Shown: in pieces, positions 1 through 36,011 of the stretch
Layout of the letters: every line of letters starts with the position of its first letter
Position numbering within the stretch: position 1 is the stretch's first letter
From: a virus
Reading direction: 5' to 3' (one strand)
DNA: 36,011 bases
Virus record (IMG/VR): IMGVR_UViG_3300023296_000673
Coordinates: 1-36,011 of that record
Notes under the pieces: generated by a model
The model's input: the letters and a program-made list of their open reading frames with translations, nothing else
Database searches by the model: none
What the model was told of the DNA's origin: nothing
Translations under genes and position numbers: made by a program

Positions 1-1777
1 CATCAGTCACAAACCGTTTACTCTCTTTAGGTATTGATATTGTAGCTGTTTTTGGCTCTGTTCTAGCAACTGTTTTAGTTCCCTTCCTTCCTGCAATCAA
101 TCTTTGTATTGCTGAGCTCTTTTTACTAACATCTCTTGCTGAAGATTCTTTGGCTATCTGACTATATGATTTAGGCTCTCTAATTACTATCGGAGCTGTC
201 TTTCTAACTGGTATTTTTGTTGTTTTATTGTCTATTTGTGCTGTATTTCTAACTGGTGTCTTTATTATTGTTCCAGGCTTTACTGTTAATATTCTTGTTG
301 TTGGTTTTGCTATCTCTGTTTTAGCTCTATCATTCCAAACAACAATATCTGTATTAGGTTGTCTAAGAGGTATAACTGTTTCTGGTGCTGGAAGTTCTAT
401 CGTTGGAGATACTATCTTTGGTGCAGATACTGGACCTGTTGTAATATCTTGATTGTCCTGTGCTGTGTTTAGCTTAGCTTTAATCTTTTCTATTGTTTTG
501 TTTATTGTTGCTAGTGATTTCTTTGTAGCAACTACATCTCTGCCTTCAGCAATTAGCTTTGTTTTTTTAGCCTTTGCTTTCTCTAGCTTTTGTACGATCG
601 TATTCATTGCTTCCTGCTGTGCTGAATTTACCATTTGGAATGCAGCGAGTGGAGTGTTTTGTGATGGGATAACTGGTTTCTGACTGACTCCTTCTTGTAA
701 TATCTGTCTACTTGCTCCTCCTTGTAATCCTCCTGGAGTTGTTCTTACTGGCGTTCCTGTTGGTTTGACGGGTTCCTTGTGTGGTATTGCAAATTGTTTA
801 TTCTTCGTTAAAGATGCATAAGCATCATTGATTGTTTTAAATAAAGCTTCATCTCCGCCAACTTTATCTGGATGATATTTGTGAGCTAGTTTCCTGTAGG
901 CTAGTTTAATCTCAACATTAGTTGCTCCTTTTTCTAAACCTAATACTCTTAACGCAGAGTCTTTCTCTGGGTTTAACAAACCTTGGAGTGTTAATGCTCT
1001 TTGTTCTTTAGGTATCTTAAAACTTCCCTTTGACAATCCGCTTATATTAAATAAGTAAAAAGGGTTACCAAATATAGATTCTACTCCTAGTCCAGTTAAT
1101 TTAGCAATCTGTTTAACTCTATTCCCTAAACTTGTGTCATCATAAAAGCTCTGTGCAGCTTCTTGCGCAGGTTGTTCTACTAATGCTCTCATTCCTTTAC
1201 CTGGTTCATCTGGAGTGAATAAGTCTTCTAATGGATGTCCTATTTCATTAGCACGTCCTGCCCAAATATCAGCTGCAGTCTTCCATACCTTTTTAAAATC
1301 TCTAAGTTCTGATGATGGATTCAATCTATTCTTCTCTAAATCTCCTGCTGTATTTAATTCTGTATATGCTTCTATAGGAGATGATAATGCAGAAATAGCC
1401 TGTGCTCCACCTTTATCGATAAATTCTCCTAGTTTACTAACAGTATTTTTAAGTACGTTCCAGCCTAATCCTGTTACTGGTTTATCTAATCCAATCTGTT
1501 TTGCTGCTCCTGGCAGTTCACGTAAGAAATCAACAGTTCTAGCCTTCTCTTGTGGTGCGACATAAGAACCTACTCTATCTAATAGAGGTTGTTTCTGTGG
1601 AACAGTTATATCTTGTTGCTGTCCATTAGCCTGACTTGTATCTCTAGCTAATGATTCATAGTCAACACTTGTCCTAGAATAAGGATTCTTAACTTGTATT
1701 TTTTGTGGACCAGCAGCTTTCTTTTGTCTGTATAGTTCTAGTAACTTGTCTGCTTTTCCTTTATCAAAAGTAGCCAT
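1..1777 (-). CDS. Large virion-type protein with internal DnaJ (J) domain, partial
   Basis: I translated this frame by hand from the ATG at 1777; it stays open through base 1, giving at least 592 residues with the C-terminus cut by the window edge. Residues about 275-323 form a J domain: a helix II with AYRKLAHKYHPD, the diagnostic HPD at 302-304, then a helix III with FKTINDAYASL. In known J proteins the HPD tripeptide stimulates the ATPase of DnaK/Hsp70. The rest is hydrophilic: residues 1-270 are mostly helical and polar, about 330-420 is Pro/Gln/Gly-rich followed by a Lys/Ala-rich helical stretch, and the end has short PVR-type repeats (KTPVRNTAQ, KIPVRKTAP). It is last in a run of three large proteins after the fibre genes, where short-tailed phages often keep internal or ejection proteins. 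That role is inferred; the J domain is clear. Confidence 0.85.
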   Translation of the reverse strand, partial: MATFDKGKADKLLELYRQKKAAGPQKIQVKNPYSRTSVDYESLARDTSQANGQQQDITVPQKQPLLDRVGSYVAPQEKARTVDFLRELPGAAKQIGLDKPVTGLGWNVLKNTVSKLGEFIDKGGAQAISALSSPIEAYTELNTAGDLEKNRLNPSSELRDFKKVWKTAADIWAGRANEIGHPLEDLFTPDEPGKGMRALVEQPAQEAAQSFYDDTSLGNRVKQIAKLTGLGVESIFGNPFYLFNISGLSKGSFKIPKEQRALTLQGLLNPEKDSALRVLGLEKGATNVEIKLAYRKLAHKYHPDKVGGDEALFKTINDAYASLTKNKQFAIPHKEPVKPTGTPVRTTPGGLQGGASRQILQEGVSQKPVIPSQNTPLAAFQMVNSAQQEAMNTIVQKLEKAKAKKTKLIAEGRDVVATKKSLATINKTIEKIKAKLNTAQDNQDITTGPVSAPKIVSPTIELPAPETVIPLRQPNTDIVVWNDRAKTEIAKPTTRILTVKPGTIIKTPVRNTAQIDNKTTKIPVRKTAPIVIREPKSYSQIAKESSARDVSKKSSAIQRLIAGRKGTKTVARTEPKTATISIPKESKRFVTD

Positions 1778-1781
1778 TTTT

Positions 1782-3155
1782 TTATATTGGGTTAATTATA
1801 TCTTCTAGTAAGTCTAAGACCTTGATAGGGTCACCATTCGAGTCCTTACCTTTAGTAGTTGGCATTCCCATTTCTTTCATGAACTCCTCTATTTCTGCAT
1901 CTGTAGCATCTAGTTCATACTTAAGTCTAAGAATGTATTCTAATGCAGTTTTATCTTTGATACTTGTGCTTAATATTTCATTAGCCTTCAGTCCACCAAT
2001 CATTTCAGCAATTAAGTCTGTTCCAGCTTCTAGTGCTTTAGCATCTAGTTCTTCATCAGTATACTTGCCCCATAGTTCAGTTGAGCTTATTCCAGTCTTT
2101 AATGCTAGAGCTCTTGTTGCGGCTTCTGTCCATGTATCGTGTTGAAGTGTGGTTGAATCTAGTGTTGTTCCTACTGTCCATCCTTCAGCTTTTCTCTGTG
2201 CTTCAAATAGTTTGTTCCATTCATCATCTGTAAACTTGCTTAAATCTTTAGATACTGCTGGAGCACCTAATGTTACAAGCTTTTGATAGTCATATGCCCT
2301 AGGGTCTCCGCTATAATCGCTAGACCATTTCAACATTGCCTCATCTGAAGTTAATCCAGAGTAAATACCAGTTGGAGATGTTAATAATGCTTTGTATGCA
2401 CTTCTAGCAGATTTTTCATCAGGAAATACTGCGAATGCTGAATTTGGATCTTTAATAGCCCCATACTCCTTTTGCCAATCTGAGTATTTTAGATTTCCAG
2501 AGTTGTTGTTTCTCCATGATAATGTTCCTCCAGTTTTGTTACCAACCCTATTACCGTCATCACTTATATATGAACCCTCTATATCTGAAATTGTTGGATT
2601 ACTTCCAAGACTTTTCTTTTTGAGTAATTGGTCTAATCTTCTGCCTTCACTTATTTCGTCATTATTGACAGCATCTGCTTCACCTTTTCTTGTCGTTTCT
2701 AGCTCTGCTAAGACATCGTCAAGTCTTCCTCCACGATATTTTTCCTCTTCTGTTAATCCTTGCAAATGTGCTCCAGCTGTTGCATATCTCTTCTCTCTTA
2801 AAGATTGTTGCTGTGCTGGTGTTGCTAGTTGAAGACTTTCATTTGTGAATGTCATTGGGTCTCTTTGTTGAGTTCTCCAATAATCTCTTGAGCTTTGAAT
2901 GTCTTTATTCATTCCTTGTTTCTTCTGGATAGCTTGTTTTACTAAATCTAAAAACTTCTGATTAGACTTATAAGCTCCCAGTTTAGATGTTGTGTTTGTA
3001 GTAGGTGTTGTTGGTCTTGCGTTTGTTGGTCTAGCTTCTGAGAAGCCAGCCCCTTGACCAAACTCTGTAGGACCAATATATCTATCTGTTCCTACTTCCT
3101 TCATGACATCTTGCCCAGTTCGTGGGTCTTTTGTTCTATAAAAATTTGTTGCCAT
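1782..3155 (-). CDS. Virion-associated protein with NNxGN-type (possible lysozyme-like) domain
   Basis: This 457-residue protein starts with MATNFYRTKD in an A/T-rich leader and ends four bases before the J-domain gene. The N-terminal 200 residues are polar and low in complexity. Around residues 205-275 there is a domain beginning WRNNNSGNLKYSDW, followed by FAVFPDEKSARSAYKALL and a Tyr/Asp-rich DPRAYDYQ stretch. RNNxGNxxY plus FAVFP is a pattern seen in many phage virion proteins with putative peptidoglycan-acting or muramidase-like folds. I see no unambiguous catalytic dyad, so activity is not claimed. The C-terminal third is acidic and helical. With its neighbours on both sides it may be an ejected or internal virion protein. 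Confidence 0.6.
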   Translation of the reverse strand: MATNFYRTKDPRTGQDVMKEVGTDRYIGPTEFGQGAGFSEARPTNARPTTPTTNTTSKLGAYKSNQKFLDLVKQAIQKKQGMNKDIQSSRDYWRTQQRDPMTFTNESLQLATPAQQQSLREKRYATAGAHLQGLTEEEKYRGGRLDDVLAELETTRKGEADAVNNDEISEGRRLDQLLKKKSLGSNPTISDIEGSYISDDGNRVGNKTGGTLSWRNNNSGNLKYSDWQKEYGAIKDPNSAFAVFPDEKSARSAYKALLTSPTGIYSGLTSDEAMLKWSSDYSGDPRAYDYQKLVTLGAPAVSKDLSKFTDDEWNKLFEAQRKAEGWTVGTTLDSTTLQHDTWTEAATRALALKTGISSTELWGKYTDEELDAKALEAGTDLIAEMIGGLKANEILSTSIKDKTALEYILRLKYELDATDAEIEEFMKEMGMPTTKGKDSNGDPIKVLDLLEDIINPI

Positions 3156-3156
3156 A

Positions 3157-4971
3157 TTAGTATTTATAAGTATTAAGTCTATCTTGTTTTCTTTTTTGAA
3201 CTTCTAGTTCTCTTTCCCTAGCTATGTCTGATTGTTCAGGGCTGACATAACCTCTCTGTGAAGCATCTTTCTTTGGGTCATATAAAGACCTTGTACTAGA
3301 AGTATTATAGTCTAAACCACTGCTATATGGGTCTGGCAATGTACCTGGTTCTAGATATCCTGCTTGTCCAGTTAAAGCTGCACTTCCATATCTTCTTTCT
3401 GCAGTTGTTCCTAAATCTCTTGCTTGTTGTTGGAATCCTGCTAGATTATCTTCTATAGAATATCTCCTGTTTTGTGGTACTGAGCCTTCAACTCCTTTGT
3501 CTGCTAAAGCTCCTTCTTTTCCTAATGTCCCTCTAGATTGTCCAGAAAATGTTAGTCCCTTAGCTCTTAGTCCCTGTTTAGTCGCTGCTAGTGTTTCTTT
3601 ATAACTCTTCTGTTCATTCTGTGTATATCTAGCTGCTGAATTATTTATATCTTCATATCCAGTCTTCAAGTCCTCCATATCTCTAGACTTTAAATCTGTA
3701 TAATATGGTTCTAGGTCTGTTCTAGCTTTTGATTCTGCATCTATTGCTATCTTAGTCATCTCTGCCTCTGTATAAACACGTTTACCAGAAGTATAATCGT
3801 CTGTATTCATAATGCCATCTAATGCATTGAATTGTGCTTGGTCTATCTCTCCAGTATCTAATAGGTCTTGTAGCCAACCTGAGCTCTCATCATATGAACC
3901 TTGTTCAGATGGTGTTCTTTTACGACCAGAAGTTGAGTCGTAATCGTTTCTATTCTTTAATGCTTCTTCTAATTCTGCTTTACTTTTGTTTCCCCAATAT
4001 GAAGTAAATCCTGGGTCGTTAGCAAAGTCTGCTGCTGTATATCCTAAGTTTTGTGCAACCTTTAGAGGATCTATATTAGATGTTGCATCAGTTGTCCCGC
4101 CAGTAGAATCTGTTCTAGCTGTGGTTGCATCTGTTTTTATTTTATCTGATATTGCTGATAATCTAGATTCTACTTCTGTAGGAGCTTTTGTCATAAGATT
4201 ATAAACATTGTTCCAATCCTCTGTTGATGTTGGATTCCTTCCTAAGTATTTATGGAATGTTGCAACAACATCTTTCCTTGCTGTTTTTATATCTTTATCT
4301 GCTGGTTGATTTGCTGTAGAAGTAGTTTGAGAATCTGTTGTCGTTGAAGTTGGTCTAGGAGTTCCTACTCCAACTGGTGTATCTTTTCCTGTAACTTGGT
4401 CATACCAACCAGTTCCAGTAGATCCTCCTTGTGCATCTACTCTAGCTTGTTCAGATCCTTCAGGTGCTAACGCTGGGTTTTTGTACTCTCTCTTAGGAGT
4501 TGTTATTCCTTGATTAGTCCATCCTTCTCCACTAATCATTCTATCAAATTCAGTCTTTAAATTAGGTCTAGTCAAATCATAATAAATAATTTTCCCATCC
4601 TTAGTCATAGCGGTCATTCCAGCTCTAGCTTCTGTTTTTCCTTCATTTATTCTCCTGTTTGCCTCTTGTAATAAAACTGGAGTAAAAGTCATTCTAAAAG
4701 TATCCCTTCCTGCGTCTGCTATAACTCCTTTACTTTTTATTTGGTTTTCATAGTCACTCAAAGCAGACTCAATGCCACCACTTATTTGAGTGCCTGAATA
4801 AGCCCAATTAGAAAGTCCCGTTATATTGGCTTGATTTGCGGCATCAATAGCACGAGCAAGTTCGCTTGTAGATAAAGAGGTTAAATCATCTGTTCCTACT
4901 GTTTTTATTAGAAAGTCAGAGGCTGCTTGATTATGCCCTTGTGTAAACTGTTGTCCTAAATTTATTGCCAT
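3157..4971 (-). CDS. Large hypothetical virion protein, Ser/Thr/Gln-rich
   Basis: This 604-residue protein has no recognised domain. The N-terminal 170 residues look folded and helical (an ANRRINEGKTEARAG region). A Thr/Ser/Gly/Pro-rich linker follows at about 175-230, then a helical segment with a KYLGRNPTSTEDWNNVYNLM stretch. The C-terminal half has helices with many Arg, Lys and Glu and a Tyr/Gly/Ser-rich end. Long helices and disordered linkers fit a phage ejection or internal virion protein, consistent with its place between two other large low-complexity proteins. The start at 4971 follows the preceding stop almost directly. Confidence 0.55.
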   Translation of the reverse strand: MAINLGQQFTQGHNQAASDFLIKTVGTDDLTSLSTSELARAIDAANQANITGLSNWAYSGTQISGGIESALSDYENQIKSKGVIADAGRDTFRMTFTPVLLQEANRRINEGKTEARAGMTAMTKDGKIIYYDLTRPNLKTEFDRMISGEGWTNQGITTPKREYKNPALAPEGSEQARVDAQGGSTGTGWYDQVTGKDTPVGVGTPRPTSTTTDSQTTSTANQPADKDIKTARKDVVATFHKYLGRNPTSTEDWNNVYNLMTKAPTEVESRLSAISDKIKTDATTARTDSTGGTTDATSNIDPLKVAQNLGYTAADFANDPGFTSYWGNKSKAELEEALKNRNDYDSTSGRKRTPSEQGSYDESSGWLQDLLDTGEIDQAQFNALDGIMNTDDYTSGKRVYTEAEMTKIAIDAESKARTDLEPYYTDLKSRDMEDLKTGYEDINNSAARYTQNEQKSYKETLAATKQGLRAKGLTFSGQSRGTLGKEGALADKGVEGSVPQNRRYSIEDNLAGFQQQARDLGTTAERRYGSAALTGQAGYLEPGTLPDPYSSGLDYNTSSTRSLYDPKKDASQRGYVSPEQSDIARERELEVQKRKQDRLNTYKY

Positions 4972-4972
4972 A

Positions 4973-5413
4973 TTATTTTATGTTATTTAGTTTATCTCTA
5001 AAATATATATATAGAACAGGGTTATAAACGCTAAAATTGTTAGGGTTATATATATATTCTACAAAGTAATTAGCTACTCTTTCGTTTAATCTATTTTCTT
5101 CTGTATCATAGTGCGGTTCACAGTTTCCATCTTTCGTTAAACTTGGGTAATTCTCTAGTTTTTTTTCTGTGCAGTAATTTGCTAGCGGAGGATAATCTTT
5201 TATTATTGTCCTCGAGTAATCATCTTCATAAAATATCGCGTGTCCTAACTCGTGGTAGAATATTCTATTAATATTATCCTTCTCATACTTTAGGTAGATA
5301 GTATTTGTTCTAGTGTTATAACAACCGTTAACAAGTTCGTTACCACAGTCAACAGCTGGTGTCTCTGTGAATATTACTGATATTCCTAATGTCATTATTA
5401 TTTCTAAAATCAT
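4973..5413 (-). CDS. Small HExxH zinc metallopeptidase (zincin)
   Basis: This 146-residue protein has a hydrophobic N-terminus (MILEIIMTLGISVIF) that could be a signal peptide or membrane anchor. A zinc-binding HExxH motif follows within FYHELGHAIFYEDD. A downstream NERVANYFVEYI segment supplies a Glu at the spacing expected for a gluzincin third ligand. Five Cys residues suggest an oxidised or extracytoplasmic setting. In the family, the two His bind zinc and the Glu activates water. Its position between the fibre gene and the large virion proteins suggests a late gene acting at the cell envelope or on virion proteins. The substrate is unknown. Confidence 0.7.
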   Translation of the reverse strand: MILEIIMTLGISVIFTETPAVDCGNELVNGCYNTRTNTIYLKYEKDNINRIFYHELGHAIFYEDDYSRTIIKDYPPLANYCTEKKLENYPSLTKDGNCEPHYDTEENRLNERVANYFVEYIYNPNNFSVYNPVLYIYFRDKLNNIK

Positions 5414-5417
5414 ATTT

Positions 5418-8400
5418 TTAAGCTATTAATCCAAGTTCTTGCAGTCTATCTATTATATCATTACATCTTAAAATTACGCTAGCAGCATCAGTAGCGTCAG
5501 CAACTGTTGCTGGTTGGTCTACTGGTGTAGCATTATAAAATCCTAACTTTTGGGATGTTGCTGTCCCTATTTTTAAACCTGTTGTCGTTCCAGTAGCGAT
5601 ATTCCCACCATCTAAAATATTCAAAGTTCCTACATTAAAAGTGATTTGTTGAGACAAGGCAGTGGCGTGGAACCCTCCATAAATAAGAGATTTTATTCTT
5701 CCATCGGCTTCGCTGGCTCTTGCTGCATTGTCTATGAAAAGTTTGTTAGAACCTGTTTCATAAAATCCAGCATAGTTTCCTATAAAAGTATTGCCATATC
5801 CAGAAGAGTTATACCAACCAGCTACCTGCCCAATAAAAGTATTCTCGTCTCCAGTAGTATTAGCTCCGACACCATATCCTATAAAAGTATTCCTCTCTCC
5901 TGTAGTGTTGTATTCACCAGAGAACGCACCTATAAATGTATTACGAGACCCAGAATCAGTAAAACGACCAGTTTGTTTTCCTAAAAAGGTATTACCAAAC
6001 CCAGTTGTAAGGTTAGTTCCGCTATGTTGTCCTATAAGGATGTTTGTAGTTGCTAAAGATGCGACTACAATATTATTAATAATAATTTTTCCATAAGTAT
6101 TATTTTCTTTGTTATTTGCACTTTCTCCTGTCAAGTCAGCATCTGCGACATTGTCTGTATAAGTAGTAGCTGTATTATTAGCTATTTCATCAAGCAAATA
6201 ATAAACATCACCAGGCGATGCTGCTTTTGTCCTATAAATTTCCCTTGAAATTACTGAGCCTGATATGCTTACTGGAATATCGGTTAAGTCAACTTGTTTA
6301 TGAGTTGCGTCTGTGGTTACTACATTACTTACTGCCCCTAATGATGTTTCGCCTGTTTCATTTACATACACTATTTTATAACTATGTGTTCCTGCGTCTA
6401 TATTCCCGACAGCAGTAGCTACAAGAGTTGCGGTGCAAGCTGTTGGAGCTACCACAGAAGTAAATTTTAAATCTCCGCCTTCTTTTAATAGAATATCAGA
6501 ACCATAATCAATAGTGATAGCGTTCTCTCCTGAACATAGCATAGACATAGTACTACCTGTCCAATTTAAATAATCAGAAGAATTTCCTATATAAAATTTA
6601 GCAGTATTACTATCACCATAATCTCTACCTAATATAAAGCCAGTATCAGTATTTGTAAAATCAGTTTTTCCAGAACCTATATAGCAATCTGTAGCATCCG
6701 CCGCCAAAGCAATCGCTTTAGAAGTAATTGTCCCAGCTGTCAAATAATCTGCACTAACTTCTCCGCCAGTCAACGTAACGTCTCCCTTAACTCTTAACCC
6801 ATTAGTTGTATCATATTTTAAATACTTATCAGTTTCTCCAATCGCTATCCCATATTTATCCGTAGAATACCCTAAGTAACCGTTTAGATTTCCTAGTCTT
6901 AAACGAGTGTTTATAGTATCCCAAGGCTCTCCTGCGTGGTCAAATATTGAAAGATATGGAGCATTACTTTCCGAAGCTGTCATATATACACCACCATCTC
7001 CTGACTGTCCATAGTTTACTACTGCTGCACCTTTAGTCCATGCAGGATTATTATCTGCAGTATAATCTCCAGCCTTATCTCTAGTAACTGTATAAGGATT
7101 TGAAGATTGGTCTGTGTAAACATAGAAAATTCTATCCCACTCACTAGAAGTCCATACGTCAGCAGTTTTAAAATAAGCTGCATTACCAGGTGCTAATACA
7201 TTAGGGAGAGAAGCTCCCTGATTAACTCTATTGCTAGTATCACCTCCTGGATATTCAAGTATCACGAAATAATTAGTTCCGTCTACTAAAGTTATTTTTT
7301 CCGCTCCTGTAAAAGTAAAAGTTACTAATTCTGCTGTTGATGTAAGCGTTGAAACATCAAAGGTTCCAGATGTTGCTAAGGCAGCACCAGTTGGTATTCC
7401 ATCGGTTCCAAAAGTTCCAGTATGAGCATAAATTGTAGCTGTGGCATTTCCAGTAGGACTTCCTGTCACTTTTTGTAAATAAAACTTACAACTACTTAAA
7501 ACGTTACCGTCTCCTGTAAAAGATTGTCCACTCATTTGGAAACCTCCGCCAGTGAATAAAGCAGTCCATGCGTTCCAATAAGCTTCACTATAACTATCAC
7601 AAATAGCTTCTCCAGATGTTAAAACCTCTAACCATTCATCATCTATGCCATCTTTAATTCTTAGAATATCTCCTTCTAAAAAAGTAGTATTTTCTTCTAT
7701 TGATAAAGTACTAGCGTCTAATGCAGTCATATCAGTATCCAAAACATCAGCATCTAATATCGCTACATTACCACCTACCGCACTTATAACATCTTTTTGG
7801 AATACAGCTGTTCTAATAATCCCTCTAGAAGCTATATTACCTACTTCTAATAAATCACTATCTAAATAAAAACCTGAACCTGCATAACCACTGATATAGT
7901 TTGAACTACTTATATTTTTGTTATCTCCATCTATCACAAGTTCAGCAGAAGTACCTACCGTTATTTTTTTATTAGCACTATCTAAAACTACTTCATTCGA
8001 AGCAGAAGAAATTGTAGTCGAATCTATTGTCCATCCAGCGATTATAGCTGAAGTTGCAACTAGTGAACCAGCCTCAGTCACTCTAAAAGGAGCAGATGCA
8101 GGTGTAACATTTCCTGCCCAGAATCTAATATCATCTCCTCCTGTTACTTCTGAAGATAATCCAACTGTACCTGCCGTATCAGTTATAGATGTCGCATTAA
8201 TTGTCCACCCGCCAATAAAGCCAGTCGCTGCTGATAATGTTCCTGTAAATGTTCCACTTGCTCCTGTTATATCTCCTCTAAAGTTGCCATCTCCGAACTC
8301 AACATTTCCATTACCTTGTATTTGCCAACCAGAAACACCAGTGACAAAATCTTCAGACTGCATATCTTGATTTGTCAAAAGTTTATTCATTGTTGTTTGC

Positions 8401-8513
8401 TGAAATCCAATAGCGCCAGAAGTAATCACAGAGTCAACATTAGCATTAGTTATAGCATCTGTTATTTCTGCTTTTGTCAATAATGTATTGTATCCAAGTT
8501 CTGAATATCCCAT
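5418..8513 (-). CDS. Tail fibre / receptor-binding protein with NTFIG repeats
   Basis: An in-frame ATG exists at 8567, inside the upstream gene, but I prefer the ATG at 8513 (MGYSELGYN...): it follows the upstream stop by three bases and has the ATTAAATATG leader typical of this operon. That gives 1031 residues. The N-terminal part holds repeated beta-rich segments (GWTINATSITD, GWTIDSTTISS). Residues about 310-475 resemble an anchor-type beta-sandwich (QSFTGDGNVLSSCKFYLQKV, PTGNATATIYAHTG). Residues about 825-935 carry six repeats of 16-18 residues built on NTFIG, a pattern like the beta-prism or beta-roll stalks of trimeric fibres. The C-terminus (NDIIDRLQELGLIA) is a helical end common in phage fibres. 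Trimerisation and receptor binding are inferred. Confidence 0.75.
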   Translation of the reverse strand: MGYSELGYNTLLTKAEITDAITNANVDSVITSGAIGFQQTTMNKLLTNQDMQSEDFVTGVSGWQIQGNGNVEFGDGNFRGDITGASGTFTGTLSAATGFIGGWTINATSITDTAGTVGLSSEVTGGDDIRFWAGNVTPASAPFRVTEAGSLVATSAIIAGWTIDSTTISSASNEVVLDSANKKITVGTSAELVIDGDNKNISSSNYISGYAGSGFYLDSDLLEVGNIASRGIIRTAVFQKDVISAVGGNVAILDADVLDTDMTALDASTLSIEENTTFLEGDILRIKDGIDDEWLEVLTSGEAICDSYSEAYWNAWTALFTGGGFQMSGQSFTGDGNVLSSCKFYLQKVTGSPTGNATATIYAHTGTFGTDGIPTGAALATSGTFDVSTLTSTAELVTFTFTGAEKITLVDGTNYFVILEYPGGDTSNRVNQGASLPNVLAPGNAAYFKTADVWTSSEWDRIFYVYTDQSSNPYTVTRDKAGDYTADNNPAWTKGAAVVNYGQSGDGGVYMTASESNAPYLSIFDHAGEPWDTINTRLRLGNLNGYLGYSTDKYGIAIGETDKYLKYDTTNGLRVKGDVTLTGGEVSADYLTAGTITSKAIALAADATDCYIGSGKTDFTNTDTGFILGRDYGDSNTAKFYIGNSSDYLNWTGSTMSMLCSGENAITIDYGSDILLKEGGDLKFTSVVAPTACTATLVATAVGNIDAGTHSYKIVYVNETGETSLGAVSNVVTTDATHKQVDLTDIPVSISGSVISREIYRTKAASPGDVYYLLDEIANNTATTYTDNVADADLTGESANNKENNTYGKIIINNIVVASLATTNILIGQHSGTNLTTGFGNTFLGKQTGRFTDSGSRNTFIGAFSGEYNTTGERNTFIGYGVGANTTGDENTFIGQVAGWYNSSGYGNTFIGNYAGFYETGSNKLFIDNAARASEADGRIKSLIYGGFHATALSQQITFNVGTLNILDGGNIATGTTTGLKIGTATSQKLGFYNATPVDQPATVADATDAASVILRCNDIIDRLQELGLIA

Positions 8514-8515
8514 AT

Positions 8516-10006
8516 TTAATCTGATTCTTTTATCTCTGTTGAGATTGAGAATCCTTCGAATTCCCATGATTTATTATCACTCTTCTCCCTAAACTTAAAT
8601 CTATATCTATTACCACTCGATGCTATATCTGCTTTCCCTATATGTTGGTCTAACTGTGGTATATTCTCATCATCGAATGAGTTATTTTTATTTATATCTA
8701 TTGAACATTTAAGTCCTTCTGCGTATTTTGTAAATGTTGTTATTTGGTTTGTGTACTTAACGTCTTCTGGTACTCCATGGTCATAAGCTTGTGTTATAAA
8801 GAATGAATCTATTTCATTACCATTATCTGCATAGATACCATCTATTTTATGACCGAACTTGTACACATACCCGTCATCATCTGAGAAGTATGCCCTACGT
8901 TTAGATGCTATTATAAAGTTTGTTGCTGCTTTTACTTCATTAAAAGTACATCTAATATAACAAGTTTCTTTTCTTGTATCCCAGCAGAACCAAGCGTTAT
9001 TATATAATATTCCCTCAACAGTGACATCTCCTATAAATGCTCTATATTCAAAACCATCATACTGTGTAGCAACAACTTCTCCTAGCTTAGTCTGGTCTAT
9101 TGCATCGATATAACTCTGAGCCTTAGCAGATATTAATTCTGGTTCGTAACCTTTCCATCTCCAAAATCCATATCTATTAAACCAATATGGGATGTTGTTT
9201 ACTTTGACTATAGATCTATAACTATCACAACCTACATCTGCTATTTTCTTTCTTTCTGATTCATCATATTTCCACATTGATCTTTCTTTGAAAACTATCA
9301 ATCTATCTAAAGCTTCTGTTGCTCCAGTAATTACTTCTCCGTCATCATAACCAAAGTTAATAAAGTTTGTTAGTATCCCTGTCCAACCTATCGCTCCTGC
9401 TGTTGGTTCGTCTGAATAGTAAGCTCTTGTTGGATATACTGTACTACTAACCTTGGCATATAATACATATAATAAGTCTCTATATCTAACAATATATTTA
9501 CCTTGTGGCATATCTGTTATATCTGTATCTGCTGTACTGAATACAGCTCCTTCGACAGTAGCATTAGGTAAAAATGTAGTTCCTTGTCTATGTCCTACTA
9601 TAAATGCCTTGCCTAAATAGTTTTCCATATCTGGTTTGCTATCTTCATAAGTATCCCAAGATGTAGATATACTTCCTATTGTAGTCCACGATGTGACTGG
9701 TGTTGCTGAATCTGGTGTTATATATTTCAATGTTAAGTCTGAGCCTTCATTGCTTGTTGCAAGTAAATAGTCTCTACTTGTAGCTACATCAAAATACCAA
9801 TGTAAGAAATTAGGACTTTCGTTGTCGATAACTTGTGATGATGATGCTAAGTCATATCCTGGAACCTTTTCAAGTTTACCAAGTTTGTATGTCCAGACAT
9901 TCTTCAATGCAATAAGTTCATTCTTATTCATCAAGAAGTCTGATGTATTCGAGTTGAGTAATCCGTCAAAGTCTGTATATCGAATTGTTTGTCTTGTTGT
10001 TGCCAT
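8516..10006 (-). CDS. Tail hub / packaged-DNA stabilisation protein (P22 gp10-like)
   Basis: This 496-residue protein is beta-rich throughout, with the early LGKLEKVPGYDLASS motif characteristic of phage neck and hub proteins (L-x-K-x-PGY), then blades of aromatic-rich strands such as YIVRYRDLLYVLYAK and YWFNRYGFWRWKGYEP. The length and all-beta character fit the P22 gp10-like stabilisation or stopper family, which sits below the portal and adaptor and holds DNA inside the head. It lies immediately downstream of the adaptor-like gene (10012-11175), the order seen in many short-tailed phages. Family assignment rests on motif and context. Confidence 0.6.
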   Translation of the reverse strand: MATTRQTIRYTDFDGLLNSNTSDFLMNKNELIALKNVWTYKLGKLEKVPGYDLASSSQVIDNESPNFLHWYFDVATSRDYLLATSNEGSDLTLKYITPDSATPVTSWTTIGSISTSWDTYEDSKPDMENYLGKAFIVGHRQGTTFLPNATVEGAVFSTADTDITDMPQGKYIVRYRDLLYVLYAKVSSTVYPTRAYYSDEPTAGAIGWTGILTNFINFGYDDGEVITGATEALDRLIVFKERSMWKYDESERKKIADVGCDSYRSIVKVNNIPYWFNRYGFWRWKGYEPELISAKAQSYIDAIDQTKLGEVVATQYDGFEYRAFIGDVTVEGILYNNAWFCWDTRKETCYIRCTFNEVKAATNFIIASKRRAYFSDDDGYVYKFGHKIDGIYADNGNEIDSFFITQAYDHGVPEDVKYTNQITTFTKYAEGLKCSIDINKNNSFDDENIPQLDQHIGKADIASSGNRYRFKFREKSDNKSWEFEGFSISTEIKESD

Positions 10007-10011
10007 ATTTT

Positions 10012-11175
10012 TTATATAAACATATCATTATTATAAACGCTAGTTTGTTCTATGTATTCTGCCGTAGAATCCTGCGCAGGTCCGCCATATTCTTCAACTT
10101 GTTCTTCAAGTAATCTTACATACATTTGATACAGTTTATCTCCTCTTTTATCGTTTCCTCTAATATATGCGAATTGAGCACCACAGTAATATATTAATAC
10201 TGGTACTAATGGTATGTCTATTTCTGTTGACATATTGCTTAGTACATCTGGTGTTTTATAGTATTCATATTCTATATCATAAGCAGCATTCGGTGTAGGA
10301 TATAAATAATATGTTTCATTCCTTTCTACGAAGTATCTTGGTTCTCCAGTCGCTGTAGTTCCCTCTGTATAGCTATTATAATCATTCTTAGTAATCCAAT
10401 CTAATTGATAACCATTTATTTTGATTCTAACTAACTGTGTTAAGTCTGTAGGTTTTGCTATTGTTGCTGTTCCAGATACTGTAGATGTTCCAGTTGAAAT
10501 AGTATCCCAAAACTCCCATCTCTTTTTTCTTGCAGAGATTTCGTCTAATCCGTCTTGTAATACTGTTACAGCTATGTCCCAAGTCAATTTAGATGTTGGG
10601 TTTTCATCTACTTGTGTTAGGGCTTTTATTGCAGCAGATTTTATAACTCTTTCTGTAGACCTTCTAGTAAAACTAGAGCTACCAATTATTTCAGAATATG
10701 CTGAAAGATTAAGGCTAACTGAATGATAATAAGCCGTTGAAAAGAATGTATAAACTGCTGGTGTTGTTGTATATGTATATTCTGTGTACTGAGCTGTTGG
10801 GTCTATGTCCTTCGCTTCAAGTTCGTTATAAGTCGTTGCATCTGCAGAATCTAGTCCAAAGAACTTAATTTGGTTGAACTCTATTAGTGTAACTGGGTCA
10901 GAAGCTCCATGAGAGCTTGTCAAAGCTGCGACAGTTAAGACTTTACCAGTTGTTGCTGATGAATCTATTAATTTGATTTCTGCTTTTTCGTCTCCATAGT
11001 CACCAATTAAAACATAGAAGTCAGAGTCACTTGTTCCTGGAAATCCAGAGACAGAAGCAACTGAGAGTGCTACTCCAGTAGCATCAACATCTTGTGTAAG
11101 ATATGTTCTTGGTTGTCCATCTAGTGATGGATTCGCTACCCTTATAGGGTTGCTTGTATTTTGTGTATCTGCCAT
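10012..11175 (-). CDS. Head-tail adaptor-like neck protein
   Basis: This 387-residue protein has an N-terminal beta-sandwich-like region (YLTQDVDATGVALSVASVSG, residues about 20-150) and a helical domain from about 165 (RVIKSAAIKALTQVDENP). A C-terminal region reads NETYYLYPTPNAAYDIEYEY, then YYKTPDVLSNMSTEIDIP. The YLYPTP-x-YDIEYxYYKxP pattern followed by STEIDIP is typical of phage adaptor and tail-tubular families that bind beneath the portal. It sits directly upstream of the hub-like gene. Function is assigned by motif and gene order. Confidence 0.6.
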   Translation of the reverse strand: MADTQNTSNPIRVANPSLDGQPRTYLTQDVDATGVALSVASVSGFPGTSDSDFYVLIGDYGDEKAEIKLIDSSATTGKVLTVAALTSSHGASDPVTLIEFNQIKFFGLDSADATTYNELEAKDIDPTAQYTEYTYTTTPAVYTFFSTAYYHSVSLNLSAYSEIIGSSSFTRRSTERVIKSAAIKALTQVDENPTSKLTWDIAVTVLQDGLDEISARKKRWEFWDTISTGTSTVSGTATIAKPTDLTQLVRIKINGYQLDWITKNDYNSYTEGTTATGEPRYFVERNETYYLYPTPNAAYDIEYEYYKTPDVLSNMSTEIDIPLVPVLIYYCGAQFAYIRGNDKRGDKLYQMYVRLLEEQVEEYGGPAQDSTAEYIEQTSVYNNDMFI

Positions 11176-11176
11176 T

Positions 11177-11794
11177 TTATTTTAGTAACCTTGGTGTTGC
11201 AGAATCCCTATCGAATAGTTTAGGTTTTGTAGAGTCTTTCTTTAACATCTTTGGTGTTATGTTATTTTTAAAGTTAATTATTTTTGGTTTGAGTTTGTTT
11301 ATCCACGAACTAATGCTTAGGTTATCCGTTAAGTTTAGTGTCTCTGAAATATTTGTACATCTTGCTCTGATTACTGAAATGGTGTCTGATAACCCTAGTG
11401 AGTCTGAAACATTTAAGAATCTTCCAAGAACTACTGATAAAAACTCTGTTAATCCTATCCTGTCTGAAATACTTATAAGTCTTGCCCTTATTACTGTTAA
11501 TGTTTCTGTAAGGTTTATACTGTCTGAAATACTTATTGTTCTCCCTCTTAATACAGAAATAGAGTCTGTTAATCCTAATGAATCAGATACATTAATGAAT
11601 CTCGCAATCATTATTGCTAGAGCATCTGTCAACCCTAACGAATCTGATATAGAAATTACTCTGGCTCTTACAGTTGCTATTAAGTCTGTTAATCCTAGGG
11701 AGTCTGAGATATTAATAAATGTAACTAAAAAACCATTATAGTTTGTATCTACATCATTATATGTTGTTGAAATGTCGTTGTATGTTTTTGCCAT
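11177..11794 (-). CDS. Protein of seven 20-residue SDSLGLTD repeats
   Basis: This 205-residue protein opens with a Tyr/Asn-rich N-terminus (TYNDISTTYNDVDTNYNG). Seven tandem 20-residue units follow from about residue 26 to 165, with the consensus x-I-S-I-S-D-S-L-G-L-T-D-x-L-x-V-x-R-A-R. The units are strictly in register with no spacer. The first six are near-complete and the seventh decays. The basic C-terminus carries short DSTKPKLF / DSATPRLL repeats. SDSLxLTD-type repeats occur in predicted surface proteins of environmental microbes and phages; their role is not established. Position next to fibre genes suggests a fibre shaft or adhesin-like decoration. The start leader is TTAAACTAAAATG. 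Confidence 0.75.
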   Translation of the reverse strand: MAKTYNDISTTYNDVDTNYNGFLVTFINISDSLGLTDLIATVRARVISISDSLGLTDALAIMIARFINVSDSLGLTDSISVLRGRTISISDSINLTETLTVIRARLISISDRIGLTEFLSVVLGRFLNVSDSLGLSDTISVIRARCTNISETLNLTDNLSISSWINKLKPKIINFKNNITPKMLKKDSTKPKLFDRDSATPRLLK

Positions 11795-11795
11795 T

Positions 11796-11933
11796 TTAGT
11801 TTAAGATTATGTCTGTCAGCAAAAAGCTAGCTACAGTCGCTATAAGGATATAAGCTTGTTGTTGTAATAAAATACCAAATCCGTCTTCTTGTAGTATTTT
11901 ATCTCCGTCTTCTTGTAGTAAATAATCTGCCAT
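11796..11933 (-). CDS. 45-residue protein with two LLQEDG motifs
   Basis: This small ORF begins at the ATG at 11933 (ATAAAATG leader) and ends at a TAA at 11796-11798, two bases before the next gene. It reads MADYLLQEDGDKILQEDGFG, followed by a hydrophobic stretch (AYILIATVASFLLTDIIL). Tandem L-x-Q-E-D-G motifs are common in very small proteins and fibre N-termini of phage structural operons, but I know of no proven role. It fills the gap between two real genes and has the local start context, which supports it being translated. Confidence 0.6.
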   Translation of the reverse strand: MADYLLQEDGDKILQEDGFGILLQQQAYILIATVASFLLTDIILN

Positions 11934-11943
11934 TTTATTTTAA

Positions 11944-12117
11944 TTATTTTTTATCTATTTTTTCTTCTTCATTTTTAACTGCAGGTTTTTCAATAATAGG
12001 ATTAGAGAAGATATTAACCAGCTTATTAAATGCAGGAACTTCTTGCCCTGTTAGATTTGCTCTGTTTAATAATGTGAATAAAGCATTTTTTTCTTCGTTT
12101 GATAGTTCGTATTTCAT
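11944..12117 (-). CDS. Small hypothetical protein, 57 residues
   Basis: The longer reading from 12171 would overlap the upstream fibre gene. I chose the ATG at 12117, just after that gene's stop at 12137, which gives MKYELSNEEKNALFTLLNRA and a Lys/Glu-rich tail. It is probably helical and soluble. I do not recognise a family. Position between two fibre-associated genes suggests a minor tail or chaperone-like factor, but nothing in the sequence shows this. Confidence 0.5.
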   Translation of the reverse strand: MKYELSNEEKNALFTLLNRANLTGQEVPAFNKLVNIFSNPIIEKPAVKNEEEKIDKK

Positions 12118-12136
12118 ACTTTTTAAGTTTAGTTTA

Positions 12137-14824
12137 TTATGTGTAAAAATTAATATATCCAGTTGAGCCATTAGGCATTTGTATTTTTAGGCTTCCTGCG
12201 ATAGTTGTTTTTGAAGTTCCCCCATCAGTACAAGCGTCAAAGTCTATCACTTCTACGTCTTGAGTTTGAGATAATAATAAGCAAGTTCCTGTTCCATTAT
12301 TTTGAATACTTTGAGCATCAGCAGTTGAACTAGCATTGTCTTGAATTACTTGCACTACTTCTCCTGCGAGAGCGAGCGTATTTTGAAATGTAGTATTTAT
12401 TCCTACTCCTTGCTGTCTAATTAAAATATTCCTAACTACTGAATTTATATTTGTATTATCAAATAAAAAGTTTATATTTCCACTATCTGCATGATTTCCT
12501 GCAAAAGTCCAAGCGACTACATTACCGTCTGTATTGGCTGCATTTAAAGTGAAAACTGGAGCTGTAGTTGCTCCACTGTCTACATAAATACTTCTATTAT
12601 TACCATTTTGGTCTACATATATTCCATAACCTGTTCCGTCATTTTGAATACTCAAAGCATTCTGGTCGTCTCCTGCATTGTCCTGAACCAAACTAACCAA
12701 AGGACTATTAGTAGAAGCAGCTGCTAAATCTCTCGAAACTAATAAAGCGTTTCCTGTTGTTTCTGTTTGGATTGTGTGGAGTTTTGAGGTTGGAGCAACT
12801 GTCCCTATCCCTACATTCCCACTACTATCAACAAATACATCACTTTGACTAACAAAACTATCTCCTACTTCTGCTCTTTGAAGATATTGAGCTTTTATTT
12901 CGTCTGCTGATAATGCTCTGTTGTAGATTTTTACGTTGTCTATTAAGCCACTATAATGTTCCGCTGTTCCTGTAAAAAATCTCCCAAGCTGTGTTACACC
13001 TGTTTGATTTGTTGCTACAACTGCATCAGTATCTTTTAACTCTCCGTTCATATAAAGCTTAGAGTTAGTTCCGTCATAATTTAAAACAACTTCAGTCCAT
13101 TCATTTGGGGTTATATCTGTAGAAGATGGTCTTATTGTTGTTGCTCCATTTCCAACAAAACACTCAATCCTTCCATTCGTAATATCATCATATTGTATTC
13201 TAACACCATTATTACCATCTAAACTTTCAAATACGTCTTGCCCAGCATCTCCTGTCCCTGTTGGATTTATCCATAAAGAAATAGTCCAATTATTTGACCA
13301 GTCTATTAAATTTGTTCCTAAATCTATATAATCATTCGTACCATCAAAACTAAAAGCTCCACCGCCATTAAAACCTCCGTCTGGGTCGTGTGTTGCTCCG
13401 TTGTTTGTTCCGTGATTGTTGTATGTTGAACTATCTAATACTGTTTCACTTCCTGCTGTTCCTACGTTATTTTCTGTGTTGAAATTCATTCCTAGGACTA
13501 AGCCTTCATCGGAAACTTCGTGAATTGATTTTGTGTTTGTGAATCCGTCTACATCTAATTCGTAGGCTGGGGCTGTCGTCCCGATGCCGACGTTGCCACC
13601 ATCTTCAATAAATATTCCGTTACTAGCATTATCGTAAAGAGCTAGTCCTGCATCTCCTGTGGCTGATATTGTTGAGCCATTTAAGTTTATATTATCTACT
13701 GTTAGAGTGGTTAAAGTTCCTAGAGAGGTTATATTCGGCTGTGTAGCTTGTGTAGTGGCTGTATCTGGTGCAAGTCCTGTGATAGTTGATACTGTGCCTG
13801 CATTTCCTGTTGTATTTTGATTAAGTGTTGGAAAATCTCCTGCAACTGCAATGCTCGGTACTCCTGTTGTGGTTGTATTTTTTAAAATACCTGTAGCTAA
13901 ACCTGACATTAGAGTTCCATTTATTTTAACTACTGTTAAAGCTGTATCTCCAGTAGCGTCTCCAGTATGAGTAGCATTTGTTACTAAACTAGAGTATTGA
14001 GTATTAGTTGCATTATCTCCTGTGTTAGTACCCGAGTTAGTTCCTGTAATATCAGAAGTTAAGGCTACTGTTCCTGTCGTTGTCGGTAAAGTTAAAGTAT
14101 TATTACCTGCTGTTACACTAGGTGTAATATCCGTATAGCCAGAAGTAGAACCTGCAAATCTGATTTCACCTTGCCTAACTCCCTCTTCTCCTAAATCAAG
14201 TAATGCTCCTGGATAAGTATTACCACCTCCTATAGCAACTCTGTTTTCTCCGAAGTCAGCTCTCAATACTATATTTAATGAAGGCGAGTAGCCTCTCAAA
14301 TCAATATACTCGTTTGTGTAATCCGTTGTTATTCTAGCAACAGAAGAGCCTATCGAATCTTGCCAAGTTAAATTACTTTGTTGAGAACTCTCAGTATTCT
14401 TAAAAATTATCCCTAGATTAGCATGGTCACTGAATCTTAAATAACCTGATACCTCTAGCAGGGGATTTGCTCCTGGTGTGTAAGAAAGTCCAGGTATTCC
14501 CTCAATCGTTCCGTCTCCAGTCCATATTCCTATTTGATTGTCTAGTGGTGTTCCTACTTTAGTTACATCGCCTGCTCCTACCTCTTCTTCAGTCCCACTA
14601 TTATTTCTCTTATATATCTTATCGTCTGATTTGAAATATAATTGATTACTTCCAGAAGCAGGGACTGTTCCTGGAGTATCTATCTGCTTGACTTGTATTG
14701 CATCATCTCCATCTATAACAAACTGTTCATCCGTTGCTGCTGAATCAGAAGCAATCACTCTATGAAGTTTTGAGTGATCGGGGCTATTTAACTGGCTTGA
14801 GGATATGGGTAATTGTGTTGCCAT
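12137..14824 (-). CDS. Tail fibre protein with LamG (concanavalin-like) domain
   Basis: This 895-residue, Gly/Thr/Asn-rich, beta-structured protein starts MATQLPISSSQLNSPDHSKL in an A/T-rich leader. Residues about 440-645 form a LamG/laminin-G-3-type jelly roll: LVLGMNFN, DSSTYNNHGTNNGAT, AFSFDGTNDYIDLG, WTISLWINPTGTG and LIDNVKIYNRALSADEI are the standard signature segments. This fold commonly binds glycans. Copies of GNVGIGT-x-AP-x-x-x-L flank the domain; they are widespread in phage fibres and fibre-like surface proteins. I see no C-terminal S74 peptidase signature. It is probably a receptor- or glycan-binding fibre working with the 5418-8513 fibre. Confidence 0.78.
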   Translation of the reverse strand: MATQLPISSSQLNSPDHSKLHRVIASDSAATDEQFVIDGDDAIQVKQIDTPGTVPASGSNQLYFKSDDKIYKRNNSGTEEEVGAGDVTKVGTPLDNQIGIWTGDGTIEGIPGLSYTPGANPLLEVSGYLRFSDHANLGIIFKNTESSQQSNLTWQDSIGSSVARITTDYTNEYIDLRGYSPSLNIVLRADFGENRVAIGGGNTYPGALLDLGEEGVRQGEIRFAGSTSGYTDITPSVTAGNNTLTLPTTTGTVALTSDITGTNSGTNTGDNATNTQYSSLVTNATHTGDATGDTALTVVKINGTLMSGLATGILKNTTTTGVPSIAVAGDFPTLNQNTTGNAGTVSTITGLAPDTATTQATQPNITSLGTLTTLTVDNINLNGSTISATGDAGLALYDNASNGIFIEDGGNVGIGTTAPAYELDVDGFTNTKSIHEVSDEGLVLGMNFNTENNVGTAGSETVLDSSTYNNHGTNNGATHDPDGGFNGGGAFSFDGTNDYIDLGTNLIDWSNNWTISLWINPTGTGDAGQDVFESLDGNNGVRIQYDDITNGRIECFVGNGATTIRPSSTDITPNEWTEVVLNYDGTNSKLYMNGELKDTDAVVATNQTGVTQLGRFFTGTAEHYSGLIDNVKIYNRALSADEIKAQYLQRAEVGDSFVSQSDVFVDSSGNVGIGTVAPTSKLHTIQTETTGNALLVSRDLAAASTNSPLVSLVQDNAGDDQNALSIQNDGTGYGIYVDQNGNNRSIYVDSGATTAPVFTLNAANTDGNVVAWTFAGNHADSGNINFLFDNTNINSVVRNILIRQQGVGINTTFQNTLALAGEVVQVIQDNASSTADAQSIQNNGTGTCLLLSQTQDVEVIDFDACTDGGTSKTTIAGSLKIQMPNGSTGYINFYT

Positions 14825-14845
14825 ATATTTTTATTAGTTAGTTTG

Positions 14846-15316
14846 TTATGATAATATTACCTGATATGTTGCTGCGAGAGTCTCTCCACTATCAACTGAT
14901 TTAGTCCCAGTGACCTTTCTTCCAAGCATAATCCCTGCTGAAGCTGCATTGAAGATTCCTATTTCTTCTATTACTTTTGTACCACTAACAGACCATTGTT
15001 TATATAGTTGTAGTGTGTCATTAGTTGCTGTTGTTGTTTCTCTTGTTACTGTTGCTGCTGCTCTTGCTAAACCACTGTCTGTGATAGCTGCCTCTAAAGC
15101 TGTCTGTGTAGCTGCTGCTGCTGCAGAACCTGTTCCTACCTCTAAATAAGTAAAAGCTGTCTGAGTATCTGCATCTCCTATAAGTCCAGCAACTGCTGCT
15201 AAACCAGTATTAGTAATTGTATTCTTCATCCAACCAGTCGCCCATTTCAAGCTTCCATCAGCATAATGTGCTTCTAGTTTAACACGTCCTGTTAATCCTA
15301 ATTTATTTTTAAACAT
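14846..15316 (-). CDS. Small tail or collar structural protein
   Basis: This 156-residue protein starts MFKNKLGLTGRVKLEAHYAD. A WMKNTITNTGLAAVAGLIGD segment, then YLEVGTGSAAA and IEEIGIFNAASAG, match a frequent small phage structural protein of about 150 residues annotated as tail or fibre-associated, with an Ala/Thr-rich beta-sheet core. It lies directly upstream of the LamG fibre gene. Its precise role, such as fibre attachment, is inferred from neighbours. Confidence 0.55.
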   Translation of the reverse strand: MFKNKLGLTGRVKLEAHYADGSLKWATGWMKNTITNTGLAAVAGLIGDADTQTAFTYLEVGTGSAAAAATQTALEAAITDSGLARAAATVTRETTTATNDTLQLYKQWSVSGTKVIEEIGIFNAASAGIMLGRKVTGTKSVDSGETLAATYQVILS

Positions 15317-15333
15317 AGTTTTTTTATTATTTA

Positions 15334-16305
15334 TTAAAATTCATTTTTAGGAAGAAAATCCCATTCTTCTTCTGTTAAAGACCTACCATTCTTACGAACA
15401 GCTTCATCTAAAAGCATTAAAGTACCTCTATCTTGAGTTGTTACTACTTTAAGTTCTCCTTGCATAATCCGACCAAATTGTCCTGTTTCTTTGTTTCTTA
15501 CAAACAATAGGTCGTTTTCTTTTGTAAAATCTTCAACATTCATAAGGTTGATATTTTCTATTACTGAGTATTTATATCCAGAAGGATAATAATAATAATC
15601 AGTGGTTAATGATTTAATATATGGTTCATAGTGATCGAATATTTGTTTGGTGATACTCCTTATTCTCGCTACTGCGTGGTTGCTTTTTTTATCTTTATTG
15701 TCGTACAGTCCTTCCTCATTCTTTTTCCATCCATATACATATACTTGTACAACTGAATACTTTAGTGCATCTACAATATCTTTTATCCAAAACGATTCAA
15801 ATAATATAGTGAATCTCTTGTTGAATTCAAGTCCTAAAACTAACATCTCTTTAGGAGACTCTTTATAATAATCGTCCTCTGATAATCCATCATGGAATGG
15901 GAATAGTGTCTCTGGAACAAGTCCATATTCATGGATTGCGTTTGCAACATTACTTCCAGTATTACCTACACCAACTTTTGTTCCTGATTGTACTCCAACG
16001 AATCTATCGCTGAAATTAACCTCTCCATTAATTAAGTATCCATTATCTTTAAGCCATACCAAGTTATTATTACTAATCTTGTTGTTGTCTATCAGATATT
16101 TAAAGAATGTTTCTATCGTATTACATGCACTAAATGCAACACAATTCCATGTATCAAATAGATTGTTAAACTGTTTCTCATTCATTGGTTTATAATTAGT
16201 CCAATCTCCATCTTCTAATATAATTTTATTGTCGATCTTGCTATTGGATCCAAGGAATATATAATCCTTAATTCCTTTCTCTAATATTAAACCTGTATTT
16301 CTCAT
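15334..16305 (-). CDS. Papain-like (C1-type) cysteine peptidase
   Basis: I chose the ATG at 16305 over one at 16335 because the latter lies inside the upstream gene and 16305 has the ATAAATAAAATG leader. The product has 323 residues. Cys55 in TWNCVAFSACNTIETFFKYL is the likely nucleophile, at the start of a helix as in papain. His210 in KKSNHAVARIRSI is the likely general base, followed by the FDHYEPYI segment that aligns with the strand carrying the third catalytic residue. A conserved-looking Gly-rich region (GTKVGVGNTGSNVANAI) lies between. Such peptidases recur in phage structural operons, but their substrate, whether prohead maturation, cell wall or host protein, is unknown here. Confidence 0.7.
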   Translation of the reverse strand: MRNTGLILEKGIKDYIFLGSNSKIDNKIILEDGDWTNYKPMNEKQFNNLFDTWNCVAFSACNTIETFFKYLIDNNKISNNNLVWLKDNGYLINGEVNFSDRFVGVQSGTKVGVGNTGSNVANAIHEYGLVPETLFPFHDGLSEDDYYKESPKEMLVLGLEFNKRFTILFESFWIKDIVDALKYSVVQVYVYGWKKNEEGLYDNKDKKSNHAVARIRSITKQIFDHYEPYIKSLTTDYYYYPSGYKYSVIENINLMNVEDFTKENDLLFVRNKETGQFGRIMQGELKVVTTQDRGTLMLLDEAVRKNGRSLTEEEWDFLPKNEF

Positions 16306-16306
16306 T

Positions 16307-17998
16307 TTATTTATATAGCTTGTTATTAAAAACAAATCTATTATTAACTATTATTATTGTATATAAGTTAAATGTTCCGTCTGGCATTATATATACAACT
16401 CCAAATCCATTTATCCATGCACTGGGTCTGTTATGCATATAGTCTGGTGCTAGGTCTGCTAAGCATGGTAACCCATATGCTGCATGAAATTCTTGTGTGT
16501 CTATAGGTTTGACTTTGGCTTGCATTTGTGGACTGTGTGTGTTCTGTGTTATACATGTTCTCCCGTTTCGTCTGACTAACAATGTGTGGTTTTTAACGGT
16601 GACACACATGACATCACCAGAATATCCAACAGTTTCTATATTATTTGTCTTAAATTCAACTGGGTTTGTGTTTGTGTTAACCGACAAAATAAAACTATTA
16701 TTTTGCACTCCATCACGTATCCTCTCTAATTTATTACATCTCATTCCATTCGTGACAAAAACTTCTTGTAATATATCTGCTTCTACTTCTTTCGATGTAG
16801 AAAGTTGGTATGACCCAAAAGCTACTCTGCATCCGTCTGTTATTGAATATTCATATAATAATAATTTCGCTTGTTCCAAATTACAACCCCTGATTATTGA
16901 CGGCAGAACTTTCTTTTTGCATGAACTGAAATCAAATAATGGTATTATTTTCTTATTGTCTTTATACCTTTCTAAATTAAAGTAGATTCTTGTAGTTCCT
17001 ATTTTTGTCTTTTTGCTGCTAAACCCTATTCCCATTTTAGTCAATAAATGACTTAAATACTTTATTTTCCTATCCTTTTTTAAGTGAAATCTTATTCCTG
17101 TTCTTCCATCGAACGATCCATCTGCTGTTATCCATACAATCAATGATAATTCATCATCTGTTAAATCCACTCCATCTCTTTTTAATTCCCCACAAATTTT
17201 AAATTTAGCGTAATTTTTGTCTGTAACCTCTGATGCCTTTAAAAGAACAGGTTCATTATTACTATTGAAATTAACAACTCCATGGTCTGGTGTGACTAAT
17301 AAGTCGAATGAACGACTTTTTATCTTGACTAATTTTTTATAGTTATTGTATTTATATATCTTTTCTATTTTGTTATATTCTAAAACATCTTTGTTTAAAT
17401 TCGATGTTATTATCTCTTCGTCCAATGAAACGTCTTTGATGTACTTCCAGCCATCTTTTGTCAGTAGCTCTGTTTTATCATCAAAACAGTGTCCATACGC
17501 CACACTTTCTCCAAATACATCTAAAGTCTTAGCTGCATGATACTTACTTGTATAATATCCATGTATGATATTAAGTTTACCAAGCTTATATATTTTGTTG
17601 AATGGGATAAACTCGTATCCTCTTTTCTCTAAGTTGAGACATATTTCTGGTTCTACAATCCCTTCTAATTCTGGATTCTTGTCTAAGTATTGGTTAGCCC
17701 AGTCCTCATGATTTCCATTTAACCATACAAACTTTGTTTTCTTCCCTACTAAGCTCTCTATCGGTTTTAGAATGTCTCTGTCAAAACCATCGTAATCATT
17801 CTTTAATCTCTTTAGTTCTACTTTTCTTTTCTTATCTTTATTCCAGTGAGATATAACATCCATATCTAGATTATCTCCTTGATATATTATCTCGTCTGGT
17901 TTGAAGTCTTTTATAAACTTCTTAACTAAATTCATACTTGATTTAGAATGCTCTGGATAATGTATATCAGGCAATAATATCGCTTTTCTTATCTTCAT
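16307..17998 (-). CDS. Calcineurin-like metallophosphoesterase interrupted by an intein
   Basis: The 563-residue precursor consists of a 170-residue N-extein, a 316-residue intein (residues 171-486) and a 77-residue C-extein. The exteins carry the full metallophosphoesterase set: DIH (11-13), GDNLD (41-45), GNHED (95-99) and an HGYY segment. A GHTH motif appears only when GH (169-170) is joined to TH (487-488). In the family these residues bind two metal ions that hydrolyse phosphoesters. The intein therefore disrupts a metal-binding motif until it is spliced out. After splicing the enzyme would be 247 residues. The substrate (nucleotide, nucleic acid or protein) is not indicated, and the gene's place among structural genes is unusual. 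Confidence 0.85.
   Translation of the reverse strand: MKIRKAILLPDIHYPEHSKSSMNLVKKFIKDFKPDEIIYQGDNLDMDVISHWNKDKKRKVELKRLKNDYDGFDRDILKPIESLVGKKTKFVWLNGNHEDWANQYLDKNPELEGIVEPEICLNLEKRGYEFIPFNKIYKLGKLNIIHGYYTSKYHAAKTLDVFGESVAYGHCFDDKTELLTKDGWKYIKDVSLDEEIITSNLNKDVLEYNKIEKIYKYNNYKKLVKIKSRSFDLLVTPDHGVVNFNSNNEPVLLKASEVTDKNYAKFKICGELKRDGVDLTDDELSLIVWITADGSFDGRTGIRFHLKKDRKIKYLSHLLTKMGIGFSSKKTKIGTTRIYFNLERYKDNKKIIPLFDFSSCKKKVLPSIIRGCNLEQAKLLLYEYSITDGCRVAFGSYQLSTSKEVEADILQEVFVTNGMRCNKLERIRDGVQNNSFILSVNTNTNPVEFKTNNIETVGYSGDVMCVTVKNHTLLVRRNGRTCITQNTHSPQMQAKVKPIDTQEFHAAYGLPCLADLAPDYMHNRPSAWINGFGVVYIMPDGTFNLYTIIIVNNRFVFNNKLYK
16541..17488 (-). mobile_element. LAGLIDADG intein in the metallophosphoesterase gene
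   Basis: This intein covers residues 171-486 of the host protein. Block A starts with the nucleophile Cys171 (CFDDKTELLTKDGW). Block B is LLVTPDHGVVNF, with the T-x-x-H of splicing domains. A two-motif endonuclease domain follows: LIVWITADGSF at about 286-296 and LLYEYSITDGC at about 380-390. Blocks F and G are VMCVTVKNHTLLVRRN and ITQN, followed by Thr487 as the +1 residue. The penultimate residue is Gln instead of the usual His, a known variant that can slow C-terminal cleavage. The endonuclease looks intact, so homing is plausible. Confidence 0.88.
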
Positions 17999-18020
17999 AC
18001 TTTTTCGTTTATTTAGTTTA

Positions 18021-18332
18021 TTATTTTATCACTAGTGTAACAAGTCCTCCTATAAATGCTATCAAAATTATTGTTGCTAATCCGTACATCATTCTTTGCG
18101 TCAACTTAGATGCATATTTTCTATCAGCCTCTTCAATTATACTTGCATGTATTTGATATGGTATCACTGCTACTATTTCTTTAAGCTCTGCTTTGAAGTC
18201 ATTAAACTCCTTCCCAAAACCTTTGAGATCAGTTTTTAGTTCCTTTAGCTCATTCATAATTGGTCTTATGTTTGTTTTATAACAAGCATCTTGCGCTGCT
18301 TTTGCTTCTTCTTTTGTTAAAAAGTCTGTCAT
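18021..18332 (-). CDS. Coiled-coil protein with C-terminal membrane segment (XhlA-like)
   Basis: This 103-residue protein has a charged helical and coiled-coil stretch at about 25-80 (NELKELKTDLKGFGKEFNDF) and a single hydrophobic C-terminal segment (YGLATIILIAFIGGLVTLVI). This layout matches small XhlA/haemolysin-type proteins that accompany holins. It is directly followed by a two-helix membrane protein (18334-18579), so the pair may form the lysis-timing unit. No obvious endolysin adjoins them, so this is only a suggestion. Confidence 0.5.
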   Translation of the reverse strand: MTDFLTKEEAKAAQDACYKTNIRPIMNELKELKTDLKGFGKEFNDFKAELKEIVAVIPYQIHASIIEEADRKYASKLTQRMMYGLATIILIAFIGGLVTLVIK

Positions 18333-18333
18333 A

Positions 18334-18579
18334 TTACTTGGTTCCCTTCATAAACTCTTTAACTAAGTTTACTAAGAATGGTATACCAAAAGCAACCAAC
18401 GAAGCTAAGTGTATATTTGTAAATTCCATGCTACCGACAAAATTAAGTACATATAGAGCGAATGCTCCAGTTGCCGAAATCATAGCACCTTTGAATATTT
18501 TTACTAATGTTGCCTTATCAAATGATAGGGATTTTTGTTTTTCATTGCCAATCTTAATTAGCTTTTTATATATATTCAT
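18334..18579 (-). CDS. Holin-like small membrane protein
   Basis: This 81-residue protein has a basic N-terminus, two hydrophobic helices (ISATGAFALYVLNFVG and HLASLVAFGIPFLVNLV) and a basic end (KEFMKGTK). Size, two membrane spans and charged tail fit a holin, the pore former that ends infection. The adjacent gene encodes a tail-anchored coiled-coil protein, supporting a lysis pair. Sequence family not recognised. Confidence 0.5.
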   Translation of the reverse strand: MNIYKKLIKIGNEKQKSLSFDKATLVKIFKGAMISATGAFALYVLNFVGSMEFTNIHLASLVAFGIPFLVNLVKEFMKGTK

Positions 18580-18580
18580 A

Positions 18581-18982
18581 TTATTGTGCTAATGCTATTA
18601 TTGTAACTGTTCCTTTATTTGCTGATACTCCAGCCTCTAATGCACTAAACCTTACTTTTGTAAAGGCTATATCTACAGAAAAATGTGCTGGATATTCTGT
18701 AGCTGCTGCTGCTCCTGCAATCACGAAGATTGTTGGAACATAAGTTGCATCTCCAGTAGTTATTGAATGTTCTCCTACTTGAACCCAGTCTGTTCCATCA
18801 TATCCTTCAACCATAACACTACATGAATTACTTGTTTCAGCTGAACCAGTTGTATAGTAACATGTAAAGTTTAATTGACTTTTATCCTGTGTATCAACTT
18901 GTACTCTAGATGCTGCTGCTTGCGTAGCTGCTGCATCAGACTCTAGGGTAACTCCATCGAGTGTTTTTGTTATTGCAATCAT
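18581..18982 (-). CDS. Beta-rich decoration-like protein
   Basis: This 133-residue protein starts MIAITKTLDGVTLESDAAAT. It alternates short hydrophobic strands with Thr/Ser/Ala-rich turns (LNFTCYYTTGSAETS, CSVMVEGYDGTDWVQVG, HFSVDIAFTKVRFSALEAG). The pattern of a single small beta-sandwich is typical of phage decoration or minor tail proteins. It is encoded between the holin-like gene and small neck-region genes. Function inferred from fold pattern and position only. Confidence 0.45.
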   Translation of the reverse strand: MIAITKTLDGVTLESDAAATQAAASRVQVDTQDKSQLNFTCYYTTGSAETSNSCSVMVEGYDGTDWVQVGEHSITTGDATYVPTIFVIAGAAAATEYPAHFSVDIAFTKVRFSALEAGVSANKGTVTIIALAQ

Positions 18983-18986
18983 ATTT

Positions 18987-19298
18987 TTAATTTATGAAAG
19001 TAGAGCCACCACTTACCATGAATTCTGCTAAGTCTTCATGCATGTTACGTGAGTCTCTTCTTTCTCTTATAGCCCAATTATGTCTCATAGCATTCCCAAC
19101 TAAATCATATTTAGTCGTGTCCATGCTAATCAACTTTCTCAATACCCAGTTAGCACTCCCAATATATTGATTAGATATCTTGAAAAGGTTGTGCTCTTTC
19201 TGGGTATCAAATGGACTCTTTCTTATTATATCTACCGAACCGTCTAGGTTCTTTTTATATGTAAGTAACTTATCATAGTTTCTTAATACATCTTTCAT
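18987..19298 (-). CDS. Hypothetical protein, 103 residues
   Basis: This mixed-charge protein starts MKDVLRNYDKLLTYKKNLDG. It contains a helical WVLRKLISMDTTKYDLVGNA segment and an Arg-rich stretch (RHNWAIRERRDSRNMHEDLA). I do not recognise it. It sits between a Lys-rich small protein and a decoration-like protein in the head-completion part of the operon, so a minor structural role is possible. Confidence 0.5.
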   Translation of the reverse strand: MKDVLRNYDKLLTYKKNLDGSVDIIRKSPFDTQKEHNLFKISNQYIGSANWVLRKLISMDTTKYDLVGNAMRHNWAIRERRDSRNMHEDLAEFMVSGGSTFIN

Positions 19299-19303
19299 AG
19301 TTT

Positions 19304-19591
19304 TTATTTTTTAGTTTTCTTTTTATCTTCTTTCTCTGCTTTAACTTCCTCTTTAACGTCTTCTTTGACGTCTTCTTTCTCTGCTTTAACTTCTTTAATT
19401 GCCTCTATAGGTTGTACTAATTCTTTGCTTGAAAGACCTGTCTTTTCAACATTGAATCCCCAAGCTCTTGCTTTCTTGATGATGAATGTTGCTAACCCTT
19501 CGTCAGTAACTTCCATTTCTCCTTTTTTAATTTCATATTCTTTAGAATCATATGTGATTTTAAAGTCAGAACCATTGTTTCTAATTTTCAT
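19304..19591 (-). CDS. Small protein with Lys/Glu-repeat tail
   Basis: This 95-residue protein has a compact N-terminal part of about 55 residues (FKITYDSKEYEIKKGEMEVT, then FIIKKARAWGF). A strongly charged tail follows, with repeated VKAEKED and VKED/VKEE units ending KKKTKK. The N-terminal part resembles small head-completion or capsid-associated proteins with an SH3-like strand pattern, but I cannot confirm a family. The tail is probably disordered. Confidence 0.5.
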   Translation of the reverse strand: MKIRNNGSDFKITYDSKEYEIKKGEMEVTDEGLATFIIKKARAWGFNVEKTGLSSKELVQPIEAIKEVKAEKEDVKEDVKEEVKAEKEDKKKTKK

Positions 19592-19628
19592 AATGTTTAT
19601 TATTAATTATTTCTTAAGCCCTTAGTCT

Positions 19629-19681
19629 CGCTCCCTATAATTAAGGAGCGAATAAAGAACTTAAAAATATAAGTTTTTAAG
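19629..19681 (-). terminator. Two inverted repeats after the beta-helix gene, possible attenuator
   Basis: An AT-rich stem (CTTAAAAA at 19660-19667 pairs with TTTTTAAG at 19674-19681) overlaps the stop codon of the gene at 19677. It is followed on the minus strand by a T-rich stretch, then a GC stem (CGCTCC at 19629-19634 with GGAGCG at 19645-19650) without a T-run. This 85-base gap, at 19592-19676, is one of the larger ones in the operon. The structures could end or attenuate transcription after the highly expressed head genes. This is a prediction from sequence only. Confidence 0.4.
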
Positions 19682-20657
19682 AAGCTACTGATAATCCAGC
19701 AGTTGAATAAGTTGAACCATCCTGTGACACAACAAAAATGTTCTGTCCAGTTGTTCCCATAACGACTATGTTTACTACTGCACAGTTTGTGTCGCAGAAA
19801 ACTGCTCCTTCTGTTTGTGCTGCTCCGAAAGCAATAGCTGCATCAGGAGTTGCGGCTGAAAGTGGGTTATTGAAGAAAGTACATCCTTTAAATTGTAACA
19901 TTCTTTCTACATCTGTTGCGTTGGCACCGTATACAGCATTATGCTCATTACCACCTGCTTTAGATAAGAAAATACAATCGTCAAAGATTGAATCTCTACA
20001 TTTCTTTCCACTAACAATACCTCCAGTAAGAAGTACATTAGGTCTAATTTTTGCATCTGCAACAATGTTTGATGTTGAACCAAATGCACAATTTCTAAAT
20101 AGTGCAGTGTCTCCGTTAAGTACTAATTCTGCTGCTTGGTCCCCGTCTAAGTCAGTTGACTTATAGAACTCACAACCTTCATACTTTGCGTATTCACCTG
20201 CTTCGATAACTGAGTACAAACTTTCTGTTGTTTCACTCGAACTATCAAATTTAATATTAGTAAAGCTAACACCTACTCCAGTGTTTTGCATTACTGCTAA
20301 GTCTGTAGCGACACCAGTTGTGCCCATTGTGATTCTACATCTAGCTCCTTGGTATCGTCCGCCAGCGTCAGCTCCTATGATATGAAACCTATTCTTTGAA
20401 AGAGATAACATTTCTGTTTGAGCGTGACCATCTGGAGAAAGAACAATAACATCATTCCTATTTGTAACTACCTGAGCATAAGCTGCTGCAATGGTAGTGT
20501 ATAAATCTGAAGATGGAACAGTTCCATTCCAACGTGAGTAAGAAGCTGATGAAGCTGGTGCTACATACAAGATTCTTCCTGCTCCTAGCATTCCAGCACC
20601 CATAACTTTCGAAATGGAGATAGCTGCATCTGGAGCAATATTTCTATTTTTTATCAT
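19677..20657 (-). CDS. Right-handed beta-helix protein, probable head or fibre decoration
   Basis: This 326-residue protein has successive coils of short strands with Asn, Gly and Cys at turns: HIIGADAGG, VSFTNIKFD, YAKYEGCEFYKS, ALFRNCAFGST, CRDSIFDDCIFLSK and MLQFKGCTFFNN. This is the F-x-x-C-x-F periodicity of pectate-lyase-type beta-helices. The N-terminus (ILYVAPASSASYSRWNG) resembles a short domain that often precedes such helices in phage proteins. The gene lies just downstream of the MCP gene and its HNH gene, so a capsid-bound fibre or decoration is more likely than a tail spike. No catalytic residues were assigned. Confidence 0.6.
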   Translation of the reverse strand: MIKNRNIAPDAAISISKVMGAGMLGAGRILYVAPASSASYSRWNGTVPSSDLYTTIAAAYAQVVTNRNDVIVLSPDGHAQTEMLSLSKNRFHIIGADAGGRYQGARCRITMGTTGVATDLAVMQNTGVGVSFTNIKFDSSSETTESLYSVIEAGEYAKYEGCEFYKSTDLDGDQAAELVLNGDTALFRNCAFGSTSNIVADAKIRPNVLLTGGIVSGKKCRDSIFDDCIFLSKAGGNEHNAVYGANATDVERMLQFKGCTFFNNPLSAATPDAAIAFGAAQTEGAVFCDTNCAVVNIVVMGTTGQNIFVVSQDGSTYSTAGLSVAS

Positions 20658-20709
20658 TTGTTTAAGCTGTTTATGTTTAATAGTTTACCCTCACCCAGTA
20701 AGTGAGATA

Positions 20710-21192
20710 CTAGTTAATGTTTTTGCCATAACTATCCGTTAGTTTATGACACTCATGACAGAGCGTAACTCCATTGTCCAAATCCCACAACTTATCACAA
20801 TCTTCTGCTTCATATAATGTTTTAATCTTATATTCCTTTAGTATAAGTGCAAAAGATTTCATGTGATGTGCTGTGAGTTTCAATCCTTTAGTATTGCATG
20901 TTTTGCATACCCAGTTATCTCTTTCGTATATGGATGTCCTCCATTCTATATATTTAGTACAAGACCTAATCTTCTTTTGAAGTTTAGTTTTATATCCAGT
21001 ACCCTTATTCCATGGTATCGATCCTGTTTTTGTTTTCCTAATCTTTTGTTTTGTTTCTTCAGAATGTTTCATTCCTACCCTAGCTATCTGTGAGCATTCT
21101 GGCGAACAAAATTTTCTTTTGTTCCAAATTCCGATAGTACAGTTGTTTTGTCTTTCGTAGATTTCTCCACATAAAATACAAGTTTTGTTCAT
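20710..21192 (-). CDS. HNH homing endonuclease, free-standing
   Basis: I chose the ATG at 21192 (MNKTCILCGEIYERQ), giving 160 residues; an upstream start at 21246 would add only non-conserved residues. The N-terminus is a zinc-ribbon-like segment (CILC...KFCSPEC). A NUMOD3-type DNA-binding repeat follows (KHSEETKQKIRKTKTG). The HNH nuclease part is YERDNWVCKTCNTKGLKLTAHHM with a downstream LDNGVTLCHECHKL. HNH enzymes nick or cut DNA at the metal-bound His. The gene lies between the MCP stop (21298) and the beta-helix gene. I could not find intron core elements around it, so it is likely a free-standing homing gene. Confidence 0.8.
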   Translation of the reverse strand: MNKTCILCGEIYERQNNCTIGIWNKRKFCSPECSQIARVGMKHSEETKQKIRKTKTGSIPWNKGTGYKTKLQKKIRSCTKYIEWRTSIYERDNWVCKTCNTKGLKLTAHHMKSFALILKEYKIKTLYEAEDCDKLWDLDNGVTLCHECHKLTDSYGKNIN

Positions 21193-21226
21193 ACAATTAG
21201 TTAGATTAATTATAGCTAATATAGGC

Positions 21227-21253
21227 TGGGGGACTGATCTAACCAATCCCCCA
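21227..21253. other. GC-rich hairpin downstream of the MCP gene
   Basis: TGGGGGA at 21227-21233 pairs perfectly with TCCCCCA at 21247-21253 around a 13-base loop. It lies 45 bases past the MCP stop and upstream of the HNH gene, in an otherwise AT-rich gap. There is no T-run on the minus strand after it, so it is not a classical terminator. It could stabilise the 3' end of MCP mRNA or insulate the endonuclease gene. Confidence 0.5.
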
Positions 21254-21297
21254 CTTTCGTCTATCGAACCTATTCTTTATCTTATGCTAGATAAAAT

Positions 21298-24200
21298 CTA
21301 TTTGACAATATCTCTAAGGGCAGCCGATTTGTTCGGTGCCTTGTTGCATAAATTAGCATAGTAACGAAGCGTGGCATTCCAAGCAGGTGTCGTTGCACTT
21401 CTGTCTAGAATAGCACCATCTTCTTTCAAAAATGAGATAGGAGCTAAATCTTCAATTGATAAAGTTGAAGGGTCGATGAAGTAAGCTTCATCATATGGAG
21501 CGTCATAGTCAGCTACCATTGGTATCCCGTTAAAGTCTACCCCTTTGAACCCACCATTTAACTGCATGTCTCCGTTAGTATAACGTCTATCTGGAGTTAA
21601 AAGTTGTCCATAAGCTGATTGTACGTCCCATGAAGTAAGGATATATTTAGTATCACCTTTCTTCTGTGCTTCAATCCAAGTAGTATGAAGTAAAGCGTCT
21701 GTTAATGAACGTTGTGAAGTATTATCATTAACATATGACTGCCACCAAATGTAAGTAGATCTAGAAAGACCTTCTAAAGTGGTAAGATTAGCACCATCAT
21801 CAATAAGACCTTTAAGTCCCATTATTTCAGCGTCTTTGTTTGACTGTGTAGCCGTTTGTGCAATGTACACTGGGTCATTGTCAGCGATTGCTGCAACTCC
21901 AGCTGCTAATTCGAAAGTATCACCATCTGTGATTGAATCTACTGTTCCAATAGTTGAAGCTGTTGCTCCAAATCTTAAAACGTTTCCAATCTCGATATAA
22001 TCTGTAGGATTTTTTCCAACCATAGGGTTGTCTAATTCTACAGTAGTACCAGTTGAAGGGTCTGCATTTACTTTAGCAATTTCTCCAGTTCCCAAGTTGT
22101 TACTTCCTCTATTGAGGAGTGTTAGTCATTTCTGCTAACATCTTACAGTTGTTATTTCTGCAAGGTCGGACTATCGCTTCCTATCTCTAGGTTATCACAC
22201 TTAGTCTCTACAGCTGCACCATTATTTAATTTATTTCGGTATTTTGATTCTTTATAAATATGTTTTAGTTTTTTGCATTCTAAATACATTTCTTCTCGTT
22301 TGATTATTTCGCTATCAGTTAATGGTAATGCTCTGCCATCTTTTCCTTTTAACGTTTTGGTTAATCTATTTTGTAATCTAATAGCAATTTCTATTTGTGG
22401 TCTTTTATATTTGATAAATGGAAGGACTTCTTTAAGTACTTTTGCTGCTTTCTTATGTGTTATATTCCAGACATAAATATCTCTTTCTTTGTTCTTATAT
22501 TGAACACTACCTCCGAAGTTACCAGTTAACCAATCCATTATTGCTCCATCTTTTTGAGATATTGTTAATAGAATTGAATAACTAACATTTATTCTTCCTT
22601 CTAATCTAGGATTTCTTTTTGCTATCATTATACATCCTTCTCCATCTATAAAGCCAGCTAGATAAGCCAGTTTAATTGCTTTTGTTTGTTTCATATTTTA
22701 TTATATAAAACCGAAATAAATTGTAATGTGCTTGCTAGGGGTTGCCAATTTCAGGATTCCCCTTATTAGTGATAATTTTATTTGTGTGTTTTATAGGGCA
22801 CACGATGGAATCAGTAACCTGGTAAGAAGTCGTTTAATACCATACCCTTGACGTGATAACTGTCTCTGCATATCATTCTTAGCTCCATCATATTCTGATT
22901 CTAAAACGTTTACTAAGAACTCTTTTGATCTCTTTGAACCTTGTAAAACAACGTCTGTAAGAGAAATTTGATGAAAGTTATATTTCATCGGGATGTTAGC
23001 TTGTATATAAGCTTGCTGTCCAGCTGTAGGTAAAGTTAATGATTCAGATCCAGCTGCACTACCAGTGTTCGTTTAATATCTTAGCTTTATGTCTACATAA
23101 AGATGAGACTATATCTTCATCCAAGAACTTCTTTAATCCTTTTTGGATTTGTCTTGGAGACTAACATGTAGTCGTTGAGAATTTTTCTAATGAAATTTAT
23201 TCTAGCCATTTTCCTGTCTATCCTTAATTTTATTTTAAATTTTATAAAATCAAGTGTGTCGAAAAATAGTCTATACGTATTTTTACTAGTTTTGATTTTT
23301 GTTGGACCCCACGATTTAAGTTGCATTTTATTACACATTCTTGAAATATTGTTCATCATTATTTCAGAACCACTTAATCCGATTTGCCAGTTTAAACCTC
23401 TCCCAGTACCAGATACGTTGAAAACAACCCAACCATCACCATCCACCATTCCAGCAATAAATTCTTTTTTAATGCTTTCTTTCCCTTCTAAAATCCAAGT
23501 TGGTATTTTTGTTTTCTTTTCTGTTTGTATTGTTAAATATTCAAATAATTGCTTTTCGTATATGCGAATTGTGAATATATTTTTCTTGCCCCATCCAGTT
23601 GGTTTACTTTCGTAAATAGATCCAGTTTTGTTTATCAGATTATCTATACATTTATTTGTATAATTTATATAATCCATATCAATTGAAGATAGTTTAAAAA
23701 CATATCCTCTCTCATGTTTAAAACATGATCCATCTGAAAGGTAAACTCCTGTTAAATATGCAAGATATTTGTTTTCTTTCATAGAAATCTTTTCTGCTGA
23801 TTGTCCAATCCTTTCGATTTTTACACTTTGGTACGAAAGGCTCTAAGGAGTTTCCAGCATATAGTTAGTTAAATTGTCAAAGAAATTACTTTCTAAGGGT
23901 CGCAACACATTTACGACCATAATGTACTGTAATCATTTTACCACCACCACCTGTAGCTGAAGCGCCTGCGACTGAAACTGCTCCAGTATCATGAGCAACG
24001 TTTTTTAATACATTCATGAACAAAACATTCTTTGTGAATACTTGCTCGTGAACAACGCCGTCATATACTCTCCATGTATATCCAATACCTTTCGGTATAA
24101 GTCGGACTATCCCTTCACCCTCTGCCGAGGGGCAATATTATAGTCTCTGAACATCTCTTATGATTTTTTTTACTCTGTCAATGTCTTTATATATGTCACA

Positions 24201-24964
24201 TTCCCAGAAACGCATTACTTGTATATTAGCATTCTTTAGTTCCTTGTTAACTTCATGGTCTTTATTCGTTCCATGAGGATAGTTATGCCAGTAATCTCCA
24301 TCTGCATATATTGCTATATGGTGGTCTGGCAAATATATATCTGCTACAGTTATCCCAAGTAATGGATACTGTGTCATATATTTTATTCCAAGTTCTTCTA
24401 CTATATCTTCTAATATTATTTCTATTTTTGTTCTATTTGTATTGTCTGCTACTTTTAAGCAACAAGCAATTCCACCTTTTATACAACCTTTTATAAATTT
24501 TTGGTACTGTTCTTCATCGTAGTAATTCTTCATTACTAATCCTTTATTCCATGCTTTCTGAACTCCAGTTTTATTTTTATTCCATGGTTCTCTACCATTG
24601 TTTATCGTATGCCCCTTCTCGAAGGGCTTCCCAGTTGATTTTTGACCTTTTAATTTTTTACTTATTGAATCTTTATGGTCTTGAGATGGATGCCAATTTT
24701 CTTTTCTCCATTCTCTAAAACATTTTTGTGAACAAAATTTTCTTTTAGTGTCTTGTGTCTTGTAATCTCTATTACAATGAACACACCTTTTAATTGTCAT
24801 AAGATTTTGATGCAGATTGTCCAATCTTTAACGTTTTTACACGAGTCAGTGTAGTTAAAGCTCTAAGGATGTTCCCGCAATTTAATTGATTTTACACGTA
24901 GATTACTCTACGAGGCGACAAGATTTATCGCAGCTCCAGCCATGTTTGTTACGGACTGTGCCAT
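21298..24964 (-). CDS. Major capsid protein (HK97 fold), four exons split by three group I introns
   Basis: Exons on the minus strand are 24964-24918, 24081-23904, 23069-22839 and 22092-21298. Joined, they give 1251 bases and 416 residues with no stop. Each proposed 5' exon ends in T and each intron in G, as group I splicing needs. The product starts MAQSVTNMAGAAINLV and carries HEQVFTKNVLF, then KMITVHYGRK with LTLPTAGQQAYIQANIPMKY, then NDMQRQLSRQGYGGTGEIA. This order and these motifs (YGR, LPTAG, RQ-x-YG-x-GTG) are those of HK97-fold MCPs. It sits after portal and scaffold, as expected. Exon 1 encodes only 15 residues plus two bases. The exon 1/2 junction is the least certain; the other two are phase 0. 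Confidence 0.82.
22093..22838 (-). mobile_element. Group I intron 3 of the MCP gene
   Basis: The 5' splice site is placed after GGGTATGGT (22839) and the 3' site after the G at 22093, joining RQGYG to GTGEIAK. Near its 3' end the intron has a P7/S-type element, GCGATAGTCCGACC, at about 22161-22174. An upstream GAGACTAAGTGTG may be the R strand. Its P3-P4 region (CCTGAAATTGGCAACCCC) differs from introns 1 and 2, so it may belong to another subgroup. The LAGLIDADG ORF runs through the S element to a stop at 22152. Confidence 0.75.
22152..22694 (-). CDS. LAGLIDADG homing endonuclease of MCP intron 3 (single motif)
   Basis: This 180-residue protein starts MKQTKAIKLAYLAGFIDGEG. A single LAGLIDADG motif (YLAGFIDGEGCIMI) is followed by a typical core: YSILLTISQKDGAIMDWL, GGSVQYKNKERDIYVW and KVLKEVLPFIKYKR. 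One motif and this length suggest it works as a homodimer like I-CreI. The last roughly 25 residues (GAAVETKCDNLEIGSDSPTL) are encoded by the intron's own P7/S core, so the reading frame overlaps the ribozyme. It probably cuts intronless MCP genes at the exon 3/4 junction. Confidence 0.85.
   Translation of the reverse strand: MKQTKAIKLAYLAGFIDGEGCIMIAKRNPRLEGRINVSYSILLTISQKDGAIMDWLTGNFGGSVQYKNKERDIYVWNITHKKAAKVLKEVLPFIKYKRPQIEIAIRLQNRLTKTLKGKDGRALPLTDSEIIKREEMYLECKKLKHIYKESKYRNKLNNGAAVETKCDNLEIGSDSPTLQK
23070..23903 (-). mobile_element. Group I intron 2 of the MCP gene
   Basis: The 5' site after GTGTT (23904) and the 3' site after G at 23070 join GRKCV to NTGSAAG in phase 0. Core elements on the minus strand are a P-type GCTGGAAACTCCTTAGAGC, a Q-type ATTGGACAATCAGCAG and an S-type AAGATATAGTCTCATC. 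The 5' end forms a hairpin with a GTAA loop. An alternative 5' site nine bases later, after ACCCTT at 23895, is also in frame. The endonuclease stop codon abuts the S element. Confidence 0.8.
23117..23782 (-). CDS. LAGLIDADG homing endonuclease of MCP intron 2 (two motifs)
   Basis: This 221-residue protein starts MKENKYLAYLTGVYLSDGSC, which contains motif 1. Motif 2 lies at about residues 110-120 (EFIAGMVDGDGWVVF). Two motifs in one chain indicate a monomeric enzyme. The central segments (KKIPTWILEGKESIKKEF-like spacer, LNWQIGLSGSEIMMNNI) match the inter-domain layout of the family. The ORF starts about 20 bases after the intron's Q element and stops next to its S element, the usual peripheral-loop placement. 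It probably targets the intronless exon 2/3 junction. Confidence 0.85.
   Translation of the reverse strand: MKENKYLAYLTGVYLSDGSCFKHERGYVFKLSSIDMDYINYTNKCIDNLINKTGSIYESKPTGWGKKNIFTIRIYEKQLFEYLTIQTEKKTKIPTWILEGKESIKKEFIAGMVDGDGWVVFNVSGTGRGLNWQIGLSGSEIMMNNISRMCNKMQLKSWGPTKIKTSKNTYRLFFDTLDFIKFKIKLRIDRKMARINFIRKILNDYMLVSKTNPKRIKEVLG
24082..24917 (-). mobile_element. Group I intron 1 of the MCP gene
   Basis: The intron starts 47 bases after the MCP ATG (exon ends CTTGT at 24918) and ends at the G at 24082. Core elements on the minus strand are a P-type AATTGCGGGAAC at 24871-24882 followed by ATCCTTAGAGC, a Q-type ATTGGACAATCTGCA and an S-type AAGGGATAGTCC. A terminal ATACC-GAAA-GGTAT hairpin resembles P9 with a GNRA loop. 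A perfect 5' hairpin has the arms CGTAGA and TCTACG around GTAA. The core resembles intron 2 closely. The exact 5' site is uncertain by a few bases. Confidence 0.8.
24138..24800 (-). CDS. Vsr-like (EDxHD type) homing endonuclease of MCP intron 1
   Basis: I chose the ATG at 24800 (MTIKRCVHCNRDYKTQ); the longer reading starts at a TTG. The protein has 220 residues. An N-terminal zinc ribbon (CVHC...KFCSQKC) is followed by NUMOD3-like basic repeats (DHKDSISKKLKGQKSTG and NNGREPWNKNKTG). The C-terminal nuclease reads IILEDIVEELGIKYMTQYPL, then VADIYLPDHHIAIYADGDYW, HNYPHGTNKDHEVNKELKNA and VMRFWECDIY. That is the Vsr/very-short-patch-repair fold seen in phage intron enzymes of the I-Bth0305I type. 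It probably cuts the intronless exon 1/2 junction. Confidence 0.85.
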   Translation of the reverse strand: MTIKRCVHCNRDYKTQDTKRKFCSQKCFREWRKENWHPSQDHKDSISKKLKGQKSTGKPFEKGHTINNGREPWNKNKTGVQKAWNKGLVMKNYYDEEQYQKFIKGCIKGGIACCLKVADNTNRTKIEIILEDIVEELGIKYMTQYPLLGITVADIYLPDHHIAIYADGDYWHNYPHGTNKDHEVNKELKNANIQVMRFWECDIYKDIDRVKKIIRDVQRL

Positions 24965-24976
24965 GTGTTTATGTTA

Positions 24977-25006
24977 CTACGAAATCCGTATATCGTAACT
25001 TCGTAG
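24977..25006. promoter_or_regulatory. Hairpin in the MCP leader
   Basis: CTACGAA at 24977-24983 pairs with TTCGTAG at 25000-25006, with a possible inner pairing of ACG/CGT in the 16-base loop. It lies 13 bases upstream of the MCP start, between scaffold and MCP. It could set MCP translation or mRNA stability, as 5' hairpins do for highly expressed capsid genes. No promoter was recognised here. Confidence 0.4.
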
Positions 25007-25009
25007 ATA

Positions 25010-25753
25010 TTAGTTTATATTCTCATCAGAAGCTGCGTCCATTGCTTCTGAGATAGCACTACGAAGTTCCTCGGTCGTCTTAGGTTTCATCTCTATTGGT
25101 TCCCTACTTGTAGGTGAACCTCCTGGAGTTTCAACACTTTGGACCTCTGGTTTTTTGTTAAGTCTATTTTTAATTTCCCAATCAATGATTGTGTCTCTGT
25201 TCATTTCATTAAAAGCTTCTCTTGGAGATAGGTATAACTTTTGGTTATTTTCTTGCCAATCTAAGACTTTTTCATCTTCGTATTTTGGCTTACCTTCTGC
25301 TCCATTCCATTCTTTTTCTAGATCTGAAACTTCTGCTTTAATTTTTTGAGCTTGCGTTTCCCTACTCTCGTCCTCTTTCTTTTTGTTATCTCTCTCATCT
25401 AATAAAGCAGTGATTTTATCAATTGATAAGGTTTCATTAACCTCTTCTACTGCTACCTCTGGACTAAAGACATTTTTAAGTTTGTCAATAGTTTCCTTCG
25501 ACCTAGCAAGTTCTTCTTTGAGCTCCTTGCTCTCGACTTTGCCAGTGTCACGCTCTTGCTTTAATGCTGTGTTCAAATTACTTATTTGTTCTTGCATCTT
25601 AGCCATATCTACGACATTATCTTGTACTGGAGCAACTTCTGCTACTGGTACTTCAGTTTTTACTTCCTGCGAAGTTACGATTTCTTCAGCTGGTGTAGTG
25701 GTAGGTTCTACTGCTGCTGGAGCCTCTGGTACTACCTTTGTTTCATTTTCCAT
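25010..25753 (-). CDS. Capsid scaffolding protein
   Basis: This 247-residue acidic protein starts MENETKVVPEAPAAVEPTTT. A disordered Pro/Val/Thr-rich N-terminus leads into a long predicted coiled coil (about residues 50-95, QEQISNLNTALKQERDTG and ELKEELARSKETIDKLKN). The C-terminal end reads TTEELRSAISEAMDAAS. A charged, helical, coiled-coil protein encoded between portal and MCP is the classic scaffold, which guides shell assembly and then leaves. No protease signature was seen in it. Confidence 0.75.
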   Translation of the reverse strand: MENETKVVPEAPAAVEPTTTPAEEIVTSQEVKTEVPVAEVAPVQDNVVDMAKMQEQISNLNTALKQERDTGKVESKELKEELARSKETIDKLKNVFSPEVAVEEVNETLSIDKITALLDERDNKKKEDESRETQAQKIKAEVSDLEKEWNGAEGKPKYEDEKVLDWQENNQKLYLSPREAFNEMNRDTIIDWEIKNRLNKKPEVQSVETPGGSPTSREPIEMKPKTTEELRSAISEAMDAASDENIN

Positions 25754-25819
25754 AATACTTCTTGTAAAATTATTTTACGTTAGTTTGTAACGCAGTCTAA
25801 AACGCTCTGCGTATATTAA

Positions 25820-26134
25820 TTATTTTAATCTACTATATTTTGCTTCCTTTGCTTTTCTAATTTTATTAAGTTTTCTTTGGTTAGGATTGAAAATTGAACC
25901 TGAATCCATCGCTTTATTATAGTTCACTTCACCATTGTTTTTTATGAATTCCTTTTTAGACGATGTATCTATTAGTTCTCCATATTTAGCTTTTGCTTTC
26001 TTTTTAGAAACTTTTTTAGCTTTTTTATCCTTTACAATCCCTTTGATGTTTTTACCAACATCCGCATAACTTCTTTTAACAATGCCAGCACCTTTTTTGA
26101 CATCGCCAATGAAATCTTTGAAATTTATTGACAT
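25820..26134 (-). CDS. Small basic head-region protein
   Basis: This 104-residue, Lys-rich protein starts MSINFKDFIGDVKKGAGIVK. A KKAKKVSKKKAKAKYGELID stretch is strongly basic and the C-terminus ends NKIRKAKEAKYSRLK. It could bind packaged DNA or act as a minor capsid protein. It lies between portal and scaffold. A 66-base gap to the scaffold gene holds a short inverted repeat (ACGCAG with CTGCGT). I do not recognise a family. Confidence 0.5.
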   Translation of the reverse strand: MSINFKDFIGDVKKGAGIVKRSYADVGKNIKGIVKDKKAKKVSKKKAKAKYGELIDTSSKKEFIKNNGEVNYNKAMDSGSIFNPNQRKLNKIRKAKEAKYSRLK

Positions 26135-26149
26135 ATTAGTTATTATTAA

Positions 26150-28006
26150 TTATTGATAATTTTCTTCTGCTGATATATGAGCATCGAATAGTTCCTGGTT
26201 CTGTTTGTAAACATCACCATTCTCTTTAATAAATGAAATGTGTAAATCTGTATGTTCAGGTGTCCATAAAACTTTAGGAGTTTCTGGTACCTGTTGTCCA
26301 GTTGACATTTGCATGTTTTCACTATCAGCGAGATCGGCTGTATCTTCTGGACCTTGTCCGTCTGATCTATGACTTTCTCTCTGCTTCATCATATCTTGTT
26401 TGAACTCTTCTGCTTTCTTTACTTCCATTCTATCTACTATGTCAGATATGTTAGAGAATTTAAACTGTTCTAATAATGTTTGTCCATCTATCAGTTTGGC
26501 TTCTGCTAATCTCATAGCCCATTCCTTTTTAGCATCTTCACTATATGCAATCTCTGGAACTATAGTAACTTTAATTTCATCGTTGCCATCAATTACCATT
26601 GCTCCTTCTGGTTCATTATTAGCTACTTTACCAACATATTTTATCTTCTGACCATCTTCAATTATTTCATCTGATGCTATTTGATAATCAGCTATTAATT
26701 CTAGTACAAAATTACCAACGTCTTGTAATAATAACTCAAGATTCTCTATCGGTTCTGCTACAGTTCCAGCATCTGCTGATTGTAGCGCCTCAATCCCTTT
26801 ACCAGATTGTAGAGAACCTGTTGCTTTACCAAGTGATGCTTCTCTGACTCCGCCTAGTTCCTCAATCCAACCTTCAAGATTCTGCATAAACACAAATGGT
26901 GTTGTTGGTAGTGGTTGTAAGTCCATCTGCTTAGGTGGAACCTGTCCTTTATAGTAAATCTTTTCTGCTCCTTTATCTGTTATCATTGAAACATCAACAC
27001 CTTTCTTAATCAAGTATTTGCCAGCAAGCATTCTCTGAATGTATGCCTCTACTTGTGAAGCTGTTTTGTCTAATGACTTATTAATAGAAATAAGATCTTT
27101 TATCCATGGTGTGTTAAAGATCGACTCCTCATTACGTTCTGGGTTATAATTGAATATTGGGTATCTTCTATATTTAGGGTTATATACTCTTGCAACATTA
27201 TTTCCTACAACAGTGATAACTCTAACTTTCACTTCATCTTTTTCAATCCATTTTAACCATAGTTCTTTAACAACTGCTGTTTCTAAGTCCTTGTTAGTTT
27301 TATTAGATTCTCTGTTATATTTTTCAAGTTCTAATATATTCTTATAATCTGCAGCAGCCTCCCTGTTATCTGAAATCTTCTCATCTTTAATAGTATATTC
27401 CTTATTTCCTTTAATTGATTCAACTGGCTTTACAAATGTCTTAAAAATGTATCTACAACTTGGGATTGTTGATGCATATGGATCTGGTAATATATCATAT
27501 GAACTGTCTATCCAAAAATCTATAACGTCTTTACCATCTCTTTTAACATATCCGCCTTCTAAGAACCCAGCAGAATATTTAAAAGCATTAACAATCAAAT
27601 CCGTCAAGCTTTGTTTAATTTTTCTTGTCCTATATATATTCTGTAGAAGTTTATTCTTCTTAGATGCTTCTGCATATGCTTCGTCAGTGCTATCATTAGG
27701 ATGGACTTCCCATCTTGGTTGACTTCTTTTAACGAAGTTTTTAATACCACGAAGTTGTGACCTAATTTTGTTTATTGTCCGTCTGACTTCTCCTTCTACA
27801 AGAGGAACTGTTTGTACTCTATTTAGAGTCTTGTTATAAACAATCCAATGGTCGCCACGAACAAACCTATCACTTATATACCAGTCTTTATGCTGCTTCA
27901 GATACATAGCTGAAGTAGATGTATAAAGACTATCTATAAATTTAATAACTTCTGGATTACGTCCAGTTTCTATTTTTTGTTTTCTTAAATATTCTAGATT
28001 AATCAT
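26150..28006 (-). CDS. Portal protein
   Basis: This 618-residue protein has the portal layout. The N-terminal part reads DWYISDRFVRGDHWIVYNK and RTINKIRSQLRGIKNFVKRS. A central clip/stem region has YPIFNYNPERNEESIFNTPW and ISINKSLDKTASQVEAYIQR. The diagnostic GGVREASLGKATGSLQSGKG segment follows, then a helical EPIENLELLLQDVGNFVLEL stretch. Twelve copies form the ring through which DNA is packaged. The position downstream of terminase and upstream of scaffold and MCP is standard. It overlaps the upstream ORF by eight bases, so translation is probably coupled. Confidence 0.85.
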   Translation of the reverse strand: MINLEYLRKQKIETGRNPEVIKFIDSLYTSTSAMYLKQHKDWYISDRFVRGDHWIVYNKTLNRVQTVPLVEGEVRRTINKIRSQLRGIKNFVKRSQPRWEVHPNDSTDEAYAEASKKNKLLQNIYRTRKIKQSLTDLIVNAFKYSAGFLEGGYVKRDGKDVIDFWIDSSYDILPDPYASTIPSCRYIFKTFVKPVESIKGNKEYTIKDEKISDNREAAADYKNILELEKYNRESNKTNKDLETAVVKELWLKWIEKDEVKVRVITVVGNNVARVYNPKYRRYPIFNYNPERNEESIFNTPWIKDLISINKSLDKTASQVEAYIQRMLAGKYLIKKGVDVSMITDKGAEKIYYKGQVPPKQMDLQPLPTTPFVFMQNLEGWIEELGGVREASLGKATGSLQSGKGIEALQSADAGTVAEPIENLELLLQDVGNFVLELIADYQIASDEIIEDGQKIKYVGKVANNEPEGAMVIDGNDEIKVTIVPEIAYSEDAKKEWAMRLAEAKLIDGQTLLEQFKFSNISDIVDRMEVKKAEEFKQDMMKQRESHRSDGQGPEDTADLADSENMQMSTGQQVPETPKVLWTPEHTDLHISFIKENGDVYKQNQELFDAHISAEENYQ

Positions 28007-28259
28007 TCTCTTTATATTTTTCAGTAATCGCCTGTTCTAGCAAGTAGTACAACTCTGCAGTCAACGGGTGAAACACTGATATTTTATTTTGTTCAGTTTC
28101 TTTTATTGGAAATACTAATCTCATCCTAGTTTCCTCTCCTAGTCTTGTGAATATTGCTATATTCCCCAAGAATAAAGAGTCCTCAATAATGCAAGATGCA
28201 AATCCAACGAGCCCTTTGTTTGGTACTACTTTTTTAATTTTAACTTTCGATATTTTCAT
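27999..28259 (-). CDS. Hypothetical protein, 86 residues
   Basis: This protein starts MKISKVKIKKVVPNKGLVGF and continues ASCIIEDSLFLGNIAIFTRL, then RMRLVFPIKETEQN. The pattern of short strands with a central Gly/Leu/Phe-rich region and a C-terminal helix (LYYLLEQAITEKYKEND) resembles SpoVG-like small regulatory proteins, but the match is weak. It overlaps both neighbours by 8-20 bases, showing a tightly packed operon between groEL and portal. Confidence 0.5.
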   Translation of the reverse strand: MKISKVKIKKVVPNKGLVGFASCIIEDSLFLGNIAIFTRLGEETRMRLVFPIKETEQNKISVFHPLTAELYYLLEQAITEKYKEND

Positions 28260-28509
28260 GCGTTTTCTTTAAGTGCTCTATTAATAATCTCTCATCGACA
28301 GCGTCTACTTCTTCAATTTCATCTTGTACTATTTCTTCTTCTTCGTTGTCTTCTTGAATTGTTTCTACATATTCCTCCATATTCTTTGAGAGAAATATTT
28401 TAGCCATTTCTTGTATAGTTTCTTTTCTATCTTCTGAACTCTTCTTTATTGTATAAAATACTAATCCTAGAGAACTTAATATACTAATTGCTAATACTGC
28501 TTCTATCAT
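28240..28509 (-). CDS. Small membrane-anchored acidic protein
   Basis: This 89-residue protein has one hydrophobic N-terminal segment (MIEAVLAISILSSLGLVFYT). A charged region follows, ending in Glu/Asp-rich sequence (QEDNEEEEIVQDEIEEVDAV). The topology suggests a membrane anchor with a cytoplasmic acidic tail. The ATG at 28509 lies inside the groEL gene (26-base overlap), so it is probably translationally coupled to the chaperonin. Function unknown. Confidence 0.5.
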   Translation of the reverse strand: MIEAVLAISILSSLGLVFYTIKKSSEDRKETIQEMAKIFLSKNMEEYVETIQEDNEEEEIVQDEIEEVDAVDERLLIEHLKKTHENIES

Positions 28510-30067
28510 TTGGCTTTAGTGCGATTGCGACTGAGGATGTCAAAAGTGTTCCTGCTGTTGCAACTGCGTTAGATAATTCTTTTTTAACACATCTTACTGG
28601 GTCTATAACTCCACTCTCATATAAATCTTCATATTTATTAGTTAGTGCATTATAACCTATTCCATCTTCTTTAATCTTTGCGATAATTGCATCTGCTGGT
28701 AAACCTGAATTCTCCATGATCTGTTTACATGGAAGCTCCATCGATGCTACTACAATTTTCCATCCAGCTTTTTGTTCTTCGCTTATATCATTATCCATTA
28801 ACATTGATGAAGATGCTTTCAGCAATGCTGTTCCTCCACCTTCAATAATGCCATCTTCTACAGCAGATTTGGTAGAATTTAATGCGTCTTCTATTCTATA
28901 CTTCTTTTCAGTCTGTTCTGTCTCTGATGAACCACCTACTTTAATATTAGCAATAGATCCATTTAATCTGCCTAAACGTTTTTTTAATTGTTCTATTATG
29001 AATAAATCTTTATATTTGGATATTAATGCTTTCACTTCATCTACTCTTGTTTTTATATCTCCATTAGCTCCAGTAAATATAGTAGAATCTCTTGTTACAA
29101 TTACATTCTCTGCTATTCCACAATCAGATAGTTTACCATCTTTCAACTTTGTAGACTCCTCTTCTCCAAGAACAGTTGCTCCTGTTAATGCAGCCAAGTC
29201 ATAAAATAAGTCTCTTTGGTAATCTCCAAATGAAGGCATACTCACTGGTATACATGTGAACTTACCAAGTAAATGATTCTGTGTAAGAAATGCTAATGCT
29301 GGTCCTTCTACTGTCCCACCTACTAGAATAAATTCTCTTTTACCTGCTTCAAGTAGGCTTTGTAGAATTTTAATTAATTGACTCTCCATATTAATCTTAT
29401 CTGTAGTAAGAATAATTATTGGGTTAGCCATTTCTGCTGAAAGTCTTTTTCTATTTGTTATGAACATATGTGATGAATATCCTCTATCCAATTTTGTTCC
29501 TTTAACATATTCAACTTCTGTTTCCATTGAGTTAGAATTTGTTACAGTAACAATACCATTAGTTCCTGTTTCCTCTATAACATCTGCAATCATTTGACCA
29601 ATTTCTGGATCATTGTTTGCAGAGATTGTTGCAATCTGCACTCTCTCATCTATAGAGGTTACTTCTTTTTTATTTCCATCTATAATATCGATAGCCTGTA
29701 TTAATGCTTCATCCATACCCCTTTTAATAAGTATAGGATTCATTCCAGCTGTAATATATTTGTGTCCTTCGTTTGCAATTCCTCTTAGTAGAACTACTGT
29801 TGAAGTTGTTCCATCTCCTGCTTCTCTATTTGTGTTTTCTGCTGCCTCTCTTGCCATCATAGCCCCCATACTTTGGAATTTATCTTCTAATAAGATTTGC
29901 TGACTAACCGTTACGCCGTCCTTTGTTATTGTCGGATAAAGACTCTCCTCGAATATCACAGTATTTCCTCTTGGACCTAAAGTTGTTGCGACAGCATCTG
30001 CGACGATATTAACTCCTTCTAAAATCTTTACTCTTGCGTCGTTGTTAAATTTTATTTCTTTATACAT
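28484..30067 (-). CDS. groEL: Phage-encoded GroEL-type chaperonin (group I, Hsp60)
   Basis: The 527-residue product spans the whole group I chaperonin. The equatorial domain has VATTLGPRGNTVIFEESLYP and the ATPase signature NTNREAGDGTTSTVVLLRGI, whose Asp corresponds to GroEL Asp87. The ISANNDPEIGQMIADVI and GIVTV segments follow, then an apical domain with KGTKLDRGYSSHMFIT. The intermediate-domain signature KYRIEDALNSTKSAVEDGII carries the Asp equivalent to GroEL Asp398, followed by GGGTALLKAS. It lacks the Gly-Gly-Met C-terminal tail of E. coli GroEL and ends LKPNDRSSISN. In cells GroEL rings fold proteins with a GroES lid; a GroES-like gene lies 0.4 kb upstream in the same operon. Its place between terminase and portal suggests it folds capsid or tail proteins. 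Confidence 0.93.
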   Translation of the reverse strand: MYKEIKFNNDARVKILEGVNIVADAVATTLGPRGNTVIFEESLYPTITKDGVTVSQQILLEDKFQSMGAMMAREAAENTNREAGDGTTSTVVLLRGIANEGHKYITAGMNPILIKRGMDEALIQAIDIIDGNKKEVTSIDERVQIATISANNDPEIGQMIADVIEETGTNGIVTVTNSNSMETEVEYVKGTKLDRGYSSHMFITNRKRLSAEMANPIIILTTDKINMESQLIKILQSLLEAGKREFILVGGTVEGPALAFLTQNHLLGKFTCIPVSMPSFGDYQRDLFYDLAALTGATVLGEEESTKLKDGKLSDCGIAENVIVTRDSTIFTGANGDIKTRVDEVKALISKYKDLFIIEQLKKRLGRLNGSIANIKVGGSSETEQTEKKYRIEDALNSTKSAVEDGIIEGGGTALLKASSSMLMDNDISEEQKAGWKIVVASMELPCKQIMENSGLPADAIIAKIKEDGIGYNALTNKYEDLYESGVIDPVRCVKKELSNAVATAGTLLTSSVAIALKPNDRSSISN

Positions 30068-30070
30068 ATT

Positions 30071-30256
30071 TTATTCTCTGTGAAAATAGAATCTGACTTG
30101 ATTCTCATCTTCCTTCTTACCATTTGTTAATTCATTTGTACTAATTGCTAATATTCTTTGTCCTATTAATAAACACCCAATCATTCTAATCATTAAAAAT
30201 ATTATTTGATATGATTCGATATCTGGATTAAAGAAATACATTTTCTTAACATTCAT
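30071..30256 (-). CDS. 61-residue hydrophobic protein, possible paralogue of 32725-32910
   Basis: This protein starts MNVKKMYFFNPDIESYQIIF and continues LMIRMIGCLLIGQRILAIST, then a polar tail. The same layout occurs in the 61-residue ORF between the terminase halves: a basic start, YFF, a hydrophobic stretch with an IR motif, and G-x-x-I before a polar end. One membrane-dipping helix is likely. It is the gene directly upstream of groEL. Function unknown. Confidence 0.55.
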   Translation of the reverse strand: MNVKKMYFFNPDIESYQIIFLMIRMIGCLLIGQRILAISTNELTNGKKEDENQVRFYFHRE

Positions 30257-30258
30257 AT

Positions 30259-30438
30259 TTATTTTATTAATTCTCTTTCTCCTTCTAATTCACCATTAGT
30301 ATAATACTTAACTGTTCCATTTTCAAATAACTGTCCTATGTTTACCCATTCACCATCTATAAGATGCCATGCTTGTATTCCTACTTTAGTTTTTGAAAAG
30401 ATTGTTTTCATTGGTGGATATACCTTTTTATTCTTCAT
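30259..30438 (-). CDS. 59-residue hypothetical protein
   Basis: I read this frame by hand from ATG 30438 to TAA 30259-30261: MKNKKVYPPMKTIFSKTKVG, then IQAWHLIDGEWVNIGQLFEN and a C-terminus GELEGERELIK. It exactly fills the gap between the GroES-like gene and the small hydrophobic protein, with 2-4 base spacings. That fits a real gene in this packed operon. It looks like a short beta-rich domain. No family recognised. Confidence 0.6.
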   Translation of the reverse strand: MKNKKVYPPMKTIFSKTKVGIQAWHLIDGEWVNIGQLFENGTVKYYTNGELEGERELIK

Positions 30439-30442
30439 AGTT

Positions 30443-30694
30443 TTATTCTCGATAGGAGCATATTCCTAGAACATCATCCTTATCTAATACATTATAATCT
30501 TCACCTTGTAAGGTGAACGTTAGGAGCGAATATCGACCGAAGATGACTGTGTCTCCTTTGCCTTCTCCTTCTAATACTTCCCCTGTTATTAAACCCTTGT
30601 CTCCATCGTTATCCTCTACTGCCATATCTACAGACAGTTGAGAATTCTTATGTTTTTTAATTAAAAGTAAATTACTTTTTAGTTTTATCTCCAT
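30443..30694 (-). CDS. groES: GroES-like co-chaperonin
   Basis: This 83-residue protein has the GroES beta-barrel pattern: KLKSNLLLIKK at the start in place of L-x-D-R-V-L-V-K, then a mobile-loop region (about residues 17-33), then LITGEVLEGEGKGDTVIFGR and YSLLTFTLQGEDYNVLDKDD ending VLGI. This matches the family's GEVxxxG...GDxVxFGxYxxxxxxxxGExYxxxxxxDxLxx core. GroES caps GroEL rings; T4 gp31 is a phage analogue. It is a little shorter than the usual 95-100 residues, and the mobile loop lacks the usual hydrophobic tripeptide in an obvious form. It overlaps the upstream ORF by 23 bases. Confidence 0.82.
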   Translation of the reverse strand: MEIKLKSNLLLIKKHKNSQLSVDMAVEDNDGDKGLITGEVLEGEGKGDTVIFGRYSLLTFTLQGEDYNVLDKDDVLGICSYRE

Positions 30695-30872
30695 CTTTTT
30701 CTTCTTTTAATTCTTTAACTTCTTCCTCTGGTTTCATATCCTTAACTTTCATTATAGGAATAACTTCACCATTTGGTAATACAGCGTTAGCTGCGTAAAT
30801 GTTTAGTTCTAACTCATTACAAGTTTCTTCTAAATCCTTTTGTAACTTTTCTTTTCTTTCTTCAAATGTCAT
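30672..30872 (-). CDS. Small charged protein upstream of groES
   Basis: This 66-residue protein has an N-terminal helix (MTFEERKEKLQKDLEETCNE), a short hydrophobic middle (LNIYAANAVLPNGEVIPIMK) and a charged end (EEEVKELKEEKDGDKTKK). Its end overlaps the groES start by 23 bases, so the two are probably co-translated. I do not recognise a family. An accessory role with the chaperonin is possible but not shown. Confidence 0.5.
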   Translation of the reverse strand: MTFEERKEKLQKDLEETCNELELNIYAANAVLPNGEVIPIMKVKDMKPEEEVKELKEEKDGDKTKK

Positions 30873-30887
30873 ACGCTTTTATTTAAT

Positions 30888-31199
30888 TTATAAATCTATT
30901 CTTTGCGATATTGCTATTAATCTTTCTACTTGGTTTTCTATTTCTATGTTGACTGAACTTAATGTTCTTCCAACCTGAGACATCTCTCTGTCTTTACCCT
31001 CTCCTAATAAATCTTGCGGACATGGATCTAGCAATATATCTGATAATCTACTTTCTAAGACATTTATTGCATCGCATAATCTACCAAGATTTTTGTTATT
31101 ATACTCTAGTCCATCTACTATCGATGATCCTCTCTCAACACTAGGTGTTCTTTCTATTTGTTCCTTACACATTGTGCTACTTGTTGTTTTCTCATTCAT
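30888..31199 (-). CDS. Hypothetical helical protein, 103 residues
   Basis: This protein starts MNEKTTSSTMCKEQIERTPS. It contains a NNKNLGRLCDAINVLESRLS helix and ends VEIENQVERLIAISQRIDL-like (NIEIENQVERLIAISQRIDL), so it is mainly helical with a likely C-terminal coiled coil. Similar short helical proteins occur in phage head operons without assigned function. It lies seven bases from the terminase nuclease gene. Confidence 0.5.
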   Translation of the reverse strand: MNEKTTSSTMCKEQIERTPSVERGSSIVDGLEYNNKNLGRLCDAINVLESRLSDILLDPCPQDLLGEGKDREMSQVGRTLSSVNIEIENQVERLIAISQRIDL

Positions 31200-31205
31200 A
31201 CTTTT

Positions 31206-32723
31206 TTAGTCGACATCAAACCCTGATAGGATTTTAGGTCGTATTAATTGATCTAAATCTCTTTGAACTTTTGTTCTTGCTGTAGGCGCTTCTTCTGGTT
31301 TATTTGGTCTGGTCATTATCAAATATCTAAGTGCGTCCATAGAATTGTGAACTATAATTCCATTACAAGAAAAGTTATTAACCCTATCTACGTGCATATT
31401 ATATACTGGTATAACCTCACCTTTCTCTATCTTCTTGATTTTATGATTCCACTCTTTTTTGTTTCTTGAGAAACCGATTGCTCTGCATCCCTCTTCACAA
31501 TATTTCTTCTTTCTATATTTATTAACTCTGTGTGCGAACATACTATCTCCATTATTTAGGTTTATTCTTGTATGCCCGTGTGAGTCAATCGTTTGATAAA
31601 CTGGCATTAAGCTATCTCCTGCTTTTAATTCTCCAGCTAATCTATATTCTCCGCTCCTAATCATTATAGGATGGTCATATGTACAAACTATTTCTGAATC
31701 GTCATCTAGGGTTATTTTTAATGTCTCAGCTACTTTTGTCTGCCTAACGTTGTCATATCTATTGACTTGGACTCTTTTTAGTTCATTGCTATATGAATAA
31801 ACATATCCACTTTTGCCAACAAGGTCTTTTATTTTAAAATCTCCGTTAACTGTATTTATAATTGAATCTCCAGCTAGGCAATGATCATCCTTCTTTACTG
31901 GTTTCTCTGGTTCATTATTCTGTCTATCTGTCGCTTCTGTATTCTCTTTATAACGATAGTGTTGTAATTCCCAACAGAGTTTAGGACACTTATCTTTAAA
32001 TATATATAAGTGTGAGTTTAGTAAACCGTCTATCCTCATATATTCCCTTACTCTTGTTACTCCAGCTACAAAGTCGTTCGTTGCTGGTTCGAATTCCCAT
32101 CCATTGTCATCGAAATCCTCTATGACTGAATATGGTACTTCTTCTCCTTCTATTATTTTTGTTCTATTCTTGCTTGCTGTCGATGGATCGATGACTTTCA
32201 CTTGAAATGTGTTGTCTGCTAGAATTTTCTTTTGTCCTATTGATAAGTTGTCTCTATACCCAGAAATTAAATAACCAAATTTGTCGAACATTTCCTTACT
32301 TGCTACACTTGGTATCGCTGGGTTATAATACTCATCTATTATATAAACTTTCTTATCTCTTGTTATTGCTCCTACTAGAGCACAGTTAGGGTTCCTCTGT
32401 CCAAAGTCCATCCCTATAAATAATTCTACATCTCCTAGTTCGAATGAATCGACTAGGTGTATGCTTGGTTTAAAGTCACAAAACTCTGGACCATATACTA
32501 ATTGACCAGCTTTAGTTGTGAAGTCAATTTCGTATTCTTTATTCCAAACTGCTTTAGGTGAACCTTCTCTCTCTGCTTCATACCATTTTGCTCCTTCAGT
32601 AGTCTTTGGATTTTTAGATTCGTCAGCCGTGTAGTGGAGCATCAATACGTGAAAACCATTCTTTGGATTCTTCCAGAATTTAATTCCTTCTGATATTTCT
32701 GGTTTGTCTGTGTCGTCGTACAT
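31206..32723 (-). CDS. terL: Large terminase, C-terminal nuclease half, with intein
   Basis: The 505-residue precursor contains the RNase H-like nuclease domain of TerL. Before it come the linker segments GIKFWKNPKNGFHVLMLHYT and AVWNKEYEIDF. The first catalytic Asp is in LFIGMDFGQRNPN, the second in VKVIDPSTASK, and the third in SMDALRYLIM after splicing. Residues 282-460 are an intein. Excised, the protein would be 326 residues. The nuclease cuts concatemeric DNA at the start and end of packaging. Its ATPase partner domain is encoded separately at 32915-33613, so the enzyme is split. The two halves add up to about 558 residues, a normal TerL length, so no domain is missing. Confidence 0.85.
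   Translation of the reverse strand: MYDDTDKPEISEGIKFWKNPKNGFHVLMLHYTADESKNPKTTEGAKWYEAEREGSPKAVWNKEYEIDFTTKAGQLVYGPEFCDFKPSIHLVDSFELGDVELFIGMDFGQRNPNCALVGAITRDKKVYIIDEYYNPAIPSVASKEMFDKFGYLISGYRDNLSIGQKKILADNTFQVKVIDPSTASKNRTKIIEGEEVPYSVIEDFDDNGWEFEPATNDFVAGVTRVREYMRIDGLLNSHLYIFKDKCPKLCWELQHYRYKENTEATDRQNNEPEKPVKKDDHCLAGDSIINTVNGDFKIKDLVGKSGYVYSYSNELKRVQVNRYDNVRQTKVAETLKITLDDDSEIVCTYDHPIMIRSGEYRLAGELKAGDSLMPVYQTIDSHGHTRINLNNGDSMFAHRVNKYRKKKYCEEGCRAIGFSRNKKEWNHKIKKIEKGEVIPVYNMHVDRVNNFSCNGIIVHNSMDALRYLIMTRPNKPEEAPTARTKVQRDLDQLIRPKILSGFDVD
31344..31880 (-). mobile_element. Intein in the terminase nuclease domain
   Basis: The intein covers residues 282-460. Block A is CLAGDSIINTVNGDFKIKDL. Block B is IVCTYDHPIMI, with the T-x-x-H splicing motif. 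Block F is IPVYNMHVDRVNNF and block G is GIIVHN, followed by Ser461 as the +1 residue. It interrupts DDH-SMDALRY, two residues before a catalytic Asp. At 179 residues it is small. The middle (SHGHTRINLN, MFAHRV, KYCEEGCRAIGF) may be what remains of an HNH endonuclease, but I see no complete one, so it may have lost homing activity. Confidence 0.85.
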
Positions 32724-32724
32724 A

Positions 32725-32910
32725 CTATTCTTGCTTATTACTGTTTCCTATATAAATGTTTAATTGTGCCTCCTTGTTTTCTCCATGATTTGTTACATAT
32801 ACTATTTTCCTCCCTGTCGCTAGTTTAAATATTATCCTTATAAATAGTAATATCATCTTTAAATTACTTGTCTGATAATATTTAAAGAAATATAATCTAT
32901 TCTTTTCCAT
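32725..32910 (-). CDS. 61-residue hydrophobic protein separating the terminase halves
   Basis: This protein starts MEKNRLYFFKYYQTSNLKMI and continues LLFIRIIFKLATGRKIVYVT, then a polar tail. It fills nearly all of the 191 bases between the ATPase and nuclease genes. It resembles the 61-residue ORF at 30071-30256 in length and layout (basic start, YFF, hydrophobic IR stretch, Gly-Arg/Gln-x-Ile), which suggests paralogy at the limit of detection. No intron core elements were seen around it. Function unknown. Confidence 0.5.
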   Translation of the reverse strand: MEKNRLYFFKYYQTSNLKMILLFIRIIFKLATGRKIVYVTNHGENKEAQLNIYIGNSNKQE

Positions 32911-32914
32911 ATCT

Positions 32915-33613
32915 TTACATTTTTAATAAATCGAAGACTGCTTCCTCAAACCAAGTGTTGTCGTTTGCTGTGCTGACGCATGTCAGTCTTCCACCAGAAC
33001 TGAGTGTTGGCTTTAGTGCTGTAAAAGCACTTGCCATTTCTGGTTGAAAAGCAGACTCATCTGAAAGCATTCCAGATAATGTATGCATCCTAACAACATC
33101 TCCACCTTCAGGAACTCCCCTTATTTCTGACTTGATGTCAGGAAAGGTTAGTAATGAATATACGTGATTTCCTTGATTCTGTGGGTTACAGTTCAATTTG
33201 TGGAATTCTCCACGTTTATAATATCTTTTAAGGAACGATGGTTCATTGTCCCAAATAAGCTTTGCTCTTTTAACCAAATCATTAGCATCATCTGCTTTCT
33301 TTGATTGAAAGAATGTTAGCTTACCATAATGGAACTGTGTATCCCATAAGTATAATCCTGTAAAGACCCAACTCATCATCATTTGACGAGATTTAGGAAA
33401 TAATAGGATTTTATGTTCTAACCATTTATCTACAATAATTCTTAGATATTCTTTGTCAGGAAAGGGCTTTTGTGGATTCTTGGGGTCGTGGACATCTAAT
33501 GTGAATGCCCAGTTTGTTAGCCAATAATACGGGTCTTCATGACACTTCGCCCATTCTAAGTTCCTAAGTTCAGGACTCTTAGCTAATTTTTGTAAATATT
33601 CTACACTTTTCAT
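32915..33613 (-). CDS. terL: Large terminase, N-terminal ATPase half
   Basis: This 232-residue protein carries the packaging ATPase domain. A deviant Walker A (FPKSRQMMMSW, about residues 72-82) has the K-S-R-Q-M pattern of many TerL proteins. Walker B is GMLSDESAF, with Asp185-Glu186. The coupling motif is TCVSTAN at about 211-217. It ends soon after (FEEAVFDLLKM), before the nuclease domain, which is encoded separately at 31206-32723. ATP hydrolysis here drives DNA into the prohead. The start shares a base with the terS stop (TAATG), so the two genes are translationally coupled. Confidence 0.85.
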   Translation of the reverse strand: MKSVEYLQKLAKSPELRNLEWAKCHEDPYYWLTNWAFTLDVHDPKNPQKPFPDKEYLRIIVDKWLEHKILLFPKSRQMMMSWVFTGLYLWDTQFHYGKLTFFQSKKADDANDLVKRAKLIWDNEPSFLKRYYKRGEFHKLNCNPQNQGNHVYSLLTFPDIKSEIRGVPEGGDVVRMHTLSGMLSDESAFQPEMASAFTALKPTLSSGGRLTCVSTANDNTWFEEAVFDLLKM

Positions 33614-34077
33614 TATAACTCATCTATTAGATCTTTCTCCAACATATCTATCTCCTCTTTCGATAGTTTGGTTGGGTCAATATCTGATAAATCTTCTTTA
33701 TTTGAAATCTCTATTTCCTTTCTTTCCTTGAAATCGCCAGTAAGCTTACCAAATAAGGTAATAGCGTCCTTACGAGCAGTATAATCTGGTATATCATCAC
33801 CATTCTTGTCTGGTTTCATTGCTAGCAGCATTTCCTTTAATGCTCTTACAATTGCACCTTTATCTATTCCTGCCATTTGCCCTAGTATTCTGAAGCTTCC
33901 TTCGACTACTTCTATTTCATCTATGATTCTTTGGTCTCGTAATAGTTTATATGCTTCTGATGCACATATTTGTTTATTAGTTTGTCCATATGCAGTTCCA
34001 TATGCCTTTGTCCCATTGTATCCGTTCTTGACATACTCCTCTGAGAAGTCTGCCATGTTCTTTGTTATCTTTTTCAT
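33613..34077 (-). CDS. terS: Small terminase subunit
   Basis: This 154-residue protein shows the Terminase_2-type layout. The N-terminal DNA-binding region has FSEEYVKNGYNGTKAYGTAY followed by ASEAYKLLRDQRIIDEI, the typical N-G-x-N-G-T-K-A-Y and small-residue helix-turn-helix pattern. A central helical oligomerisation region follows, and then a C-terminal tail with DPTKLSKEEIDMLEKDLIDE. TerS recognises the packaging site and loads TerL. It is the first gene of the structural operon, next to a repeat-rich non-coding region that may hold that site. Confidence 0.8.
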   Translation of the reverse strand: MKKITKNMADFSEEYVKNGYNGTKAYGTAYGQTNKQICASEAYKLLRDQRIIDEIEVVEGSFRILGQMAGIDKGAIVRALKEMLLAMKPDKNGDDIPDYTARKDAITLFGKLTGDFKERKEIEISNKEDLSDIDPTKLSKEEIDMLEKDLIDEL

Positions 34078-34089
34078 ATTAGTTTGTAA

Positions 34090-34179
34090 GCGTGGCTTTT
34101 AACATATGAGTCTCACTCAAGCTATTAAGATAATCTATATTCCACGCATTGATATTCTTAGGCTTTTACCTGTGATATC
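34090..34179 (-). promoter_or_regulatory. Structured leader of the structural operon
   Basis: This lies between the -10 box near 34211 and the terS start at 34077. GCGTGG at 34090-34095 can pair with CCACGC at 34142-34147, enclosing GAGT-CTC-ACTC at 34108-34118. A second nested hairpin runs from GATAT (34151-34155) with AGG (34160-34162) to CCT (34169-34171) and ATATC (34175-34179). The leader is about 125 bases with several stems and no ORF, so it may control translation or early termination. Confidence 0.45.
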
Positions 34180-34210
34180 CTATAAAACAATTATCTTACC
34201 CTATACTCTA

Positions 34211-34240
34211 AGTATAGCATCTTTTGATCGATTCTGTCAA
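34211..34240 (-). promoter_or_regulatory. Sigma70-type promoter of the structural operon
   Basis: On the minus strand TTGACA (34235-34240) is followed after 18 bases by TATACT (34211-34216). The first box is a perfect -35 consensus and the second differs by one base from the -10. Transcription would start near 34204, about 125 bases before terS, and read toward all minus-strand genes. Confidence 0.75.
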
Positions 34241-34263
34241 GTCTTTTTGACCCCTGATTCTTA

Positions 34264-34488
34264 GCTAGTATTAGGTAAATAAAAGACCCCCTAAAATAAA
34301 TATTTCTGAAACTTCAAAAAGTTTTCTGTTTTTAAAATTTGACAGCTATTTTTTTATGGAAATTAGATGTTTTTTTGCTCTTTTTAGACTTTTTCTCAGA
34401 AACACCCCCCGTCCTTGGCTAATATTAGCATAGCAACTCTTTTATCACGGGGAATCCTAGAGCTAGATCCTCTTTGGCTAACATTAGC
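34264..34488. repeat. GCTAATATTAGC palindrome family
   Basis: A perfect 12-bp palindrome GCTAATATTAGC lies at 34418-34429. A near copy, GCTAACATTAGC, at 34477-34488 is preceded by the same TTGG. A weaker copy, GCTAGTATTAGG, lies at 34264-34275, and a fourth related site, TAGCTAGTAT, at 34783-34792 shares ten bases with the 34264 copy. Repeated dyads between divergent promoters are typical of operators for a dimeric regulator. Confidence 0.5.
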
Positions 34489-34645
34489 GATTCTATCTTT
34501 TACCTTTATGTGTTTTTATCTTGGGGGTGTGTCTATGTTTACATATTATATATAAACCACCACCCCCTCATCCATGTGATTGGGATTCACGACCCCCCAG
34601 TCGCTTGCGTAAAGTACGGGTACAGTCTAGTGCAAGCCTTTTAAT

Positions 34646-34674
34646 CCCTATTAATAGGGGGGAGGGGGGAGGGG
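34646..34674. repeat. 14-bp palindrome joined to a G-tract
   Basis: CCCTATTAATAGGG (34646-34659) is a perfect palindrome that runs into three G-runs separated by single A residues (GGGGGG-A-GGGGGG-A-GGGG, 34657-34674). The G-runs could form a quadruplex on the plus strand. Such sharp base skew is unusual in this AT-rich DNA. Confidence 0.6.
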
Positions 34675-34687
34675 TGTCTGTATACAG

Positions 34688-34762
34688 AATAGCAGGACTC
34701 CCCCAAAATAGCAGGACTCCCCTGTAATACTTCCCTATAATACTCCCCTGTAATACTTCCCT
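34688..34762. repeat. Nested direct repeats next to the plus-strand promoter
   Basis: AATAGCAGGACTCCCC occurs at 34688-34703 and again at 34707-34722. The second copy overlaps a 20-bp unit, CTCCCCTGTAATACTTCCCT (34717-34736), which recurs exactly at 34743-34762. Spacings are 19 and 26 bases. C-rich iterated units beside terS fit a packaging site or replication origin, or binding sites for a repressor. Confidence 0.65.
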
Positions 34763-34853
34763 TAAAAACTACCCTATAAAATAGCTAGTATAATGTAATG
34801 GTTGAATATAAACGGGGTGAAAGGTTTTAAGTTATAGCCGTTTTATAGGGTGC

Positions 34854-34882
34854 TTGCTATTATTTAAAATTTATGCTATACT
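34854..34882 (+). promoter_or_regulatory. Sigma70-type promoter of the plus-strand genes
   Basis: TTGCTA (34854-34859) and TATACT (34877-34882) are separated by exactly 17 bases. Transcription would start near 34889, leaving a leader of about 94 bases before the ATG at 34983. That leader begins with a short hairpin (AGGTT with AACCT). The -10 is identical to that of the divergent promoter. Confidence 0.65.
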
Positions 34883-34982
34883 AGTTACAGGTTAAAGAAA
34901 AACCTAAAAAATATTAATAAATATTATAACATAATTACTTGCTAGAAGTTTTTAAAAGTTTTAGTAAGTAGTAACAAAAAGT

Positions 34983-35351
34983 ATGAATAAGACTCAATTG
35001 AGAGAGATGGTAACATTTGAGGGAGTGGAACCATTAAAAATTCAAGGGGAGGAGTTTAGTAAAGACTTCATCAAAAGTACGCTATTAGCTAGAATATGGA
35101 GGAGTGCAACTGTAGTCAAAAATAAGAGGGAGTCCGACAAGGGAGGCATTAAAACGACCATAATGCAAGCTATCAGCGAGGGACTGATTGAAAAAGAGGA
35201 GGGATTCGACCTTGTAATGACGCCGAATAAAGAAAAAATAGCAGAATTAAAAGAAAAACTCCCATCAGTAGAGAAGTCGGAGGAGCCGACTGAGGAAGAC
35301 ATCAAAATAGCTATTACACAAGTTTTAGCTAACAAGGGTCAAGCTAGTTAA
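34983..35351 (+). CDS. Hypothetical protein, 122 residues, first plus-strand gene
   Basis: This soluble helical protein starts MNKTQLREMVTFEGVEPLKI and continues GEEFSKDFIKSTLLARIWRS, with a charged C-terminal half (ELKEKLPSVEKSEEPTEEDI). There is no recognised motif. It is transcribed divergently from the structural operon, behind its own promoter and in front of a strong intrinsic terminator. An early or regulatory protein is therefore plausible, perhaps acting on the repeats upstream. Confidence 0.65.
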   Translation: MNKTQLREMVTFEGVEPLKIQGEEFSKDFIKSTLLARIWRSATVVKNKRESDKGGIKTTIMQAISEGLIEKEEGFDLVMTPNKEKIAELKEKLPSVEKSEEPTEEDIKIAITQVLANKGQAS

Positions 35352-35358
35352 ACGGACT

Positions 35359-35388
35359 GAGGGGAGTGAAATGCTCCCCTCTTTTATT
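35359..35388 (+). terminator. Intrinsic terminator after the first plus-strand gene
   Basis: GAGGGGAG (35359-35366) pairs perfectly with CTCCCCTC (35374-35381) around a seven-base loop, followed by TTTTATT. It lies seven bases past the stop codon. Confidence 0.85.
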
Positions 35389-35412
35389 AAAAAATAAGTT
35401 AGAAAAAACTAT

Positions 35413-35697
35413 ATGTTTGTCAAGTTTTCTAAACTATTTTTTAAAATAAAAGTCGGAACGATTGAAAACTGGAGCGAGGTTGAAATAGAATTAAAAGTCC
35501 GCAAAGCTAAACAAGACCAAAAAAAGAAGGAGTCAATATTATTAATTTTAAAGAATAGAAAACAAGTAAAAGAATTAATCAAAAAGAGCGACAAGGAACT
35601 AAAAAAAGAACTTGCAGAAATACCCAAGCTATGTTATGATAGAGGAGGAACTTTCAGAACTCATTCACCATTTAAAATCATGAGAAATACCCATTAA
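35413..35697 (+). CDS. Hypothetical Lys-rich protein, 94 residues
   Basis: This protein starts MFVKFSKLFFKIKVGTIENW and has a long basic helix (KAKQDQKKKESILLILKNRK). A short Cys-containing region follows (PKLCYDRGGTFRTHSPFK). No family was recognised; nucleic-acid binding is possible given the charge. It lies between two intrinsic terminators, and its stop codon falls in the loop of the second. Confidence 0.55.
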   Translation: MFVKFSKLFFKIKVGTIENWSEVEIELKVRKAKQDQKKKESILLILKNRKQVKELIKKSDKELKKELAEIPKLCYDRGGTFRTHSPFKIMRNTH

Positions 35698-35712
35698 ACA
35701 GGGTATTTTTTA
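35685..35712 (+). terminator. Intrinsic terminator overlapping a stop codon
   Basis: AAATACCC (35685-35692) pairs with GGGTATTT (35701-35708) around ATTAAACA and is followed by a T-rich run. The TAA of the upstream gene (35695-35697) is in the loop, so a ribosome finishing translation would cover the hairpin. Confidence 0.8.
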
Positions 35713-35727
35713 TTTTGGAAAGAAAAT

Positions 35728-36011
35728 TCCACTTAAGTCGCAAACATCATATCGAACCTTATTATTAAAGATTAATCAATATGAAATATTTTGAAGTTAA
35801 GAAAAGTGATTTCAGATGTTGGAAGTTTAAGTCAGAATCAGGACTTAAAAACATTAAAGCGAATGCTATTAAAAAGCTTGAATCACTACCAGATTGCTTT
35901 AATATCAATGGAGAGTGGCATATTAATGAATTGATTGACGATGGTGCTATAAAGCCCAGGATAAAGTATATCGCTGATATAACCATATAAACTAACAGAA
36001 TCCACTTAAGT
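35728..36011. repeat. 11-bp direct repeat flanking the last gene
   Basis: TCCACTTAAGT occurs at 35728-35738 and at 36001-36011, the very end of the window. Both contain the 8-bp palindrome ACTTAAGT. Each copy follows a gene and may precede the next, as an operator or promoter-linked motif would. Confidence 0.5.
35781..35990 (+). CDS. Hypothetical protein, 69 residues
   Basis: This protein starts MKYFEVKKSDFRCWKFKSES and continues IKANAIKKLESLPDCFNING, then EWHINELIDDGAIKPRIKYI. It is a compact basic protein with two Cys and no recognised motif. A shadow reading exists on the other strand, but this frame has the local A/T-rich start context, follows a terminator and is oriented like its neighbours. 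Confidence 0.55.
   Translation: MKYFEVKKSDFRCWKFKSESGLKNIKANAIKKLESLPDCFNINGEWHINELIDDGAIKPRIKYIADITI

Follow-up and report, generated by a model that had tools for sequence, protein, structure and literature searches.

The window, by which we mean the whole analysed stretch of 36,011 bases, is the IMG/VR virus record IMGVR_UViG_3300023296_000673; its GroEL region is 100% identical to that of a 62,977-base contig from the same collection. The genes around the chaperonin locus are transcribed from the minus strand, beginning with the terminase small subunit (33613..34077) and the terminase large subunit, which is encoded by two ORFs, one for the ATPase part (32915..33613; PHROG match) and one for the intein-interrupted nuclease part (31206..32723; Pfam and PHROG matches). 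These are followed by two small ORFs and the ORF of a GroES-like lid of 83 amino acids (30443..30694), recognized by the Cpn10 matches of its family and by its model fold. A small ORF 5' of the lid gene (30672..30872) overlaps the GroES start and is kept across the lineage. Further along the transcript order lie two small ORFs of 59 (30259..30438) and 61 amino acids (30071..30256), the GroEL gene (28484..30067), a conserved small ORF with a hydrophobic N-terminus which overlaps the GroEL end (28240..28509), an ORF for a SpoVG-like protein conserved across the lineage (27999..28259; Pfam SpoVG, E 3.6e-10), and the portal gene (26150..28006), whose product matches annotated portals weakly and is conserved in the relatives. 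The preliminary description had placed the chaperonin genes between terminase and portal, and this placement was borne out (terminase 31206-34077, portal 26150-28006). It had also taken the span 28484-30694 as an operon of GroEL and GroES; both genes are real, but the two small ORFs between them had not been mentioned.

In many relatives nothing is found at the position of the 59-amino-acid ORF. The 61-amino-acid ORF between lid and barrel looks by eye similar to another ORF of 61 amino acids at 32725-32910, located in the gap between the two terminase halves, and the two possibly represent a small mobile or duplicated unit. In several diverse members, the ATPase and nuclease parts of the terminase large subunit are encoded by separate ORFs (window, 31206-33613; L063, 2470-4397; L028, 307-2086; L029, 2617-4532). 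In L063 an array of 16 tRNA genes (1-1600) lies upstream of the terminase genes. The major capsid gene of the window is present in pieces among ORFs for LAGLIDADG, HNH/NUMOD3 and Vsr-like endonucleases (20710-24824), with the C-terminal part of the protein encoded at 21298..22095 on the minus strand. Group I introns were considered as the cause of this split, but no Rfam match was obtained.

The GroEL ORF encodes a group I chaperonin of 527 amino acids, as indicated by Pfam, PHROG and structure matches. It matched Cpn60_TCP1 (PF00118) with an E-value of 1.8e-57 and 195.6 bits at a cut-off of 34.3 as well as PHROG 5725 'chaperonin groEL' (E 3.8e-128), and is 37-43% identical to solved group I GroELs. 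An AF2 model based on an alignment of 28 rows reached a pLDDT of 87, and its best Foldseek matches were all group I chaperonins, with E-values down to 5e-52. Profile and model thus agree on the Cpn60 sequence family and the three-domain fold. The E. coli residues T30, G32, P33, D52, D87, G88, T89, D398 and D495 are retained in the window; across the clade, D52, D398 and D495 were found in 28/28 sequences and D87 in 27/28. Hence, the protein is a full-length GroEL with its ATPase residues, as originally described. The GGM tail, which had been noted as missing, is absent from all 28 clade members, unlike most of the Patescibacteria GroELs inspected, which carry GGM-type tails. Three members contain inteins of about 300-340 amino acids with a LAGLIDADG endonuclease that split GroEL between GDG and TT of the ATPase motif (L064, 3062-5581; L031, 1622-4165; L007, 2-2260). 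The N-terminus of these inteins, PQPLYSKVLTPxG, is without Cys, in which they presumably resemble class 3 inteins.

On its own, the window GroES scored 20.4 bits with Pfam Cpn10, just under the cut-off of 21.1, and matched the PHROG GroES family with an E-value of 2.9e-4. Cpn10 was matched by 29/29 members of the GroES family, with a best E-value of 1.5e-10, and the family profile found solved GroES chains at E-values of 2e-8 to 1e-5. The AF2 model of the lid has a pLDDT of 79, with values below 50 only at residues 20-25, which form the mobile loop. All top rows of the Foldseek and VIA searches with this model were Cpn10 or gp31 (Z up to 8.5; for T4 gp31, Z 8.3 over 79 residues), and the Cpn10 beta-barrel with its flexible mobile loop is present. 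The failure to model as a GroES fold, which had been named as a possible refutation, thus did not occur, and the assignment as a GroES-like lid stands. The mobile loop is indeed atypical. The GGIVL motif is lost, and an invariant D plus [IM]-x-[VITL] replaces GG-IVL, so that the hydrophobic triplet is retained in modified form. The roof loop is missing from the lid, the alignment showing no counterpart for about 10-17 residues of the E. coli protein. T4 gp31 is a functional lid which is likewise without roof loops and serves the T4 capsid protein, which the lidded chamber accommodates (PMC6318259). Hence, the roof loop is not strictly defining for GroES/Cpn10 proteins.

Alignments of GroEL, GroES and the portal were used to scan viral contigs, which resulted in about 40 related contigs. 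Those that include the start of GroEL and 600 or more bases of sequence before it were assessable (37 contigs, about 31 distinct phages; near copies are L017/L018, L019/L020/L021, L026/L027, L030/L034 and L057/L061). GroES was located just 5' of GroEL, with the terminase nuclease ORF upstream, in 37/37 assessable contigs, and the portal gene followed downstream of GroEL wherever the sequence covers this region. In these 37 contigs, GroES and GroEL overlap by 2 bases at one extreme and are 1,063 bases apart at the other, and the gap sometimes holds small ORFs. Sampling by the portal, which left out one contig starting too close to the portal gene, found GroEL directly upstream in 29/29 assessable contigs; a contig related only very distantly by its portal (25% identity) has no GroEL. 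Where dS could be estimated, dN/dS of GroEL and GroES was about 0.06-0.24, mostly 0.07-0.18, showing that purifying selection acts on both. The gene order kept in all 37 contigs together with the low dN/dS argues that the pairing is not due to chance, and the chaperonin unit described within the head-gene module of the window is a conserved two-gene unit throughout these relatives. Among GenBank phages, no close portal (best 23% identity) and no GroEL with more than 39% identity were found. The window represents an uncultured phage family in which the GroES-GroEL pair is fixed at one place in the genome.

The viral GroELs form a single clade with 100/100 support. Its long stem measures 1.1-1.4 changes per site, and the clade stands separate from GroELs of the E. 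coli and Bacilli types and from those of other phages. Branching within one host genus, which the preliminary description had considered as the sign of a recent capture, did not occur. A tree in which the clade was constrained to group with five other phage GroELs was rejected (p-AU 0.003), which speaks against one common origin with them. In a quick tree the closest cellular rows were Patescibacteria-type GroELs (SH-aLRT 89); the same part was unresolved in the careful tree. These rows belong to small genomes, mostly of 0.5-1.2 Mb, and their assignment to the Patescibacteria is inferred from this size. Since other bacterial phyla were thinly sampled and similarity had guided part of the choice of Patescibacteria rows, a patescibacterial source of the viral clade is only a lead. 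An ancient cellular source is likely.

In E. coli, the IVL triplet of GroES contacts GroEL residues L234, L237 and V264, and the exchange N265A blocks GroES binding (PMC3514286). In the groove of the viral clade, hydrophobic residues occupy position 234 in 26/28 and position 237 in 28/28 sequences, and N265 is retained in all 28. Q264 was found in 27/28 and F261 in 28/28, and residue 203 is non-aromatic, whereas in 48/48 cellular GroELs position 264 is V/L/I, position 261 is T and position 203 is Y or F. The cellular GroES proteins adjoining the compared GroELs showed the usual G-I-[ILV] loop in all cases inspected. Both the lid loop and the GroEL groove are altered in a way that is clade-specific and internally conserved. 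At the level of sequence, the simplest reading of these reciprocal contact changes is a self-matched lid-barrel pair. The preliminary description had suspected such a pair, and it was right in so far as loop and groove have both changed as expected. An extra co-evolution signal was not obtained: lid and barrel distances correlated with r 0.45, and allowing for portal distances left a partial r of only 0.12, so that co-evolution beyond the shared genome history is unsupported.

Residues of the GroEL cycle are affected as well. In E. coli, the taut state becomes less stable when the D83-K327 and R197-E386 bridges are both removed, and E461-R452 is an inter-ring bridge (PMC5941174). In the viral clade a D83-K327 bridge is possible in 0/28 members (46/48 cellular sequences), the inter-ring E461-R452 bridge in 0/28 (32/48 cellular), and R197-E386 in 7/28 (32/48 cellular). 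The lost salt bridges suggest a looser allosteric lock and a weaker ring-ring contact.

Hints to the hosts came from the genetic code. The GroEL genes of L028 (2524-4080), L029 (5003-6568) and L030 (1875-3440; copy L034) contain 24-27 in-frame TGA codons and no in-frame TAA or TAG. Per gene, 19-20 of the TGA codons fall on alignment columns in which glycine is commonest, and 15-16 on columns with at least 90% glycine. Hence, these three distinct members read TGA as glycine, corresponding to code 25. This is the code of the Absconditabacteria and Gracilibacteria (PMC10746230, PMC13059738), which are thus implied as hosts. The code-25 members constitute one subclade, and the standard code applies to the window and the remaining members. 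Dual-code-compatible phages have been described from code-25 hosts (PMC10746230), so hosts of this kind could also be shared by the standard-code members. In the window, 0/11 lineage genes end in TGA; this avoidance is a weak sign of dual-code compatibility, given that TGA accounts for 24/239 stops in the standard-code relatives.

A portal scan of genome contigs detected members of the lineage in only two bins. The bin of L064 is a small-genome bacterium with GroELs of its own, and no other lineage members were found in 379 further genomes of its phylum. The bin of L063 is a Mycoplasmatota MAG in which the only GroEL found was that of the phage. Neither GroEL nor GroES occurs in the eight first-listed relatives of this MAG, and among 61 relatives about 60% are without both. 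In the Mycoplasmatota-related group around G001 (61 genomes), GroEL and GroES were present or absent together. Tetranucleotide profiles and tRNAs gave no confirmation of the L063 bin as a host.

From these data we consider it probable that the lineage encodes a self-contained GroEL-GroES pair, the partners of which are mutually adapted and fold phage proteins, probably those of the head. Barrel and lid would be made from one head-gene operon and would have a higher affinity for each other than for host partners, and the roofless lid may work like T4 gp31. Loss of D83-K327 and E461-R452 would loosen the coupling within and between rings. The chaperonin would act in the late phase of infection, folding or protecting phage proteins, with portal, capsid and terminase as the most likely candidate clients. 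The capsid protein of the clade, with about 415-418 amino acids, is smaller than T4 gp23, and thus no oversize client is evident. The place of the genes alone is no proof of a head client, since unrelated phages put such pairs elsewhere in the genome.

Other explanations have to be weighed against a mutually adapted pair. The two proteins may form no exclusive pair, the lid mainly recruiting host GroEL as gp31 does and the viral GroEL using host GroES or both. Host partners are widespread, since 343/380 genomes of the phylum of the L064 bin have their own GroEL, every host GroEL inspected had a GroES nearby, and CPR bacteria reportedly keep both proteins (PMC12641178). However, the host GroES loops all follow the standard G-I-[ILV] pattern, the viral groove carries Q264/F261, and the viral genes were never found apart in the 37 contigs, which makes such mixed use unlikely. 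The same host genomes bear on the idea that the phages bring a chaperonin because their hosts lack one. It fits the Mycoplasmatota bin with its single phage GroEL and the many relatives of this bin without both genes. The link between this bin and the phage was not confirmed, however, and code-25 hosts are Patescibacteria, which reportedly keep GroEL/GroES (PMC12641178). With an own GroEL in the L064 bin and in most of its phylum, a missing host chaperonin is unsupported there as a general reason, and we regard it as quite improbable.

A lid-independent holdase or foldase like those of EL, OBP and AR9, with GroES as a remnant or in another role, would agree with the absence of GroEL-cycle salt bridges and of inter-ring E461-R452 in 28/28 as well as with the missing GGM tail. 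The chaperonin of EL, however, is 22% identical to GroEL (PMC7185714) and thus considerably more diverged than the viral GroEL, which moreover is far from AR9 and other jumbo-phage forms in the tree. In addition, N265, which is needed for GroES binding, is present throughout the clade, whereas two lid-less jumbo-phage forms have L at this position. Since GroES is also under purifying selection, action without a lid seems very unlikely. A recent capture of a host groES-groEL operon without special role is hardly credible. The patescibacterial neighbors in the quick tree could be taken in its favor, but it is ruled out by the fully supported long-stem clade, and the conservation in all 37 contigs and the clade-only substitutions speak against it too.

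The mutually adapted pair can be extended to an orthogonal virus-specific chaperonin, in which lid and barrel would have diverged together, would not mix with host partners and would follow a rewired allosteric cycle lacking the D83-K327 lock and the E461-R452 ring bridge, possibly with a single ring or loosely coupled rings under the roofless lid. We consider this extension possible but doubtful. If true, head assembly would be independent of the host chaperonin, which would aid spread of the lineage across hosts, including hosts in which TGA encodes glycine and perhaps hosts without GroEL. As the pair occurs in every assessable member of a lineage that comprises TGA-as-glycine phages, it also bears on how phages of Patescibacteria, of which hardly any are cultured, build heads in reduced cells.

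The preliminary description regarded phages with both partners as rare, which was not supported. According to the literature, GroES without GroEL occurs in many phages, the complete pair in some and GroEL without GroES in few (PMC7185714), and in our check of 18 GroEL-bearing phage records GroES was also present in 11, adjacent in five. Flavobacterium phages immuto and elemo and Bacteroides phage SJC03 have adjacent GroES and GroEL genes like the window, Cellulophaga phage Calle_1 has them nearly adjacent with one ORF between, and in Caudoviricetes cthkR962 (MW202566) the adjacent pair likewise lies just upstream of terminase and portal. The GroELs of these known phage pairs are at most 39% identical to the window GroEL, carry V/I/A/E at position 264 and do not share the Q264 and F261 groove of the clade. 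The lids of immuto and cthkR962 retain longer loops than the window lid.

The biochemically studied phage chaperonins in the cited literature are lid-only (T4 gp31) or barrel-only (EL, OBP, AR9). T4 gp31 and the window lid are both virus-encoded, roofless proteins of the GroES fold in a head-assembly context (PMC6318259). T4 uses the GroEL of its host, whereas in our lineage GroEL is also viral, and the mobile loop of the window lid is not longer than that of GroES, unlike that of gp31. EL gp146, OBP gp246 and AR9 gp228 are virus-encoded GroEL homologues with altered inter-ring and domain contacts, like the window GroEL. These chaperonins work without a lid and are about 22-25% identical to GroEL (PMC7185714, PMC9598537), as opposed to 37-43% for the window, and that of AR9 is distant from the viral clade in the tree. 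Their strong divergence and lack of a co-chaperonin are not found in our lineage, which has GroES in 37/37 contigs. With the GroEL-GroES systems of E. coli and Patescibacteria, the viral pair has fold, ATPase residues and groES-groEL order in common, and differs in groove, mobile loop, roof loop, tail and three salt bridges. Thus, phage GroEL/GroES pairs are already known as a class, and the viral clade is a distinct and strongly diverged variant of it. New are the lineage-wide fixation, the reciprocal contact changes, the lost salt bridges, the members reading TGA as glycine and the GroEL inteins between GDG and TT. As a compact natural pair, the lineage provides a test case for the evolution of lid-barrel specificity and inter-ring coupling.
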